A stretch of DNA of 64,000 nt, taken from positions 62,001 through 126,000 of the forward strand of contig JAKPDO010000043.1 of the NCBI GenBank assembly GCA_029552545.1, given 5' to 3'. Shown piece by piece: positions 1 to 64,000 of the stretch. The stretch's first letter is position 1, and each line of letters begins with the position of its first letter. Source of the DNA: Planctomycetota bacterium. GTDB taxonomy: Bacteria > Planctomycetota > Phycisphaerae > Sedimentisphaerales > Anaerohalosphaeraceae. Under the pieces are notes generated by a model. The model saw only the letters and a list, made by a program, of their open reading frames with translations. It was not told where the DNA came from and did not search any database. Both the position numbers and the translations under genes were made by a program.

Positions 1-2
1 AA

Positions 3-836
3 GAGGTGCGCAGCCGGACAATCCTTCAGTCCGGAACCATTTCGCTGGGGGCGGCGGCGGTCGAGCTGGCCTGGAAAGAAATGTCCCTGCCGGGGGCTAA
101 AGTGCTCCTGCTGGGAGCCGGCGAGAATGCGGAGTTGGTGGGCCGTCTTTTGGTGAAGGTCGGAATCGGTCAGTTGTGGATTGTCAGCCGGCGGCTGGAA
201 TCCGCCCGTCAGCTGGCCGCTGCGCTTCGGTTCGGACAACCGGCGGAGTTTGCTTCGCTGGGGGATTTGCTGGGGCAGGCTGATTTGGCGGTCTGCACGA
301 CAGCTTCGCCGACCCCGCTGATTACGGCCGCTGAGCACTCCTATCTGCTCGCCCAGCGAAGCCGGCCGATTCTGATTCTCGATTTGGCAATGCCCAGAGA
401 TGTGGACCCGGCTCTGGGACAGATTGCTCAGGTTCACCTGTTTAATCTGGATGATTTGAACCGACAGACGGAGGCGAGCCGTTCTATCCAGGTTGAACAG
501 ATTCAGCTGGCTGAGCGGATTGTCGCAGAACAGGCTCAGCAGTTTATGGCCTGGCTGGATTCGCTTCAGACAGCGGAGCTCATCAGCGAATTATCCTCCC
601 GCTACAGGCAGCTGGCTCAAAAAGAAGCCCGACGCTATCAGCGGTATTTCAGCAAGTCGGAACACGCCCAGCTTCAGCGGTTTGCCGAATCGCTGGCCCG
701 CAAGATTCTGCACGGCCCGATTTCCTATCTTAAGCAGTGCGGCGGGGAAGAACCTTCGGCGGATTTGTTGGGCGTACTGGATGTGGTGCGGAAGATGCTG
801 CTGGAAGACCCACCGAAAAAGAGAAAAAAGGAATGA
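3..836 (+). CDS. hemA: Glutamyl-tRNA reductase, 5'-truncated by window edge
   Basis: Reduces Glu-tRNA(Glu) to glutamate-1-semialdehyde with NADPH, the first committed step of tetrapyrrole synthesis. The frame is open to the left edge. The GTG at position 6 aligns with an internal valine of the family (the VRSRT...GTISLGAAAVELA stretch), so it is not the start, and the catalytic domain with the active cysteine lies outside the window. What is visible is the NADPH-binding Rossmann part, with VLLLGAGENAELV near visible residues 34-46, and the helical C-terminal dimerisation domain. The tail is lysine-rich (PPKKRKKE). The stop codon overlaps the hemC start (ATGA), so the two are probably translationally coupled. 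It heads a heme operon running to about 7.4 kb. Confidence 0.95.
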   Translation, partial: EVRSRTILQSGTISLGAAAVELAWKEMSLPGAKVLLLGAGENAELVGRLLVKVGIGQLWIVSRRLESARQLAAALRFGQPAEFASLGDLLGQADLAVCTTASPTPLITAAEHSYLLAQRSRPILILDLAMPRDVDPALGQIAQVHLFNLDDLNRQTEASRSIQVEQIQLAERIVAEQAQQFMAWLDSLQTAELISELSSRYRQLAQKEARRYQRYFSKSEHAQLQRFAESLARKILHGPISYLKQCGGEEPSADLLGVLDVVRKMLLEDPPKKRKKE

Positions 837-1753
837 GACCGCTCCGTGCAGCCACACGCGGTTCGAAACTGGCCCTAATTCAGACCCAGCGGGTGATTGA
901 TGCCCTGCAAAAGGTCTGTCCGGGATTGTCTGTGGAGATGCAAATCCTCCGGACACAGGGCGACCAGCAGGCGGATGCTCCTTTGTGGAAACTGGAAGGC
1001 AGCGGTTTTTTTACCGCCCGGCTTCAGCAGGCGCTGCTGGAAGGGACGGCGGATTTTGCCGTTCACAGTTTCAAGGATTTGCCGACGCAGACGCCGGATG
1101 GCTTGTGTATTGCGGCGGTGCTGGAGCGGGATTTTCCGGAGGATGTTCTGCTGGCCCGCACGCCCATTCGGAACCTTCAAGATCTGCCGCCGTCGGCCTG
1201 CGTGGGGACTTCGAGCATTCGCCGGCAGGCGCAGATTCTTCGATTACGGCCCGATATCCGGGTCGAGCCGCTTCGAGGTAATGTTGAAACCCGTCTGCGA
1301 AAACTTGAAGAAGGACGCTATGATGCCGTCATTCTGGCTCGTGCCGGACTGGAGCGGCTTGGGATAACCGGCTGGAACGGGCTGATATTGGACCCACTGG
1401 ATTTCCTGCCGGCACCGGCGCAGGGAGTCATTGCGGTCGAGATTCTTCGAGAAAATGAGCGTTTGTTCGAATTGCTCCAAATGATTCATCATTGTCCGAC
1501 GGCGGCGGCGGCCCAGGCGGAACGCCGGATTCTGGCTCGACTTCATCCCGGATGCCATGCGCCGGTCGGGGCCTATGCGACGATAGAAAACGAGCAGATT
1601 ACGCTGACGGCGTTTGCATCGGGTCCGCAGGGGCATCCTTTCCTGAAAGAGCGGATTTGCGGGCCGGTCCGGAATGCGGTAGAATGGGCGGATTGTCTGG
1701 CCGAGCGGCTGATTGAGCAGGGGGCTCTGGAGATTTTAAAAACGAATGCATAA
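833..1753 (+). CDS. hemC: Hydroxymethylbilane synthase (porphobilinogen deaminase)
   Basis: Joins four porphobilinogens into hydroxymethylbilane. At 306 aa it has the usual family length. The N-terminus RAATRGSKLALIQT, the HSFKDLPT block and the VGTSSIRRQAQ block are family hallmarks. Cys241, in HPGCHAPVG, is the expected attachment site of the dipyrromethane cofactor. The start at 833 overlaps the hemA stop. A longer frame opens upstream, but family alignment begins at MRPLRAATRGS. The 3' end overlaps the next gene by 8 bases. Confidence 0.97.
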   Translation: MRPLRAATRGSKLALIQTQRVIDALQKVCPGLSVEMQILRTQGDQQADAPLWKLEGSGFFTARLQQALLEGTADFAVHSFKDLPTQTPDGLCIAAVLERDFPEDVLLARTPIRNLQDLPPSACVGTSSIRRQAQILRLRPDIRVEPLRGNVETRLRKLEEGRYDAVILARAGLERLGITGWNGLILDPLDFLPAPAQGVIAVEILRENERLFELLQMIHHCPTAAAAQAERRILARLHPGCHAPVGAYATIENEQITLTAFASGPQGHPFLKERICGPVRNAVEWADCLAERLIEQGALEILKTNA

Positions 1754-3269
1754 ATCCAAAATCTATTTTGTAGGGGCGGGGCCGGGAGACCCGGCACTGA
1801 TTACCCTGCGCGGGGCGCAGCTTCTCCGTCAGGCCGACTGCGTGATTTACGACGGCCTTGTCAATGAGGTTCTTCTGGAGGACTGCCGGCCAAACTGCGA
1901 ATGCCTCTGTGTCCGCAAGCGAACAGGGGAAAAACCTTTTACGCAGGAGCAAATTAATCAGCTGCTGGTTGAAAAAGCTGCTCAATACAGGACCGTTGTA
2001 CGGCTCAAGGGAGGAGACCCCGGTTTTTTCGGAAGGACGGCGGAGGAAATCCAGACTTGTATTCAGGGGAAAATTGACTTTGAGGTGGTTCCCGGCGTGA
2101 CGGCGGCTTCTGCGGCGGCGGCTTATTCCGGACTGTTCCTGACCGACCGGCAGTTCAGCTCACAGGTTCTTTTTGTAACCGGTCAGGAGGCCCCTGACAA
2201 AAATGAATCTTCGATTGACTGGGATTTCCTGGCCGGATTTCGCGGCACAATCGCCTTTTATATGGCGATGAGCAATCTGGAGCAGATTGCTGCGGCCCTT
2301 CTGGCAAACGGCAAACCGGCGGATACCCCGGCGGCGGTGATTCAGAACGCCAGTCTGCCGCATCAGCGTCTGGTTCAGGCGTCTTTGGAGCGGATCGCTG
2401 CGGTCTGCCGGCAGGAGGGAATGGAAGCACCGGCCATCGTATTGATTGGGCCGACAGCCGTCTATCGCGAGGAAACGGACTGGTTTCGCCGTCGCCCGCT
2501 GGCGGGCAGGACTATCCTGATTGCCCGTGATGAGGAGGGGACTCGTTCTTTGAGCCGTCGGCTCAATGAATTGGGAGCCGACGTGCTGGGGTTGCCTGTG
2601 CTTGCCGTGCGAAACTTTGCCCGAACCGGTGCGGCGGATACGGCCCTGACTCGGCTGGGAGAGTTTGACTGGGTTGTTTTCACCAGCCGGCGCGGAGCGG
2701 AGTTTTCGCTGCAAAGATTGGCTGAGTTGGGGAAAGATGCACGGGCTTTTGGTCGGGCCCGGATTGCCTGCATCGGCCCGGAGACGGCACGGGCTCTGGG
2801 CGAATACGGTTTGCGAGCCGATTTTATTCCGACGACGTTTACCGGTCAGGCGCTGGCGGAGGAGTTGTCTGCGAAGGAGCCGCCGGCCGGAAAAAAATTT
2901 TTGCTGCTGCGTTCCGCCGTTGCTCCGGACGACCTTCCGAAGTCTCTCCAGCGGCAGGGAGCGGTTGTGGAGGAAGTTTCGATTTATACGGTGGAACCGG
3001 CGGAGCTGCCCGCTCGGCTGATTGAACCAATCCTTGAGCGGTTGGGCCGGCGGAGGATTGACTGGATTCTGTTTGCGAGCAGTTCGGCCGTGTCCGCTTT
3101 TTTGAAGTTTGTGCCGAAAGAAACCGTGCTCAAAAGCGGGGCGAAAATCGCCTCCATCGGCCCGAGCACGACCCGTCGGCTGCTGGAAGAAGAGCTTCCT
3201 GCAGCCCTTGAGGCTCCTGTACATACCCTGGAGGGGCTGACAGAGGCCCTGATTCGCTATCATGATTAA
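1746..3269 (+). CDS. cobA-hemD: Uroporphyrinogen-III C-methyltransferase / uroporphyrinogen-III synthase fusion
   Basis: A 507-aa bifunctional protein. Residues 1 to about 250 are the SAM-dependent methylase (SUMT/CobA), with VGAGPGDP at 9-16, RLKGGDPGFFGR and VVPGVTAASAAAA. It converts uroporphyrinogen III to precorrin-2. Residues from about 255 onward are HemD-like: two-lobed, with LAGRTILIARDEEGTRSLSRRL at the junction and FTSRRGAEFSLQRL later. HemD closes hydroxymethylbilane to uroporphyrinogen III. This fusion is common in anaerobes and commits flux to siroheme and cobalamin. The gene overlaps hemC (8 bases) and ahbC (8 bases). No precorrin-2 dehydrogenase or ferrochelatase domain is attached. 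Confidence 0.95.
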   Translation: MHKSKIYFVGAGPGDPALITLRGAQLLRQADCVIYDGLVNEVLLEDCRPNCECLCVRKRTGEKPFTQEQINQLLVEKAAQYRTVVRLKGGDPGFFGRTAEEIQTCIQGKIDFEVVPGVTAASAAAAYSGLFLTDRQFSSQVLFVTGQEAPDKNESSIDWDFLAGFRGTIAFYMAMSNLEQIAAALLANGKPADTPAAVIQNASLPHQRLVQASLERIAAVCRQEGMEAPAIVLIGPTAVYREETDWFRRRPLAGRTILIARDEEGTRSLSRRLNELGADVLGLPVLAVRNFARTGAADTALTRLGEFDWVVFTSRRGAEFSLQRLAELGKDARAFGRARIACIGPETARALGEYGLRADFIPTTFTGQALAEELSAKEPPAGKKFLLLRSAVAPDDLPKSLQRQGAVVEEVSIYTVEPAELPARLIEPILERLGRRRIDWILFASSSAVSAFLKFVPKETVLKSGAKIASIGPSTTRRLLEEELPAALEAPVHTLEGLTEALIRYHD

Positions 3270-4416
3270 TATCAGCAAATTGTATTGCGGCAAGTCCGGC
3301 CGGTCGGATGAGCTGCGTTATCCGCCGCATCGGAATCACAAGCCGATTGTGGTGTTCAACTGTACCTGGCGGTGCAATCTGCTGTGCCGTCACTGCTACA
3401 GCCATGTGCGGAACTGCGGGAAGGAGCCCGAGCTGACGACGGAGCAGGCCCGGCGGCTGGTAGACCAGATTTCCGATTACGGCTGTCCGGTTCTGCTGTT
3501 CAGCGGCGGAGAACCGCTGCTTCGCGAAGACCTATTTGAGCTGATCGAATATGCCGGCCGCAAAGGGATTCGCACCGTTTTATCCACGAACGGCACGCTG
3601 ATTCAGGATTCAACCGCTGAGCGTCTGGCGGCTCTGGGAGTCAGTTATGTCGGGATTTCGCTGGATGGGCCGGCGGAGTTTCACGATGATTTTCGGCAGG
3701 TCAAAGGGGCTTTTGCCGCGGCCGTAAAGGGGATTCGCTCCTGCCGCCGGGCGGGAATTCCTGCGGGCATTCGGTTTACAATGACGGCGGACAATATCAG
3801 GCAGATTCCTTTGCTGTTTCAGATTGCGGCGGACCTGGATGTGCGGCGCATCTGTTTTTATCATTTGATTCGGACCGGCCGCGCCGAAGACCTGGCTGAA
3901 GCCGTTCCTTCCGCGGCTTTGGTGCGGGAGGCGATGGATTCGATTCTTTCCTGTACGGAGCAAATGACCTCCGCCGGACAGGCGGATGAAGTGCTCACAG
4001 TCGGCAACCATGCGGATGGGCCGTATCTTCTGATGCGGCTGCGCCGGCTGTCTTTGGAGCGGGCGGCTGATGCGGAGGCGCTGCTGAGGCGGGCGGCCGG
4101 CAATCGTATCGGACAGAACATCGCCGCCGTGGATTGGGCCGGACGGGTGTATCCTGACCAGTTTTGGCGGAGTTATTCCCTCGGGAATATTCTCGAAAAG
4201 CCGTTTGCCCAAATCTGGGAGAACCCGGCCGAACCGGTTCTGACGATTTTGCGGAGCAAAAATGAGTATCGGGACCCTCGGTGCCGGCGCTGCCGGTGGT
4301 TTGATTTGTGCGGCGGCAATTTTCGTTCCTTGGACGGAAGCGCCAATATCGAATTGTGGCGGAATGAGCCGCCGTGCTATTTGACGGAAGAAGAGATTGC
4401 ACTGGAGCAGGAGTAA
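3262..4416 (+). CDS. ahbC: Radical SAM protein, probable 12,18-didecarboxysiroheme deacetylase
   Basis: A 384-aa radical SAM enzyme. The 4Fe-4S motif CNLLCRHC uses Cys38, Cys42 and Cys45. The GGEPLL block follows, and a C-terminal cysteine cluster (RCRRCRWFDLCGG, then PPCY) fits a SPASM-like auxiliary cluster. The N-terminus ISKLYCGKSGRSDELRY and the VVFNCTWRCNLLCRHCYSH context match AhbC, which removes two acetate side chains from 12,18-didecarboxysiroheme to give Fe-coproporphyrin III. Its place between cobA-hemD and hemB, with ahbD and ahbAB following, supports the call. The related NirJ (heme d1) is the main alternative, but no nir genes are present. Confidence 0.9.
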   Translation: MINISKLYCGKSGRSDELRYPPHRNHKPIVVFNCTWRCNLLCRHCYSHVRNCGKEPELTTEQARRLVDQISDYGCPVLLFSGGEPLLREDLFELIEYAGRKGIRTVLSTNGTLIQDSTAERLAALGVSYVGISLDGPAEFHDDFRQVKGAFAAAVKGIRSCRRAGIPAGIRFTMTADNIRQIPLLFQIAADLDVRRICFYHLIRTGRAEDLAEAVPSAALVREAMDSILSCTEQMTSAGQADEVLTVGNHADGPYLLMRLRRLSLERAADAEALLRRAAGNRIGQNIAAVDWAGRVYPDQFWRSYSLGNILEKPFAQIWENPAEPVLTILRSKNEYRDPRCRRCRWFDLCGGNFRSLDGSANIELWRNEPPCYLTEEEIALEQE

Positions 4417-4421
4417 GACTT

Positions 4422-5399
4422 ATGGGATTTCCTCACGTGCGAATGCGGCGTCTGCGGGTCGGTTCGGCTATGCGTCGTTTGACTGCCGGAACTCGGCTGA
4501 GTGTGAATGATTTGGTTTGTCCGCTTTTTGTCTGTCCGGGCGAAAATATCAAAAAGCCCATTCCTTCCATGGACGGCTGTTTTCACTTTTCACCGGATAC
4601 CCTTTTGCGGGAAGCCCAGGAAATCTGCGAGTTGGGGGTTCCGGCCGTCCTTTTGTTCGGTCTGCCTTTGCGAAAAGATGCGCAGGGGTCGGAGGCCTGG
4701 TCGGAGGACTCGGCGGTCTGCCGGGCTGTTCGTGCTGTGAAGAAGGCCGTACCGGATTTGCTGGTGATTACGGATGTTTGTCTGTGTGCCTATACGGAGC
4801 ACGGCCACTGCGGCCTCATCCGCGATGGAAAGATTGACAACGACCAGAGCCTTCAGTGTCTGGCTCGGATGGCCCTGGCTCATGCCCGTGCCGGAGCGGA
4901 TGTGGTGGCTCCGTCGGATATGATGGACGGACGAATTGGAATGATTCGTCAGACGCTCGATGAGGCGGGATTTTCGGAGACGGCGATTTTAAGCTATGCC
5001 GCCAAGTATGCATCGGCCTTTTACGGGCCGTTTCGGGATGCCGCCGACAGTGCTCCGGCCTTCGGCAATCGCAAAACGTATCAGATGGACCCGGCCGCTT
5101 CCGTTCGGCAGGCGATGCGGGAGATAGCCCTCGATATAGAAGAAGGGGCGGATATGGTGATGGTTAAGCCGGCCCTGGCGTACCTGGATGTGATTGCCGC
5201 CGCTCGGCAGCGATTTGATGTGCCGCTGGCGGCTTACAATGTATCCGGGGAGTATATGATGGTCAATCAAGCTGCCAAAGCAGGGCTGATGGACCGGCAG
5301 GAGGCAATGCTGGAAATACTGCTGGCGATTAAGCGTGCCGGTGCAGATTTTGTGATTACCTATTTTGCCCGGGAGGCCGCTGCGCTGCTGAATGGATAA
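4422..5399 (+). CDS. hemB: Delta-aminolevulinic acid dehydratase (porphobilinogen synthase)
   Basis: Condenses two 5-aminolevulinates into porphobilinogen. The protein is 325 aa. The motif DVCLCAYTEHGHCG carries Cys120, Cys122 and Cys130, so this is the zinc-dependent type. Schiff-base lysines are Lys195 (AAKYASAFYGPFRDA) and Lys249 (VMVKPALAYLD). The start at 4422 was chosen because homology begins at RMRRLRVGSAMRRL; the frame is open further upstream into ahbC. It lies 5 bases after ahbC, inside the heme operon, so an early-pathway gene sits between two late-pathway genes. The stop is overlapped by ahbD. Confidence 0.97.
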   Translation: MGFPHVRMRRLRVGSAMRRLTAGTRLSVNDLVCPLFVCPGENIKKPIPSMDGCFHFSPDTLLREAQEICELGVPAVLLFGLPLRKDAQGSEAWSEDSAVCRAVRAVKKAVPDLLVITDVCLCAYTEHGHCGLIRDGKIDNDQSLQCLARMALAHARAGADVVAPSDMMDGRIGMIRQTLDEAGFSETAILSYAAKYASAFYGPFRDAADSAPAFGNRKTYQMDPAASVRQAMREIALDIEEGADMVMVKPALAYLDVIAAARQRFDVPLAAYNVSGEYMMVNQAAKAGLMDRQEAMLEILLAIKRAGADFVITYFAREAAALLNG

Positions 5400-6423
5400 G
5401 CCCTTGAGAAAACCTCGGATTGCGGCCTTTGAGATTACGCGGCGGTGTCCGCTGCACTGTCGGCACTGCCGCGCGGCTGCCGACGGACAGAAGGAGGATG
5501 CTTTAACCACAGAGGAATGCATCTCCATCCTGCGGTCGCTGGCTGCCTTTGGGCATTGTGTGGCGATTCTGACCGGAGGGGAACCGATGGCCCGCGAGGA
5601 TTTCTTTGAGATTCTTCAGGCAGGCCGTCAGATGGGCTTGCGGATGGCGGCGGCGACCTGCGGCTGGTATCTGGATGAGGCGGCCGCCGAACGGCTCAAA
5701 AAGGCGGAGCTGCTGTCGATTTCTTTTTCGCTGGACGGTGCAGATGCGCAGACGCATGATGCCTTTCGGGACAGCCCGGGGGCTTTTCAGACGACAATGA
5801 GGGCTGTTCAGGCCGCCCGCAAAGCGGGGCTGGATTTTCAGATTAACACCACAATTACCAAACGGAATCTGGAACAGATTGACCGGATTGCCCGGCTTGC
5901 GGAAGAATCAGGGGCCTTCTGCTGGAATCCCTTTATCCTCGTGCCGGTCGGGCGTGGTGAGTCCATTCGGGACTTGCTTCTGGAGCCGCAGGAGTATGAA
6001 TCTCTTCTGGAGCATCTGAGCCGGATGAAAGGTCGGCTGTCGATTGAACTTCGGCTCACCTGCGGGCCGCAGTTTGCCCGTGTCTGCCGGCAGCAGAACC
6101 TGCCGAAGGCCGACAGAGTGCCCGGCTGTCTGGCGGGGGAAGATTTTGTTTTTATTAACTGGCGGGGCCAGGTACAGCCCTGCGGGTTTCTGGAGGTTTC
6201 CGCAGGCAATCTGCTCCAGAGAGATTTCGCGTCAATATGGAGGGAGTCGGAATTGTTCAGCCGTCTGCGGAATCTGCACGGCTACAAGGGCGCCTGCGGG
6301 AGCTGTGCGTATTTGACGGTGTGCCGGGGCTGTCGAGCCCGGGCTCTGGCAGTTTACGGCGATTACCTCCAGCAGGACCCAGTCTGCCGGCTGGCCCAAA
6401 ATCTCGAGGAACTGAAGCCATGA
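5392..6423 (+). CDS. ahbD: Radical SAM heme synthase (Fe-coproporphyrin III decarboxylase)
   Basis: A 343-aa radical SAM protein expected to oxidatively decarboxylate two propionates of Fe-coproporphyrin III to vinyls, giving protoheme. The motif CPLHCRHC uses Cys19, Cys23 and Cys26; the RHCRAAADG context is typical of AhbD. LTGGEPM follows. The C-terminal SPASM-like region has PCGFLEVSAGN and CGSCAYLTVCRGCRARA, enough cysteines for a second cluster. It overlaps hemB by 8 bases and ahbAB by 4 (ATGA). AhbC and AhbD are paralogues; the N-terminal context and C-terminal cysteine pattern distinguish them here. Confidence 0.9.
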   Translation: MDKPLRKPRIAAFEITRRCPLHCRHCRAAADGQKEDALTTEECISILRSLAAFGHCVAILTGGEPMAREDFFEILQAGRQMGLRMAAATCGWYLDEAAAERLKKAELLSISFSLDGADAQTHDAFRDSPGAFQTTMRAVQAARKAGLDFQINTTITKRNLEQIDRIARLAEESGAFCWNPFILVPVGRGESIRDLLLEPQEYESLLEHLSRMKGRLSIELRLTCGPQFARVCRQQNLPKADRVPGCLAGEDFVFINWRGQVQPCGFLEVSAGNLLQRDFASIWRESELFSRLRNLHGYKGACGSCAYLTVCRGCRARALAVYGDYLQQDPVCRLAQNLEELKP

Positions 6424-7391
6424 GCAGCGACTCGCTGACCGCTTTTCAAAAAGACTTGCTGGCTGTCCTCGAAGGGGGCCTTGAGGTCATCCCAGAACCG
6501 TATCATTCGATTGCCCGGCGATTGGGTTGTTCCGTGCAGCAGGTTCTGGAGGAGATTGACCGGCTCAAAGAGCGGGGAATCATCCGCCGATTGCGAGGAC
6601 AGATCGATTACCGTTTGCTGGGCAGAACGGCCTGCCTTGTGACGGCCTCAGTGCCGCCTGACCGAATGGAGCAGGTTAACATGCTCGTCCAGGAACTGCC
6701 GGGGGTGTCTCATCAATACCTGCGGGACCACTTGTTTAATCTCTGGTTTACGCTGCAGGCGGAGTCGGAGGAACAGATTCAGCAAATTCTGGCCGACTTG
6801 TCCAGCCGGTGCGGTCTTGCTTTTTATGCGCTGCCGGCTGTTCGGACATTCAAACTTCAGGTGCGTTTTCTGGCGGACTTGCCCGCCGGTGGAAGAACGG
6901 ATGCCGTTTTTCAACCATCAGAACCAGTGAAGCTGAACGAACAGCAAAAGCGGGTTTTGATGTTTCTGCAGAGCGAATTTCCGGTTGTTCCGCATCCGTT
7001 CGCCCAGTGCCCCGAGATGGCGGAAATGGATTGTCTGGACGCGGTTCAGGAATTGATGCACAAAGGGGTTTTGAAGAGAATCGTTGCTGTGCTGAATCAT
7101 TATCGACTCGGTTTTGCTGTCAATGCGATGGTTTGCGGGCGGGTTCCGGAAAACCAGGTCGAAGCCGCCGGTGCCGCACTGGCTTCGTTCCGTCAGGTGA
7201 GCCACTGCTATCAGCGGCGGACCTTTCCGGGCTGGCCGTATAATCTGTTTGCGATGGTGCACTGCCGCAGTGAGGAGGAACTGAACGGCTGGATTAAACA
7301 GGCCGAAAAGGCGGCAGGACTGGGCGATTGGGTGATATTAAGGACTGTTCGTGAAATAAAAAAAGAACCCGTCCGGCTCGATTTTGCCTGA
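6420..7391 (+). CDS. ahbAB: Fused siroheme decarboxylase AhbA-AhbB
   Basis: At 323 aa this is about twice the length of an AhbA or AhbB subunit. It has two tandem Lrp/AsnC-like units, each a winged helix plus an alpha/beta domain. The N-terminal half carries VSHQYLRDHLFNLWFTLQ (about residues 96-113). The C-terminal half carries VSHCYQRRTFPGWPYNLFAMVH (about 259-280). These are the paired signatures of the two subunits that decarboxylate siroheme to 12,18-didecarboxysiroheme. The fusion is judged genuine: one uninterrupted frame, no internal stop, linker near residues 155-170. The start at 6420 overlaps the ahbD stop. The stop codon lies inside a terminator hairpin. Confidence 0.93.
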   Translation: MSSDSLTAFQKDLLAVLEGGLEVIPEPYHSIARRLGCSVQQVLEEIDRLKERGIIRRLRGQIDYRLLGRTACLVTASVPPDRMEQVNMLVQELPGVSHQYLRDHLFNLWFTLQAESEEQIQQILADLSSRCGLAFYALPAVRTFKLQVRFLADLPAGGRTDAVFQPSEPVKLNEQQKRVLMFLQSEFPVVPHPFAQCPEMAEMDCLDAVQELMHKGVLKRIVAVLNHYRLGFAVNAMVCGRVPENQVEAAGAALASFRQVSHCYQRRTFPGWPYNLFAMVHCRSEEELNGWIKQAEKAAGLGDWVILRTVREIKKEPVRLDFA

Positions 7392-7398
7392 CGGGTTC
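7365..7398. terminator. Bidirectional terminator between ahbAB and the esterase gene
   Basis: Perfect 9-bp stem, GAACCCGTC (7365-7373) with GACGGGTTC (7390-7398), and a further GGC/GCC pairing inside the loop. On the plus strand it is followed by CTGTTTTTG, and on the minus strand by TTTTTTTATTTC. It lies between converging genes, and its left arm is inside the last codons of ahbAB. Confidence 0.8.
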
Positions 7399-7420
7399 CT
7401 GTTTTTGTTCGTGATGGGGA

Positions 7421-9376
7421 TTACCAGTTGTCTGTTCGGAAGGAAGAGGCGGGCAGCCCTTCTTTGTTGAACAGATTCGGCTGGGCCGAGTTGGTAAATC
7501 CGTATCGGACGGCAGCGGGCTTGGGCACGTCCGGACTGGAAACCACCACCGTATCCCCTTCAATGACAGCCGCAGCCGGAACGAATTTGCGGTCTTCACC
7601 GGCAATGGTAAAGTGCGTCAGCGGCCCGCCCTTGGCCATAAGTCCTGAACCGACATGGTCGAAGAAGAGCCGGATTTTATTGCCCTCAATCTTCATTTCC
7701 CGATAAAGCGGCCCGGAATAAACCAGATTTTCCCGGCCGTATGTCTTGGCCAGTGCCCACAACGCCAGCCGTTTGGCGACATCCAGTTTGTTGGTAGGGT
7801 GGATGTCCTTCGGATTGCCGATATCCATCGTCACGGCCATACCGCTGTTGTTTAAGAGAGACAGGATGTGAAGCTGGGCTTCGCGCAGAAGAGCGCTCAT
7901 CGGGTCATCCGGATTGCCGTAATCATAAGGAGCAATCTGGACGTAATAGAAGGGGAAATCGCCGCGTCCCCATTTCTTTCGCCAGTCCTGCACCATGGCG
8001 GGCAGCAGCCGCTTGTACTGTTCGCCCCGACCGCAGTTGGATTCGCCCTGATACCACAGGGCCCCTCGAACCCCATAAGGAATCAAGGGGGCAATCATCG
8101 CATTATACAAAACTGTCGGCAGATTCTGGTCCAGCGGCCGAAGGTCCAGATACCCGGGCAGGTCGTTGTAGGAGATGCTGAGCTTGTATTTCCATTCTCC
8201 GGCCAGCGAAACGGCTTTGTCCGGCTGGTTTTTCGGGTAAATCCGCACCTGGTCGGACTGGCCGTATAAACCTCCGCCGCCCATATGGTCCCAGATGCGA
8301 ATAGCCAGCAGATTTTTGCCTGCACGCGCTGTGCCCGGTCGAATGACATAACTGCGATGGATGTTATAAAAATCGGTCTGGCCGATTTTTACACCGTTCA
8401 GCCAGGTGATATCGACATCGTCAATCGGTCCCAGTTCAAGAACCAGCTCCTTTTGAGCCCAGTCGGCCGGGAGCGTGAAGGTGTATCGGTTCCAGACGAT
8501 TCCGTCCAGTTTATCCAGACCGTCCTGATTCCACAGGCCCGGCACAGGCATCGTTTTCCAGCCGCTGTCGTCGTACGATTCCGAATACCATTGTCCGGGC
8601 AGACCGGGTTCCTTTTGGATGATTTGGTTGTTCCAGTCCTGCTGGAGCTGGCGAATCTGAGCACCGGTCAGGATGGGACGCTTGATTTGGTCCAGTTCTT
8701 TCAATTGCGGCTCAAACTCCGGGAAGGCCCCAATGGCATCCCGGCTTGTCCAGGCTTCGGCGGGGGTTCCGCCCCAATAGGTTCCGATCATTCCGACGGG
8801 TACTTTGAGTTCATCACAGAGGATGCGGGAAAACAAATACCCGATGGCGGAAAAGGAAGCGGCCGTCTCCGGTGAACAGACCTTCCACTGTCCGCTGCAG
8901 TCCGGCAACGGGGCGGGGGAGGTGGCCTTGTCTACCTGAAAGAGCCGAATTTGCGGATAGTTTGCAGCGGCGGATAGTTCAGATTCGGCATTGTCGATTC
9001 TCGACGTGGGCCATTCCATGTTGGATTGGCCTGAACAGAACCACACTTCCCCAATCAGAATATTCTGAAGGGTGATTTTGTTTTTGCCCTGAATGGTCAG
9101 GGTGTAGGGGCCGCCGGCATCCGGGGTTTTGAGCATCACTTTCCATGCCCCATCCGGACCGGCTTTTACAGTCTGGCTGACCTGGGCCTCCGGCTGCCAG
9201 GTGTGGGTGATGGTAATCGATTCGTCCGGGTCCGCCCAGCCCCAAATAGGGACTTCACTGCTGCGCTGAAGTACCATGTTGTCGGACAGAATTGCCGGCA
9301 GACGGACATCGGCTGAACAGAAATTTGCCAGAACGGCCGCAATCAAAATCCCTTCGAACCTCTTCCAAGTTTTCAT
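7421..9376 (-). CDS. Secreted sialate O-acetylesterase-type carbohydrate esterase
   Basis: A 651-aa SGNH-hydrolase with an N-terminal signal peptide (MKTWKRFEGILIAAVLANFCSA). The SGNH blocks are CSGQSNMEW (nucleophile serine), GALWYQGESNC and KDIHPTNK (Asp and His). A jelly-roll insert like the GH2 sugar-binding domain lies in the middle (LVLELGPIDDVDITWLNG, then LLAIRIWDH). It probably removes acetyl groups from sialic acid or plant/algal polysaccharides; the substrate cannot be told from sequence. The start at 9376 has AAAGGAG 6 bases upstream; a longer frame reaches 9454 but lacks a site. A promoter is visible at 9426-9454. Confidence 0.85.
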   Translation of the reverse strand: MKTWKRFEGILIAAVLANFCSADVRLPAILSDNMVLQRSSEVPIWGWADPDESITITHTWQPEAQVSQTVKAGPDGAWKVMLKTPDAGGPYTLTIQGKNKITLQNILIGEVWFCSGQSNMEWPTSRIDNAESELSAAANYPQIRLFQVDKATSPAPLPDCSGQWKVCSPETAASFSAIGYLFSRILCDELKVPVGMIGTYWGGTPAEAWTSRDAIGAFPEFEPQLKELDQIKRPILTGAQIRQLQQDWNNQIIQKEPGLPGQWYSESYDDSGWKTMPVPGLWNQDGLDKLDGIVWNRYTFTLPADWAQKELVLELGPIDDVDITWLNGVKIGQTDFYNIHRSYVIRPGTARAGKNLLAIRIWDHMGGGGLYGQSDQVRIYPKNQPDKAVSLAGEWKYKLSISYNDLPGYLDLRPLDQNLPTVLYNAMIAPLIPYGVRGALWYQGESNCGRGEQYKRLLPAMVQDWRKKWGRGDFPFYYVQIAPYDYGNPDDPMSALLREAQLHILSLLNNSGMAVTMDIGNPKDIHPTNKLDVAKRLALWALAKTYGRENLVYSGPLYREMKIEGNKIRLFFDHVGSGLMAKGGPLTHFTIAGEDRKFVPAAAVIEGDTVVVSSPDVPKPAAVRYGFTNSAQPNLFNKEGLPASSFRTDNW

Positions 9377-9425
9377 ACAATGCTCCTTTGTTAAAACAGG
9401 AAAAAGTTTTGTTTGACAGCCGGTC

Positions 9426-9454
9426 ATTCTACTTTGTTTGGAAAGGGACATCAA
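9426..9454 (-). promoter_or_regulatory. Sigma-70-like promoter of the sialate esterase gene
   Basis: On the minus strand TTGATG (9449-9454) lies 17 bases from TAGAAT (9426-9431), about 50 bases upstream of the ATG at 9376. It is back to back with the promoter of the sugar transporter operon. Confidence 0.6.
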
Positions 9455-9488
9455 GCAGATATTTATGAGTCGATTGTGTGATTCCTTC

Positions 9489-9517
9489 TTGAAGAATCGT
9501 GCCGGCTGCTGTAAAGT
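9489..9517 (+). promoter_or_regulatory. Sigma-70-like promoter of the sugar ABC transporter operon
   Basis: TTGAAG (9489-9494), 17-base spacer, TAAAGT (9512-9517), 35 bases before the ATG of the binding-protein gene. Confidence 0.55.
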
Positions 9518-9552
9518 ATCGCCGGTCTTGTTTGAGCGAAAGGGAGCGGTTT

Positions 9553-10542
9553 ATGAAATGGCGTCAGACAGCGGTTTATTTGATTCTCGGCCTGTCGGCT
9601 GTACTTTTCATTTCCGGTGTGGTTCGCAAAATCAATCTGCTGCGTCAGAGGGCGTCCATTTCCAAAACGATTGCCGTTATTCCCAAAGGAACAGCTTCGA
9701 TGTGGTGGGAGGTTGTGCGGCAGGGGGCCGCCAAAGCCGCTCAGGAACGCGGCTATCTCATTTCCTGGACAGGTCCGGAACAGGAAAGCGACCGGGAAAA
9801 GCAAATCCAGGCGGTTGAAGACGCCATTGTGAAAAATGTTGTCGGGATTGTTCTGGGGCCCAACGATGCCAAAGCTCTGGCTCGTCCTGTGCAGAAAATC
9901 AAAGCCGCCGGCATTCCCTGTGTGATTATTGACTCGGCGGTGGAGGCCGACCCGGCGGATTATGTGTCATTTGTGGCTACCGATAATTATCTGGGCGGAG
10001 TCAAGGCCGCTCGTCGGCTGGCGCAGGCCTGCGGCGGCAGAGGCAAAGTCATTTTGACGAAGTTTATTCAAAACTCCGCCTCCACCGACGCCCGTGCACA
10101 GGGATTTCGGGAGACGCTGGCCCGCGAATTTCCGCAGATGCAGATTGCTGCGGAACAGTATACACTCGGCACGGTGGAAGATTCCCGCCAAAAGACGGTG
10201 GATATGCTGATGCGCAATGCGGATGTCGTCGGCCTTTTTGCCGTCAATCAGCCGACAACGGTCGGGGCCTATAAGGCCCTGCAGAACCAGAATCTGCTCG
10301 GCAAGGTGAAAATGGTCGGTTTCGATTCGGACCCGGTGGTGCTGGAAGGAATTGAGAAAGGGGGGGTTGATGCCCTCGTGGTGCAGAACCCCTTTGCAAT
10401 CGGATACGAAGGGGTTCGGATTCTGATTGAGGCCTTGGAAGGAAAAACGGTTCCGAAACAGGTTCCAATTGAAAGTATGATTGTCGAGCGGGAGAATCTC
10501 GAAGAGATGAAGCAGAAATTTCCGGCGGCTTTGGGACTGTAA
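9553..10542 (+). CDS. Sugar ABC transporter substrate-binding protein (RbsB-like)
   Basis: A 329-aa periplasmic binding protein, type 1 fold (ribose/galactose family). Typical stretches are IAVIPKGTASMWWEVVRQGA, GIVLGPNDAKAL, FVATDNYLGG and VKMVGFDSDPVVLEGIEKG. The N-terminus (KWRQTAVYLILGLSAVLFISGVVRKINLL) is a hydrophobic segment without a clear signal-peptidase site or lipobox, so it may be a membrane anchor. The start at 9553 follows AAAGGGAG at a good distance. It is the first gene of a binding protein-ATPase-permease operon. The substrate is unknown; no sugar kinase or isomerase is linked. Confidence 0.88.
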   Translation: MKWRQTAVYLILGLSAVLFISGVVRKINLLRQRASISKTIAVIPKGTASMWWEVVRQGAAKAAQERGYLISWTGPEQESDREKQIQAVEDAIVKNVVGIVLGPNDAKALARPVQKIKAAGIPCVIIDSAVEADPADYVSFVATDNYLGGVKAARRLAQACGGRGKVILTKFIQNSASTDARAQGFRETLAREFPQMQIAAEQYTLGTVEDSRQKTVDMLMRNADVVGLFAVNQPTTVGAYKALQNQNLLGKVKMVGFDSDPVVLEGIEKGGVDALVVQNPFAIGYEGVRILIEALEGKTVPKQVPIESMIVERENLEEMKQKFPAALGL

Positions 10543-10553
10543 GGAGGCGGCGT

Positions 10554-12053
10554 TTGACGGGCGAACTGCAAATGCGGAATATCGTCAAGACCTTCGGCCC
10601 GGTCAAGGCCCTGCAGGGAGTGACCTTTACGGCCCGGCCGGGCACCGTTCATGCCCTCTGCGGGGAAAACGGCGCCGGCAAATCCACGCTGATGAAGATT
10701 CTGGCCGGCGTGTTTGAGCCCGATGCAGGAGAGATTTATCTGGATGGACAAAAGCGAACCTTCAGTAATCCGGGGGATGCCCTGGAGGCCGGAATCTCGA
10801 TGCTGTATCAGGAACTGGACCTGGCGGAAGACCTCACGGTGACGGAAAATCTTTTTTTGGGGCGTGAAATCCGAGGGCGCATTCCGTTCATTCTGAATCG
10901 AAAGGCGATGATAGACCAAACAGTCGAGCAATGTCGGCTCTATGGGTTTGAGCTGAATCCGCTGGCTCCCGTTCGGACCCTGACGGCCGGACAGTGCCAG
11001 ATTGTCGAACTGCTCAAGGCCCTGATGCGCAGCGCGCGGATTTTTGTGATGGATGAGCCGACTTCCTCGCTGACGGAGGCCGAAGCACAGCGGCTGTTTG
11101 AGATTATCCGACGCCTCCGCGGGCTGGGGATGACGATTATCTATATTTCTCACCGGATGGAAGAAGTGGCTCGTCTGGCCGATGAGATTACCGTTCTGCG
11201 GGATGGAGCCGTTGCGGCTTCGGCTCCGGCATCTGAGATGGATATTCCGACGGTGGTTCGGCACATGGTCGGTCGGGAGCTGAAGGACTATTATCCGGTC
11301 CGCCGCTCGAATCCGGGGGCGGTGCTTTTTGAGGCGGACAATCTGAAGACGGCGGAGGGAATCGAGGGGGTTTCCTTTGCGGTGCGGTCCGGCGAGATAG
11401 TCGGAATGGCCGGGCTGGTCGGGGCCGGACGCACGGAGACGGCCCGCGCCGTGTTCGGGGTTCAGCCGCTGTTGCAGGGAGCGTTCCGCTGGCAGGGCAA
11501 ACCGCTTGTGATTGCATCGCCCGCCGACGCCATTCGGCAGGGCATCGCCTATCTGACCGAAGACCGCAAACGCACCGGGCTGTGCACCATCCTGCCGGCC
11601 GGATGGAATATAACGCTGCCGAACTATCCCCGTATCGGGATGCGGTATCTGCTGCGTCTGCGAAAGGAGCAGGCGATCTGTGAGGAATACGGCCGGAAAG
11701 TGTCGGTCCGGTGGTCATCGCCCGGCGTGCGTGCGGCGGATTTGTCCGGAGGCAATCAGCAGAAGCTGCTGATTGCCCGCTGGCTGATGGCTCAATCGCA
11801 GTTTTTGATTTTTGATGAGCCCACACGCGGAATCGATGTGGGGGCCAAACGAGAAGTGTATCAGATGCTGGCGGACCTGGCCGAGCAGGGGAAGGCCGTC
11901 CTGATGATTTCATCCGAGCTGCCGGAGCTGTTCGGCCTTTGCGACCGGATTTTGGTAATGCGCCGCGGGCGTCTTGTCGCCGACCTGGAAACCCGAAAAA
12001 CCACCCCGGAAGAAGTGATGCATTATGCCGCCGTGGAGGAACCCCGATTATGA
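10554..12053 (+). CDS. Sugar ABC transporter ATP-binding protein (RbsA/MglA-like)
   Basis: A 499-aa double-ATPase subunit of a CUT2-type sugar importer. The first domain has Walker A GENGAGKST (37-45), the degenerate signature LTAGQCQIVELLKAL and Walker B FVMDEPTSSLTEAE. The second domain has GLVGAGRTE in place of a full Walker A and the signature LSGGNQQKLLIARW, the usual asymmetry of this family. A TTG start is proposed because GGAGG sits 6-7 bases upstream and the N-terminal length fits. An ATG at 10572 is the alternative. Its stop overlaps the permease start by 4 bases. Confidence 0.93.
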   Translation: MTGELQMRNIVKTFGPVKALQGVTFTARPGTVHALCGENGAGKSTLMKILAGVFEPDAGEIYLDGQKRTFSNPGDALEAGISMLYQELDLAEDLTVTENLFLGREIRGRIPFILNRKAMIDQTVEQCRLYGFELNPLAPVRTLTAGQCQIVELLKALMRSARIFVMDEPTSSLTEAEAQRLFEIIRRLRGLGMTIIYISHRMEEVARLADEITVLRDGAVAASAPASEMDIPTVVRHMVGRELKDYYPVRRSNPGAVLFEADNLKTAEGIEGVSFAVRSGEIVGMAGLVGAGRTETARAVFGVQPLLQGAFRWQGKPLVIASPADAIRQGIAYLTEDRKRTGLCTILPAGWNITLPNYPRIGMRYLLRLRKEQAICEEYGRKVSVRWSSPGVRAADLSGGNQQKLLIARWLMAQSQFLIFDEPTRGIDVGAKREVYQMLADLAEQGKAVLMISSELPELFGLCDRILVMRRGRLVADLETRKTTPEEVMHYAAVEEPRL

Positions 12054-13030
12054 ATCGCTTTGCCAAACAGCTCCTGCCGTTTTGTTCGCTGATTTTTATC
12101 ATTTCGCTTTGGAGTTTTCTGGAGCCGGATAACTTTCTGTCTTTCCGAAACTTCAGCAATGTTCTCCGCCGTTCCTCTATCAACGGCATTATGGCGGCGG
12201 GGATGACCTTTGTGATTATCGCCGCCGGAATCGACCTGTCGGTCGGGTCGATGCTGGCTCTGTGCGGGATGGTCGGCTCGGCGGCGATGCTGTTTCTCAG
12301 CGGGGCTTCCTGGACACAGATTGCAGGGGGCAATTATGTCCCTCTGACGGCATCGGCGATGTTCTGGGGAACAGTCATCGGTGTGCTGTTCGGCGCTTTG
12401 TGCGGGTGGATAAACGGGACGCTGATAACCCGGCTGAAACTGGCGCCTTTTATCGTCACGCTCGGCACAATGAGCATTTTCCGGGGGATTACTTATTTGA
12501 TGAATGACGGCAAGCCGTTTGCCGTGTCGGATTATACCTTTCTGGATATCGGGACAATCGGGCCGTTCCCTGCATCGGTTGTGCTTTTGGTGCTGGTGCT
12601 TGCGGCGGCGGCCTTTCTTCTGAACTATACCCCCTTTGGGCGGTATGTTTATGCCGTGGGGTCGAATCCGGAGACAGCGTTTCATGTGGGCATTAACGTG
12701 CCGCGCATCCTAACGGTCATTTACACGCTGACAGGCGCCTGTACCGGCCTGGCCGCAATGATTACCACCAGTCGAGCCAGCTCCGCCCAGCCCACGGCAG
12801 GCATTTCTCTTGAACTGGATGTGATTGCCGCCGTGATTATCGGGGGCTGCTCGCCCAGCGGCGGACGAGGCACTCTGACCGGCACTATTATTGGGACCCT
12901 GCTGATCAGCTTCCTGCGGAACGGCCTGACGCTGCTGGATATTTCCACCAATGTTCAGCTGGTTGTAATCGGAGCAATTATCGTTCTGGCTGTAACCGCC
13001 GACCAGCTGGCAACCAAACGCCAATCCTGA
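12050..13030 (+). CDS. Sugar ABC transporter permease (RbsC-like)
   Basis: A 326-aa hydrophobic inner-membrane protein with about eight to ten helices. The stretch GMTFVIIAAGIDLSVGSMLALCGMV and the EAA-like region NPETAFHVGINVPRI are typical of RbsC permeases. It is last in the operon with the binding protein and ATPase. The ATG at 12050 overlaps the ATPase stop (ATGA). An open frame extends upstream to 11939, but only inside the ATPase gene. Confidence 0.93.
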   Translation: MNRFAKQLLPFCSLIFIISLWSFLEPDNFLSFRNFSNVLRRSSINGIMAAGMTFVIIAAGIDLSVGSMLALCGMVGSAAMLFLSGASWTQIAGGNYVPLTASAMFWGTVIGVLFGALCGWINGTLITRLKLAPFIVTLGTMSIFRGITYLMNDGKPFAVSDYTFLDIGTIGPFPASVVLLVLVLAAAAFLLNYTPFGRYVYAVGSNPETAFHVGINVPRILTVIYTLTGACTGLAAMITTSRASSAQPTAGISLELDVIAAVIIGGCSPSGGRGTLTGTIIGTLLISFLRNGLTLLDISTNVQLVVIGAIIVLAVTADQLATKRQS

Positions 13031-13046
13031 TACAGCCGTCGAAGGA

Positions 13047-15047
13047 TTAGAACCGGCAGGAGAACTCCAGGTACAATTGGCGGGGAACCTCGTTATACCG
13101 GCTGGTTCCCCAGTCATAGCCGCCTTCGTAGTGATTGCGGTCCAGCAGATTCATCGCCCCGACGGCGATTTCCGCCCGGTCTTTCCAAAGCCGCCGGGCC
13201 AGACGGACATCCAGCCGCCAGAAGGGCTTGCCCGGAATGTATTCGAGGTATGGAGTGGCGGTATCCGTCCAGTATAACTGGGTGTTCAGCGTGGTGACTT
13301 CATCGAGTTTGAACCGGTTTGTCAGGCCGACACGATGCTTGGGGCTTAAGATAATGCCGGTTTCACCGGTTCGCCAGTTGGTCAGCTCATTGCGTCTGGT
13401 TTGATGGAGATAAGTATGGAATCCCCGCACGAGCCACCATTTCGTCGGTTCCCATTCGATGCTGCTTTCGAGACCATATGTCGTAACATCGTATGTGTTT
13501 TTCCATTGGTCATACCAATCGGTATCTGACCAATCGGGGGGCCAGGTGGGGGTATATTGTACGAGGGCCTTATCAAGGGCCATCATATCCTTGTCCTGAT
13601 TGAGGTATCCTTCAATGTTGACGGACAGATTGTCGGCCCACTGACCGCGATAACCGAGTTCATAGGAAATCATCGTTTCGTTATCCAGCGAGTCATTTCC
13701 CTCGCCGATCAGGATGGTTCCGTCGGGGAATCCATCCGAGCCTTCATATTTCAGCGGGCCGCAGCGGAACATCTGCCAGAGGGTCGGGCGGCGGAACGAA
13801 CGGGCGACAGCTCCGCGGAGGAAATGTTTGGGGGTAAATTCCCAGACCAGAGCGCTGTTGGCCGCCCAGTCAAAATGAGTCAGCTGATTGTAATGCCCGC
13901 GCCAGCCGAGTGTCAGCCACAGATTATCAGCCAGCGTGATTTCGTCTTCGAGAAAGACGCTGCCCTGATTGTTATCGAAATCCTCCGGAACGGTATTTTT
14001 CTGGTTATTGAGCGGATGGCTGCGGTAGATGTCCCGCGTGAAGTCAGCTCCACACACGATATTGTGCCGGCCGGTCTGGAAATTATGCTGGATTTCGAGA
14101 ATTTCTTCTCGGGAACGGATATCCGCCCGGTTGTAAAGCCAGTTGTTCGAGCCGGAGTAGTAGTTCGTTTGGTCCCAGCGGAAGATATAACTTTCCGTCC
14201 AGCGTATCTGCCAGACGCTTCCGTCCTCCAGCCGTTTCTCCCACTGGATGTTGAAGTAATCCAGCGTTTCGTTGTTGGAGTAGGCATTCTGATGTCCGCC
14301 TGTCAGCGTCAGGGTCGAGTCTTCAGTTAATCGGACCTCCGCCCGGCCTGTGCTCAGGAAGGAGCGGTAGTCATCCAGCACTCGTTGTCCGTTTTCCCGG
14401 GCAAATCCGTCGTTGGCCAGATGTCCGAGCATCGCCCGCCAGGAGACATTGTCTGCAGTTCCGCCGTAACGGAGGAAGCTGTGAACCAGATCGTTATTGC
14501 CGGCGGCTGCATAAGCAAGACCTCCCTGGGTGTCGGCGGCTTTTTTGGTGATGATGTTGATGACGCCGTTCATCGCATTGACGCCCCAGGCCACACCGGC
14601 GGACCCTCGAATGACTTCAATACGTTCGATTTCTTCCAGGAAAATCGGGTGCAGATAAAAGAGGGCTCCGCCCAGATAGGGGTCATACAAGGGCCGTCCG
14701 TCCAGGAGAATCTGCATTCGTTCATTGTTCCATTTGACATACCCGCGGCTGCCGACGGCTGAAACAAGACCTTTGGTTTGGAAGACATCCATTCCCGGAA
14801 CCAGACGAAACAGGTCGTCGATGCGGGTGGGGCCGGCCTGTCGAATATCCTCGGCGGTGATGATATACACGGCCCGCGAGGCCCGGCTGATGGACTGGGG
14901 TCGGCGGGCGGAGGACGTGATTTCAATCTCCATCAGGGCTTCCAAAGGCAGTTCGAACAAGTCAGTCTGAACAGGGACGGCTTCCTCTGCTCCGACGGCC
15001 GCACCGATAATCAGCCAAAAGACGAAAAAAAGAATCGTTCCCTTCAT
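13047..15047 (-). CDS. TonB-dependent outer-membrane receptor
   Basis: 666 aa with a signal peptide (ILFFVFWLIIGAAVGAEE). The plug domain follows: ITSSARRPQSISRASRAVYIITAEDI, LVPGMDVFQ, LLDGRPLYDPYLGG, IERIEVIRGSAGVAWGVNAMNGVINI. The remainder is beta-barrel with many aromatic-rich strands, ending in LYLEFSCRF with the terminal phenylalanine used for Bam-mediated insertion. The start has AGGAG 7 bases upstream. The substrate is not evident. It stands alone, 247 bases from the efflux operon; I see no cobalamin-riboswitch box upstream. Confidence 0.86.
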   Translation of the reverse strand: MKGTILFFVFWLIIGAAVGAEEAVPVQTDLFELPLEALMEIEITSSARRPQSISRASRAVYIITAEDIRQAGPTRIDDLFRLVPGMDVFQTKGLVSAVGSRGYVKWNNERMQILLDGRPLYDPYLGGALFYLHPIFLEEIERIEVIRGSAGVAWGVNAMNGVINIITKKAADTQGGLAYAAAGNNDLVHSFLRYGGTADNVSWRAMLGHLANDGFARENGQRVLDDYRSFLSTGRAEVRLTEDSTLTLTGGHQNAYSNNETLDYFNIQWEKRLEDGSVWQIRWTESYIFRWDQTNYYSGSNNWLYNRADIRSREEILEIQHNFQTGRHNIVCGADFTRDIYRSHPLNNQKNTVPEDFDNNQGSVFLEDEITLADNLWLTLGWRGHYNQLTHFDWAANSALVWEFTPKHFLRGAVARSFRRPTLWQMFRCGPLKYEGSDGFPDGTILIGEGNDSLDNETMISYELGYRGQWADNLSVNIEGYLNQDKDMMALDKALVQYTPTWPPDWSDTDWYDQWKNTYDVTTYGLESSIEWEPTKWWLVRGFHTYLHQTRRNELTNWRTGETGIILSPKHRVGLTNRFKLDEVTTLNTQLYWTDTATPYLEYIPGKPFWRLDVRLARRLWKDRAEIAVGAMNLLDRNHYEGGYDWGTSRYNEVPRQLYLEFSCRF

Positions 15048-15293
15048 TGGTTTCTCCTGGTTCCCGAGTTTCAGCGGAAACCCTTTTAGGCAGAATGATT
15101 ATCGGCGTGAAAAGTGTTCTTCTTCGGCGGCTCATCTATTTTGTACGGATTTTATGGATTGTTTTCTAAAGACCGATAATCTGTCGGCAGGGCTTTTCAA
15201 CGGCCGCATTTTGAGCCGAACCAAACGAGGAAGGGGGATGGACGCAACGATTCTGTTCAGATTATCGGAACAGCCGGCGTTGTGATTTGATGG

Positions 15294-16910
15294 TTATCGG
15301 CGGACGGTGATGGGCTCCCAATCCACTTTGGCGGCTCCCATCAGAGTGCCGGTGGCATAGGCCAAATCTACCAGGGAAATCTGATATTCCGTAACGGCAC
15401 GAATCTCAGCGCTCTGCGCATCGGCCAGGCGGGCTTGGGCTTGCAGTACATCTGTGGATGTACGAAGTCCGTTTTCGAACTGACGTATTTCCGCTTCGAC
15501 CAGCCGGGCTTCCAGCAGAACATTCTGCCGGGCGGCCAGAATCCGCTGCCAGTTTGCCTCCGTCTGATCGATGGCGTTCAGGACCTCCATTTCAATGAGC
15601 GACTTGCGGTTTTCCTGTGTAGCCAGCAGCTGCATCCGCTGATAAAAGGCAGCCCGCAGGGTGCTTTTGGCGGCTTCATTGCCCAGCGGAATCAGCATCG
15701 TCAGCCCCAGCCGATGGTCGGAAAAGCGGTTTTCCTGAAGCAAATCGTAGGAATCGTTTCGTGTGGGGCCTAAGCCATTGATATTGTAGGTATATTCGAG
15801 GTTGACGACCGGCAGGGCCTGATTTTTCAGATAGTCAATCGTGCTGACCTGACGGGCAATCTGGAGTTCCATCTCCAGCAGCTCCATTCGGTTCTCGATT
15901 GCTTTGGCGACCAAATCTTTTGCATCCAGTTCGTATCGGAGCAAATCCGGTTCAGTCGCCGGAATCAGCCGCACGGTCGATTGTACCGGCAGATTTAGCT
16001 GATTGACAATTCTTTTTAATTCCCGCTGTCGGGCACGAAGGTTGTTTTCCGCCAAGATAATCTGCTCGGCCTGCGAGGCCATTCCGGCCTGAGCCCGAAG
16101 GACTTCCACTTCGGCTGTCTGGCCTGCCGCCGCCATCCGTTGAGCCCGCTCCAGCTGGGCTTTTGCCAGTTCATACTGCTGAAGCCGGACCTCCAGTTCC
16201 TTCCGGGCCGCCGCCAGACGCCAATACGCCCGATCCGCCGCCGCCAGAACGGAGATGACCTCCAGCTTTGTTCGGGCTTCGGCCATCTGCTGATCATACC
16301 GGCGGAGACGAATGGAATGCATAGAGGCCCGATGCCCGGCATTCCGAAGCAGGGGCTGACTGATGGAGAAGGCCAGGCCGGTGGAGTAAGATGGATTCAG
16401 GAAAAAGGATGTTTGATTTGTGAGGGTTCGATTGTCCACCAAGTCCACCGTCAGGGTGCCGCCTGTCTGCAGGGGCATCTGAACGCCCATATCTACTGTT
16501 CCGGAATCGGTGCTGGAGCCCTGAACAAAGAGGGCGGTCCCGACCGGCCTGTCTGTTTTGGAATACTGGACCCGTGTGAAAAAGGACGCCTCAAATTTGG
16601 CTTCTTCTGCGCTGAGGGCTTCGGATGCGATGGTCGGACTGAGCAGTTCGGCCTTCAGTCCGAGATTGTTCTCCAGCGCCCAGGCCCGGCATTGTTCGAG
16701 GGTCAGCCGGATTTCCTCCGGCAGCGGAGCCGCCGGCTGGGTCTGTTCGTTGGGTTCAGCCGCCTGCAGAACCAGCGGTTCAATTTGCCGAAGTTTTTCC
16801 GGTTTGGCCTTTGCTTCATAGAACGAAACCGGTTCCGGGGTTGTATCGCAGCCGAACAGAAGAAGGGGCAGTCCGACAATCCATCCGAACAGAACGTGTT
16901 TTTTATTCAT
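15294..16910 (-). CDS. TolC-family outer-membrane efflux lipoprotein
   Basis: A 538-aa outer-membrane factor with two OEP repeats rich in long coiled helices (for example VISVLAAADRAYWRLAAARKELEVRLQQYELAKAQLERA). The N-terminus (FGWIVGLPLLLFGCDTTPEP) has a lipobox ending in Cys, so it is probably a lipoprotein. It is the last gene of a minus-strand HlyD-ATPase-permease-TolC operon, and its ATG overlaps the permease stop (ATGAATAA). It forms the exit duct of a tripartite exporter. Confidence 0.87.
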   Translation of the reverse strand: MNKKHVLFGWIVGLPLLLFGCDTTPEPVSFYEAKAKPEKLRQIEPLVLQAAEPNEQTQPAAPLPEEIRLTLEQCRAWALENNLGLKAELLSPTIASEALSAEEAKFEASFFTRVQYSKTDRPVGTALFVQGSSTDSGTVDMGVQMPLQTGGTLTVDLVDNRTLTNQTSFFLNPSYSTGLAFSISQPLLRNAGHRASMHSIRLRRYDQQMAEARTKLEVISVLAAADRAYWRLAAARKELEVRLQQYELAKAQLERAQRMAAAGQTAEVEVLRAQAGMASQAEQIILAENNLRARQRELKRIVNQLNLPVQSTVRLIPATEPDLLRYELDAKDLVAKAIENRMELLEMELQIARQVSTIDYLKNQALPVVNLEYTYNINGLGPTRNDSYDLLQENRFSDHRLGLTMLIPLGNEAAKSTLRAAFYQRMQLLATQENRKSLIEMEVLNAIDQTEANWQRILAARQNVLLEARLVEAEIRQFENGLRTSTDVLQAQARLADAQSAEIRAVTEYQISLVDLAYATGTLMGAAKVDWEPITVRR

Positions 16911-18162
16911 GACGCAGGGCCTCAATAGGATTCAGACGGGCCGCTTTGACGGCCGGAAACATTCCGAAAAAGATGCCGACGGCGGTGGAAAAGCCCACAG
17001 CCAGCAGGGTTGCCCAGCCGGGAACCTGGGCTTTGGCCAGAAAGCCGGCGGACTGTGAGATAAGCTTGGCCAGCAGATGCCCCAGACCCAGCCCAATCAG
17101 TCCTCCAATCAGGCAGAGCACAACGGCTTCAACCAGAAACTGCATCAGAATCGCGGATGCCTTGGCTCCGACGGCCTTTCGCAGACCGATTTCCCTGGTC
17201 CGTTCCGAGACGGAGACCAGCATAATATTCATAATCCCGATTCCGCCGACCACCAGCGAGATGCTCACGATGGCTGCGGCTACCAAACTGAGCATAGCCA
17301 TCATCGAACGCACCTTGGCCACTTCACTTTCCATAAAGAAAACGCCGAAGTTGTTCGATTCGCCCGGTGGGACCTTTCGCATTTTCCGCAGGAAGAAGGT
17401 CAGTTCCGCCTTGGCTTCTTCGGCCAGATTGGTGCTTTTGCAGGAGGCCATCGCCTCAATCCAGGATTCACGAATCGACTGAGCCGTCTGGAAGGGGATA
17501 AAGACTTCGATGCGGTCTCCCTGTCCTTCGAAAAACGCCCGGGGCCGCTCTTCGACAATTCCGATAATCAGAAAGGTATGGTAATCCAGCTGAATGGTTT
17601 GTCCGATGCAGTCGCGGTCCAGATACAGTTTTTCCTGGAGTTTCTGGGGGATGACGCAGACCCGGCGTGCCTGGCGCTGGTCGAGATAGGAAAAGGGGCG
17701 GCCGCGGCTGATGGGGCGGTTTTCAATCTTAAACCAGCTTTCCTCAACGCCGGTGACCTGGACGTTTTCCGCTGTATGGTCTTTGTAGCGGGCGGTCATG
17801 CTGCCCACTCGGCTCATCAGCGTCAGATATTCTACCGAAGGACAATGCTCGAGGATTCCTTCAAACTGTTCGGGTCGGAAGCGGATTTCCCACCAGTCGG
17901 CGTTTTTCTGAGGACCGGTTCGAGGCCGCTGGGGCCAGAGAAAGATTTTTTTGGTACCGAAGAACTCGAAGTTCTCCATAATCATGGCATTCATTCCGTT
18001 CATCCCGGCCACAACGGCCGTCACGGAGGCCACGCCGATGATAATGCCCAGCGTCGTCAGAAGACCGCGGGTTTTGTTGACCCATATCTGCCCCAGGGCC
18101 AGCAGAATACTTTGCACCAGCAGACGAAGGAAAAGCAGCGGGGGCAGCAGCAGCGTCTTCAT
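16903..18162 (-). CDS. MacB-like ABC exporter permease
   Basis: A 419-aa FtsX/MacB-type permease. One N-terminal membrane helix (TRGLLTTLGIIIGVASVTAVVAGM), a periplasmic MacB_PCD domain of about 230 aa, then three C-terminal helices with the conserved VSERTREIGLRKAVGAKASAILMQFLVEA loop. The ATPase is a separate gene immediately upstream, overlapping by 4 bases (ATGA), which sets the start at 18162. Such systems export peptides, lipoproteins or drugs by mechanotransmission; the cargo is unknown. Confidence 0.88.
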   Translation of the reverse strand: MKTLLLPPLLFLRLLVQSILLALGQIWVNKTRGLLTTLGIIIGVASVTAVVAGMNGMNAMIMENFEFFGTKKIFLWPQRPRTGPQKNADWWEIRFRPEQFEGILEHCPSVEYLTLMSRVGSMTARYKDHTAENVQVTGVEESWFKIENRPISRGRPFSYLDQRQARRVCVIPQKLQEKLYLDRDCIGQTIQLDYHTFLIIGIVEERPRAFFEGQGDRIEVFIPFQTAQSIRESWIEAMASCKSTNLAEEAKAELTFFLRKMRKVPPGESNNFGVFFMESEVAKVRSMMAMLSLVAAAIVSISLVVGGIGIMNIMLVSVSERTREIGLRKAVGAKASAILMQFLVEAVVLCLIGGLIGLGLGHLLAKLISQSAGFLAKAQVPGWATLLAVGFSTAVGIFFGMFPAVKAARLNPIEALRHE

Positions 18163-18914
18163 CGGCCCTCCTTTTGAGATACAGTCCCCGTCGGATGCAG
18201 CAGGGCCCATGCCGGGTCCTGCTCGACCGGCAGGTCGCTGATGATTTGCCCGTCCCGCATTCGAACGATGCGTCGGGCATGGCATGCGATATCCGCTTCG
18301 TGTGTAACCAGGATGATGGTCTGTCCCTGCTGATAAAGCGTTTCAAACAGAGCCATAATGCTTTGGCTGGTCTGTGTGTCGAGGTTGCCGGTCGGCTCGT
18401 CAGCCAGGAGCAGACTAGGGCGGGCGACCAGCGCCCGGGCGACGGCCACGCGCTGTTTTTCGCCGCCGCTGAGCTGATTCGGCCGGTGATGCATCCGTTC
18501 GGCCAGCCCTACGCGTTCGAGGGCCTCCTGAGCCAACCGCCGGCGGGCCAAAAAACCGACTTTTGAATACAGCAACGGCAGTTCCACATTTTTCAGGGCA
18601 TTCAGACGCGGCAGCAGCTCATACGACTGAAACACAAATCCGATCTGTTCGTTTCGTATCTGAGCCAGCTGGGCACCGCTCATTTCCGTCGTGAGGATGC
18701 CGTTGAGTTCGTAGGTGCCTTCGTCCGCTCGGTCCAGACAGCCGAGGATATTCATCAGGGTGCTTTTGCCGGAGCCGCTGTGGCCCATAATCGCCACGTA
18801 TTCGTTGCGCCGCACCTGCAGATTGACGCCGCGCAGGGCATGGACCGTCTCGCTTCCGACGCGGTAGCGGCGATGAATGTTTTTCAGAGAAATCAGAATG
18901 TCATTAGGACTCAT
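18159..18914 (-). CDS. ABC exporter ATP-binding protein (MacB/LolD type)
   Basis: 251 aa. Walker [10 protein letters not shown] (about 44-52), Q-loop [12 protein letters not shown], signature [15 protein letters not shown], Walker [13 protein letters not shown] and the H-loop ILVTHE are all intact. This is the soluble motor for the permease encoded next. The start codon lies within the last codons of the upstream HlyD-type gene (11-base overlap). Confidence 0.93.
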
Positions 18915-20274
18915 GGGGCGGCTCTTGCGATTCGGCGATTTCTTCTGCAGCCATATCGTTCTGAAGGGTTTCGAGGATTTTATACGGTCCGGTGATGACC
19001 TTGTCGCCTTCGGTCAGTCCCGCCTCAACGATAGTATTGAGCAAATCGCTGGGGCCGACGCGCACCGGTGTAATTTTTGTTTTGCCGTCTGCCAGACGAA
19101 ATACCACCGTCAGGAACGACTTTTTGGGGTCCACCAGCGGGTTGTTTTTGCGGACCTCCTCCGGCAAATCGTCGATTCGGCGTTCGAGCACCGCCTGGCT
19201 GGGCACCAGGAGCACACCCTGATAGCGGGCGACTTCAATATTCACATCGGCCGTCAGACCTGTGTACAGTTTGCCCACATCTCCTTCCAGCAGAATCTTT
19301 GTTTCGTAATACTTGGCGCCGGTGGTGGTGGAGCGGCTGCTGGTCAGGGCGATGGAGTGTACGGTGCCTTTGAACTCCTCCTCCCAGAAGGCCTGGACGT
19401 GGACTTTGGCGGGCTGGCCGACCTTGACCCGTCCGATGTTGCTTTCATCGACCTGCGCATTCAGAATCATCTGTGACAGGTCCGCCACCGTCAGAATCAC
19501 CGTACCGGGGTTGTTCATTGTGCCGGTCATTACGACCTCGCCGACCTCGGCATTCAGGCGGGTGATTAAGCCGTCCATTGGAGCGGTAATCGTAGTATAA
19601 CTGAGGGCTTCGCGGGCCTCTTCCACACGGGCCTGGGCCGCCCGCAGATTGTGTTCCATTACAACCAGATTCAGCTGAGCGGCCTGAAGGTTCTTCTCGG
19701 CGGCCTCGACTTGGGCCTGCAATTCCTCAAAGGTTGTTTTGGCCTGGTCATAGGCGGATTGACTGATATCCTGACTTTCGAAGAGTTTCTTTTGCCGTTC
19801 GAAGTCCTGACGGGCCTGCTCGAGGCGGCTCTTTTGTCCGGCCAGGGAGGCCTGCTGACTGAAAATCCGGGCCTTTTCGACCTCAATCTGGGCCTTTTGG
19901 GCCTCGTAGGTTGCTTCAGCACTGTTCAGTCGGCTGACCATATCCCGGTCATCCAGACGCACCAGCACGGACGGCGGAATCGGCGGATTGGCGTTTGGGT
20001 TGCCTGCTGTGACGGTTTCGCCTTCTTTGTAGGGCAGTTCCGTGATGCGGGCCGACACCTTGGCGCTGATATCGACCTTCGTTCGCGGCTCAATCTCGCC
20101 GGGGGCGTTCACTGTTTCCACCAGTTCGCCTCGTTTGACAACCTCCGTGCGCACCTTCAGCGTTGTTTTGGCCAGGGCCTTCTTTTTCATCTGATTCGAA
20201 AGAACGGCACAGCAGGAAATCAGAAGAACCAGGCCAATCCCGACAAACAGGATAACTTTCTGTTTCTTTTTCAC
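18904..20274 (-). CDS. Periplasmic adaptor (HlyD/MacA-like membrane fusion protein)
   Basis: 456 aa. The N-terminal membrane anchor is KVILFVGIGLVLLISCCAVLS. A biotinyl-lipoyl-like half (APGEIEPRTKVDISAKVSARITEL), a long alpha-hairpin of about residues 115-230 (coiled coil), the second lipoyl half (YTTITAPMDGLITRLNAEVGEVV) and beta-barrel parts follow. It bridges the MacB-like permease and the TolC-type channel. The start is GTG with AAAAGGA 9-10 bases upstream. First gene of the operon. Confidence 0.9.
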   Translation of the reverse strand: MKKKQKVILFVGIGLVLLISCCAVLSNQMKKKALAKTTLKVRTEVVKRGELVETVNAPGEIEPRTKVDISAKVSARITELPYKEGETVTAGNPNANPPIPPSVLVRLDDRDMVSRLNSAEATYEAQKAQIEVEKARIFSQQASLAGQKSRLEQARQDFERQKKLFESQDISQSAYDQAKTTFEELQAQVEAAEKNLQAAQLNLVVMEHNLRAAQARVEEAREALSYTTITAPMDGLITRLNAEVGEVVMTGTMNNPGTVILTVADLSQMILNAQVDESNIGRVKVGQPAKVHVQAFWEEEFKGTVHSIALTSSRSTTTGAKYYETKILLEGDVGKLYTGLTADVNIEVARYQGVLLVPSQAVLERRIDDLPEEVRKNNPLVDPKKSFLTVVFRLADGKTKITPVRVGPSDLLNTIVEAGLTEGDKVITGPYKILETLQNDMAAEEIAESQEPPHES

Positions 20275-20505
20275 GTTTGAGAGTCCTTTTTGGATTCAAG
20301 TTGCCGGCTTGCACCGCAGATAACAAGATTCCCGCTCTTTAGACGGTCAATCCATGCCATTGTTACAGAAAATATTGAATTTTGCAACGAATTGTCTTTT
20401 CATCAAATTGTCTTCTCTATTTTTCCAACGTGATATGAACGTTTTTCCCTTGCGTTTTTGGGTGGCGGGGGTAGAGTTGGGGGTCAAAAACAGGCGGAAA
20501 GGGCG

Positions 20506-21672
20506 ATGAGGGAAGAGCAGCCGACAACCCATTCCGAAGGAATTGAAAACTGGCTTCGGCTTCGTCATACCGAAGGGGTCGGGCCGATTCTATTCGGGCG
20601 GCTTCTGAAGCATTTCGGCACATTTGACCGCATCTTCGGTGCTTCGGTTCATTCGCTCTGTCAAGTTGAGGGCATCGGTCCGCACACGGCCGAACGAATT
20701 GCCCGTACGCGGCTCCTCTTCGATGCCCAAAAAGAAATGCAGACGGCCGAGGCACACGGTGTCCGCATCCTCCATTGGGACGACCCGGTCTATCCGCCCG
20801 CGCTGAAGGCCGTTGATGACCCGCCGCCGGTGCTCTATGTCAAGGGCACGCTCCAGCGGAGCGACAGTCTGGCCGTGGCGATTGTCGGCAGTCGTCACTG
20901 TACCCACTACGGCGTTGAGCAGGCCGAGCGGTTTGCTCGTCTGCTGGCCTCCGCTGGTCTGACCATTGTCAGCGGATTGGCCCGCGGCATCGACAGCGCA
21001 GCGCACCGCGGCGCTTTGAGTGCATCGGGCCGCACAATTGCCGTGCAGGGGTGCGGACTGGCACACTGCTTTCCGCCGGAGAACAAAAACCTGTTTGACA
21101 AAATTGCCGAAGACGGGGCGGTCCTGAGCGAACTGCCGATGACCTACGAGCCGCTTTCCGAAAACTTCCCCGGACGCAACCGCATCATTGCGGGCTTGTC
21201 GATGGGGGTTATCGTTGTGGAGGCCGCCCCCCGCAGCGGGGCCCTGATTACCGCCAAGGCCGCTCTCGAATACAACCGGGAGGTGATGGCTGTGCCCGGC
21301 CGGATAGACAGCCCCACCAGCAAAGGCCCGCATGAACTGATTAAGCAGGGGGCTCGGCTTGTGGATAGCGTAGAAGAGATTATGGATACGTTGGGGATTG
21401 TGGGGCAGGGACTGAAGGAGCACGTGCACAAAAAGGCGGAGCAGGCCGCCCAAAAGGTGCAAACGACCCTTTTTGACATTTCTCAACTCAACCTGTCCGA
21501 TTCTGAGCAGGTCGTTTTTGCCGTTCTTGACAAAAACCCTGTTCATATCGAAGAAATTATTGCTTCTGTCGAGGTGCCCGCAGGCCAGGTCCACGCCGCC
21601 CTTATCAGTCTTCAGCTCAAGGGCATCGTCAAGCAGCTGCCCGGCAGTGTGTTTGTCAAAAGAGGGAGTTAA
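20506..21672 (+). CDS. dprA: DNA processing protein DprA
   Basis: 388 aa. Loads RecA on incoming single-stranded DNA during natural transformation. Helix-hairpin-helix-like N-terminus (LRHTEGVGPILFGRLLKHFGTFDRIFGAS), then the Rossmann core with VGSRHCTHYGVEQA, SGLARGIDSAAHRGAL and FPGRNRIIAGLS, and a C-terminal winged helix (about 325-388). The start at 20506 has AAAGGGCG just upstream. It stands alone between divergent and unrelated genes; no other competence gene is in the window. Confidence 0.95.
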   Translation: MREEQPTTHSEGIENWLRLRHTEGVGPILFGRLLKHFGTFDRIFGASVHSLCQVEGIGPHTAERIARTRLLFDAQKEMQTAEAHGVRILHWDDPVYPPALKAVDDPPPVLYVKGTLQRSDSLAVAIVGSRHCTHYGVEQAERFARLLASAGLTIVSGLARGIDSAAHRGALSASGRTIAVQGCGLAHCFPPENKNLFDKIAEDGAVLSELPMTYEPLSENFPGRNRIIAGLSMGVIVVEAAPRSGALITAKAALEYNREVMAVPGRIDSPTSKGPHELIKQGARLVDSVEEIMDTLGIVGQGLKEHVHKKAEQAAQKVQTTLFDISQLNLSDSEQVVFAVLDKNPVHIEEIIASVEVPAGQVHAALISLQLKGIVKQLPGSVFVKRGS

Positions 21673-21774
21673 TTCCAGGTTTTCTCCTCAAAAAAACTTA
21701 AAAAAACCACAGAAACCTTCTATTTAGGTGCCATATCTGTAAGAAGGCATTGTGAAAAGAAAAGGAGACAAAAA

Positions 21775-24207
21775 ATGAAACAAAATTTCAAGTGCTCTGG
21801 AGATAAGAAGTTATCTTGCCTTTTGATTTGGCTGTTTTCCTCTGCTGCTTTCTGTGGTATCCCTTTTCATTCGCCCGACCCTTCCCAGCGGCTTTTGAAT
21901 GATGTCATGGATATCAGCGGCGATTTTCGCAGTTTTACAAACACGTACTATTGTGCTGACCGTCTAACTGATTTCGACCCCGAAACCGGGAAAGGTACGC
22001 TTAAGTATCTGCGATACGAGTACTTTACGCGTTTTGCCTTTAACAATATGTTAGGGGCCCTCAAGCCGGTGCCCGCTAATGAGTTTCCGACGATTGAGTA
22101 TGCCGAATCGCCGGAACTGCCCTTTGTGCTGGAGTTTGTCAGTCCCCGCACAATCCGGATACGGGCTTCGTCCCGGTTTCAGGTTCAGCCCGAGCAGCCC
22201 TCTTTGATGCTGATCAACGGCACCGTCCGGCAGGACCGCAGCGGCTGGACGTATGAAAAAATTGCGGGCGGTCATCGCTACAAAAGCGCCTACGGCGCCG
22301 TTGTCATCACGGAAAATCCCTGGCGGATTACGATTGAGGATGCACAGGGCAGGGTCCTTACCCAAACGTACCATATGGAGGATACGAGCGAGACCTATAC
22401 GCCGCTGCTGCCGTTTTCGTTTGTTCGGCGGGCCTCGGATTACTCGACGAGTTTCGCGGCAGTCTTTCGGCTTTCTCCCAACGAGGGCATCTTCGGGTGC
22501 GGCGAATCCTATACGGAGTTCAACAAACGCGGCCAGAAGGTTGTTCTTTATACCGATGACGGCAACGGCGTGCAGAATGAAACGATGTACAAGCCGATTC
22601 CATTTTATCTGAGCAGCCGCGGGTATGGGGTGTTTATGCACACGTCTTCTCCGATTACCTGCGATTTCGGCAAATACTACAGCGGGGCCAATACGATGAT
22701 GGTTGGGGATGACCAGCTGGATTTGTTTTTCTTTTTGGGCCGGCCCAAAGAGATCCTGGATGAGTACACGAACTTGACCGGCAAGGCGGCGATGCCGCCC
22801 CTGTGGTCGTTCGGCTTCTGGATGAGCCGGATTACGTATTTTTCAGAGAAAGACGGGCGGACCGTTGCGGCCAGACTCCGCGAACATCAAATCCCTTCTG
22901 ATGTGATTCATTTCGACACCGGCTGGTTTGAGACGGACTGGCGGTGTGATTATCAGTTTTCCAGGTCGCGGTTCGAAGACCCGGTCAAGATGATTGCAGA
23001 TTTGAAGAAGATGGGGTTTCGGGTTTGCCTGTGGCAGCTGCCGTACTTTGTGCCGAAAAACACCCTGTTTCCGGAGATTATCGAAAAGGGGCTTTTTGTT
23101 CGCGACCGCAAAGGCAATCTGCCGTATGAAGACGCCGTGCTGGATTTTTCTAATCCTGAAACGGTGCGGTGGTATCAGGACAAGATTGCCGGCCTCCTTC
23201 GCCAAGGCGTCAGCGTGATTAAGGTTGATTTCGGCGAGGCGGCGCCGCTGGAAGGAATTTATGCGTCGGGACGGACGGGTTTTTATGAACACAATCTCTA
23301 TCCGCTTCGGTACAACAAGGCGGTGGCGGAGATTACCAAAGAAATTACAGGCGACACGATTATCTGGGCAAGAAGCGCCTGGGCAGGCAGCCAGCGGTAT
23401 CCGCTTCATTGGGGAGGTGACCCGGCCAATACGGATACGGCGATGACCGCCACGCTCCGCGGGGGCCTGTCGCTGGGGCTGTGCGGGTTTTCCTTCTGGT
23501 CTCACGATATGGGCGGGTTTGTAAAGGCCTGTCCGGAGGAGCTGTATCGGCGATGGGCGGCGTTTGGGATGTTTTCCTCCCACAGCCGAAGCCACGGAAC
23601 CCCGCCGACGGAGCCGTGGGAATACGGCCAAGAGTTTACGAAGGTGTTTCGTCAGGCCGCCGAAATGCGGTATCGGCTGATGCCGTATATTTATGCACAG
23701 GCCAAAGACTGCACGCAGCGGGGACTTCCGATGCTGCGGGCACTGTTTGTGGAGTATCCGAATGACCCCGGCTCGTGGCGGATTGATGATGAATACCTAT
23801 TCGGCTCGGATATGCTGGCAGCGCCGCTCCTGGAGGCCGGGGGGGAACGGAATGTTTATCTGCCCCCGGGGGTGTGGATTGACTATCAGACGGGTCGGGT
23901 TTATGCCGGCGGATGGCATCGCATCCAGGCCGGGCCGGTGCCGATTATTCTTCTGGTACGCGAGGGAGCGGCGATTCCGCATATCGAATTGGCTCAATCG
24001 ACGGCGTTTCTGGACTGGTCCAAACTGGAACTGGTGGTTTTTGTGAAGGAGAAAACGGAGGCGGAAGGGCTGGTTTGCCTGCCGGATGATCAGAAACTTC
24101 ATCGACTTTCGCTGGCTTCAAAACAGGGGAAGTTTGAGTTGGCCTCCGACCCGACGGACGGCAAGGTCAAGTGGGCGATTCGGCAGGCAAAGATTGAGGA
24201 AAAATAA
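21775..24207 (+). CDS. Secreted GH31 alpha-glycosidase, probable alpha-xylosidase
   Basis: 810 aa with a signal peptide (LSCLLIWLFSSAAFCG). The nucleophile is Asp485 in VIKVDFGEA and the acid/base is Asp549 in HWGGDPANTD. The segment RSAWAGSQRYPLHWGGD followed by LRGGLSLGLCGFSFWSHDMGGF closely resembles YicI-type alpha-xylosidases rather than starch-acting glucosidases. It should release alpha-1,6-xylose from xyloglucan oligosaccharides. AAAGGAG 7 bases before the ATG sets the start. The gene for a GH74-type xyloglucanase follows after 20 bases, so the two probably act together. Confidence 0.88.
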   Translation: MKQNFKCSGDKKLSCLLIWLFSSAAFCGIPFHSPDPSQRLLNDVMDISGDFRSFTNTYYCADRLTDFDPETGKGTLKYLRYEYFTRFAFNNMLGALKPVPANEFPTIEYAESPELPFVLEFVSPRTIRIRASSRFQVQPEQPSLMLINGTVRQDRSGWTYEKIAGGHRYKSAYGAVVITENPWRITIEDAQGRVLTQTYHMEDTSETYTPLLPFSFVRRASDYSTSFAAVFRLSPNEGIFGCGESYTEFNKRGQKVVLYTDDGNGVQNETMYKPIPFYLSSRGYGVFMHTSSPITCDFGKYYSGANTMMVGDDQLDLFFFLGRPKEILDEYTNLTGKAAMPPLWSFGFWMSRITYFSEKDGRTVAARLREHQIPSDVIHFDTGWFETDWRCDYQFSRSRFEDPVKMIADLKKMGFRVCLWQLPYFVPKNTLFPEIIEKGLFVRDRKGNLPYEDAVLDFSNPETVRWYQDKIAGLLRQGVSVIKVDFGEAAPLEGIYASGRTGFYEHNLYPLRYNKAVAEITKEITGDTIIWARSAWAGSQRYPLHWGGDPANTDTAMTATLRGGLSLGLCGFSFWSHDMGGFVKACPEELYRRWAAFGMFSSHSRSHGTPPTEPWEYGQEFTKVFRQAAEMRYRLMPYIYAQAKDCTQRGLPMLRALFVEYPNDPGSWRIDDEYLFGSDMLAAPLLEAGGERNVYLPPGVWIDYQTGRVYAGGWHRIQAGPVPIILLVREGAAIPHIELAQSTAFLDWSKLELVVFVKEKTEAEGLVCLPDDQKLHRLSLASKQGKFELASDPTDGKVKWAIRQAKIEEK

Positions 24208-24227
24208 AACAATCCGGGAGCCGAATA

Positions 24228-26471
24228 ATGAGACTTCTTATCAAAACAGGCGGGATTGTTGTTTGGATATGTTCAGTCGTATGTTTGGGGGCTCAGGAAG
24301 TCCTGCCGTCTGAACCGTATGACTGGAAACCGGTACAGATTGTCGGCGGCGGCTTTGTGACGGGCTTTGTTTTTCATCCGACGGTATCGGGGCTGTATTA
24401 TGCTCGGACGGATATGGGCGGTGCATACCGCTGGAGTTCGCAGGAAAAGAAATGGCAGCCGCTCTTGGATTGGGTGTCGCTGGATGATGTAAACCTGATG
24501 GGAGTGGATGGGCTTGCCGTGGACCCTTCTGACCCGAATCGGCTGTATCTGGCCTGCGGGACCTATACGTCGCCGACCAATCCGAATGGAGCCGTTCTGT
24601 GCTCGAAAGACAGGGGGCAGACATTCGAACGAACGGATTTGCCGTTCAAGCTGGGGGCCAATGAAGACGGGCGGGGCAGCGGCGAGCGGCTGACGGTGGA
24701 CCCTTATAACGGGCGTATTTTGTTTTTGGGAAGCCGATATGACGGACTGTGGAAAAGTGACGATTCCGGCAGAACCTGGAGGAAGGTCGAATCGTTCCCG
24801 GAGCTTCCGGAAGAGCAATATTCGGGGCCTGGGGAAGGACGCCGAGGCGGACGTCCGCAAAATCCTGGAATCATTTTTGTCCTGTTTGACCCGACCAGCG
24901 GTTCTGCCGGGAAAGGGTGTTCAGCAATTTATGTCGGCGTATCGAGAATGGGGCAGGAGAATCTGTTTCGTACCGTGGACGGCGGGCAGACCTGGCGGCC
25001 GATTGACGGACAGCCGACACGATACCGCCCGACACACGCGGCGCTGGCTTCCGATGGCACTCTCTACATTACCTATGGTTCTTCACCGGGTCCCAGCCGG
25101 ATGAGCGACGGGGCGGTGTGGAAGTGGAACACGAAGACCGGCGAGTGGACCGAGATTACGCCGGATAAGCCGAACGAGCAAAGACGCTTCGGATATGCAG
25201 CCGTGAGTGTCGATGCTTCCAATCCGCAAGTAGTGCTGGTGAGCTCTTACTGCCGGTTTGAAAGCGGGGAGGAAATCTTTCGCAGCACGGACGGCGGCAG
25301 GACCTGGACGATGCTTCTGCGAAATTCAACGTTTGATTACTCAAATGCCCCCTATGTGCAAAGCAGCGTGATTCACTGGATGTTTGATGTGGAAATTGAC
25401 CCGACAAATCCCAATCATGCTTTGTTTACGACCGGCTACGGCGGGTATGAAACCTTTAATCTGACGGATGCGGATGCAGGCAAGTCCGTTCATTGGTCTG
25501 TAATGAGCCGGGGGATTGAACAGACCGTTACGCTGGATTTGCTCAGTCCGCCTGCCGGAGCGCCGCTGATTACGGCCATAGGCGATTATGCCGGATTTGT
25601 TCACTGGGATTTGGACAGGCCGGCGCCGGAGGGCAATTTTGCTCATCCGCGATTCGGCAACTGTACCGGACTTGCCTGTGCTCTGCGGCGGCCGGAGATG
25701 ATTGTCAGAGTCGGCAGCGGTGCCGGCGAGCAAAACAGCAGCATTGGCTATTCGCTGGATGGAGGGCGAACCTGGCAGCCCGCCGGGAAACCGGAGCCGG
25801 ACAGCCGCGGCGGCTCCATTGCCGTATCCGCAGACGGTTCCGTATGGATTTGGACGCCGGAACGCAGCGCCGCTTTCCGGAGCGTTGATTTGGGAAAAAC
25901 CTGGTCGAAGTGTGAAGGGCTGTCTGCCAACCACCGTGTGATTCCGGATGGAACCAGCTCCAGCATCTTTTATGCGATGGATTTGTTCGAAGGTAAACTG
26001 TTTGTCAGTACGGATGGGGGCACAACATTCGTCGAAAAGCCGCTGAATCTGCCGAGCGGACTGCCGAAGCGAGGCGGCTGGCGAGGCGATTGGCGGGGCG
26101 GTCAGGACCGGCTGTATGCAGTACCCGGGCGGGAGGGAGATTTATGGCTGGCCGCCTACGACGGGCTTTTTCATTCGGTGGACAGAGGAGAAAGCTTTCA
26201 AAAGATAGAGCCGGTTGAGCGAATCTGTGCCTTCGGTTTCGGAAAGGCGGCCCCGGGGCGGGAGTATCCCGTTCTCTATCTGGTTGGGATTGTAAAGGGG
26301 CAGTACGGTATTTTCCGTTCGATTGATACGGCTCAATCCTGGGTGAGAATCAATGACGACCGCCATCAGTGGGGGCTGATTCTGCAAATCACCGGCGACC
26401 CCAAACAGTACGGTCGAGTGTATGTGGGTACGCACGGGCGGGGAATTCTTTACGGGGACCCGAAGAACTGA
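24228..26471 (+). CDS. Secreted GH74 xyloglucanase-like protein
   Basis: 747 aa with signal peptide (IKTGGIVVWICSVVCLGAQ). Tandem seven-bladed propellers with Asp-box repeats (SKDRGQTFER, SDDSGRTWRK, TVDGGQTWRP, STDGGRTWTM, SVDRGESFQK). The N-terminus GGGFVTGFVFHP, YARTDMGGAYRW and NLMGVDGLAVDPSDPNRLYLACG matches GH74 endo-xyloglucanases. The aspartates in NLMGVD and in AIGDYAGFVHWD are my candidates for the catalytic pair. It would cut the xyloglucan backbone, supplying substrate for the GH31 enzyme encoded just upstream. GGGAG precedes the ATG. Confidence 0.87.
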   Translation: MRLLIKTGGIVVWICSVVCLGAQEVLPSEPYDWKPVQIVGGGFVTGFVFHPTVSGLYYARTDMGGAYRWSSQEKKWQPLLDWVSLDDVNLMGVDGLAVDPSDPNRLYLACGTYTSPTNPNGAVLCSKDRGQTFERTDLPFKLGANEDGRGSGERLTVDPYNGRILFLGSRYDGLWKSDDSGRTWRKVESFPELPEEQYSGPGEGRRGGRPQNPGIIFVLFDPTSGSAGKGCSAIYVGVSRMGQENLFRTVDGGQTWRPIDGQPTRYRPTHAALASDGTLYITYGSSPGPSRMSDGAVWKWNTKTGEWTEITPDKPNEQRRFGYAAVSVDASNPQVVLVSSYCRFESGEEIFRSTDGGRTWTMLLRNSTFDYSNAPYVQSSVIHWMFDVEIDPTNPNHALFTTGYGGYETFNLTDADAGKSVHWSVMSRGIEQTVTLDLLSPPAGAPLITAIGDYAGFVHWDLDRPAPEGNFAHPRFGNCTGLACALRRPEMIVRVGSGAGEQNSSIGYSLDGGRTWQPAGKPEPDSRGGSIAVSADGSVWIWTPERSAAFRSVDLGKTWSKCEGLSANHRVIPDGTSSSIFYAMDLFEGKLFVSTDGGTTFVEKPLNLPSGLPKRGGWRGDWRGGQDRLYAVPGREGDLWLAAYDGLFHSVDRGESFQKIEPVERICAFGFGKAAPGREYPVLYLVGIVKGQYGIFRSIDTAQSWVRINDDRHQWGLILQITGDPKQYGRVYVGTHGRGILYGDPKN

Positions 26472-26515
26472 CCGGGCGGCCAACCTGCCTTGTCCATTGA
26501 CCGGAAAGTTTTTGG

Positions 26516-26544
26516 TTGCCTTCCGGGACGGTTTCTGCTATAAA
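26516..26544 (+). promoter_or_regulatory. Sigma-70-like promoter of the gatC operon
   Basis: TTGCCT (26516-26521), 17 bases, TATAAA (26539-26544), 27 bases before the gatC ATG. Confidence 0.55.
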
Positions 26545-26571
26545 TTCCCTCTTCTATTGGAGATAGAGATT

Positions 26572-26880
26572 ATGGCAGCCAAAATTGACCCGGCACAGGT
26601 TCGGCGGGTGGCCCAGCTGGCCCGGCTGGAATTGAGCGAGGCGGAAATTGCTCAGTTCAGCGTGCAGCTGTCGGCGATTGTGGAGTACATCGAAAAGCTG
26701 AATGAACTGGACACGGAGCATGTCGAACCGCTGGCGCACTGCCTGCCGATCTGCAATGTGTTCCGTGAAGACGCGGTGCAGCCGTCGCTGAGCAATGAGC
26801 AGGCCCTGGCGAATGCCCCGGATGCCGGCGACGGGTATTTCAAAGTCCCCAAAATCCTTGAAGACAATTCCGGTGCATAA
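26572..26880 (+). CDS. gatC: Asp/Glu-tRNA amidotransferase subunit C
   Basis: 102 aa, the usual GatC size. The start VRRVAQLARLELSEAEIAQF and the end DGYFKVPKILED are standard. GatC wraps the A-B interface of the amidotransferase that makes Gln-tRNA(Gln) or Asn-tRNA(Asn). The ATG at 26572 follows TTGGAG; an open frame upstream has no family similarity. It is separated from gatA by one hydrolase gene. Confidence 0.95.
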   Translation: MAAKIDPAQVRRVAQLARLELSEAEIAQFSVQLSAIVEYIEKLNELDTEHVEPLAHCLPICNVFREDAVQPSLSNEQALANAPDAGDGYFKVPKILEDNSGA

Positions 26881-26900
26881 GCGGAATAGGAGAAAGACAG

Positions 26901-27644
26901 ATGCAATTTCGACTCTTTTTTGTTTTGACGGCATTGACCGTTGGTTTGCTGACTGCAGCAGAGGAGCAGGCAATGAACTCGCAGAAAAAACAGGAACGTC
27001 AAAAAGCCCGGCATCTGGAACGGAAGGTCACCCTTACGCTGGATTATCTGCTGTATCTGCCGCCGGACTATGAACAGAAGGATTCCTGGCCGCTGCTGGT
27101 TTTTCTTCACGGAGCCGGCGAACGCGGCAGTGATTTGAATCGCGTCAAGGCCCATGGGCCTGCCAAACTTGTTGAGCAGGGCCGGGATTTTCCGTTCGTG
27201 ATTGTCAGTCCGCAGTGCCCCGAGGGCCAGTGGTGGCCGATTTTAGGAAGGGAGGTTTTGGCTCTGATTGATGAGATGCTGGAGCGTTATAAAATCGACC
27301 CGGACCGGGTGTATCTGACCGGTTTGAGTATGGGCGGATACGGCACATGGGCGATTGCCTCCGCCTGGCCGGAAAGGTTTGCGGCGATTGTTCCGATTTG
27401 CGGGGGAGGACGGCCTTTTACGGCGGCCAATCTCGAAAAGGTGCCTGTTTGGGCTTTTCACGGAGCCAAAGACCCTGTCGTGCCGCTCAGTGAATCTCAG
27501 CAGATGGTAGAGGCGGTCAACCGGGCCGGCGGAAAGGCAAAGTTGACGGTTTATCCGGATGCCGAACACGATTCCTGGACTCAAACCTATGACAACCCCG
27601 AATTGTATCAGTGGCTTCTGTCGCATCGAAGGGCACGGGATTAA
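26901..27644 (+). CDS. Secreted alpha/beta hydrolase (phospholipase/carboxylesterase type)
   Basis: 247 aa with a signal peptide (FRLFFVLTALTVGLLTAAEE). Fold and motifs fit the dienelactone hydrolase/feruloyl esterase-like peptidase group: oxyanion region FLHGAGERGSD, nucleophile in GLSMGGYGT, acid in HGAKDPVVP, histidine in DAEHDSWTQ. The natural ester or peptide substrate is not evident. It sits between gatC and gatA with 20- and 2-base gaps, so it shares their transcript although it is an exported enzyme. A later in-frame ATG at 26973 would remove the signal peptide. Confidence 0.78.
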   Translation: MQFRLFFVLTALTVGLLTAAEEQAMNSQKKQERQKARHLERKVTLTLDYLLYLPPDYEQKDSWPLLVFLHGAGERGSDLNRVKAHGPAKLVEQGRDFPFVIVSPQCPEGQWWPILGREVLALIDEMLERYKIDPDRVYLTGLSMGGYGTWAIASAWPERFAAIVPICGGGRPFTAANLEKVPVWAFHGAKDPVVPLSESQQMVEAVNRAGGKAKLTVYPDAEHDSWTQTYDNPELYQWLLSHRRARD

Positions 27645-27646
27645 GG

Positions 27647-29110
27647 ATGGAGTGGACTGTACGTTCCATACGGGACCGGGTTGCCTCCGGGAAACTGCAA
27701 AGCCGGGAGGCGGTGGAGCGGTTCTTTGCACGGATTGAGAAAATTGAACCGCAGGTCGGGGCCTTTCTGACGCTATTGAAGGAGACAGCCCTCGAACAGG
27801 CCGCAAAGGTGGATGAGAAAATTGCTTCCGGACGGCCGCTGGGGCCTTTGGCGGGCGTTCCTGTAGCTGTCAAAGACAATCTTTGCACCACGTTCGGCCC
27901 GACTACCTGTGCTTCCAGGATGCTCGAGAATTTTATCAGCCCGTACAATGCTCACGTGATTGAGAAACTGCTGGCGGCGGATGCCGTGATTGTCGGCAAG
28001 ACGAATATGGATGAGTTTGCCATGGGTTCCAGCACGGAGAATTCCGGGCTGAAGAAGACCTGCAATCCGTGGGATATCTCGCGTGTGCCGGGGGGCAGCA
28101 GCGGCGGTTCAGCGGCGGCGGTGGCGGCTCGGATGTGTGCAGCGGCCCTCGGGTCCGATACCGGCGGCTCGATCCGGCAGCCGGCGGGCTTCTGCGGGGT
28201 GGTGGGGCTCAAGCCGACATACGGCCGGGTTTCCCGATATGGTCTGGTGGCCTACGGCTCCAGTCTCGACCAGATTGGCCCGATTACGCAGACGGTGGAA
28301 GATGCGGCCGTACTGCTGAATGTGATTGCCGGACACGACCCGCGCGACAGCACCTGTGTTTCAGAGCAGACGGCGCCGGTCCCGGATTATACAGCCGGGC
28401 TGGAAACGCCTTTGGAAGGGCTTCGCATTGCGGTTGTCGAGTCTTTCCTGGAAGGGATTCAGGCGGAGGTACAGCAGGCGATTGAAGAGGCCCTGCGGCT
28501 TTATCAGAAACTGGGGGCCCGGCTGGTGCCGATTCAGATGCCCCATTTCGAGTATGCAGTCAGCGCCTATTATGTGATTGCAACGGCGGAGGCCTCCAGC
28601 AATCTGGCCCGCTATGACGGCGTGCATTACGGTTATCGAAGCCCGCGGGCCGGCAGTTACATCGAGGTCTATTCCAAATCCCGCGACGAGGCCCTCGGGG
28701 CGGAGGTCAAGCGGCGGATTATGCTGGGCACCTTTGCCCTCTCCAGCGGCTATTATGATGCGTACTATCTGAAGGCCCTGAAGGTGCGGAATCTGATTCG
28801 GAATGATTTTACACGGGCGTTTGAGCAGGCGGACTGTCTGATGATGCCGGTCAGCCCCACGACGGCGTTCCGCTTCGGCGAGAAAACGGCCGACCCGCTT
28901 CAGATGTATCTGGCGGATATTTACACGATTGCCGTCAATCTGGCGGGCGTGCCGGCCGTCAGCATTCCCTGCGGCCTGGACCGGCAGAATCTGCCCATCG
29001 GACTTCAGATTGTCACGGCGCCGTTTACGGAATCGATGCTGCTGCGAATCGCCCGGATGTTTGAGAAAAGTACACAATGGCATTCCTGTATGCCTGACAT
29101 TGCAAAGTAG
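27647..29110 (+). CDS. gatA: Asp/Glu-tRNA amidotransferase subunit A
   Basis: 487 aa amidase-signature enzyme that frees ammonia from glutamine or asparagine. Catalytic Lys76 (VAVKDNLC), the serines in PGGSSGGSAAAVAA (Ser151, Ser152) and the GSDTGGSIRQPAGFCG block are intact. The start at 27647 has AAGG only 1 base upstream, so translation may be coupled to the preceding gene, which ends 2 bases away. gatB follows after 4 bases. Confidence 0.97.
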   Translation: MEWTVRSIRDRVASGKLQSREAVERFFARIEKIEPQVGAFLTLLKETALEQAAKVDEKIASGRPLGPLAGVPVAVKDNLCTTFGPTTCASRMLENFISPYNAHVIEKLLAADAVIVGKTNMDEFAMGSSTENSGLKKTCNPWDISRVPGGSSGGSAAAVAARMCAAALGSDTGGSIRQPAGFCGVVGLKPTYGRVSRYGLVAYGSSLDQIGPITQTVEDAAVLLNVIAGHDPRDSTCVSEQTAPVPDYTAGLETPLEGLRIAVVESFLEGIQAEVQQAIEEALRLYQKLGARLVPIQMPHFEYAVSAYYVIATAEASSNLARYDGVHYGYRSPRAGSYIEVYSKSRDEALGAEVKRRIMLGTFALSSGYYDAYYLKALKVRNLIRNDFTRAFEQADCLMMPVSPTTAFRFGEKTADPLQMYLADIYTIAVNLAGVPAVSIPCGLDRQNLPIGLQIVTAPFTESMLLRIARMFEKSTQWHSCMPDIAK

Positions 29111-29114
29111 AACA

Positions 29115-30590
29115 ATGAGCGAATCTTATAAAATTGTCGTTGGACTGGAGATTCATGTTCATCTGGCAACCCGCAGCAAGATGTTCTGCGGGTGTGAACT
29201 GTCGTACGGGCAGCCGCCGAATACGCGGGTCTGTCCGGTCTGCATCGGAATGCCCGGTGTGCTGCCGGTGATGAACAGAACGGCTTTTGAGTATGCCGTG
29301 CTGACGGCGATGGCCCTGCATTGTCAGATTGCTTCCTTTACCAAGTGGGACCGCAAGAGTTATTACTATCCGGATTTGCCCAAGAATTATCAAATCAGCC
29401 AGTATGACCTGCCGATCGGCAGGGACGGCTATATTGAGATTCCCGAGGAAGGCGGCGGGACGAAAAAAATCCGCATCCGCCGGGTGCATCTGGAGGAGGA
29501 TGCCGGCAAGAATATTCACGATTTGGGCGGCTATACGGCAGTGGACCTGAATCGGGCCGGAGCCCCGCTTTTGGAGATTGTTACGGAGCCGGATATGAAC
29601 AGCCCGGCGGAGGTGCGGGCGATGGCCGAGGAGCTGCGGCGGATTGTCCGTTTTCTGGGTGTTTCGGAAGGGGATATGCAGAAAGGGCATATGCGGTTTG
29701 AACCGAATGTGAATCTGCATATCCGGCGGGGCGGTCAGGTCTTCAAAACGCCGATTACAGAGGTCAAGAATCTCAACAGTTTCCGGGCGCTGGAAAAGAG
29801 CATTGCCTATGAAGCGCACCGGCAGTATGAGGAGTTTCTGGAGACCGGACAGACGCTTCAGATGGGCAACAAAAAGACCTTCGGATGGGATGATGTGCAG
29901 GAGGTGACGGTCCTGCAGCGGGAAAAAGAGGAGGCCCATGATTATCGATACTTTCCGGAGCCGGATTTGGTGCCGGTGCGGCTGACGGCCGAACAAATCA
30001 AGGAATTAGAGAGCCGCCTGGGCGAGCTGCCGCTTCAGATGCAGAAGCGCTTTGAAACTCAATACGGCCTGATCGCCTACGATGCGGGGGTGCTGACGGC
30101 CGAACGCGCAACGGCGGAGTTTTTTGACCGGACCGTGCGGCTCGGAGCGGAACCCAAGCGGGTCTGCAATCTGCTGACGCAGGTGGGGCTCAAGATTGCC
30201 AATGAATTATCTGTCCGGGTTGACCAGCTTCGCATGACGCCCGAATCGCTGGCCAAACTGGCCAAAATGACGGAGGAAGGGCTGGTCAGTGCCACCAGTG
30301 CCAACCAGATTTTTGAGCAGATTGCCCGAGAAGGCGGCGACCCGGAAGCGATTGCCAAAGAGAGGAATCTGATTCAAAGCAGCGACAGCGGTCAGATTGA
30401 AGCGTTGGTGGATGCCGTGATTGCCGAGCAGCCGCAGGCCGTGCAGGATGTGGTGCAGGAAAGCAAAAAGGCCAAAAAGGCCCTCGGTTTTCTGATGGGC
30501 CAGGTCATCCAGAAATCCGGCGGACAGGCCAATCCCAAAATCGTGTCCCAAATCCTCCAGGCCAAACTGGACGCCCTGAAAAACCCCTGA
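29115..30590 (+). CDS. gatB: Asp/Glu-tRNA amidotransferase subunit B
   Basis: 491 aa. The GatB cradle has VVGLEIHVHLATRSKMFCGC...CPVCIGMPG, whose four cysteines form the zinc site, and DLPKNYQISQYDLP, YTAVDLNRAGAPLLEIVTEPD and MRFEPNVN. The C-terminal YqeY-like tRNA-binding tail runs from about residue 340. It phosphorylates Glu or Asp on misacylated tRNA before amidation. The ATG was placed by homology at ESYKIVVGLEIHV. Last gene of the gat operon. Confidence 0.97.
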   Translation: MSESYKIVVGLEIHVHLATRSKMFCGCELSYGQPPNTRVCPVCIGMPGVLPVMNRTAFEYAVLTAMALHCQIASFTKWDRKSYYYPDLPKNYQISQYDLPIGRDGYIEIPEEGGGTKKIRIRRVHLEEDAGKNIHDLGGYTAVDLNRAGAPLLEIVTEPDMNSPAEVRAMAEELRRIVRFLGVSEGDMQKGHMRFEPNVNLHIRRGGQVFKTPITEVKNLNSFRALEKSIAYEAHRQYEEFLETGQTLQMGNKKTFGWDDVQEVTVLQREKEEAHDYRYFPEPDLVPVRLTAEQIKELESRLGELPLQMQKRFETQYGLIAYDAGVLTAERATAEFFDRTVRLGAEPKRVCNLLTQVGLKIANELSVRVDQLRMTPESLAKLAKMTEEGLVSATSANQIFEQIAREGGDPEAIAKERNLIQSSDSGQIEALVDAVIAEQPQAVQDVVQESKKAKKALGFLMGQVIQKSGGQANPKIVSQILQAKLDALKNP

Positions 30591-30827
30591 CATCTGATTT
30601 TAACAATGGGCCTGAGCTTTTGTCGGGACCGATGATTTGCGCGAAATGCTCTTTTTTGGAGCGCAAGATTGCCTTGTTCACTTCTAAGATATGCCGGACT
30701 ATAATTGGACGGTTTTTTATCCCGCAGACAGTCTGTTTTCGAGTTAGTTTTTAGTGATGCAGACGAAAAAACGGACAAGGCGGGTCGGTTATTGACAATT
30801 TCATAAAAACAGCAAGGGTTGATTTCG

Positions 30828-33800
30828 ATGAAGAATTTCTTTTCCGTCTCGGCCGGTTTGCTGCTTCCCATAGTTTTTTTGTCATGGACAGCCGTCGGAG
30901 CAGAGAATCAAGGACCTGAGTTTTTCCTGAAAATTGATTCGAGTGAAACCCTTCAGTACGGTGCCGATTCCCAGGGCAATCGAATTCCGGATTTTTCTCA
31001 CTGCGGTTATGAAGGGGGGGATAAACCGATTCCCAATGTGCCTGTACGGGTTATTGTCGAGCCCGTTGAGGGCGATAATACCGCCCGGATTCAGGCGGCT
31101 ATCGAGTATGTGTCTTCGCTTCCCTTGAATGCAGACGGTTTTCGGGGGGCTGTTCTGCTGCGTCGGGGGCGATATATCCTGCAGGGCGGCTTGATTCTGC
31201 GTTCCTCCGGCGTGGTTTTACGCGGCGAGGGAATGGACGAGGATGGCACGGTTCTGATTGCCGCCGGCACGGACCGCAGAACCCTCATTCGGATTGCCGG
31301 AAAGAATGACCGGTCTGTTGAGCAGGCGGTTCGGGTTCAGGATGAAATTATCCCGGTCGGCTCCTATTCTCTTCGTCTGGAGAATACAGAGGGGCTTTCC
31401 GTCGGGGATACGGTGGTGATTACCCGGCCCAGCACACGGGAATGGATAGAGCATATCGGAATGAATCGGTTCGGCGGCGGGCTCAAAGGTCAGTTTGACT
31501 GGAAGGCCGGCTCTCGCGATATCCGCTGGGATCGGGTGATCCGTGCTGTTGACGGCGGGCGGATTGTTCTGGATGCCCCGCTGACGGCGGCTCTCGAGCA
31601 GCGGTGGGGCGGCGGCACTGTACAAAAATACCAATGGCCCGGACGGATTCATCATATCGGGGTGGAAAATCTCCGCTGTGTGTCGGAATACAACCGGGCC
31701 AACCCGAAGGACGAGAATCATTCCTGGATGGTCATTACGATTGAGAATGCGGAAAATGTCTGGGTTCGCCGCTTGACGGCCGTTCATTTTGCCGGCTCGC
31801 TGGCGGCTGTATGGGAAACCGCCAAATGGGTTACGGTGGAGGATTGCCTGTCTCTGGAGCCCGTATCTGAGGAAGGCGGCTGGCGAAGAAATTCCTTTTT
31901 TACAATGGGGCAGATGACCCTTTTCCTCCGGTGCTGGTCTGAGCGGGGGCGGCATGATTTTTCCGTCGGCTACTGTGCACCGGGGCCAAATGCATTTGTT
32001 CAATGCTGGGCCAGGGAGCCGCTGGAGGACAGCGGACCGCTGGAAAGCTGGGCCTGCGGCGTTCTCTACGACAACGTCCGAATTGACGGGAATGCCCTGC
32101 GGGTGGGCCATCACGGCAGCCGAGGCGAGGGGATTGGGTGGACCGGCGCCAATTGTGTTCTCTGGCAGTGTGATGCGGCGATTATCGAATGCGCCAAACC
32201 GCCGACCGCCTGGAACTGGGCGTTCGGATGCTGGGCGGAATTTGAAGGCGACGGCTGGTGGGAGCAGTCTAACAATTTTGTCAAGCCCGACAGTCTCTAT
32301 CAGGCCCAGCTGGCCCAGCGGCTTGGCAAAGAGGCGGCAGGTCGGATTCGTCTGTGGACAGTTGACACTTCCGGTACGACAAACCCCTCTTATGAATTAG
32401 CGGCGGCCTTGGCGGCCGCCTCTTCAAAACCAATGCCGACCCTGGCGGAGTTTATTGGGAAATTGACCGAGGAATATCCGATTGTCTCCGATACTTCCGC
32501 TGCACAGCCGCTGGAGAAGGTTTGGGATGAAACGACGAGCCGAACGGTTTCCGCCAATCCGCCGGATGAGCAGATTTCCCTTGTTAACGGACTCCTTGTC
32601 TGTCAGGGGAGGCTGCTTGCCGGTGCGAGCACGGGGGTTGCCTGGTGGAGGGGGACGACACGTCCCAATGAGGCCCCGTCTTTCGGCATCGGGATTACCC
32701 GGTTTGTTCCGGGCCGAATCGGACGGGGGTTTACGGATGATTTGGAGGAATTAACGTCTGAAATGGCGGCATCCGGCAAAGCGGTGCTGGATTACAATTA
32801 CGGCCTTTGGTATGAGCGCCGGAGGGATGACCATCAGCGTGTCCGCCGGATGAACGGGGATGTTCGGCCGCCGTTTTACGAGCAGCCCTTTGACCGCAGC
32901 GGAATCGGAACGGCCTGGGACGGGCTGAGCCGGTATGATTTGACCCGCTATAACGCCTGGTATTGGGCCCGGCTGAAGGAGTTTGCGGATTTGTGCGAAC
33001 GCAAAGGGCTGGTTCTGCTGCACCAGAACTACTTTCAGCACAACGTGCTGGAGGCCGGTGCCCATTGGGCGGATTTTCCGTGGCGGTCTGCCAATAACAT
33101 CAACGACACAGGTTTTCCGGAGCCGCCCCCCTATGCCGGCGATAAACGGATATTTCTGGACCATTTGTTTTATGATGTCAGTCACCCCGGCCGTCGTGCC
33201 CTGCATCAGGCCTATATCCGCCAATGTCTGGATGCGTTTGCGGACAATACAAATGTCATTCAGATGACATCGGCGGAATATACAGGTCCGGCGGAGTTTG
33301 TCCGTTTTTGGCTGGATACAATCCGCCAATGGAAACAGAAAAAACAAAAAAATCCGCTGATTGCTCTCAGCTGCACAAAAGACGTACAGGATGTGATTTT
33401 GTCCGAACCGAAGTATCGAGAACTCGTTTCCGTGATTGATATTCGGTATTGGTGGTATCAGACAAACGGAGCGCTGTATGCCCCGCAGGGGGGCAAACAT
33501 TTGGCACCGCGTCAGCATGCCCGCCTGCTCAATCCCAAACCGGCCTCTTTTGAACAGGTGGTTCGGGCTGTACGGGAATACCGAGAACGGTATCCGGACA
33601 AGGCGGTCATTTATTCGGCGGACGGCCGTTTTGGATGGGCCGTGCTGCTGGGGGGCGGTTCGCTGCCTCCGCTGCCGCCAAAGACCGAACCTTCGCTTTT
33701 GGAGGCGGTTGTTAAAATGAAGCCGTTCGATTGGCCCGGGGATTCGGCCCACTGCTTTGCTCTGGCTGACGTGCCGAAACAATATCTGGTTTATGTGGCG

Positions 33801-33959
33801 GAAGGAAAGAAACTGCCTTTGCCTGTGCAAAAAGACGAAGAAACGTTTGAAATCCGCCGAGTCGATTTAGAAACCGGTCAGATTGCTTCCGTTTATACGA
33901 CCGAACAGAGGGAATGGGCGACGGAAACCCCTGCTTTGTATTGGATACTCAAGAAATAA
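30828..33959 (+). CDS. Large secreted protein: parallel beta-helix plus uncharacterised (DUF6298-like) C-terminal half
   Basis: 1043 aa with signal peptide (FFSVSAGLLLPIVFLSWTAVGA). Residues about 60-520 look like a pectate-lyase-type right-handed beta-helix: NTARIQAAIEYVSSLP, GAVLLRRGRYILQGGLILRSSGVVLRGEG, then short repeats such as VENLRCVSEYN and NVWVRRLTAVHFAGS. From about 570 onward there is a second, mostly alpha/beta region rich in Trp and Tyr (YNYGLWYERRRDDHQRVRR, GLVLLHQNYFQHN, DIRYWWYQTNGALYAPQGG) that I recall as the DUF6298 type often found behind pectate-lyase folds. A polysaccharide lyase or glycosidase role is likely but unproven. ATG at 30828 with AAGGG 9 bases upstream; a TTG at 30819 is possible. 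Confidence 0.62.
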   Translation: MKNFFSVSAGLLLPIVFLSWTAVGAENQGPEFFLKIDSSETLQYGADSQGNRIPDFSHCGYEGGDKPIPNVPVRVIVEPVEGDNTARIQAAIEYVSSLPLNADGFRGAVLLRRGRYILQGGLILRSSGVVLRGEGMDEDGTVLIAAGTDRRTLIRIAGKNDRSVEQAVRVQDEIIPVGSYSLRLENTEGLSVGDTVVITRPSTREWIEHIGMNRFGGGLKGQFDWKAGSRDIRWDRVIRAVDGGRIVLDAPLTAALEQRWGGGTVQKYQWPGRIHHIGVENLRCVSEYNRANPKDENHSWMVITIENAENVWVRRLTAVHFAGSLAAVWETAKWVTVEDCLSLEPVSEEGGWRRNSFFTMGQMTLFLRCWSERGRHDFSVGYCAPGPNAFVQCWAREPLEDSGPLESWACGVLYDNVRIDGNALRVGHHGSRGEGIGWTGANCVLWQCDAAIIECAKPPTAWNWAFGCWAEFEGDGWWEQSNNFVKPDSLYQAQLAQRLGKEAAGRIRLWTVDTSGTTNPSYELAAALAAASSKPMPTLAEFIGKLTEEYPIVSDTSAAQPLEKVWDETTSRTVSANPPDEQISLVNGLLVCQGRLLAGASTGVAWWRGTTRPNEAPSFGIGITRFVPGRIGRGFTDDLEELTSEMAASGKAVLDYNYGLWYERRRDDHQRVRRMNGDVRPPFYEQPFDRSGIGTAWDGLSRYDLTRYNAWYWARLKEFADLCERKGLVLLHQNYFQHNVLEAGAHWADFPWRSANNINDTGFPEPPPYAGDKRIFLDHLFYDVSHPGRRALHQAYIRQCLDAFADNTNVIQMTSAEYTGPAEFVRFWLDTIRQWKQKKQKNPLIALSCTKDVQDVILSEPKYRELVSVIDIRYWWYQTNGALYAPQGGKHLAPRQHARLLNPKPASFEQVVRAVREYRERYPDKAVIYSADGRFGWAVLLGGGSLPPLPPKTEPSLLEAVVKMKPFDWPGDSAHCFALADVPKQYLVYVAEGKKLPLPVQKDEETFEIRRVDLETGQIASVYTTEQREWATETPALYWILKK

Positions 33960-34006
33960 GAGGTTCGAAGAATATTGAATCGGGAGAAAGGGAGCGGGTT
34001 TGCCTT

Positions 34007-37000
34007 ATGTTCAAATCAACCGGCCTGTCAAACCAAAAATCGGTGAATTATTTCCGGTTCTCGACCGGTTTCGTTTTGCTTCTGTCCGGACTGCTCTGGT
34101 CGGCGGGGGATGAACAGGAACCCGTTCGCTTTGTCGGAGCGGTAAAAACCTCCAACAGCGACTACAAAACCGGCTATCACGACGGCCAATTGCCGCCCGC
34201 CGTCGGGGTTCATAATTATCAGATTCTGCGGGCCAACCGAAGCCATCCGGAATGGTCGGACGGGCTTGGCTGGACGTACAACCATGCGCCGATGCTGGCC
34301 TATGCGAACGGGCAGTTTTATTGTCATTATTTGACCAACCCTTTTGGAGAGCATATCCCGCCCGGCGCCACGATGCTGACCCGTTCCAAAGACGGCAGGC
34401 ACTGGAGCCGCCCGCAGGTTTTGTTTCCCATCTACCCGTTGGCGGATGAAAAGGCCCAAATCACCTATCCCTATATGCACCAGAGGATGGGGTTTTACAT
34501 CGCTCCCAACGGACGCTTCCTGACGATGGGTTTTTACGGCTCGCCGTACGGCGACGGCATCGGCAGGGTGGTGCGGGAAATCCGTCCGGATGACTCGCTG
34601 GGGCCTATTTACTTCATTCGGATCAATGACAACTGGAAAGGGCCGCTGCTGTATCCGCTTTATACGGAGTCAAATGATGTCGGTTTCGTTTTTGCGTGCA
34701 ATGCGTTTCTGGAGGACAAGGTTCGTCGGATTCAATGGTGGGAGGAGGATCAGTTCGCCCAGGACCGCGATGACTTTTATCGGGTGACCTGGCCGCCGCC
34801 TCAGGGACGCAGCAAGCCCGGCAAGGCCTTCTGTTTTTATACCCGTCCGGACGGAGTCATTGTTGGCTTTTTCAAGGACCGCTGGGTGACCATCAGCCGC
34901 GATCAGGGCGAGACGTGGTCCTATCCGGTTCGCTGCGAAACGCTCACGTACGGCGGGGCCAAAATCTGGGGCCAGCGGACCGATGACGGGCGCTATGCCC
35001 TGGTTTATAATCCGACGGGCAGCGAGGCGCGGCATCCGCTGTGTGTCGCAACAGGCGAGGATGGAATTCATTTTGACAATCTTCTTGTCGTGCACGGGGA
35101 AGTGCCGCCCAAACGGTATTGGGGTCGGGAAAAACGGCCCGGGCCCCAGTATGTTCGCGGGATTGTCGAGGGCAACGGCAACCCGCCCGGCGATGACCTC
35201 TGGGTTGTGTATTCGGTCAGCAAGGAAGACATCTGGATTGCCCGCATTCCCGTTCCCGTAAAAGGCCGGGTGCAGGGGCCGGTTGCGGATGATTTCAGCC
35301 GAATGGAGACCGGCGGATATGTCCCGGACTGGAACATCTATTCGCCTCAATGGTGTCCGGTGGAAATCGCAGAGTTTCCCAGCCGGACGGAAAAGAGTCT
35401 GATGCTCAGGGACACAGACCCCTATGATTATGCCAAGGCGGTCCGGGTCTTTCAGAAAAGCCCCCGGCTTTCCATCTCCTTCCGTTTGTACGTCCAGGCC
35501 CCGCGCGAGGTGCTGGATATCGAAATCCTTTCAGAAAAAGGGGACCGGCTGATCCCGCTGCGAATCGATACGCAGCTGAACGGCCTTCTTTTCAATCCGC
35601 AATCCGGAGAATACCGTTCTCTTGCCAAACTGGTTCAAGAGCAATGGCATACATTCCGGTTTCAAATCGATTCGAAAAACCGCTCTTTCGATTTGTTTTT
35701 GGATGAGAAACCTCTTCTGCAGAAAGCTGCGTTTGGCGTGCCGGAAGGGACCCCTCATCGCATCGAGTTCCGCACGGGGCGGTATCGTCTGACGGACGAT
35801 GTTCAGAAGTACAAGAGCGGCAGCGAATTCATTCCCGGCTGGGATGAACCCGGGGCGGATGAACCGGTTGCGCCGGCCGTCTTCTATCTCCGGGATTTCC
35901 GGGCCGAAGACATCACCGGGTCCGTCCTGAATCCGGACTCCTTTCGCCGCTATGTCGATGCCTTCAATCAGATGGATGAGGAACCGATTGTCAATGCGGT
36001 TCCGAATGCCCAGGCCTGGGAATGGATGAAGCGGAACATCCCTTTTTTCGAATGTCCCGATAAGGAGCTGGAGGAGATTTACTATTTCCGCTGGTGGACC
36101 TTTCGAAAGCATATCAAAGAAACCCCGAGCGGCCTTGTGCTCACAGAGTTTCTCGACAAGGTCAGCCACAGCGGCCTTTCCAACACCATCAGCTGCGCCG
36201 TCGGCCATCACATCTATGAAGGCACCTGGCTGCGGGACCAGCGGCTCATCGATGACTATGCCCGGTTTTGGTACACCGGACACAATGGCTCCCTTCAGCC
36301 CCATTTTCACAAATACAGCAACTGGGCGACATGGGCGCTGTACCGGCGGTATTGGGTTCATCGGGACAGAGATTTTCTGATCGGTCTGCTGGATGCATTT
36401 GTCGAGGACCTAAATCGCTGGCGGGCGGAAAAGGGGCTGGAAAACGGTCTTTTTTGGCAGTTTGATGTACGGGATGGGATGGAGGAATCCATCAGCGGTT
36501 CGCGAAAAGAGAAAAACATTCGTCCGCCGCTGAACTGCTATTTGTTTGCAAATATGCTGGCGGTTTCGAAGATTGCTCAAATGGCCGGGCGCGATTCGCT
36601 GGCCCGTGAGTATGCCGAGCAGGCCGCGAAGCTCAAACGTCTGATTCAGGAACATCTATGGGACCCGCAGGCGAAATTTTTTAAGGTTCTGCGTCCCGAT
36701 ATGACGCCCGCGGATGTTCGCGAGGCCATCGGGTTTATTCCGTGGTATTTCAATCTGCCGGATGCAGGATATGAAGAGGCCTGGCGGCAGCTGACGGACC
36801 CGGAGGGGTTTTGGGCTCCGATGGGGCTTACCACGGCGGAGCGGCGGCATCCGGCCTTTCGCAGTCACGGCGTCGGCACCTGCGAATGGGACGGGGCCGT
36901 CTGGCCGTTTGCAACCAGCCAGACGTTAACGGCCCTGGCTAATCTGCTTCGATATTATTCGCAGCCGTATGTGAGCCGCAAAGACTTTTTTGAAGCCATG

Positions 37001-37384
37001 CTCACCTACGCTCGCAGTCACCGCCGGGACGGCAAGCCCTATATCGGGGAATATCTCGACGAAAAGACAGGCGTCTGGCTGACGCCGGATTCCAATCGAA
37101 GCCGCTTTTACAATCATTCGACCTTCTGCGACCTGGTCATTACCGGCTTGGCGGGGCTGGTGCCCTCGGAGGGAGAAGAGGTTCGCATTGACCCGCTGAT
37201 TCCGCCGCAGACCTGGGAGTGGTTCTGCCTCGACAATGTTCCCTTCCGCGGACACATCCTGACGATTCTCTGGGACCAAACGGGGTTGCGGTATGGACAG
37301 GGAAAGGGCTTGTCAGTCTATGCGGACGGCTGTAAAATCGCCGCCTCGGAAAACCTGGAACCCCTGACAGTTCGGCTTGACTGA
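34007..37384 (+). CDS. Large secreted protein: BNR propeller plus MGH1-like six-hairpin glycosidase
   Basis: 1125 aa. A hydrophobic N-terminal segment ([17 protein letters not shown]) suggests export. Residues about 60-430 form a sialidase-like propeller with Asp boxes ([24 protein letters not shown]). Residues 470-640 look like a jelly roll. From about 690 there is an (alpha/alpha)6 domain of the MGH1/trehalase-like kind: [86 protein letters not shown]. The acidic residues in DVRDGMEE and GTCEWDG are catalytic candidates. It follows the beta-helix gene by 47 bases, so they probably form one degradation unit. The target glycan is unknown. Confidence 0.62.
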
Positions 37385-37397
37385 TGAAAGGCGGAGA

Positions 37398-37877
37398 ATG
37401 GAAAGTCCCTTGTCCAAAGACGAACAGTATATGCGGATGGCCATCGACCAGGCCTATATCGCCGAAGAAAACGGCGATGTGCCGATCGGCTGTGTGATTG
37501 TGTATGAAGACCGTGTGATTGCGCGGGCCTATAATCAGCGGGAGCAGCTCAACGACCCGACGGCTCATGCGGAAATCATTGCATTGACCCAGGCGGCCGA
37601 ATACATCGGCAACTGGCGGCTGAACGGCTGTACAATTTACGTCACGCTCGAGCCGTGTCCGATGTGTGCCGGTGCTTTGGTCCTGGCCCGTCTGGACCGG
37701 CTGGTTTACGGAACGGATGACCCGAAGACCGGTGCCGTCCGCAGTCTGTACAATATTGTCCAGGACCCGCGTCTGAATCACCGTCTCGAAGTGACCTCCG
37801 GAATTTTGGCCGACGACTGCCGGGCGCAGCTGCAGGCCTTTTTCCACCGAAGAAGATTCGAGAAAGACGAAGTCTAA
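37398..37877 (+). CDS. tadA: tRNA-specific adenosine deaminase
   Basis: 159 aa. Deaminates A34 to inosine in tRNA-Arg(ACG). The zinc and catalytic residues are His57 and Glu59 (HAE) with Cys87 and Cys90 (PCPMC). The N-terminus [25 protein letters not shown] is standard. The ATG at 37398 was preferred because AAAGGCGGAG stands just before it; a TTG at 37377 overlapping the preceding gene has no ribosome site. It may be cotranscribed with the large secreted hydrolase genes although functionally unrelated. Confidence 0.95.
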
Positions 37878-38040
37878 AGAAATTGTGTCAAGGGTAATAA
37901 AAAACCGTAAATCTCGCAAATTATATTGGACATAGCCTGTCTATATATATCTATTTCTGATTCCATAAGAAAGTTGGGGAAAAACTCTCCTTTCGGGACA
38001 AGTTCTCTTTAGAGAGTCAAATCGTGGACAGGAATTGTCG

Positions 38041-38583
38041 ATGCAGATAAATATGGATAATGACGTGCTCGATAAGGCAAAGAATTTTATGAGGTTAGTT
38101 TTTGCCAATGAGCGGCGAATCTATGCCTATATTTATCTTCTCATTCCTTCCCGAACAGAAGCAGAAGACATATTTCAAGAAACCTTGTCTATTATGTGGG
38201 CAAAGTATGAGCAGTTTGAGCAAGGCCGTGATTTTGGAGCATGGGGAATTGGGATTGCACACAATCTGATTCGGAATTATCGGAAGAAAAAAAGAAACAG
38301 CCCTCTTTCTTTTGAGGAAGACATTGAAGATCTCTTAGACCGGGAAGCTCGTCAGTCCATTAAATCGCTGGACAGTCGGGTGGAAGCACTTCGTCAGTGT
38401 CTAAATCAAATGAACCCGCTTGACCGCAGGATGATTCATCTTCGCTACGAGAAGAACGCATCTGTAAAGAATTTGGCAGAGATGATGAATACAACAATGA
38501 AAGCGATTTATGTCAAATTGGCTCGGGCTCACGATTGGCTTCTTCGCTGTGTTCGTCGAACCTTGGCAGAGCAGGGGAACTGA
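38041..38583 (+). CDS. ECF sigma factor, Rhodopirellula/Verrucomicrobium family
   Basis: 180 aa with sigma region 2 (AEDIFQETLSIMWAKYEQF...GIAHNLIRNYRKKK) and region 4 (LNQMNPLDRRMIHLRYEKNASVKNLAEMMNTTMKAIYVKLARAH). It resembles the extracytoplasmic sigma factors of planctomycetes and verrucomicrobia that occur beside FecR proteins. A FecR gene follows after 4 bases, which implies control by that membrane partner. ATG at 38041 with AGGAA 8 bases upstream; a TTG 6 bases earlier is the alternative. The 163-base upstream gap is AT-rich and contains an ACTCTC/GAGAGT inverted repeat, but I cannot name a promoter there. Confidence 0.9.
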   Translation: MQINMDNDVLDKAKNFMRLVFANERRIYAYIYLLIPSRTEAEDIFQETLSIMWAKYEQFEQGRDFGAWGIGIAHNLIRNYRKKKRNSPLSFEEDIEDLLDREARQSIKSLDSRVEALRQCLNQMNPLDRRMIHLRYEKNASVKNLAEMMNTTMKAIYVKLARAHDWLLRCVRRTLAEQGN

Positions 38584-38587
38584 AAAG

Positions 38588-40261
38588 ATGGGCCGTTTGC
38601 GTGAAACGCAGCTTATTTGTGAGTGGATTCTGAAGTACCGAGACGGAAATATGTCTTCCAGCGAGCTTCAGCAATTCCATTCGCTTCTTCGAAACAATCC
38701 TGAGGTGCGGCGTTATTATATTGAAATTGTAGTCATGCAGTCTATTTTTGAGGGACGGAAGTCCCCGCTGATAGAAACCCCTGCTGCGGATGAGGACCAT
38801 TCTCTAACCCTTGAGTTATGGGAAGCGTTGGCTGCTGAGGAGCGTTCGGCGGAGCCGGTTGAAATCATTCGGGCTCATGCAGAACCGGAGAAAAATGAAT
38901 TGTCGATTCGCTCCTCATCCGTCTCTAAAACGCCGAATACGTCTGCTCTTGTTGCACTTGTAACCGCTGCCGCAGCCGTACTTTTGGTGGTTTTTACGAT
39001 TCATTATTTTTCTGCTGTTCGGGAAAAAACGGCGGTTGCTGTTTTAATGGATAGTCTCGATGCCGTCTGGGGAGATTCTCTTCTCCGTGAAAAAGGAACT
39101 CCTTTTCCGATCGACTCAGAGCCCCTTTTCCTTAAAGAAGGGTACGTTCAGGTGGCTTTTCATAATGGTGCCAGCTTCACGATCCAATCTCCGGCCTCCT
39201 TTCAGTTTTTAGGGGAGGATATGTTAAAAATGAACTATGGACGTGTGTATGCGGTGGTACCGCCTTCCGCCTATGGTTTTCAAATATGCACGCAAGATTC
39301 TAAGATTATTGATTTGGGGACGGAATTTGGAATTGAACAGCGATTGAATGGGGACACGGAGGTTCATGTCCATAAAGGCAAAGTGGTGTTTGTTTCGAAA
39401 GCAGGCGGACGACAAATCAATTTGAATCTGACGGCCGGAGCGGCCCGTCGGCTGATTGCCGCTACGGGACAAACAAAAGAAGTTGAATGTCGAGGGGATT
39501 TATTTGTTCGGCATATCGACTCTTCTTTGAAATGGATATGGAAAGGGCAGCCCCTGGATCTGGCTGATGTAGTCGGCGGAGGAAGCGGTTTTGGAGGCGG
39601 CCAAATCCGCCAGGGGATTGATTTGGCATCGGGGAGGATTCAGACTTATGCCAATCAAGGATATGATATACCGGCGGCGGTTGGATTTCGTCCGGTCCGA
39701 GAAATGGCTTTTGTGGACGGGGTTTTTGTTCCAAACGGCGAGTTTGGGCCTACGGTTATCAGTTCAGAGGGGCATCAATTTCTTTTTCCCAAAACCAGTG
39801 GTGCCTATTGGTCGGATATTACCCCAAACCCCTTTATAGCCAAAAAAAATCCGCAGGGAGGCGAAGTTAAGTACGTTTCGACACTGCTTGAAATTGAAGA
39901 ATCTGCCGAAGGAAAGATTCCATCCCGTTTGCTGGTTCATCCAAATGCAGGAATCACGTTTGATTTGGATAAAATCAGACAATCTTACCCGGCATTTGAC
40001 CTGAAAACATTTCGGGCGATTTGCGGAATCCCGGCTGTTTTAGACTTTCGAAACCGTTCGGAGTTTTGGGTGTTGTTGGATGGACAGTGTGTGTTTCACG
40101 CTCAGGCGGATTATCAGAATCTTCACAGCCGTCTGATTGAGATTTCAATTTCCTCACAGAATCGTTTTTTGACGTTGGCGGCTACAGATGGCGGTGATGG
40201 AACCCATTATGACTGGTGTGTGTTCGCCCAGCCGGTTTTACATATCGAACGAACAATGTGA
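38588..40261 (+). CDS. FecR-type membrane regulator with NPCBM-like C-terminal domain
   Basis: 557 aa. A cytoplasmic part of about 120 aa (LICEWILKYRDGNMSSSELQQFHSLLRNNPEVRRYY) resembles anti-sigma N-termini. One membrane helix follows (TSALVALVTAAAAVLLVVFTIHYF). The FecR domain spans about 170-300 (FHNGASFTIQSPASFQFLGEDMLKMNYGRVYAVVPPSAYGFQI, IIDLGTEFGIEQ). The last 200 residues end in FWVLLDGQCVFHA...NRFLTLAATDGGDGTHYDW, which looks like an NPCBM carbohydrate-binding module. I infer a periplasmic sugar sensor that controls the sigma factor encoded next door. Confidence 0.8.
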   Translation: MGRLRETQLICEWILKYRDGNMSSSELQQFHSLLRNNPEVRRYYIEIVVMQSIFEGRKSPLIETPAADEDHSLTLELWEALAAEERSAEPVEIIRAHAEPEKNELSIRSSSVSKTPNTSALVALVTAAAAVLLVVFTIHYFSAVREKTAVAVLMDSLDAVWGDSLLREKGTPFPIDSEPLFLKEGYVQVAFHNGASFTIQSPASFQFLGEDMLKMNYGRVYAVVPPSAYGFQICTQDSKIIDLGTEFGIEQRLNGDTEVHVHKGKVVFVSKAGGRQINLNLTAGAARRLIAATGQTKEVECRGDLFVRHIDSSLKWIWKGQPLDLADVVGGGSGFGGGQIRQGIDLASGRIQTYANQGYDIPAAVGFRPVREMAFVDGVFVPNGEFGPTVISSEGHQFLFPKTSGAYWSDITPNPFIAKKNPQGGEVKYVSTLLEIEESAEGKIPSRLLVHPNAGITFDLDKIRQSYPAFDLKTFRAICGIPAVLDFRNRSEFWVLLDGQCVFHAQADYQNLHSRLIEISISSQNRFLTLAATDGGDGTHYDWCVFAQPVLHIERTM

Positions 40262-40315
40262 GTAGAGCCGAATCATGTCGGCCGAACATTGGAACTTTTT
40301 CTGGGAGGATTTTTT

Positions 40316-42328
40316 ATGATGAAAAGTATGGTACAATTTGTTCTGGGATTGGCTGTTTTTTCCGTGCCAGCGACAGCCGTTTTATTTGAGGATTTTGAAA
40401 CCTATAAGTTAGGAAGAGCGCAGGATACGACGAACTCGAAGTGGGTCAGCACTTCTGCTCAGGTTGTGTTGGGAGATAATCTGAGTAAAGGTCTTGATGC
40501 ACGCAGTGCTGTGCCGGTTTATGCCTCACTGGGAAGCTTTTCAATTCCCGATTCAGATGCTCAGACAACCGTCTTCTTCCGTTTTTATGTAGCAACTGGT
40601 TCAGAAAATTCCCCAATAGGAGTAACGGATAGTGCTACTCCCAGTTCTTATAGCCATATGGATGCATATGTGCAGTGTATCAGTGGAAATCTAACAGCAC
40701 GCAATGGTTCCAGTAGCCCCACGATTATATCTGGCATTCAGCCAGGCTGGTACAATGTTTGGCTGGTGATTAATAACATGGCAAATACCTATGACGTTTA
40801 TGTCAATCAAGGGCTTGCAAATGCCTCGGAGGCAGATAAGAAGGCAACGGGTTTTACATTTCGTACACCCTCAACAGACTCTATTCGGTCGTTTGCTAAT
40901 GTTTATGGTTCCGGTCATTTATTTGATGATATTTATATTACACCTGGGCTGGAGTTGTCGAATCCGCCGAAATCTGTTCCTCCATCGCCTGATACGATAG
41001 GAGGTTATTTTGTCACCCAAGGTACGGGTGCAGAATATTCAACGGTGATAAACGGGCATTTTACGCTTCCGGGAGTTGCCAGCACAGGTACAATCAATGT
41101 GCCCGGCTGGTACAGCAATCAGACAGTTTGGTCTGCGGATACGGGCACGAGGCACAATGACCACTCGGATGGGGATGGATGGTCTTTCAGTGAGAAAATC
41201 ACAGATGGGCCGATCTGGACTGTGACCCAAACCAGAATGATTCCGGGACAAAGTTATTCGTTTCTTGCTGACGTGCAGGGGCGATGGGATTGCAACAGGG
41301 TCTATCTGTCGGTTGTTATTGGAGAGGATCCGAATACCGGCTTGGGAGATCCGAATGTATCCTTGGCTACCGCGGAATATGTAATAGGCGGAAATGGGAT
41401 ATGGTACCGTGATTTATTCGTCAGTTATACGGCAACCGAAGCGGATGCCGGAAAACATATCGGGCTGAAATTGGAGGGAAGCAGTACCACCAATGTGAAT
41501 AACAGCTGGATTCGTTACGACAATATTCGGATGATTGACGGTTTGGTTGTGTCTAAGTATGGCCCAAAGAATCCACAGCCAGAGGACAAAAGTTGGGATA
41601 TAGTGCCTGGTGAAGTAACATTGACTTGGATACCAAGCAATGACCCGAATTCGAGCGGTCAGCGTCTGTATTACTATATCGGAACCGGCAATGGTTTTAA
41701 TGTTTCCGCCTATAATGCAGTCAGCCCTGTGGTTTTGCCCGTTTCAGCGAATAGTTATGCCATCGGTACCTTGACTTTTGATCAATACGTTCTCTGGCGG
41801 GTGGATACGGTAATCGATGGGGTTGTCTATACCGGCCCGACCTGGTACTTTGTGACTCAGACAGCAGATTTTCCACCAGTTGTCGAGGCGGGATACAACT
41901 ATATCACCTGGGTAGGAAACCTTCCCCAACTGCTTATGGGGATTGTGGATGATTTAGGGGAAAATGATATAGCCGATGCAGATGTGGTCTGGTCGATTGA
42001 TTCCGGTCCTGCCGGGGCTGAAGCCAGTGTGGTGAAGACGTCTTCGAATCCATTGGCACCCACAGCTCTTTTCACGAGCAATATGGCTGGTACCTATATC
42101 ATCCGGCTGACCGCAACAGACACAGGGGGAAACCAAGGTCCGCAGACTTCCTTTGATACCCTGACGGTTCGTGTTGCCTCCGATGCCTGTGCGGCACAGC
42201 AAATGGTTCAGCCTGGATATAATTCTGCCGATTTGAATCAGGATTGTATCGTGGATTTGGAGGACCTTTCTGTTGTAGCGGTTCAGTGGCTGACAGATAT
42301 CAGTTTGTCCGCATCGGTTCCTTATTAA
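40316..42328 (+). CDS. Secreted multidomain protein with dockerin-like C-terminus
   Basis: 670 aa. Signal peptide (KSMVQFVLGLAVFSVPATA). In order: a LamG/concanavalin-like domain (about 20-210, FEDFETYKLG...HLFDDIYI), a carbohydrate-binding-like jelly roll (230-415, NGHFTLPGV...WIRYDNIRMIDG), a fibronectin-III-like segment (about 430-535), a PKD-like segment (about 545-645), and a single dockerin/EF-hand-like repeat (DLNQDCIVDLEDLSVVAVQWL). No catalytic motif was seen, so it is probably a cell-surface adhesin or glycan-binding protein. GGAGG 8 bases before the ATG fixes the start. A strong terminator follows. Probably a target or partner of the adjacent sigma-FecR pair. Confidence 0.66.
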   Translation: MMKSMVQFVLGLAVFSVPATAVLFEDFETYKLGRAQDTTNSKWVSTSAQVVLGDNLSKGLDARSAVPVYASLGSFSIPDSDAQTTVFFRFYVATGSENSPIGVTDSATPSSYSHMDAYVQCISGNLTARNGSSSPTIISGIQPGWYNVWLVINNMANTYDVYVNQGLANASEADKKATGFTFRTPSTDSIRSFANVYGSGHLFDDIYITPGLELSNPPKSVPPSPDTIGGYFVTQGTGAEYSTVINGHFTLPGVASTGTINVPGWYSNQTVWSADTGTRHNDHSDGDGWSFSEKITDGPIWTVTQTRMIPGQSYSFLADVQGRWDCNRVYLSVVIGEDPNTGLGDPNVSLATAEYVIGGNGIWYRDLFVSYTATEADAGKHIGLKLEGSSTTNVNNSWIRYDNIRMIDGLVVSKYGPKNPQPEDKSWDIVPGEVTLTWIPSNDPNSSGQRLYYYIGTGNGFNVSAYNAVSPVVLPVSANSYAIGTLTFDQYVLWRVDTVIDGVVYTGPTWYFVTQTADFPPVVEAGYNYITWVGNLPQLLMGIVDDLGENDIADADVVWSIDSGPAGAEASVVKTSSNPLAPTALFTSNMAGTYIIRLTATDTGGNQGPQTSFDTLTVRVASDACAAQQMVQPGYNSADLNQDCIVDLEDLSVVAVQWLTDISLSASVPY

Positions 42329-42340
42329 GGGGTTTTACAC

Positions 42341-42385
42341 GGCAGGGCTTCTCCGGGGAAGCCCTGCCCTTTCTTGCTTTTTTCT
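42341..42385 (+). terminator. Rho-independent terminator after the dockerin-like gene
   Basis: Perfect 11-bp stem GGCAGGGCTTC (42341-42351) with GAAGCCCTGCC (42358-42368), 6-base loop, followed by the T-rich run CTTTCTTGCTTTTTT. Confidence 0.88.
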
Positions 42386-42429
42386 GCTGACTGGTTTGGA
42401 ATGAGATGGATAGGGAAAGGGAAAAGAAA

Positions 42430-43227
42430 ATGAACAAAAAAGGTTTTACCCTCATCGAGCTGCTGGTTGTGATTGCGATTATTGCTTTGCTGATAGCAGT
42501 GATTATGCCGGCACTTCGAAAGGCCCGGGAAGCAGCGAAATCCCTCTCCTGTCGAAACAACCTGAAGCAAATGACCCTTGCTTTCAGTGTTTACAGTCAG
42601 GAAAACAAAGGTCGTATGTTTCCTTTAGGGTATGGAGCGGATTATTGGTTTCGGAAAATTGCTCCTTTCTTGGGAGACCAGTATTTTCAGCAGAACCCTA
42701 CGCTGGACCGTTCCGGAGTGATGCAGATTAACATTTGCCCTTCTACGAAGATTCAGACGTCCAGGGAAAACGGAACGTTTGACACAACATGGTATTTTCA
42801 GAATGGCATTGGCAGTTATGGGTTAAATTGCTGGCTTTTGCCTGATGTCCCCGATTCAAGCGGGCGAACCTGGTACGAGAAATGGGGGGGAAATTTAGGA
42901 CAGACGGCCGGTCGTTATTTTGAACGGTATACAATGGCTCGAGCGGATGCCGGGCTCTTGGCGGATGCTTTTCGAATGGATGTCTGGCCAATGCCTGACC
43001 AGGAGATTTCCCTTCGTCTCTCTACAGAAAGATCTCAATTGAAAGAGCCGGGAGGGCTGCCGCACAATCCCAATTATTTTCTCCGCCGCTACATGGTGGA
43101 CCGCCATGGAATGGCAGTGAATGTCGGTTTTGTCGGAGGATATGTGGAAAAGGTTCATATAAAAGACCTTGGATTGGTCAGTTGGAGTAAACGAGCAACT
43201 CCCAGGGCTGATGTTGTGGTTCCCTGA
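42430..43227 (+). CDS. Pseudopilin with [10 protein letters not shown] cleavage/methylation signal
   Basis: 265 aa. Prepilin-peptidase site in [28 protein letters not shown]: cleavage after Gly, methylation of Phe, Glu at +5. The body has the planctomycete-type fold ([37 protein letters not shown]). Near the end [17 protein letters not shown] matches the processing-associated H-X9-DG motif, but with Gly in place of Asp. It is exported to the inner membrane and assembled or displayed by a type II/IV-like system. The start at 42430 is likely; an ATG at 42406 would add DREREKK. A terminator lies on each side. Confidence 0.86.
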
Positions 43228-43262
43228 TTTTTCAAGAATAGCTTCTCCTCTCCTCTTCCCAG

Positions 43263-43296
43263 AAAGCCGCTTTTATTTTTTTAAAGCGGCTTTTTT
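43263..43296 (+). terminator. Rho-independent terminator after the pseudopilin gene
   Basis: Stem AAAGCCGCTTT (43263-43273) with AAAGCGGCTTT (43283-43293), 9-base loop, T-run. It isolates the pseudopilin gene from the tRNA-Ser gene downstream. Confidence 0.88.
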
Positions 43297-43353
43297 GTTT
43301 CAAGAGGGAATCGAAAGTTAAAAGATTTTCCTTCAAATTCTTTTCAGAAAAAG

Positions 43354-43359
43354 TATAAT
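43354..43359 (+). promoter_or_regulatory. Candidate -10 box for tRNA-Ser
   Basis: A perfect TATAAT 37 bases before the mature tRNA 5' end. No good -35 is seen at 16-18 bases (CTTCAA at 17). Confidence 0.4.
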
Positions 43360-43396
43360 TAAGTTAACAAAGAGACAAGATAGGTCTGGTATTTAT

Positions 43397-43484
43397 GGAG
43401 AGGTGTCGGAGTGGCTGATCGAGCAGCCTTGGAAAGGCTGTGTAGGGCTTGTCTCTACCGCGGGTTCGAATCCCGCCCTCTCCG
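43397..43484 (+). tRNA. tRNA-Ser (anticodon GGA)
   Basis: Class II tRNA of 88 nt. Acceptor GGAGAGG pairs with CCTCTCC (43477-43483), discriminator G at 43484. The anticodon stem CAGCC/GGCTG encloses the loop TTGGAAA (anticodon GGA). The long variable arm has GTAG/CTAC, and the T arm is GCGGG-TTCGAAT-CCCGC. CCA is not encoded. There is no terminator directly after it; a structured element carrying a copy of the tRNA 3' end follows. Confidence 0.97.
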
Positions 43485-43487
43485 GTT
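43467..43487 (+). repeat. Direct repeat copy 1 (tRNA-Ser 3' end), att-like
   Basis: 21-bp sequence starting CGAATCCCGCC and ending CTCTCCGGTT. It covers the T-loop, T-stem and acceptor 3' strand of tRNA-Ser plus 3 bases beyond. An identical copy lies exactly 158 bp downstream. A repeat of a tRNA 3' end is what site-specific integration leaves. Confidence 0.85.
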
Positions 43488-43555
43488 TGCCGGGTGGTTG
43501 ACATAGGGGAAAAGGGTCTGTGTTCTCGACAGCGGAATTGTCCTTGTTTTTCCCC

Positions 43556-43636
43556 GGGCGGGATGAGAACCCGCAGGACGCAGATGCGTCATCAAGCGGG
43601 TTCGACACCGAAGGAGCCGCGAAGCGAATCCCGCCC
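43556..43636 (+). ncRNA. Nested-stem structured sequence downstream of tRNA-Ser
   Basis: Perfect outer stem GGGCGGGAT (43556-43564) with ATCCCGCCC (43628-43636). Inside it is a perfect 8-bp stem GAACCCGC (43567-43574) with GCGGGTTC (43596-43603). Within that is a hairpin GACGC (43577-43581) with GCGTC (43586-43590). A small CGC-GAA-GCG hairpin (43618-43626) lies between the second and outer right arms. This much perfect pairing in 81 bases suggests selection for an RNA fold or a folded single-stranded DNA recombination site. The class is not recognised. Confidence 0.5.
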
Positions 43637-43645
43637 TCTCCGGTT
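43625..43645 (+). repeat. Direct repeat copy 2 of the tRNA-Ser 3' end
   Basis: Identical over 21 bp to 43467-43487. Its central bases form the right arm of the outer stem of the structured element. Confidence 0.85.
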
Positions 43646-43674
43646 ATCGTTTTCTTCTGAAAAGAGGTCAGCTT

Positions 43675-44589
43675 ATGTCTTTCTGTTATTCTGTTCTACT
43701 GCCGCTTGGGTTGCTTTTTTCCCTCGGAACGGCCGGCTCTTCTTCTGCCCCTTCCGACAAGAAGGCCGGGCCGGTTTATCGGGATTTGGCTTACGTGGCC
43801 GGCGGGCACGAACGGCAGAAGCTGGATTTGTATCTGCCTGCCGAAGGAGAGAATTTTCCCCTGATTGTCTATATTCACGGCGGGGCCTTTCTGGCGGGCA
43901 GTAAGGAACAGGGGGTTCCGCTGGAGTATGTCAGGGACGGTTATGCCGTTGCGTCCATCAATTATCGACTCAGTCAGCACGCCAAATTCCCGGCCCAGGT
44001 TGAGGACTGCAAGGCGGCGGTCCGCTGGCTTCGATGCCATGCAGGGGATTACCGGATTGACCCCAATCATATCGCCGCCTGGGGGCCTTCGGCCGGAGGG
44101 TATCTGGCGGCTATGCTGGGCGTAACCGGCGATACGAAAGAGTTTGACAAGGGGGAGCATCTCGAGTTTTCCAGTGCGGTGCAGGCCGTTGTCGATTATT
44201 TCGGGCCGACGGATTTTTTGCAGATGGATACTCACCGCTTGCCGGATGGAATGGTTCACAATTCGCCGGATTCTCCGGAGTCCCGGTTAATCGGCGGGCC
44301 GATACAGGAAAATAAGGACAGGGTTTTAAAGGCCAATCCAATTACCTATGTTTCCCAAAACGATCCTCCCTTTTTGATAATCCACGGTGACCAGGACCCG
44401 CTGGTGCCTCATCATCAGAGCATTCTGCTGGATGAGGCCCTTCGAAAAGCGGGGGTGCCGGTGATTTTCTATACCGTCAAAGGGGGCAGGCACGGCAATT
44501 TTCGCGACCCCAACGTTCCGCGGCTGACCCGAGAATTCCTTGAAAAGAACCTGAAGGGGAAATCTGCTGCCTCTGATAAGCCGAAATGA
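43675..44589 (+). CDS. Secreted alpha/beta hydrolase esterase (BD-FAE/CE10-like)
   Basis: 304 aa with signal peptide (YSVLLPLGLLFSLGTAGSSSA). Oxyanion motif IVYIHGGAF, nucleophile in WGPSAGGYLAAM, acid in HGDQDPLVP and His in KGGRHGNF complete a hormone-sensitive-lipase-like triad. Related secreted enzymes remove acyl or aryl groups from polysaccharides. It overlaps the GH78 gene by 4 bases, suggesting deacylation of a rhamnose-containing glycan before hydrolysis. AGAGG before the ATG supports this start. Confidence 0.83.
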   Translation: MSFCYSVLLPLGLLFSLGTAGSSSAPSDKKAGPVYRDLAYVAGGHERQKLDLYLPAEGENFPLIVYIHGGAFLAGSKEQGVPLEYVRDGYAVASINYRLSQHAKFPAQVEDCKAAVRWLRCHAGDYRIDPNHIAAWGPSAGGYLAAMLGVTGDTKEFDKGEHLEFSSAVQAVVDYFGPTDFLQMDTHRLPDGMVHNSPDSPESRLIGGPIQENKDRVLKANPITYVSQNDPPFLIIHGDQDPLVPHHQSILLDEALRKAGVPVIFYTVKGGRHGNFRDPNVPRLTREFLEKNLKGKSAASDKPK

Positions 44590-47378
44590 CAGCCAAATTC
44601 ACAAAATGGAAGTTTTTTTGCATCTGGCTTGCCGGGTTAGAAGGGCTCTTCTTCGGGGGCTGTCAATTATTTCTGGGCCCTTCGGACCGGATCGCGTTTG
44701 CGGTTGATTCTTTGCGATGCGAGTATCTGACCGACCCGCTGGGAATTGACACCCCCAGACCTCGTCTCAGCTGGGTCATCCATTCAGCACGGCAGGGGGT
44801 TTTCCAGTCCGCTTATCAGATTCTGGTTGCATCGTCCGAACAAAACCTGGCGGAGGGTCGGGCGGATATCTGGGACAGCGGAAAAGTTCTGTCCGGTCAG
44901 TCTGTGAATGTGGAATATGCGGGCCCGCCGCTCAAGTCCGCCGCTTCCTATTTTTGGAAGGTACGGGTCTGGGACCGGCAGGGCTGGCGTTCGCCTTGGA
45001 GCCGTCCTGCCTGCTGGACGATGGGACTTCTGAATGACCAGGATTGGAAGGCCGAATGGATTCATGCCTCACAGCCCCAGTCTTCCCTTTATCCGCTGCC
45101 GATTTTCCGAAAAACCTTTGCCGTAAAAGCCGGCGTCCAAAAGGCCTTTGTTTTTGTCAGCGGGCTGGGCCATTATGAGTTGTATCTGAACGGCGGCAAG
45201 GTCGGCGACCATTTTCTGGCCCCCGCCTGGTCCGTTTATGAAAAGACGGTTTATTACGATACCTTTGATATTACAGATGCCCTTCGGGAAGGGCCGAATG
45301 CCTTCGGCGTGATGCTGGGCAAGGGGTTTTACAATACGAAGGGAGACCGCCGCATTCATTTTGTCAGGGCCGACCGCCTCCTGAAGCTGATTCTGCAGGC
45401 CCGGATTGTTTACAAAGACGGTTCGGAACAGATTGTCTGTACGGATGATTCCTGGAAGTGGATGGGCGGGCCTTATCTCCACAATGCGATTCTCGGCGGC
45501 AGCAGCTATGACGCCCAACGTCTTCCGGCCGGCTGGGCGGAGCCGGGCTTTGATGATTCCCAGTGGTTTTCGGCTGAACGGACCAACGGCCCGGGCGGGC
45601 GGTTATCCGCTTCTATGTTTCCTCCGATGAAGACCGTACGGGTCTTCAAACCGGTCAGGATTGAGGAGCCGGAGCCGGGCTATTTTGTGTATGATTTCGG
45701 ACAAAATGCCTCCTTTGTGCCGCGGATTACGGTTGCGGGACCTGCGGGCTCGACGGTCCGGATGACGCCTGCTGAACAGCGGCACGGCCAGACCGGCAAT
45801 ATCAATGACGGCCGAGGCCGGGTCAATCAGGCGGGGCTCGGCAAGCCGAACTATTGGGAATACACCCTGCGGGGGGATGGGGAAGAAGTCTGGATGGATG
45901 CTTTTTGTTATACCGGTTTTCAGTATTTGGAAATCTCCGGTGCTGTTCCGGAGGGATTTCCGAATCCGTCGGGTCTGCCTGTTGTTAAGGATTTGTCGGC
46001 TGTGCAGGTGCGGAGTGCTTGCGAACGGGTCGGCACATTCACCTGCTCCAAGCCCCTGTTCAACGCTATTGACCGGCTGATTGACTGGGCCGTGCAGAGC
46101 AATATGGCTCATGTCCTGACGGATTGCCCCCAGCGGGAGAAACTCGGCTGGCTCGAGCAGACCTATCTGATGGGGCCGTCGATTTTCTGGAATTACGATG
46201 CGGCGGCATATTTCGGAAAAATCGCACGAGATATCCGGGATTCGCAGGATTCGAGCGGACAGATTTTCACTGTTGCTCCCAGTTTTCCTGTCTTCCAGGG
46301 GGCCTATCAGTACAGCCCTGAATGGGGGGCCGCAGGCGTCTTTGTCCCCTGGCTGACGTTTCAATGGTATCAGGACCGGCGCATCCTTGAAGAGAACTAC
46401 GAAATGATGAAGCGGTTTGTCGATTGGATGGAGGCGACTTCCGACAATCTGATTCCCGTTTCCGGCCTGGGCGATTGGTATGATTACGGGCACGGCCAAT
46501 CCCTCGGGCCATCCCGTTTTACGCCGAAAACGCTGACCGCGGCGGCAATCTTTTACGGCTGTGCGCAAACGCTTTGCGATGCTGCCGGCGTGCTCGGAAA
46601 ACCAGAAGACAGCCGCCGGTACAGCGGCCTTTGCGAAAAAATAAGACATCGTTTCAACAGCGAATTTTTCGACGGCAGGGCGGTCTATCAGAACTTCGGC
46701 AGCCCCCAGACGGCCAATGCAATGGCTCTGGTGTTTGCTCTGCCGCCGCAGGAGGCCCGCTTGTCGGTTCTTGAAACGCTTATCGAGGACCTTCGGCGGC
46801 GAAACTGGCAGCAGACCGCCGGAGACATCGGATTTCATTATCTGGTGCGGGCTTTGATGGATGCCGGCCGTTCCGATGTTCTGTATCGGATTGCAAGCCG
46901 CACAGATGTAGGCAGTTACGGATGGATTCTTCAGCAGGGCTGGACCTCATTGCCGGAGGCCTGGGATGCAACGACTACCTCTTCGATGAATCATCTGATG
47001 TTAGGCCATATTCAGCAGTGGTTTGGACAGGGCCTTGTCGGGATTCGGCCGCATCCGGAGGAACCCGGTTTTCGAAAGTTTCTTGTCTGGCCGGAACCGG
47101 TTGAAGACCTGCAATGGTGCGAAGGGACTTACTGTTCTCTGTACGGCCCGATTGAGGTCTCCTGGTCCTGCAAAGAAAAGGAGTTTACCCTCAACCTGAC
47201 GGTTCCCTGCAATACAGCAGCGGAGGCGGCACTTCCGGCAGACAGCCCCCGGCTTGTCCGCGTGAATGGAAAACCGCTCGGCGCTTTTCGAGAGGCCGTT
47301 TTTCTCCGGATGCAGGACGGCAGGGCAGTCATTCTCGTTCCGTCCGGACGGTACCAGTTTCAGTCCAAACTGCCTTGA
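44586..47378 (+). CDS. GH78 alpha-L-rhamnosidase-like lipoprotein
   Basis: 930 aa. The N-terminus (FFCIWLAGLEGLFFGGCQLF) has a lipobox-like FGGC, so it may be anchored in a membrane. A fibronectin-like start (LRCEYLTDPLGIDTPRPRLSW) and beta-sandwich domains lead to the (alpha/alpha)6 catalytic domain with DCPQREKLGWLEQTYLM, the GH78 signature carrying the catalytic acid region, and then GLGDWYDYG and SYGWILQQGWTSLPEAWD. It should release alpha-L-rhamnose from pectin, ulvan-like or plant glycosides. Its start overlaps the esterase stop (ATGA). Confidence 0.9.
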   Translation: MTAKFTKWKFFCIWLAGLEGLFFGGCQLFLGPSDRIAFAVDSLRCEYLTDPLGIDTPRPRLSWVIHSARQGVFQSAYQILVASSEQNLAEGRADIWDSGKVLSGQSVNVEYAGPPLKSAASYFWKVRVWDRQGWRSPWSRPACWTMGLLNDQDWKAEWIHASQPQSSLYPLPIFRKTFAVKAGVQKAFVFVSGLGHYELYLNGGKVGDHFLAPAWSVYEKTVYYDTFDITDALREGPNAFGVMLGKGFYNTKGDRRIHFVRADRLLKLILQARIVYKDGSEQIVCTDDSWKWMGGPYLHNAILGGSSYDAQRLPAGWAEPGFDDSQWFSAERTNGPGGRLSASMFPPMKTVRVFKPVRIEEPEPGYFVYDFGQNASFVPRITVAGPAGSTVRMTPAEQRHGQTGNINDGRGRVNQAGLGKPNYWEYTLRGDGEEVWMDAFCYTGFQYLEISGAVPEGFPNPSGLPVVKDLSAVQVRSACERVGTFTCSKPLFNAIDRLIDWAVQSNMAHVLTDCPQREKLGWLEQTYLMGPSIFWNYDAAAYFGKIARDIRDSQDSSGQIFTVAPSFPVFQGAYQYSPEWGAAGVFVPWLTFQWYQDRRILEENYEMMKRFVDWMEATSDNLIPVSGLGDWYDYGHGQSLGPSRFTPKTLTAAAIFYGCAQTLCDAAGVLGKPEDSRRYSGLCEKIRHRFNSEFFDGRAVYQNFGSPQTANAMALVFALPPQEARLSVLETLIEDLRRRNWQQTAGDIGFHYLVRALMDAGRSDVLYRIASRTDVGSYGWILQQGWTSLPEAWDATTTSSMNHLMLGHIQQWFGQGLVGIRPHPEEPGFRKFLVWPEPVEDLQWCEGTYCSLYGPIEVSWSCKEKEFTLNLTVPCNTAAEAALPADSPRLVRVNGKPLGAFREAVFLRMQDGRAVILVPSGRYQFQSKLP

Positions 47379-47385
47379 GGTGTTT

Positions 47386-48027
47386 TTACCGGAGCAGCAG
47401 GGGCTGTTTATCCCGCAGCCATTGCGGAAGCTGCTCCCGCCGGACTTCTTTCCAGAGCCCTCGTTTTTCTTCGCGGGCTTCTTCCATCCATTTTTCGTAT
47501 TGAGCAAACCGGGAATGTTCGAACCGCAGGTCTGCATACCCCCAGCCGTTTCGGATGATTTCTTCATTGACGATTCGTCCATCCTCCAGACGGACGTATG
47601 CCAAAAGACGGCCGTATAAATCCCGCTGGTCGCCGACGTTATCCAGCAGCAAGGTGACCGGACCGGCGCCGATAAGCTTCCGGACAAAATCGGATGCCTC
47701 CGGTCCAAAGTACATCACGCCGACAGTCGGGTGTTTGGTTTCCGGAGTGTCCACTCCGAGCAGACGAACGCGGACAACTTCCCCGCTGTCTGTGCGGATA
47801 TCCAGAGTATCTCCATCGATGACCTCGGTTACGGCAAAGGTTTGAAGGTGAAATCGCTTCTGGTCGGGGCTGTAAAAGAAATGCTTCTGAATCGTTGACC
47901 GCAGCGGCCCTCCGAACCGATGGTCAAGAACCCCCAGTCCAGCCGGTACGAGGAAGAGCCAGAACAGCAGCAGGCCGTTCTTTCTTCGGCGGCTCATGGC
48001 ATATGGAATCTTTTTTCGCCTGCCCAT
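47386..48027 (-). CDS. Membrane-anchored or secreted thermonuclease-like nuclease (SNase fold)
   Basis: 213 aa. Basic N-terminus and one hydrophobic helix (GLLLFWLFLVPAGLGVLDHRF), then the SNase OB-fold: AVTEVIDGDTLDIR (Ca-binding Asp), VRVRLLGVDTPETKHP (Arg and Glu) and RDLYGRLLAYVRL (second Arg). Catalytic residues are intact. It probably cuts environmental DNA at the cell surface. AAGGAG before the ATG at 48027 sets the start, though a later ATG at 47997 is possible. It converges with the GH78 gene, 7 bases apart. Confidence 0.88.
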   Translation of the reverse strand: MGRRKKIPYAMSRRRKNGLLLFWLFLVPAGLGVLDHRFGGPLRSTIQKHFFYSPDQKRFHLQTFAVTEVIDGDTLDIRTDSGEVVRVRLLGVDTPETKHPTVGVMYFGPEASDFVRKLIGAGPVTLLLDNVGDQRDLYGRLLAYVRLEDGRIVNEEIIRNGWGYADLRFEHSRFAQYEKWMEEAREEKRGLWKEVRREQLPQWLRDKQPLLLR

Positions 48028-48069
48028 AAAAACTCCTTCTTTTTTGATTGTATCGGAGCGGCGGAAGAA

Positions 48070-48109
48070 AAAAAGAAAAACCCTGCAAAATCAGTTTTTG
48101 CAGGGTTTT
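48070..48109 (-). terminator. Terminator of tRNA-Asp
   Basis: 14-bp perfect stem (48077-48090 with 48096-48109; core CCCTGCAAAA/TTTTGCAGGG) with a 5-base loop. Read on the minus strand it is followed by a T-rich run. It lies 6 bases after the tRNA-Asp 3' end and separates the tRNA from the nuclease gene. Confidence 0.9.
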
Positions 48110-48115
48110 AGGAAG

Positions 48116-48189
48116 CGAGGCCGAAGGGGCTCGAACCCTCAACCTTCGGATCGACAGTCCGATGCTCTAACCAATTGAGCTACGGCCCC
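48116..48189 (-). tRNA. tRNA-Asp (anticodon GTC)
   Basis: 74 nt. Acceptor GGGGCCG pairs with CGGCCTC (one G-T pair), discriminator G. The D arm has AGCTCAATTGGTTAGAGC. Anticodon loop CTGTCGA gives GTC. The T arm is GAGGG-TTCGAGC-CCCTT. CCA is not encoded. Confidence 0.97.
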
Positions 48190-48202
48190 ACATCGAGACT
48201 TC

Positions 48203-48233
48203 ATAATAAAAACTCCTTGCTCTTTTTTGTCAA
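48203..48233 (-). promoter_or_regulatory. Promoter of tRNA-Asp
   Basis: Minus strand TTGACA (48228-48233). The -10 region TTTATTAT offers TTTATT at 17 bases or TATTAT (48203-48208) at 19. It ends 14-16 bases before the mature 5' end of the tRNA. Confidence 0.6.
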
Positions 48234-48307
48234 TTTTTTTTTCGGCAAAATTTCGCGAGAAAAACATATATGACTTAGTATATCCATTATTGTTGTTTTG
48301 TTGGGTC

Positions 48308-48335
48308 TTGCTTAAACGTTTTCCTGTGCTATCAT
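48308..48335 (+). promoter_or_regulatory. Promoter of the DJ-1/PfpI gene
   Basis: TTGCTT (48308-48313), 16 bases, TATCAT (48330-48335), 31 bases before the ATG. Confidence 0.5.
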
Positions 48336-48366
48336 TCCTGATGAACGCAAAAGCAGGAGTAAAAGT

Positions 48367-48927
48367 ATGCCCAAAACAGCACTGGTACCCATTGCAGATG
48401 GAACAGAAGAGCTTGAAGCCGTTACGATTATTGATGTACTTCGCCGAGGAGGCGTGCAGGTGACTGTTGCGTCCGTACAGTCTCTCCAAGTCAAGGCCTC
48501 CCGAGATGTGAACTTGACGGCGGATTGCCTGATAGCGGATTGCCGGGACAAAACCTATGATTTAATCGCGCTGCCGGGGGGAATGCCCGGGGCCGAACAT
48601 CTGCGTGATTGTGCAGTCCTGACTGAACTGCTCAAAAAGCAGAGGAAAGAAGGCCGCTGGGTTGCCGCGATTTGTGCATCCCCCGCCGTGGTGCTGGCGC
48701 ATCACGGACTTCTGAATGATTGTCGAGCAACCTGCTATCCTTCGATGCAGGACAAACTGCCTTCCGCCCAGTCCGCTCCGGTGGTTGTTGATAAAAACTG
48801 CATCACCAGCCAGGGGCCGGGGACAGCGATTCCCTTTGCATTGGAGCTGGTGTCGCGGCTGCACGGCCGGAATGCAGCGGAAAAAGTGGCCGCCGCCATG
48901 CTGGTTAAGTGGGCACCAGTTTCGTAG
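48367..48927 (+). CDS. DJ-1/PfpI family protein
   Basis: 186 aa flavodoxin-like protein closest to the DJ-1/YajL branch: ALVPIADGTEELEAVTIIDVLRRGGVQVTVASV, LPGGMPGAEHLRD, then AAICASPAVVLAHHGLL with the nucleophilic-elbow cysteine, and SQGPGTAIPFALELV. The Glu in EELEA and the Cys are the conserved pair. Members act as glyoxalase/deglycase-like or oxidative-stress protection proteins; the exact reaction is disputed in the family. AGGAG 8 bases before the ATG. Single-gene unit. Confidence 0.86.
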   Translation: MPKTALVPIADGTEELEAVTIIDVLRRGGVQVTVASVQSLQVKASRDVNLTADCLIADCRDKTYDLIALPGGMPGAEHLRDCAVLTELLKKQRKEGRWVAAICASPAVVLAHHGLLNDCRATCYPSMQDKLPSAQSAPVVVDKNCITSQGPGTAIPFALELVSRLHGRNAAEKVAAAMLVKWAPVS

Positions 48928-48934
48928 TCTGTTC

Positions 48935-51793
48935 TTACGGCTTTTTCCAGACGTACTGTCGCGGGACTCCGCTGTAGTAAAGGAGGGCATCCGGCTGTTT
49001 CGTGATTTCGATGCCGGTTCCGTAATTGTCCCGGACAAAGACAATCTGAAACGTGCGGTTTTTGAGCATCCCGTCGAAGCTGCCTTTTCGTTCTCCGATT
49101 GTCAGGGTCTTTTCCTGTTCGTTCCATCGAAACTCGATGGTGCTGTACGCTCCTTTTTCATAGTTATAGCCGTCATTTTCGTCTTCATAAAGCACAAAGG
49201 CCCCGTCGGTGCCCGGGTAGATTCGCAATTCAATCGGGTCAGCTGGTTTCTCCGCGGCATACTGAACAAACGGACCCATGGGGAGAATAGTGCCGGCACG
49301 GACATACAGAGGGATTCTGTCAATCGGTGCATCGGCCTGGAGCGTCTGTCCGCCCGCCAATCGTTTTCCCGTCCAGAAATCCACCCACTCCGTCCCCGCC
49401 GGCAGATAAACCGAACGGGTCTGCTTTCGCGGTTCTGTTTGTTTTTCGCGGCGGTGGATATCCGGGGTTTTCCAGAACAACTGAGCCCGGAAGGCCCCTA
49501 AGACCGAATTAGAGGTTTCGAACGCAAAGTCATAGGCCCTGCCCGCTTCCAGTTCAACCGGAACGGTATAAAACTCTACCGACCAGTAATTGCAGGGCAC
49601 CTCTTTGCCGTCCAGAAACAGCCGTTTGGGGCCGAAACTTTTCATATGAAACCGATGCGGCCCGCTTTGCGTGGGAATCAGCTTGCCCTCCCAGCGCATT
49701 GAAAACGTCTCGTCCTCAATAAAGTCCGGCCAGCCGGTGTACCAGAACAGATTGATGTTGGGTTCGATTTGCTGTCGGCAGACCTGCTGGAAGTTTGCAT
49801 CGCTGTAGTAAGTCGCCTTCAGGCCGCGTTTGCCGTCCGGAGTGCGGAAATGTTCAGGCCCAATCAAAACGCTGTCTTCCGGCGGACGATGCAGCATATA
49901 TTCCGTAACCGGGCAGACCAGAAGGGCCGGGCCGAACATGAACTCATCGTCTATCGAGTAGGTTCGCCGGTCTTCGGCGAAATCCATCGGCAGCCCCCGC
50001 ATCAGCGTATAGCCCTCACGGGTGATGCGCCAGGCCAGCGAGTAAATATAGGGCAGCAGCCGATACCGAAGCCGGTCAAACCGAATCAGGATATCGGTAA
50101 AGTCCCCAAACTCCCAGATTTCCCGCGGCGTCTCTGAGCCGTGAGCCCGAAAAATTGGACAAAACGCCCCAAACTGAAACATTCGTGTATAGAGTTCCTG
50201 GTAGGCCGGGTCTTTGCCTCCGTTGGAGAAGACCCCGCCGTAGCTTCCAATCACAAAGCCGCCGATGTCAAACGTCCAGTAGGGCACGCCGGCCATGCAG
50301 TGATTTAAGCCGGCGGAAATCTGTTTGCGATACGTCTCCCAGTTGGCGCCGATGTCCCCGGACCAGGTTGCGGCGGCGTTCCGCTGCTGGCCGGCAAAGC
50401 TCGAACGGGTCAGAATATAGACGCGTTTCTGTTCATTCTCTTTTCGCAGGTTTTGATAGAGGGCATCCGTCATCACCAGCGAATAGGTGTTCAGATAGCG
50501 GGCAAAAGAACCGCGATGATTTCTGCCGATGTATTTCAGCCACGCCTCCGTTCCCTCTTTGGTGAGGGCGTTAATCACATCCGGTTCCGTCGAATCAATC
50601 CACCAGGCGTCAATCCCTTTCGAAATGAGCCCTTCTTTCAGATAGTTCCAATAGACGGCGTTGGCCTGCGGGTTGTAGGCGTCATAGTATTTAAAGCCGG
50701 CCCAGCCGAACGGCGGATACAGAAAGCCGTTTCGGTCCATCTCTTTAAAAACGGCTGTATCCGGCCCCAACCCCGGCCAGATGGAAATCATCAGGTGATA
50801 ATTTATCTGATGCAGCAGGTCCACCATTTCTTTGGGATTCGGATAACGGGTTTCGTCAAAGACCATTCCGCCCCAGTTGTTATTCCCGCCCCAGTAGTTC
50901 CAGTCCTGAATGAGATTGTCAATCGGGATTTGACGCCGCCGATACTCTTCTGCAACACTCAGCAGCTCCTGACGGGTCTTGTAGTGTTCTTTGCTTTGCC
51001 AGTAGCCGTAGGCCCATTTGCCGTACAGCGGGGCCTGTCCGGTGAGGTCTCGATACCCTGCGATCACCTCATCCATCGTTCGGCCTGCGATGAAATAATA
51101 ATCCATCTGGCGGCCGACCTCGGAATGGAAGGACATTCCGCCGATGCTGTCGGAAAAAATGGTTTTTGAGTAGTTGTCCCAAAGAATGCCCCAGCCGCCG
51201 GTGGAAACCAAAAACGGAATAGCGGCTTCCGTGTTGGATTGAACCAGTGTTACCGTTCGGCCCCGATAGTTCATATACCCGTCCTGATGCTGGCCGAGAC
51301 CGTATAACCCTTCCTCCGGACGCAGGGTAAACCGCTGTTCCAGACTGAATACGTTTGTTTCATAAGGAATCTCAACCGGATGAATGGCAGGGGGGCCTTG
51401 TTCCTTTAACAGAGTTTGTCCGGCAGCATTCTGATATTCGATTGTCCCGTTTTCCTTAGACAAGCGGACTGTGAGCTTATCCGAGCAAAGGACAAACTGG
51501 TATGCATCTTCAGCCAGAGACAGCTTTACCCGCTCCGGGTTGGAAGCAATGACAACCAAACTGTTGGGTTCGGGTACCGCAGGTTTTACCCATTTTATCA
51601 CACGAACTTTGTTGTCTCCGTAAAAACGGATTCGTGTGAAGGATTGTCCGTTCGTCCATTCAATTCCATTGTGGACAACTTTTACTGTTCCGGAGGCAGG
51701 GGGCAGGACGGTCTGCTGTTGACAGGAACCCCCAAAAACCGCCGTTAAAAGACCCACAATGACGACATGTCCGTTGTTCGGATTGAGCGGCAT
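48935..51793 (-). CDS. GH31 alpha-xylosidase-like lipoprotein with PA14 domain
   Basis: 952 aa. The N-terminus (HVVIVGLLTAVFGGSCQQQ) has a probable lipobox. An N-terminal beta-sandwich is followed by the GH31 barrel, with nucleophile Asp400 in WWIDSTEPD and acid/base Asp480 in WSGDIGANWETYRKQISAGLNH. The PA14-like domain falls at about 645-790 (GLKATYYSDANFQQV...LFLDGKEV...GRAYDFAFE), then C-terminal beta domains. GH31 enzymes with a PA14 insert include xyloglucan-specific alpha-xylosidases that prefer long oligosaccharides. It differs strongly from the other GH31 in this window. AAGGA before the ATG. Divergent from the YbhB-like gene. Confidence 0.9.
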   Translation of the reverse strand: MPLNPNNGHVVIVGLLTAVFGGSCQQQTVLPPASGTVKVVHNGIEWTNGQSFTRIRFYGDNKVRVIKWVKPAVPEPNSLVVIASNPERVKLSLAEDAYQFVLCSDKLTVRLSKENGTIEYQNAAGQTLLKEQGPPAIHPVEIPYETNVFSLEQRFTLRPEEGLYGLGQHQDGYMNYRGRTVTLVQSNTEAAIPFLVSTGGWGILWDNYSKTIFSDSIGGMSFHSEVGRQMDYYFIAGRTMDEVIAGYRDLTGQAPLYGKWAYGYWQSKEHYKTRQELLSVAEEYRRRQIPIDNLIQDWNYWGGNNNWGGMVFDETRYPNPKEMVDLLHQINYHLMISIWPGLGPDTAVFKEMDRNGFLYPPFGWAGFKYYDAYNPQANAVYWNYLKEGLISKGIDAWWIDSTEPDVINALTKEGTEAWLKYIGRNHRGSFARYLNTYSLVMTDALYQNLRKENEQKRVYILTRSSFAGQQRNAAATWSGDIGANWETYRKQISAGLNHCMAGVPYWTFDIGGFVIGSYGGVFSNGGKDPAYQELYTRMFQFGAFCPIFRAHGSETPREIWEFGDFTDILIRFDRLRYRLLPYIYSLAWRITREGYTLMRGLPMDFAEDRRTYSIDDEFMFGPALLVCPVTEYMLHRPPEDSVLIGPEHFRTPDGKRGLKATYYSDANFQQVCRQQIEPNINLFWYTGWPDFIEDETFSMRWEGKLIPTQSGPHRFHMKSFGPKRLFLDGKEVPCNYWSVEFYTVPVELEAGRAYDFAFETSNSVLGAFRAQLFWKTPDIHRREKQTEPRKQTRSVYLPAGTEWVDFWTGKRLAGGQTLQADAPIDRIPLYVRAGTILPMGPFVQYAAEKPADPIELRIYPGTDGAFVLYEDENDGYNYEKGAYSTIEFRWNEQEKTLTIGERKGSFDGMLKNRTFQIVFVRDNYGTGIEITKQPDALLYYSGVPRQYVWKKP

Positions 51794-51856
51794 CCTCGTC
51801 TTCCTTTCACTTCAGCACCGATTGATTTTTTCCTTTCCGGCTTTGGGTATGAACAA

Positions 51857-51862
51857 TATAAT
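51857..51862 (+). promoter_or_regulatory. Candidate -10 box for the YbhB-like gene
   Basis: A perfect TATAAT 72 bases before the ATG; no clear -35 at the proper distance. Confidence 0.35.
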
Positions 51863-51934
51863 CGATTCTATACAGCAAGGGAAACAGGCCGAAGAAATTT
51901 GCAAAAAAAGCAGTCCGAAAAAGGAGGACAGGCC

Positions 51935-52396
51935 ATGTTCAAATTATCGAGTCCTGCTTTTGCCGACGGGCAGATGATTCCGCCGAAATACACAGCCGAC
52001 GGGGAGGACATTTCGCCGCCGCTGACTTGGGAGGGACTGCCGCAGGCGACTAAGAGTCTTGCTTTGATTTGCGATGACCCGGATGCCCCGGTCGGCACAT
52101 GGGTTCATTGGCTGATTTGGAATATTCCCCAAGATGCCGGCTCTCTGCCCGAGAATGTGCCGATGCAAAAGCAGCTGGCCGACGGAGCTCGGCAGGGAGT
52201 GAACGACTTCGACCGAATCGGCTATGGGGGCCCGGCACCTCCCGGCGGAACGCACCGGTACTTTTTCCGGCTATACGCACTGAATACCGTCCTTGATCTG
52301 CCGGCCGGTGCTTCACGGGCTCAATTAGAAAAAGCCATGAAAGGCCGGATACTCGGACAGGCCCAATTGATGGGGAAATACGCTCGGCGGCGGTAA
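51935..52396 (+). CDS. YbhB/YbcL-type phosphatidylethanolamine-binding-like protein
   Basis: 153 aa. PEBP fold motifs: DGEDISPPLTWEGLP, LICDDPDAPVGTWVHWLIWNIP, GYGGPAPPGGTHRYFFRLYAL. Asp, His and Pro lining the ligand pocket are conserved. The bacterial family has no firmly assigned role (kinase-inhibitor-like, ligand-binding). AAGGAGG 7 bases before the ATG at 51935 sets the start; no signal peptide is seen with that start. Confidence 0.92.
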   Translation: MFKLSSPAFADGQMIPPKYTADGEDISPPLTWEGLPQATKSLALICDDPDAPVGTWVHWLIWNIPQDAGSLPENVPMQKQLADGARQGVNDFDRIGYGGPAPPGGTHRYFFRLYALNTVLDLPAGASRAQLEKAMKGRILGQAQLMGKYARRR

Positions 52397-52411
52397 GACG
52401 GGTAAACGCGT

Positions 52412-53290
52412 TTAGGTCTCCCGCAAACGCTGAATCAGGATGCCGGTATAAAGGGCCAAAAGCACCAGATAGTCCAAATCCATCAGACTGTAATGGGAAT
52501 GCTCGGTGGAGTTTTCGATGTAGAAAATTCCGAAGCAGTCTTTTTGGTACATCACCGGGGCAATCAGCACGGAGCGGATTCCTCGATTGATAATCGGACG
52601 CGGCAGCTGGTGAATCAGCATAAATTTGTGTTTTTCGAGGGCCTCTTCCAGACTGTTGGGGACGGCTAAATCAACCCGCTGCACGGCTTCCGTAGTGATT
52701 TTGCGGCCTCCTTCGGCCTCCATCGGCCCGCTGGGTTCGCGGCGCAGGGCAACCCAGACGTGCAGGCCCGAAAACTGTCGAAGCAGAACTTCCTGAAGGA
52801 TTTTGTGCAGTTTGCCCAAAGACCGTTCGTGGCAGATTTGGTCGATCACTTCGGTAAGCTGCCGGACGCGTTTGGCCGGAAAACGAATCGGCGGAGCATC
52901 CGCCGCATCCAGATTTCGCTCGACGGTATGCAGCTCCTTTCGGATTTGGGTGCCGACGAGGGTGTCATCTTTTTCGCTAATCTCAGCCGCGTGATTTCCC
53001 TCCTCATCCAACTGAACACGGATTTCGAAGTCGGCAATCTGGATGGTATCTCCGGTTTTAATTTCGGCCTTATGAATCGCAACACGGTTCAAAAAGGTTT
53101 TATTCGCTGAGCCGAGGTCTTCAATAATCCAGGCTCCGTCTTTCGTTGTGTAAAAGACGGCATGCTGACGGGAAACGGCCGGGTCCGGCAGAAAAACCTG
53201 ACTGCCTTTCTGGCGGCCGACATAAATGGGACCCCGGTCAAATGTCAGTTCGTTAACGCTGCTTCCGCTCAAACTGACGAATAATTTCAT
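52412..53290 (-). CDS. FHA-GAF regulatory protein
   Basis: 292 aa. Residues about 1-95 form an FHA domain, which binds phosphothreonine (YVGRQKGSQVFLPDPAVSRQHAVF, LGSANKTFLNR). Residues about 135-290 look like a GAF domain (HKILQEVLLRQFSGLHVWVALR, RGIRSVLIAPVMYQKDCFGIFYIEN). There is no kinase, cyclase or output domain, so it probably acts through protein partners downstream of a Ser/Thr kinase not in this window. AGGAGAGG before the ATG, with a canonical promoter just upstream. Confidence 0.83.
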   Translation of the reverse strand: MKLFVSLSGSSVNELTFDRGPIYVGRQKGSQVFLPDPAVSRQHAVFYTTKDGAWIIEDLGSANKTFLNRVAIHKAEIKTGDTIQIADFEIRVQLDEEGNHAAEISEKDDTLVGTQIRKELHTVERNLDAADAPPIRFPAKRVRQLTEVIDQICHERSLGKLHKILQEVLLRQFSGLHVWVALRREPSGPMEAEGGRKITTEAVQRVDLAVPNSLEEALEKHKFMLIHQLPRPIINRGIRSVLIAPVMYQKDCFGIFYIENSTEHSHYSLMDLDYLVLLALYTGILIQRLRET

Positions 53291-53321
53291 AGCCGCCTCT
53301 CCTTGTCAGATTTCAAATGAA

Positions 53322-53351
53322 ATTATACCGGATTTCTCGAATTTCTGTCAA
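53322..53351 (-). promoter_or_regulatory. Promoter of the FHA-GAF gene
   Basis: Minus strand TTGACA (53346-53351), 18 bases, TATAAT (53322-53327), both consensus-perfect, 31 bases before the ATG. Confidence 0.8.
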
Positions 53352-53389
53352 TGGTACGTAAGATGCGGCGGACATTTTCCACCTTTTTA

Positions 53390-53417
53390 TTGTCAAAGGA
53401 CTGAAACCGGCTACAAT
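53390..53417 (+). promoter_or_regulatory. Promoter of rsmD
   Basis: TTGTCA (53390-53395), 16 bases, TACAAT (53412-53417), 36 bases before the ATG. Confidence 0.7.
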
Positions 53418-53453
53418 AGAAGTTGGTATTTCCTATTTCTATTGAGGTTTTCG

Positions 53454-54059
53454 ATGAGAATTATAGCAGGTTCACGACGGGGAATGCGGCTTTTTTCTCC
53501 GGTGGGAAACAATACCAGGCCCATCACCGACCGCGTCAAGGAATCCATCTTCAATATTATGATGAAGTGGGACCTTCCCGCAGATGCCGTAGTAGCAGAC
53601 CTTTTCTGCGGGACCGGCTCGTTCGGATTAGAGGCCCTCAGCAGGGGGGCGAAGTGGGTGACTTTTATAGAGAAAGACCGCAGAACTGTGGAGATTCTGG
53701 ATAGAAATATCGCAAAAGCCGGCTTTCTCAAATCCTCCCGCACCATTTGCTACAACGTACTGAAAATCGGAGCGGCGGTTCAGGAGGAAATGTATGATTT
53801 GGTCTTCGTGGATCCGCCGTATGAGATGAGCAGGAATTGTGATATGGCCAGTGACGTTTACAACCTGATGAGACAAATCAATCTGCAGGTCAAGGATGGT
53901 GCCATTGTCATTCTGCGAACGCATTTGCGTTCGGTTGTTCTTGAACTTTATGGTCAGCTCGAGATGATTGACAAACGAGAGTGGGGAAATATGAAAGTTG
54001 CTTTCTTCCGGAAGCAGACGCGGGAAAAACTTCTGGAGGATTTAGAAAAAAGCTTTTAA
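53454..54059 (+). CDS. rsmD: 16S rRNA (guanine(966)-N2)-methyltransferase
   Basis: 201 aa. The N-terminus MRIIAGSRRGMRLFSP...TRPITDRVKESIFNI is standard for RsmD. The SAM site is VADLFCGTGSFGLEALSRGA and the catalytic motif is FVDPPY. It modifies G966 of 16S rRNA. ATG at 53454 with GAGG upstream; a longer open frame has no similarity. The receiver-domain gene follows after 42 bases. Confidence 0.93.
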   Translation: MRIIAGSRRGMRLFSPVGNNTRPITDRVKESIFNIMMKWDLPADAVVADLFCGTGSFGLEALSRGAKWVTFIEKDRRTVEILDRNIAKAGFLKSSRTICYNVLKIGAAVQEEMYDLVFVDPPYEMSRNCDMASDVYNLMRQINLQVKDGAIVILRTHLRSVVLELYGQLEMIDKREWGNMKVAFFRKQTREKLLEDLEKSF

Positions 54060-54101
54060 ATCTTATTTCAGTCAGGGATTTCGTTCTGCGGGGCCCAAAC
54101 A

Positions 54102-54449
54102 ATGCGAATCTTGCTGGTAGAAAGCCATGAAACCTTTGCTCATGTCGTAGTGAGTGCATTCCTGAAAGAACACGAAGTGGTGATTCGTTCGCTGGTGATG
54201 GATGCACAGCATGAATTTGACATAGGCGGCTTTGATGTGGTTATGGTTGATTACGATTTAGCGGACTGCAAAGGCAGCGAACTGGTCAAATACATTCGAA
54301 AATCAGGATACGAAATCCCAATTATCGGAATCTCGGCAAAAGATGAAGCCAATGAGCTGCTTTTGGCTGCGGGTGCCAGTGATGTCTGCAACAAGATGAA
54401 TTTTGACCGGATTGGTCAGGTGCTGGCCAAGCTGGGATTGCCTTCATAA
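54102..54449 (+). CDS. Small single-domain receiver (CheY-like) protein
   Basis: 115 aa receiver fold. The phospho-acceptor Asp is in VVMVDYDLAD (about residue 50), the Ser switch residue is in IIGISAKDEA and the conserved Lys is in DVCNKMNF. The usual acidic pair at the end of strand 1 is changed: ILLVESHE keeps one acid and has Ser where Asp is expected, so Mg binding and phosphorylation may be weak. No output domain and no linked kinase. A divergent receiver rather than a canonical CheY. Confidence 0.75.
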   Translation: MRILLVESHETFAHVVVSAFLKEHEVVIRSLVMDAQHEFDIGGFDVVMVDYDLADCKGSELVKYIRKSGYEIPIIGISAKDEANELLLAAGASDVCNKMNFDRIGQVLAKLGLPS

Positions 54450-54485
54450 AAAATCCGGACCGGCGATGGGTCAAACCGGCCCGGA
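54448..54485 (-). terminator. Terminator of the pseudouridine synthase gene
   Basis: Stem TCCGG-A-CCGG (54454-54463) with CCGG-C-CCGGA (54476-54485), one mismatch, 12-base loop. Six T follow on the minus strand only, so it stops transcription coming from the right. It lies 142 bases past the stop at 54628. I see no gene in that 178-base gap. Confidence 0.7.
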
Positions 54486-54627
54486 CCAGGCGAAACGAGG
54501 TAACGAGGCAGGGGAATTCTTGAACGAAGAAATCTGTACCACCATTACAAGTTCATATCATGCGGCAAATCCCCCCGCTGGGCTATTTAAAAGATAGGAA
54601 ATAATTCTCCCAAAGGCAAATGGAGTA

Positions 54628-55476
54628 TTATTCTTTCATCTCTGTTTCGGGGGGTTCGATGGCTTCCGGTTGACTTTCTGACTGGGGAGCAGTCGAAGTT
54701 GGTTTGGCCTGGGAACAGCTTCGCAAAAGTCCCTTTATGTGTCCGATAGTCAGCTCTTTATATCCGCCGATTGGAATGCCTTTGATGCTCAGATTGCCGA
54801 TTTTTATGCGTTTTAAGGATTTGACCTTAAAACCGAGCCGTGCGAAGGAGCGTCGAATTTGACGATTGAGCCCTTGTTTTATGGTTACTTCCAGTGTCGT
54901 TTCGAAGTTGGTTCGACGAAGCACTTTGACGGCTGCGCCCGCCGTTTTTCCTTCCGCAAGCCAGACCCCTTTCTTTAGTTTCTCGATATGCTGGCTCTCC
55001 ATTCTCCCGTTTACTTCCACTTCGTACGTTTTCGGGACTTTGAAGCTTGGGTGGGTGAGCCGGTTAACCAGTTCTGTGTCATTGGTCAGCAGCAGGGCCC
55101 CCGTTGTGTCAGCGTCCAGCCGTCCGACACAGACAATCCGTTTGTTGCAGGGGATTAAATCGACGGCCTGGCGGCGTCCGAGCGGGTCATAGTTGGTACA
55201 GATGACATTTTTGGGCTTATTGAGGAGATAATAGCATTTTTCCGGCTGACGGATTCTCTGTCCGTAAACGCGAATATCATCTTTTTCCGGGTCGGCGAAT
55301 GCGGGCATCTGGTTGACAACCTGGCCATTGACTGTGACGGCGCCTTCGAGAATCAGGGCCTCGCATTTCCGGCGGGAATCGATACCCGCCGCCGCCAGGA
55401 TGCGCTGAAGACGCTGCTGGCCCGGTTTCGGCGACCCGGAGTGTACATTCGATGGTTGTCCTTTTTTCTTTCTCAT
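54628..55476 (-). CDS. rluB: Pseudouridine synthase, RsuA/RluB family
   Basis: 282 aa. S4 RNA-binding domain (about 21-80, QRLQRILAAAGIDSRRKCEALILEGAVTVNG), then the catalytic core with YLLNKPKNVICTN, VGRLDADTTGALLLTND (catalytic Asp) and KQGLNRQIRRSFARLGFKVKSLKRIKIG. The presence of an N-terminal S4 domain and the GLNRQIRR context favour RluB (23S rRNA) over RluE/F, but RsuA cannot be excluded. The tail is acidic and low-complexity. The start at 55476 is chosen because the family homology and the basic N-terminus begin there; no ribosome site precedes it and the promoter ends 9 bases before the ATG. Confidence 0.87.
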   Translation of the reverse strand: MRKKKGQPSNVHSGSPKPGQQRLQRILAAAGIDSRRKCEALILEGAVTVNGQVVNQMPAFADPEKDDIRVYGQRIRQPEKCYYLLNKPKNVICTNYDPLGRRQAVDLIPCNKRIVCVGRLDADTTGALLLTNDTELVNRLTHPSFKVPKTYEVEVNGRMESQHIEKLKKGVWLAEGKTAGAAVKVLRRTNFETTLEVTIKQGLNRQIRRSFARLGFKVKSLKRIKIGNLSIKGIPIGGYKELTIGHIKGLLRSCSQAKPTSTAPQSESQPEAIEPPETEMKE

Positions 55477-55485
55477 TGAGCCGGT

Positions 55486-55514
55486 ACTATACCATACCTG
55501 CCTTTGAGTTTCAA
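55486..55514 (-). promoter_or_regulatory. Promoter of the pseudouridine synthase gene, near-leaderless
   Basis: Minus strand TTGAAA (55509-55514), 17 bases, TATAGT (55486-55491). The ATG begins 10 bases after the -10 box, so the expected transcript starts 0-3 bases before it. Confidence 0.7.
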
Positions 55515-55561
55515 TGAATAGGTCTGCTGTTCCGAAAAACTCCGCTTTGCCCCCTTTTTTA

Positions 55562-55592
55562 TTGACAGATTGTCCTGAAACGGGGATATTAT
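55562..55592 (+). promoter_or_regulatory. Promoter of the coiled-coil/BRCT-like gene
   Basis: TTGACA (55562-55567). -10 region GATATTAT: GATATT at 17 bases or TATTAT (55587-55592) at 19. About 70 bases of leader before the ATG. Confidence 0.6.
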
Positions 55593-55661
55593 CTTTTTTC
55601 TTTCTTCCCCCCATACGGGGTGGTGAGGCGGTAAAAAACATTTGGATAAGGAGTCTTAGGC

Positions 55662-57092
55662 ATGGCTGTACGAGCCGGACAAAGCAATGCGATGAAAATC
55701 GCCTTGGTAACGTTTGTGGTGTTGTTCCTGATTGCTGCCACCCTGGCTGTTATTTTTTACCTGCAAGCCGAAGAATATCAAGGGGCTGAAGCAGCTGCCA
55801 GGGCCGACTTGGCCAAATTTGCCACACCCGCTGAGCAGAACGCTGTCGGACGGATTGTCGGCAAATCGGAGTCCGGCAAGAGTTATCTGGGTACAATGAA
55901 TGCTCTGTTTAATCAGCTGGTTCGAACCATTCTCGGAATTGAACCGGATGAAAATACGCCGGCCACCGTCAAATTGAATCTGATTGCAATGAAAATTACG
56001 GAACTGCAGGAGTCTTTGGGAGCGGATTTGAGCCCTGCGTACGGGCCGAACGGAATTGCCTTGCTCCAGGCCATTGCCAATCTGAAGAAGACTCTTGATT
56101 TGACTCGTCAGGAAATGGAGACCCTTCGGCAGCAGTATCAGCAGCTTCAGAACGATTTTACCATGGCCTCTCAGCAGGCCCTTATCCGGGAAGAAAAGCT
56201 TCGTCAGGAAGCATTGCTTTATCAGCAGAATGCCAATGAAATCCAGTCTCGCTATGATGAACTCAAAAAGATGATTGAAATGACGGCCGATCAGCAGATT
56301 CAGACGCTGCGAAGTCGTCTGGAAGAAGAACAGGCCAAGCTTCGTCAAAAGCAGCTGGAAGTTACGGAACTTCAGGAAAAGCTTCAGCAAACCGAAACCG
56401 CCCTCCGAACCGCCATGGAGAAAATTGAAGGCATCAAGCCGCGTCCCAACGTTGCGGCGGCGGCTTTCAAGCCCGATGCAAAAATCCTGCAGATTGATTT
56501 CCAAAACGGCGTTCTTTACCTCAATGTGGGAATGGAGGATCATGTTTATCGCGGTTTGACTTTTGCAGTCTATGACCGCAATGCACCGCTGCCGGAGGAC
56601 GGCCAAGGCAAGGCGGAGATTGAAGTCTTTCAGGTAAGCCCCAATGTTTCGGCGGCTCGTATCCTGCGTTCTTCGGTTAAAAATCCGATTGTTCTGGATG
56701 ACATTGTAGCAAACCTGATTTGGGACGCCAAGACCAGCAATCGCTTCTATATAGCCGGTGAATTTGACATCAACGGAGACGGGACTCCGGAAACGGATGG
56801 AGCGGAGCGAATTCGAGAGATGATTTTGCGATGGGGGGGCACGCTGGAGGATGAAATTACGGTCAATACAGATTTCGTCGTTATGGGAGACTCGCCGCGT
56901 CGCCTTCCCAAACCGACTCAGGCCGAACTGGAACTGAACCCGGCTGCACAGCAGCGTTATGAGGAGGCGCAGGCACATGCGGCCCAGTACGATGCAGTCC
57001 TTCAGAAAGCTGAACTGCTTTCCGTCCCTGTTTTTAATCTCAAGCAGTTTTATTATCTGCTCGGATACGAAACGCTGGCTTCAAAGAACTGA
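55662..57092 (+). CDS. Membrane-anchored coiled-coil protein with BRCT-like C-terminus
   Basis: 476 aa, family not recognised. One N-terminal membrane helix (KIALVTFVVLFLIAATLAVIFYL), periplasmic or cytoplasmic linker, a long coiled coil at about 135-260 (TLDLTRQEMETLRQQYQQLQNDF...LRSRLEEEQAKLRQKQLEVTELQEKLQ), a beta-rich middle (ILQIDFQNGVLYLNVGMEDHVYRGLTFAVYDR), and a C-terminal part resembling BRCT (FYIAGEFD...IREMILRWGGTLEDEITVNTDFVVMGD...LLSVPVFNLKQFYYLLGY). The BRCT-like part contains an EF-hand-type loop DINGDGTPE. AAGGAG 8 bases before the ATG. Role unknown; structural or envelope-associated is a guess. Confidence 0.68.
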   Translation: MAVRAGQSNAMKIALVTFVVLFLIAATLAVIFYLQAEEYQGAEAAARADLAKFATPAEQNAVGRIVGKSESGKSYLGTMNALFNQLVRTILGIEPDENTPATVKLNLIAMKITELQESLGADLSPAYGPNGIALLQAIANLKKTLDLTRQEMETLRQQYQQLQNDFTMASQQALIREEKLRQEALLYQQNANEIQSRYDELKKMIEMTADQQIQTLRSRLEEEQAKLRQKQLEVTELQEKLQQTETALRTAMEKIEGIKPRPNVAAAAFKPDAKILQIDFQNGVLYLNVGMEDHVYRGLTFAVYDRNAPLPEDGQGKAEIEVFQVSPNVSAARILRSSVKNPIVLDDIVANLIWDAKTSNRFYIAGEFDINGDGTPETDGAERIREMILRWGGTLEDEITVNTDFVVMGDSPRRLPKPTQAELELNPAAQQRYEEAQAHAAQYDAVLQKAELLSVPVFNLKQFYYLLGYETLASKN

Positions 57093-57106
57093 ATCGGAAC
57101 AAACGA

Positions 57107-57829
57107 TTACTTTTGCCGGCTTTTCCAGAAAACCGGTTCGATTCCGATAGAGGCAACGTAAATATCCCCCGTGGCTTGTCTGCTTTCCGGGCATTGGAGA
57201 AAGCCGCGTTTAAGGGCCGCAAAGGTGACGGTTACTTTTGCCTCAATGCAGACAGGAAGCGGGATTCCCTCGTCGCAGTCCAGACCGGAGGGGATGTCCA
57301 CAGCCAGAATAGGTTTTTCGGCGGCATTGACAGCCGCTATCAGCTCGGCTGTATCTTCACTAAGTGTCCCTTCCAGACCGGTTCCCAGAAGCGCATCTAC
57401 TATCCAGTCTGCTGTTTCCGTAAACGCCTTCACCTGCTTGTGGATTCTGGTATTCCGCTCAAGGGAGCGGATTTCAAGTCCCATTGCCTCGATAATCTCC
57501 AGATGCAGTTTTGCATCCGTCCCTATCCGTTCCGGACGACCGCAGAGAATTACGGAGGTTTTTACGCCGGAATTGGCCAGATGACGGGCGATAACGAAAC
57601 CATCTCCGCCGTTGTTGCCCGACCCGCAAAAAATTACGACACGGGATGGCGGTTTTTTCTGCAGGTTTCTCAGCAGACATTCTGCAGCACCTCGACCCGC
57701 ATTTTCCATCAGGACGGCTCGGGGGATATGCATTTGTTCAATAGCCCAGCGGTCGAAAGCCCGGACCTCCTGACGGCTCATTACCCCCAATTCATTTGTA
57801 TTGTTTCCATCCCAGTAATGAATCAGCAT
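57107..57829 (-). CDS. nnrE: NAD(P)H-hydrate epimerase (YjeF N-terminal domain)
   Basis: 240 aa. Repairs hydrated NAD(P)H by interconverting R and S forms. Motifs: LMENAGRGAAECL, IFCGSGNNGGDGFVIARHLANSG, DWIVDALLGTGLEG, ILAVDIPSGLDCDEG and VTFAALKRGFL. The partner dehydratase domain (NnrD), often fused, is absent here and not nearby. Start: ATG at 57829 lies 7 bases after a perfect TATAAT, which would make a leaderless message; MSRQEVRAFD at 57781 matches the family start better and has GGGGG just upstream. Either is possible. Confidence 0.88.
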   Translation of the reverse strand: MLIHYWDGNNTNELGVMSRQEVRAFDRWAIEQMHIPRAVLMENAGRGAAECLLRNLQKKPPSRVVIFCGSGNNGGDGFVIARHLANSGVKTSVILCGRPERIGTDAKLHLEIIEAMGLEIRSLERNTRIHKQVKAFTETADWIVDALLGTGLEGTLSEDTAELIAAVNAAEKPILAVDIPSGLDCDEGIPLPVCIEAKVTVTFAALKRGFLQCPESRQATGDIYVASIGIEPVFWKSRQK

Positions 57830-57836
57830 ATTCCTG

Positions 57837-57842
57837 ATTATA
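57837..57842 (-). promoter_or_regulatory. Candidate -10 box of nnrE
   Basis: Perfect TATAAT on the minus strand, ending 7 bases before the ATG at 57829. The -35 at 17 bases (CTTCTA) is poor. Confidence 0.4.
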
Positions 57843-57900
57843 GCAGCTCTTTTTACGGATAGAAGTTCCTCTCTAAAATTATCTCTTTGCGAAAAAACGG

Positions 57901-57928
57901 TTGATAATTGTAGCCAATCTGCTATAAT
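57901..57928 (+). promoter_or_regulatory. Promoter of rpsO
   Basis: TTGATA (57901-57906), 16 bases, TATAAT (57923-57928), about 100 bases before the rpsO ATG. Confidence 0.75.
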
Positions 57929-58029
57929 GGCGAATCGAGAAGAAAGAAAAATTGTGTGTAAGATATGGAAAAGAAAAGACTTAAGGAGCCATTGGGGCTC
58001 TGTGTCGGTGTGGAAAGGCAAAGACAAAG
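57929..58029 (+). promoter_or_regulatory. rpsO 5' leader, possible S15 autoregulatory region
   Basis: About 95 bases of leader. It includes a hairpin GAGCC (57986-57990) with GGCTC (57996-58000) and a 23-codon reading frame (57965-58036) that overlaps the rpsO start. S15 represses its own messenger through leader structures in several bacterial groups. That this leader does so is inference only. Confidence 0.3.
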
Positions 58030-58296
58030 ATGTTGACAAAGGAAATGAAGGGAAAAATTATCTCAGATTACAAAACCAATGAGAAAGACACAGGTTCGCC
58101 GGAAGTGCAAATTGCCATTTTGACAGGCCGGATTAACGAACTTACTGAACACCTGAAAAATCATCCCAAAGACCACTCGTCACGACGAGGGCTTTTGAAA
58201 ATGGTTGGAACTCGGTCTTCCTTGCTCAAATATATTCGGAACAAGGATATCAACCGATATCGCACGATCATTTCCCGTCTGGGGCTCCGAAAGTAG
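58030..58296 (+). CDS. rpsO: 30S ribosomal protein S15
   Basis: 88 aa, the standard length. Contains [52 protein letters not shown] and [13 protein letters not shown]. Binds 16S rRNA at the h20-h22 junction. The ATG at 58030 gives the normal N-terminal length, with AAAGG about 10 bases upstream. Followed by pnp, the classic gene order. Confidence 0.98.
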
Positions 58297-58405
58297 AGCC
58301 CTATTCCTTGAATAACCTCATTTGGGCACATTTGTTTTGTCCTTTTGAGAAAGTGGAGTTTGTAGATAGACAAGAAAAAGTAGGGTATTTGTTAGGATAA
58401 ATCGA

Positions 58406-60520
58406 ATGTTCTCAATACATCGAGTCGAAAAAATGATTGGCGGGAAGATGCTCTCGCTGGAGACCGGGCAAATCGCCCGCCAAGCTCATGGAGCAGTCGT
58501 TGCTCAAATCGGTCAAACAATGGTTTTATCTACCGTTGTCTCAGCAGAGCAGAGGTCGGAGGAGATTGATTATTTCCCCTTGAATGTGGAGTATCGGGAA
58601 AAATACAGTGCCGCCGGCCGGTTTCCGGGGGGATTCATCAAAAGAGAGGGAAGACCTACGACGAAGGAAATCCTGACCGCCCGGATGATTGACCGACCCA
58701 TCCGTCCTCTTTTTCCGGACGGGTATTTCAATGAGGTTCAGATTATTGCAACGGTTCTCAGTGCCGACCCTCTTTATGACCCTGATGTCCTGGCAATGAT
58801 TGCTTCCAGCGCCGCTCTGGCCATCAGCAAGATTCCTTTTTTGGGTCCGGTTGGGGCCTGCCGGCTGAGCCGTGTGGACGGCAAATACATCTTTTTCCCC
58901 ACGTATGATGAACGGGAAAAAAGTGATTTTAATTTGGTTTTGGCCGGCCGACGCGAAGCCGTCAATATGATCGAAGTCGATGCCAAACAGATTCCCGAAG
59001 AGCAGGCTGCGGATGCAATTGCCCAGGCGCATCAGGTTGTCCGACAGGTCTGCGACCTGATTGATGAACTGGCTGCCCGATGCGGTCAGGAAAAGGAAAT
59101 GACAGCATCCGAGCTTGATCCGCAGCTTGTAGCGGAGATTACGGAAAAGACCTCGGCGGCTTATCGTCAGGCCTACCAGATTCACGGCAAGAGTGAGCGA
59201 AAGCTGGCTCTTGAGCAGATTGCCGAGCAGATTGTAGCGGAGTACGTGGTGCCTGAAAATGCTGAGCCCAGGGCGACGCTTCGGGACGTAAAGCGTATTC
59301 TCGAGAAGGTCCAGCGGACGGAGGTTCGCAAACTCCTTCTCGAAGGCAAACGTCCCGACGGGCGCCGGTTCACGGAGCTGCGTCCGATTTCCTGTCAGGT
59401 GGGTCTTCTGCCCCGTTCCCACGGTTCTGCGCTCTTTACCCGCGGGGAGACTCAGGCGTTGGTAACCTGCACGCTCGGTACAGGCCGGGATGAGCAGACG
59501 ATTGACGGCCTGACGGAGGAATATGCCCAGAGTTTTATGCTGCATTACAATTTCCCGCCGTTTTGTGTAGGAGAAGTGCGTCCGGTTCGCGGTCCCAGCC
59601 GTCGTGAAATCGGACATGGTGCCCTGGCGGAGAAGGCCCTTGAGCAGGTCAACCCCAAAGAAGAAGATTTTCCCTATACCATTAAAATCGTTTCGGACAT
59701 TACGGAGTCCAACGGTTCCAGTTCGATGGCCTCCGTTTGCGGAGGCACACTGGCTCTGATGGATGCGGGCGTTCCCATTCTGAAGCCGGTGGCGGGCATC
59801 TCCATTGGGCTGGTTACGGAAGGAAGCCGGTATGAACTGCTGACCGATATTATCGGGGACGAAGACCATTACGGCGATATGGATTTTAAGATTGCCGGCA
59901 CGGATACGGGAATTACCGCCATTCAGCTGGATATCAAGGCCGAAGGACTTCCTCACGAGATTATGGTGGCGGCGATGGAGCGGGCTCGCCAGGCACGTCT
60001 GCAGATTCTGGAAATTATGAAGCAGACCATTGAGAAGCCGCGTCCGGCTCTGAGTCCTTATGCCCCGAAGATTATCACCATCAAGATTGACCCGGAATAC
60101 ATCGGCAAAGTGATTGGTCCTTCCGGCAAGATGGTCAAGAGCATTCAGGAGCAGACGGGCTCTTTGATTGAAATTGAAGAAGACGGGACGATTTCCATCA
60201 GCTGTGTCGGCGGCGACGGGCATTTGGTCGCGCGGGATATCATTGAAGCGATGACCACGCCGCCGCAGGTCGGGCGGATTTACCGGAATGCCAAAGTTGT
60301 GGCCGCCAAGGATTTCGGTGTGTTTGTGGAAATTACCCCGGGTGTGGAAGGACTATGCCATATCAGCGAATTGTCGGACGGATATGTCAAAAATGTCCAG
60401 GATGTCTGCAAGGTCGGAGATACCATTGATGTAAAACTGATTTCCATCGATGAGCAGGGGCGTTTTAAGCTCAGCCGGAAAGCTGTCCTGCAGGAGAAGG
60501 GAATCAGCGAGAAAAAATAA
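58406..60520 (+). CDS. pnp: Polyribonucleotide nucleotidyltransferase
   Basis: 704 aa. Phosphorolytic 3'-5' exoribonuclease. Two RNase PH-like domains: the first has YFPLNVEYREKYSAAGRFPGGFIKREGRP, the second has SHGSALFTRGETQALVTCTLG and the catalytic region DFKIAGTDTGITAIQLDIK. KH domain at about 555-615 (ITIKIDPEYIGKVIGPSGKMVKSIQEQTG) and S1 domain from about 625 (GRIYRNAKVVAAKDFGVFVEI). Nothing is missing. AGGA upstream of the ATG. The 109-base gap after rpsO shows no terminator, so the two genes are likely cotranscribed. Confidence 0.98.
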   Translation: MFSIHRVEKMIGGKMLSLETGQIARQAHGAVVAQIGQTMVLSTVVSAEQRSEEIDYFPLNVEYREKYSAAGRFPGGFIKREGRPTTKEILTARMIDRPIRPLFPDGYFNEVQIIATVLSADPLYDPDVLAMIASSAALAISKIPFLGPVGACRLSRVDGKYIFFPTYDEREKSDFNLVLAGRREAVNMIEVDAKQIPEEQAADAIAQAHQVVRQVCDLIDELAARCGQEKEMTASELDPQLVAEITEKTSAAYRQAYQIHGKSERKLALEQIAEQIVAEYVVPENAEPRATLRDVKRILEKVQRTEVRKLLLEGKRPDGRRFTELRPISCQVGLLPRSHGSALFTRGETQALVTCTLGTGRDEQTIDGLTEEYAQSFMLHYNFPPFCVGEVRPVRGPSRREIGHGALAEKALEQVNPKEEDFPYTIKIVSDITESNGSSSMASVCGGTLALMDAGVPILKPVAGISIGLVTEGSRYELLTDIIGDEDHYGDMDFKIAGTDTGITAIQLDIKAEGLPHEIMVAAMERARQARLQILEIMKQTIEKPRPALSPYAPKIITIKIDPEYIGKVIGPSGKMVKSIQEQTGSLIEIEEDGTISISCVGGDGHLVARDIIEAMTTPPQVGRIYRNAKVVAAKDFGVFVEITPGVEGLCHISELSDGYVKNVQDVCKVGDTIDVKLISIDEQGRFKLSRKAVLQEKGISEKK

Positions 60521-60637
60521 ATTCGGTGAAGTCCTGCCGCAGCGGGAAGGGGTGAAAATGCTCCTGTGACCAGCACGGCGGCAGAGTGGGCGAAATGACG
60601 GAAAAACCTCTTGGCGTTCGCAGAGGGAGGGACAAGG

Positions 60638-60913
60638 ATGACAGGGACAGTGAAATGGTTTGATCCTGTCAAGGGATTTGGATTTATTTTCGGACCGGAC
60701 GGGCAGGATGTATTTGTCCATTATACCGCTATTCTGCAGGAAGGATATCGGCGTCTGGTTCATGACCAGCTTGTGGAATATGACTGGGTCCGGACCCCAA
60801 AGGGGCTTCAGGCTCGAAATGTCCGGGTGATTGCCGTACAACCCCCGAAAGGAAAACTTCCGGCGTCCGAAAAAACCGCACAGAAACCGACGCGGAAAAA
60901 GGAAAAAGAGTAG
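60638..60913 (+). CDS. Cold-shock-domain protein with basic tail
   Basis: 91 aa. Cold-shock domain with MTGTVKWFDPVKGFGFIF (RNP1 KGFGFI) and DVFVHYTAI (RNP2), followed by a lysine-rich tail of about 25 aa ending TRKKEKE. Single-stranded nucleic-acid binding is expected. GGAGG 7 bases before the ATG at 60638. It lies between pnp and the NtrC-type gene, and no terminator is visible on either side. Confidence 0.87.
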   Translation: MTGTVKWFDPVKGFGFIFGPDGQDVFVHYTAILQEGYRRLVHDQLVEYDWVRTPKGLQARNVRVIAVQPPKGKLPASEKTAQKPTRKKEKE

Positions 60914-60927
60914 TCTTTTCCGGATGC

Positions 60928-62373
60928 ATGATGGGCAAAAAGCCGGTTATTTTGGTTGCCGATGAGGAGCGCCAGCATGCGGATGCGCTGGAGGGACTCT
61001 TTTTGGATTCCATTCAGGTCCTCTGGGTACAGACAACCCGCCAAGCCCTTGATGCTCTCCAAAATGAGGGGCTTTGTTTGGTGATTTGCGATTTGAACCT
61101 CAACGGGGGGACGGATGGTTTTGTTCTTCTGGAAGCGGTCAAGGTCCGTCGTGCTGCTGTTCCGGTTGTCATTACCTCTTCTTCCCCTACGATTGAGACC
61201 TGCAAACAGGCCATGCGGCGGGGGGCCTGGGATTATCTGGCCAAACCGGTGCCTCCGGAGCAGCTGCGGACTCTGGTCGAGCAGGCCGTCCCCGGTATCC
61301 TGCAGACAAAAGTAGTTGATGATTTTGTCTTCCCCGGTGTGCACAGCCGGAGCCCTCTGATGCAGAGTGTCTATCGCATCCTTCGCCGCGTTGCCCCGAC
61401 GGATTTGAGTGTGCTGATTGAAGGGGAATCCGGGACAGGCAAGGAGCTGACCGCGAGGGCTCTTCACGAAAATTCGCGTCGTAAGGACGGACCTTTCTGT
61501 CCAATCAATTGTGCAGGTCTGGCGGAGACGCTTCTGGAAAGTGAACTTTTCGGTCATGTAAAAGGGGCTTTCACGGGGGCCACCGGCGACAGAAAGGGAC
61601 TTTTCCAGATTGCCGATGGAGGAACACTTTTTCTGGACGAAATCGGGGATATGCCTTTGCCAATGCAGGCCAAGCTGCTGCGGGTTCTCGAGGATGGAAT
61701 CATTCGTCCCGTCGGAGCCAGCCATTCTATTGTTGTGGATGTTCGGGTGATCAGTGCAACCAATCATGACCTGGCGGCACTGGTGGAGCAAAAAAAATTT
61801 CGTCAGGATTTGTATTTCCGCATCAAAGAGGCGGCTGTTACGCTTCCTCCTCTTCGAAAGCGTCCGCAGGACATCCCGGAACTGTTCGGGTATTTTCTCA
61901 AGGAGGCGTGTGAAGACACCGGACGGGATATTCACCTGATTACGGAACCGGCTATGCGGGCGCTGATGGCTTATTCCTGGCCGGGGAATATCCGTCAGTT
62001 GAGAAATGTCGTGCGGACAATGGTTGTGATGTGTGAGAAAGATATCCTGGATTTGCAGGATTTGCCGCCGGAGATTTCCCGTCTCAAACAGCTGGAAGCT
62101 CCTTCGCCGACTTCATATACAGATGAAGGAGGTCTGGTGGAGTTGGACAAAAAAGAGAAAGAGCCGATTGTTTTGAATGCCTTTTCGGCCGGAGCTGCCG
62201 AAGGCGGCGACTCGTTTTTCAGGGAGATGGCGGGCAAATCACTGGAGGAGGTCGAACGCGAACACATCCGGCGAACGCTCGAAATGACCGGACATAATCG
62301 CGCTGAAGCGGCGCGTATCCTGAAAATCGGAGAACGCACGCTTTACCGAAAAATCAAGGAGTACAATCTATAA
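60928..62373 (+). CDS. Sigma-54-dependent response regulator, NtrC family
   Basis: 481 aa. Receiver domain with phospho-acceptor Asp55 ([14 protein letters not shown]) and acidic start VADEE. AAA+ domain (about 135-365) with Walker A GESGTGKE, the sigma-54 contact GAFTGA (in [12 protein letters not shown]), [13 protein letters not shown] and RLREDLYFR-like RQDLYFRI. C-terminal Fis-type HTH ([34 protein letters not shown]). It should activate sigma-54 promoters on phosphorylation. The partner kinase is not in the window. ATG at 60928 or 60931; 14 bases after the cold-shock gene. Confidence 0.94.
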
Positions 62374-63387
62374 ATCCCGCTCGACGGCTTGAGCGACTTT
62401 CCTGAGTCGGACCATCAGTTGAGTCAGCACTTCCGGTGTGATCGATTGGGCTCCATCCGAGAGCGCATGTTCAGGGTCAGGATGACACTCGATAAGCAGA
62501 CCGTCGGCACCTGCGGCAACGGCGGCTAAACACATAGAAGGAACCATATAAGCATGTCCTGTACCGTGAGAAGGGTCAACGACAATCGGCAGGTGGGTCC
62601 GCTCCCGCAGGGCGGGAATAATCGCCAGCGGCAGTGTGTTGCGAACATAGGTTTCAAATGTGCGGATACCTCGTTCACAAAGAATCACATTGGGATTGCC
62701 GGCATTGATAATATACTCGGCGGCCAGAAGAAACTCATCCAGTGTGGCGCTCATTCCTCGTTTGAGCAAAACCGGTTTTTTCGTTTGGCCAATCGCTTCC
62801 AGCAGCGGATAATGCTGCATATTGCGGGCACCGATTTGCAGAACATCGGCCACCGGAAGAATCTCTTCGATTTGTTCCAAACCAACCACTTCGGTTACAA
62901 TGGCCAATCCAGTCTCCTGTCTGGCTTCTGCAAGCAGTTCCAGCCCCTTTTTGCCGAGCCCCTGGTGGCTGTAGGGGCTGGTGCGGGGCTTGAAGGCGCC
63001 TCCGCGAAAGCCGATACATCCGGCTGCGGCGGCCTGACGGGCGGTCTGAAGAACCTGCTCGCGGCTTTCTACAGCGCAGGGACCGGCGATGACGCCGATT
63101 TTTGTTCCCCCGATAGGAAATTGTTTTGGACCAATGGAGATAACGGTGCGTTCTTTTTTGACTTCGAGAGAAGCCATTTTGTAAGGGGCCAGAATCGGCA
63201 CAATCTTTTCCACCATCGGTGCATTTTCAATGGCTCCCTTGTCCACGGCCCGTTTATCGCCCAGACAGGCAATTACGGTACGATCTGTGCCGTAAATAAT
63301 ATGTTCTTTCAGCCCGTACTCTCGGACTAATTTAACGACGTGCTGAATATGGGCTTCTGATGCCCCTGGTTTCATTACAACAATCAT
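62368..63387 (-). CDS. aroF: 3-deoxy-7-phosphoheptulonate synthase (type I-beta)
   Basis: 339 aa. First step of the shikimate pathway: PEP plus erythrose 4-phosphate. An N-terminal ferredoxin-like regulatory domain (about 1-75, [21 protein letters not shown]) is followed by the KDO8PS-like barrel: [67 protein letters not shown]. The fused ACT-like domain suggests feedback inhibition, as in the Thermotoga enzyme. Its end overlaps that of the convergent NtrC-type gene by 6 bases. GGAAAG upstream of the ATG. Confidence 0.96.
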
Positions 63388-63429
63388 ATTGTTTTTCTTT
63401 CCGGAATCGTGAACGCTTAAGAAAAAGGA

Positions 63430-63458
63430 AATCTAACATCCGCAGAAAGTTTTTTCAA
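63430..63458 (-). promoter_or_regulatory. Promoter of aroF
   Basis: Minus strand TTGAAA (63453-63458), 17 bases, TAGATT (63430-63435), 42 bases before the ATG. Confidence 0.6.
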
Positions 63459-63481
63459 GGAAGCAAAAGATTAGAAAGATT

Positions 63482-63510
63482 TTGACCCTGACATCTCCGC
63501 AGGATAAAAT
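63482..63510 (+). promoter_or_regulatory. Promoter of the metallophosphoesterase gene
   Basis: TTGACC (63482-63487), 17 bases, TAAAAT (63505-63510), 24 bases before the GTG. Confidence 0.65.
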
Positions 63511-63534
63511 CCTGAATAAAAGAGCGGGGTTACT

Positions 63535-64000
63535 GTGAAACTTTTATTGTTGGCAGATTTGCATAACAGGGTTGAGGGACTGGAAGCCATTGCGGGGGGA
63601 TATGATGCAGTGCTTTTGGCGGGAGATATCGCCAATTTCGGGGGATTAGAAAAAGCAGAGCAAATACTCACTATTCTGGAGAAGCATTGTCCGCTCATCT
63701 TGGGGGTTTTAGGGAATTGTGACCCTTCGGGTGTTGAAGATTTGCTGCAGGAGAGGGGGGCGTTGTTGGACGGAAAAGTTGTAGAACATCAGAATTTTAA
63801 CTTTGCAGGGATAAGTGGAACGGAGCCGTCTGCATTTAATCGGGAAAAAGAGTATCCCAATTCTCCATTTCTAAAGAGTCTTCCAACAATAAAATCCGTT
63901 TTGAAGCCGAACAGCCCCTTCGTATTTGTTTCCCATCAGCCCCCATTCAATACATCTGTAGATAAGTTTGCACGAGGTCAGCATACGGGAAGCCGTGCTA
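63535..64000 (+). CDS. Metallophosphoesterase, 3'-truncated by window edge
   Basis: 155 codons visible with no stop. Calcineurin-like motifs: KLLLLADLHNR (metal Asp and His), LLAGDIANFG (Asp), GVLGNCDPSG (Asn) and FVSHQPPFNT (His), in the right order and spacing. A cytosolic phosphodiesterase or phosphatase is likely; the substrate is unknown. GTG start at 63535: an in-frame stop at 63517 excludes longer forms and GCGGGG stands 6-7 bases upstream. It is close to, and divergent from, aroF. Confidence 0.87.
   Translation, partial: MKLLLLADLHNRVEGLEAIAGGYDAVLLAGDIANFGGLEKAEQILTILEKHCPLILGVLGNCDPSGVEDLLQERGALLDGKVVEHQNFNFAGISGTEPSAFNREKEYPNSPFLKSLPTIKSVLKPNSPFVFVSHQPPFNTSVDKFARGQHTGSRA

Follow-up and report, generated by a model that had tools for sequence, protein, structure and literature searches.

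Structure of the element downstream of tRNA-Ser(GGA)

The DNA analyzed in the present study, referred to as the window, is a stretch of 64,000 nt in which a tRNA-Ser(GGA) gene (43396-43485 on the plus strand according to ARAGORN, 43397-43484 according to Rfam) is followed by a small hairpin-forming element, assigned below to the tRNA-linked repeats (TLRs). The locus consists of the following parts, with the basis of each given in brackets:

43396..43485, plus strand: tRNA-Ser(GGA), host gene of the repeat (ARAGORN and Rfam)
43467..43487, plus strand: first copy of the 21-bp repeat, from the T-loop to the tRNA 3' end plus 2-3 nt (exact direct repeat)
43488..43555, plus strand: spacer between the tRNA and the TLR core (sequence, terminator scan)
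43556..43574, plus strand: left arm GGGCGGGATGAGAACCCGC, antisense to the T-arm at 43460-43478 and forming the 5' strands of helices P1 and P2 (inverted repeat)
43577..43590, plus strand: variable hairpin P3, GACGC-AGAT-GCGTC (folds; covarying stem)
43596..43606, plus strand: GCGGGTTCGAC, which repeats the 5' half of the T-arm and supplies the 3' strand of P2 (alignment A1, pair counts)
43618..43626, plus strand: mini-hairpin CGC-GAA-GCG with a GNA triloop (folds; stem invariant in A1; loop statistics)
43625..43645, plus strand: right arm, second copy of the repeat, from the T-loop to the 3' end of the tRNA (exact direct repeat)
43563..43670, plus strand: spurious reading frame MRTRRTQMRHQAG..., corresponding to Tpr in E. 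coli (translation; no evidence of a gene)

The sequence CGAATCCCGCCCTCTCCGGTT is present at 43467-43487 and again at 43625-43645, with 21/21 identical nucleotides and a spacing of 158, which confirms the first-pass annotation in its description of a tRNA-Ser gene followed by an element ending in a copy of the tRNA 3' end. No other direct repeat of ≥12 nt was found within 42900-44400, and an exact 21-nt repeat inside 1.5 kb is not expected to originate by chance. The first copy begins in the T-loop and runs 2 nt beyond the called tRNA end, and the end of the TLR at 43643 is the equivalent of the tRNA end at 43485. The left arm (43556-43574), which is conserved in 20 relatives, is an inverted copy of the T-arm (43460-43478) with 89% complementarity, a feature absent from the first-pass annotation, and the outer helix is closed by the right arm. 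In folding, the 86-nt core surpassed 200 of 200 shuffled sequences, with z values of -4.4 as RNA and -4.2 as DNA. An esterase-like ORF is the next gene and begins 30 nt beyond the TLR, and a search with the covariance model R1 (described below) detected one TLR only in this genome. Farther downstream, two large ORFs at 44586-47378 and 48935-51793 appear by eye to encode secreted, glycoside hydrolase-like proteins (rhamnosidase-like and glucosidase-like).

Assignment to the tRNA-linked repeats

The original papers on TLRs are those of Rudd (1999) and of Bosl and Kersten (1991). The assignment of the window element to the TLRs, i.e., non-coding, hairpin-forming repeats behind stable-RNA genes, is well supported. 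A TLR follows its tRNA or rRNA gene directly, within one operon, and 18-19 bp of its 3' end agree with the 3' end of the gene; the element considered here lies 70 nt behind tRNA-Ser on the same strand, reproduces 21 bp of it exactly, and resembles the E. coli TLRs beyond the copied end, both in the matches of the R1 model and in the order of its parts, which is that of the proK TLR (GAGGATGAGAACCTCC..GGAGGTTCGAC..GCCACGAAGTGGCGAGTAATCCTC). TLRs have been known in E. coli since 1978 (Egan and Landy 1978 and Rudd 1999, cited in PMC8144298), and 22 copies at ten loci are reported for strain K-12 (PMC8144298). In the K-12 sequence, copies were located behind tyrT, tyrV, proK, argQ, argZ, and argV and, in rrnB, behind 5S, between the two terminators.

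The features shared with the E. coli TLRs are the position directly behind a stable-RNA gene on the same strand, a 3' end that matches that of the gene in front exactly, the left arm ..GGATGAGAACC.., the inner GGTTCGAC, the CGAAG mini-hairpins, the right arm ..AATCC, the occurrence of tandem copies, and a Tpr-like reading frame. At the same time, the window core is shorter and lacks the E. coli hairpin AACGTTGC..GCAACG, GAGTAATCC is replaced by GAATCC, P3 is a long palindrome, and the host belongs to another phylum. The RtT RNA family RF00391 (tyrT operon; rttR) likewise has the outer and inner helices, GGAUGAGAACC, and CGCGAAGCGA, and in its alignment with the window GGATGAGAACC and CGCGAAGCGA are common to both; the score of 19.4 bits lies below the gathering threshold of 45, and RF00391 gave zero matches over 149 genomes of the phylum. 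The window element is a TLR variant out of range of the Rfam RtT model. Additionally, the Xanthomonas sRNA sX4 (RF02223) contains a tRNA-Ser-like part, and its end GGGGGGUGAGA resembles the TLR left arm, whereas window positions 43385-43566 score 23.5 bits against a cut-off of 70, and this likeness is a lead only; sX4 may be a mis-bounded tRNA plus TLR.

Distribution of related elements

A DNA search over 59 relatives detected homologs in the genus, the family, and the order, following tRNA-Ser genes with GGA, CGA, and GCT anticodons. A pattern scan covering 84,980 genomes resulted in 12 true matches, all in Planctomycetota, plus two chance matches that were discarded (L035 and L040); a tRNA was in front of 10 of the 12 (tRNA-His in one case), and the other two were located at a contig or locus end. 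The R1 model, built from 20 relatives without E. coli sequences, found TLRs in 45 of the 298 sampled genomes of the class, with at most 11 per genome. A same-strand tRNA preceded 71 of the 81 R1 matches inspected, and, among the remaining ten, five were cut by contig ends, one was behind tmRNA, two were 1-5 kb behind tRNA-Ser, and two were unexplained. The first-pass annotation had suspected a widespread undescribed element that recurs next to tRNAs elsewhere; the recurrence behind tRNA genes was borne out, but the class had already been described under the name of tRNA-linked repeats.

Applied to 110 kb of E. coli, R1 gave proK the top rank (E 0.0014), followed by four tyrT copies (0.01-0.06), these E-values being rough. 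With the R2 model, clear TLRs were found in Verrucomicrobiota, behind tRNA-Ser in G916 and G937 and, in G960, with the tRNA not within the stretch examined, and one TLR (L162) was found in Actinomycetota. Weak R2 matches outside the class (24-36 bits, 86-91 nt) were nearly all tRNA-Ser genes themselves and were discarded, as was L193, which is apparently coding. By these matches, TLR-type hairpin elements occur in at least four bacterial phyla, and earlier reports of them outside Enterobacterales are possible.

Local amplification is suggested for G050 (2.1 Mb) and G052 (1.7 Mb), two small genomes with 11 and 6 TLR matches, respectively, behind Pro, Arg, Cys, His, and Ser tRNAs. The TLR directly behind tmRNA (L113 228-699, G440:C50) has a right arm one base off the tmRNA 3' end. 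In L149 (1095-5909, G040:C53), the TLR lies 4.6 kb from its tRNA-Ser(UGA), with a partial copy of the tRNA 3' end directly before it, and seems to have moved or become separated from its tRNA. In L152 (1671-2835, G048:C78), a TLR remnant is located 1 kb behind tRNA-Ser(UGA), an antisense T-arm stands right behind the tRNA, and a 235-aa ORF lies in between.

Correspondence of the ends to the local gene and covariation of the core

Across 69 elements, the last 15 nt had a median identity of 1.0 to the local gene, and the local tRNA was the strictly best match of the right arm in 50. Among the 15 non-Ser elements, the right arm was identical to the local tRNA at 15/15 positions in 10, other tRNAs being much less alike. 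The identity of the left arm to the antisense of the local T-stem was 0.84, against 0.68 for other tRNAs, and in L111 the unusual T-loop of tRNA-Thr is mirrored in the left arm. The match of the duplicated end to the local tRNA, formulated at the outset as a check, was borne out.

Two-sided changes were observed in 17 of the 19 helix pairs, and 92.5% of the cells were paired, compared to 79% after shuffling (0/500 shuffles as good), in an alignment that leans to the model. Conservation and covariation of the core structure make a remnant left after deletion, as initially considered, unlikely.

Gain, loss, and aging of copies

The anticipated empty site was found in a species of the same genus, G001, which has no TLR at the syntenic, orthologous tRNA-Ser(GGA) gene; this species has TLR copies at tRNA-Ser(CGA), where the window genome has none and the next gene is, by eye, the same. 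A second copy of the spacer follows the right arm in 23 of 49 loci; it is in register in nearly all cases, and the signal exceeds that of every control. At eleven of these loci, the units form a tandem array with a further core, often an incomplete one; at the remaining loci, the repeated stretch begins in the T-loop, continues beyond the tRNA end, and typically stops near the terminator, extending 32-49 nt past the tRNA end in the clearest non-tandem cases. Terminator-like hairpins were present in 15 of the 49 spacers against 2.7 expected. In elements with a decayed spacer copy, the identity amounts to 94-97% over the T-stem and acceptor strand, drops to 0.69 at the discriminator, and reaches chance level a few bases later, and in older copies only ~18 tRNA-matching bases persist; since this profile ends at the tRNA 3' end, the tRNA-matching part appears to be kept by selection or conversion, with the caveat that serine-type right arms are favored by the search model itself. 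The window spacer has no second copy downstream of the right arm, and therefore the origin of the window TLR is argued from its relatives. Note that the motif ATGCGC occurs after the tRNA terminator, just before the core, in the tRNA-Ser spacers of L009, L074, L119, L138, and L147.

The full proK TLR is present in 2663 of 5369 E. coli genomes. Locus L212, without the full proK TLR, differs by exactly one 168-bp unit and retains the partial last unit, and L213, L215, and L216 have the same layout. Recombination between ~100-bp direct repeats is expected to yield such a difference, and the polymorphism is a copy-number change and no proof of transposition or mobility. Copy-number change of TLRs by recombination is, in this way, supported.

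The searches for Y1 transposases, integrases, and viral copies revealed no enzyme that could mobilize the repeats. The Y1 transposase domain PF01797 was present in 38/45 TLR genomes and in 251/298 of all genomes, the same 84%, i.e., no association was detected, and G001, G207, and G440 contain TLRs without PF01797. REP/RAYT-type repeats, which depend on a Y1 transposase encoded in the genome that carries them, were rejected, as the TLRs showed no such dependence, and the integron attC consensus gave no fit by eye.

A DNA hairpin or an RNA hairpin

GNA triloops were found in 46 of 104 core hairpins, compared to 2.2% in shuffled cores and 5/137 in flanks, with a single GNRA tetraloop among the core hairpins, and G.T accounted for 1 of 272 internal pairs in P3 stems against 12 of 392 in the tRNA acceptor stems of the same loci, all of these loop and pair counts being weakened by common descent and model bias. 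DNA mini-hairpins that carry a GNA or GNNA loop on a G-C stem are exceptionally stable, and d(GCGAAGC) has a melting temperature of 78 C (PMC4686876). The loops, the near absence of G.T, and this stability therefore favor a core shaped as single-stranded DNA or by palindrome-correcting DNA synthesis.

On balance, we consider it probable, by a modest inclination, that the TLR behaves as a short repetitive DNA element tied to tRNA genes rather than as a gene, with a core that is a hairpin of single-stranded DNA. New copies would come from insertion at the T-loop/3' end or from templated duplication there, their number would change by recombination between direct repeats, and the core would be shaped as a single-stranded DNA hairpin; in many relatives, the repeated unit comprises the 3' half of the tRNA, the spacer with its terminator, and the core, often in tandem. 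Mobility, transcription, and function in the window bacterium are what we infer. A broader proposition, that TLRs constitute one widespread class of single-stranded-DNA hairpins in at least four phyla, rebuilding both ends from the local tRNA, tmRNA, or 5S and copying the 3' half and the terminator by a mechanism undescribed for known mobile elements, is speculative and rather doubtful.

The tRNA-like right arm may instead be a 3'-processing signal, with the released hairpin RNA acting as a small regulatory RNA or tuning the processing of precursor tRNA, a reading that deserves consideration though we hold it to be unlikely. The TLR RNAs of E. coli include rttR and RrA/B/F, and three TLRs behind 5S are transcribed, processed, and bound by Hfq and CsrA (PMC8144298), which favors an RNA over a DNA-shaped core; however, CsrA binding is predicted to be absent for 19 E. 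coli TLRs, and an early tyrT phenotype was withdrawn (PMC8144298). The terminator scan of the window spacer (43488-43555) found no strong terminator, as would suit a joint transcript, whereas in the relatives the stretch from the tRNA to the TLR contains terminators more often than expected. The joint fold of tRNA and TLR is far more stable than those of shuffles (z -3.6), with the left arm paired with the T-arm, and the retention of 18 tRNA-matching bases to the exact tRNA end is also consistent with an RNA, but loops of the GNA and not the GNRA type and the scarcity of G.T pairs argue for the DNA hairpin.

A footprint or attachment site of a tyrosine recombinase, either a minimal cassette or a spare attB in the T-loop moved in trans by the integrases of larger elements, is improbable. 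Integration targeting tRNA genes produces a repeat from the T-loop to the tRNA 3' end, and the TLR shares such a direct repeat with the genomic islands at tRNA 3' ends; moreover, both arms resemble a palindromic core site, and the tandem arrays are cassette-like. Unlike these islands, however, the TLR is without integrase or cargo, its core is a conserved hairpin of 70-90 bp, and the tRNA terminator is duplicated too; 5S is also not a usual integration site. No integrase was found in or next to the repeats, which are spaced by 158 bp only, the nearest of the three PF00589 genes of the genome lying ~83 kb away on the contig, and the viral collection contained no TLR copies in its viral contigs. 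The footprint of site-specific integration proposed at first was not substantiated.

Finally, an explanation as a duplication, by chance or local, or as a gene for a small protein is very remote: the frame is open over the TLR and a Tpr ORF is annotated in E. coli, but homologs with covarying structure in several phyla refute the local duplication that had been kept as a fallback, and the window and E. coli peptides have only their first residues in common, so that the protein-coding reading was rejected. The peptide MRTRRTQMRHQAG is translated from the ATG in GGGATGAGAAC, and the E. coli "protamine-like" Tpr ORF starts at the equivalent ATG; the peptide that, in the impression of the first-pass annotation, recurs next to tRNAs in other genomes begins at the ATG of GGATGAGAAC, the start point of E. 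coli tpr as well, and corresponds to the Tpr ORF of an E. coli TLR.

Significance

TLRs have been known from E. coli for more than 40 years without an agreed function, and their structure is conserved across distant phyla, with each copy customized to the gene in front of it. The dozens of loci now at hand, together with presence/absence pairs, tandem arrays, and a one-unit polymorphism affecting about half of E. coli, make the role of the TLR testable.
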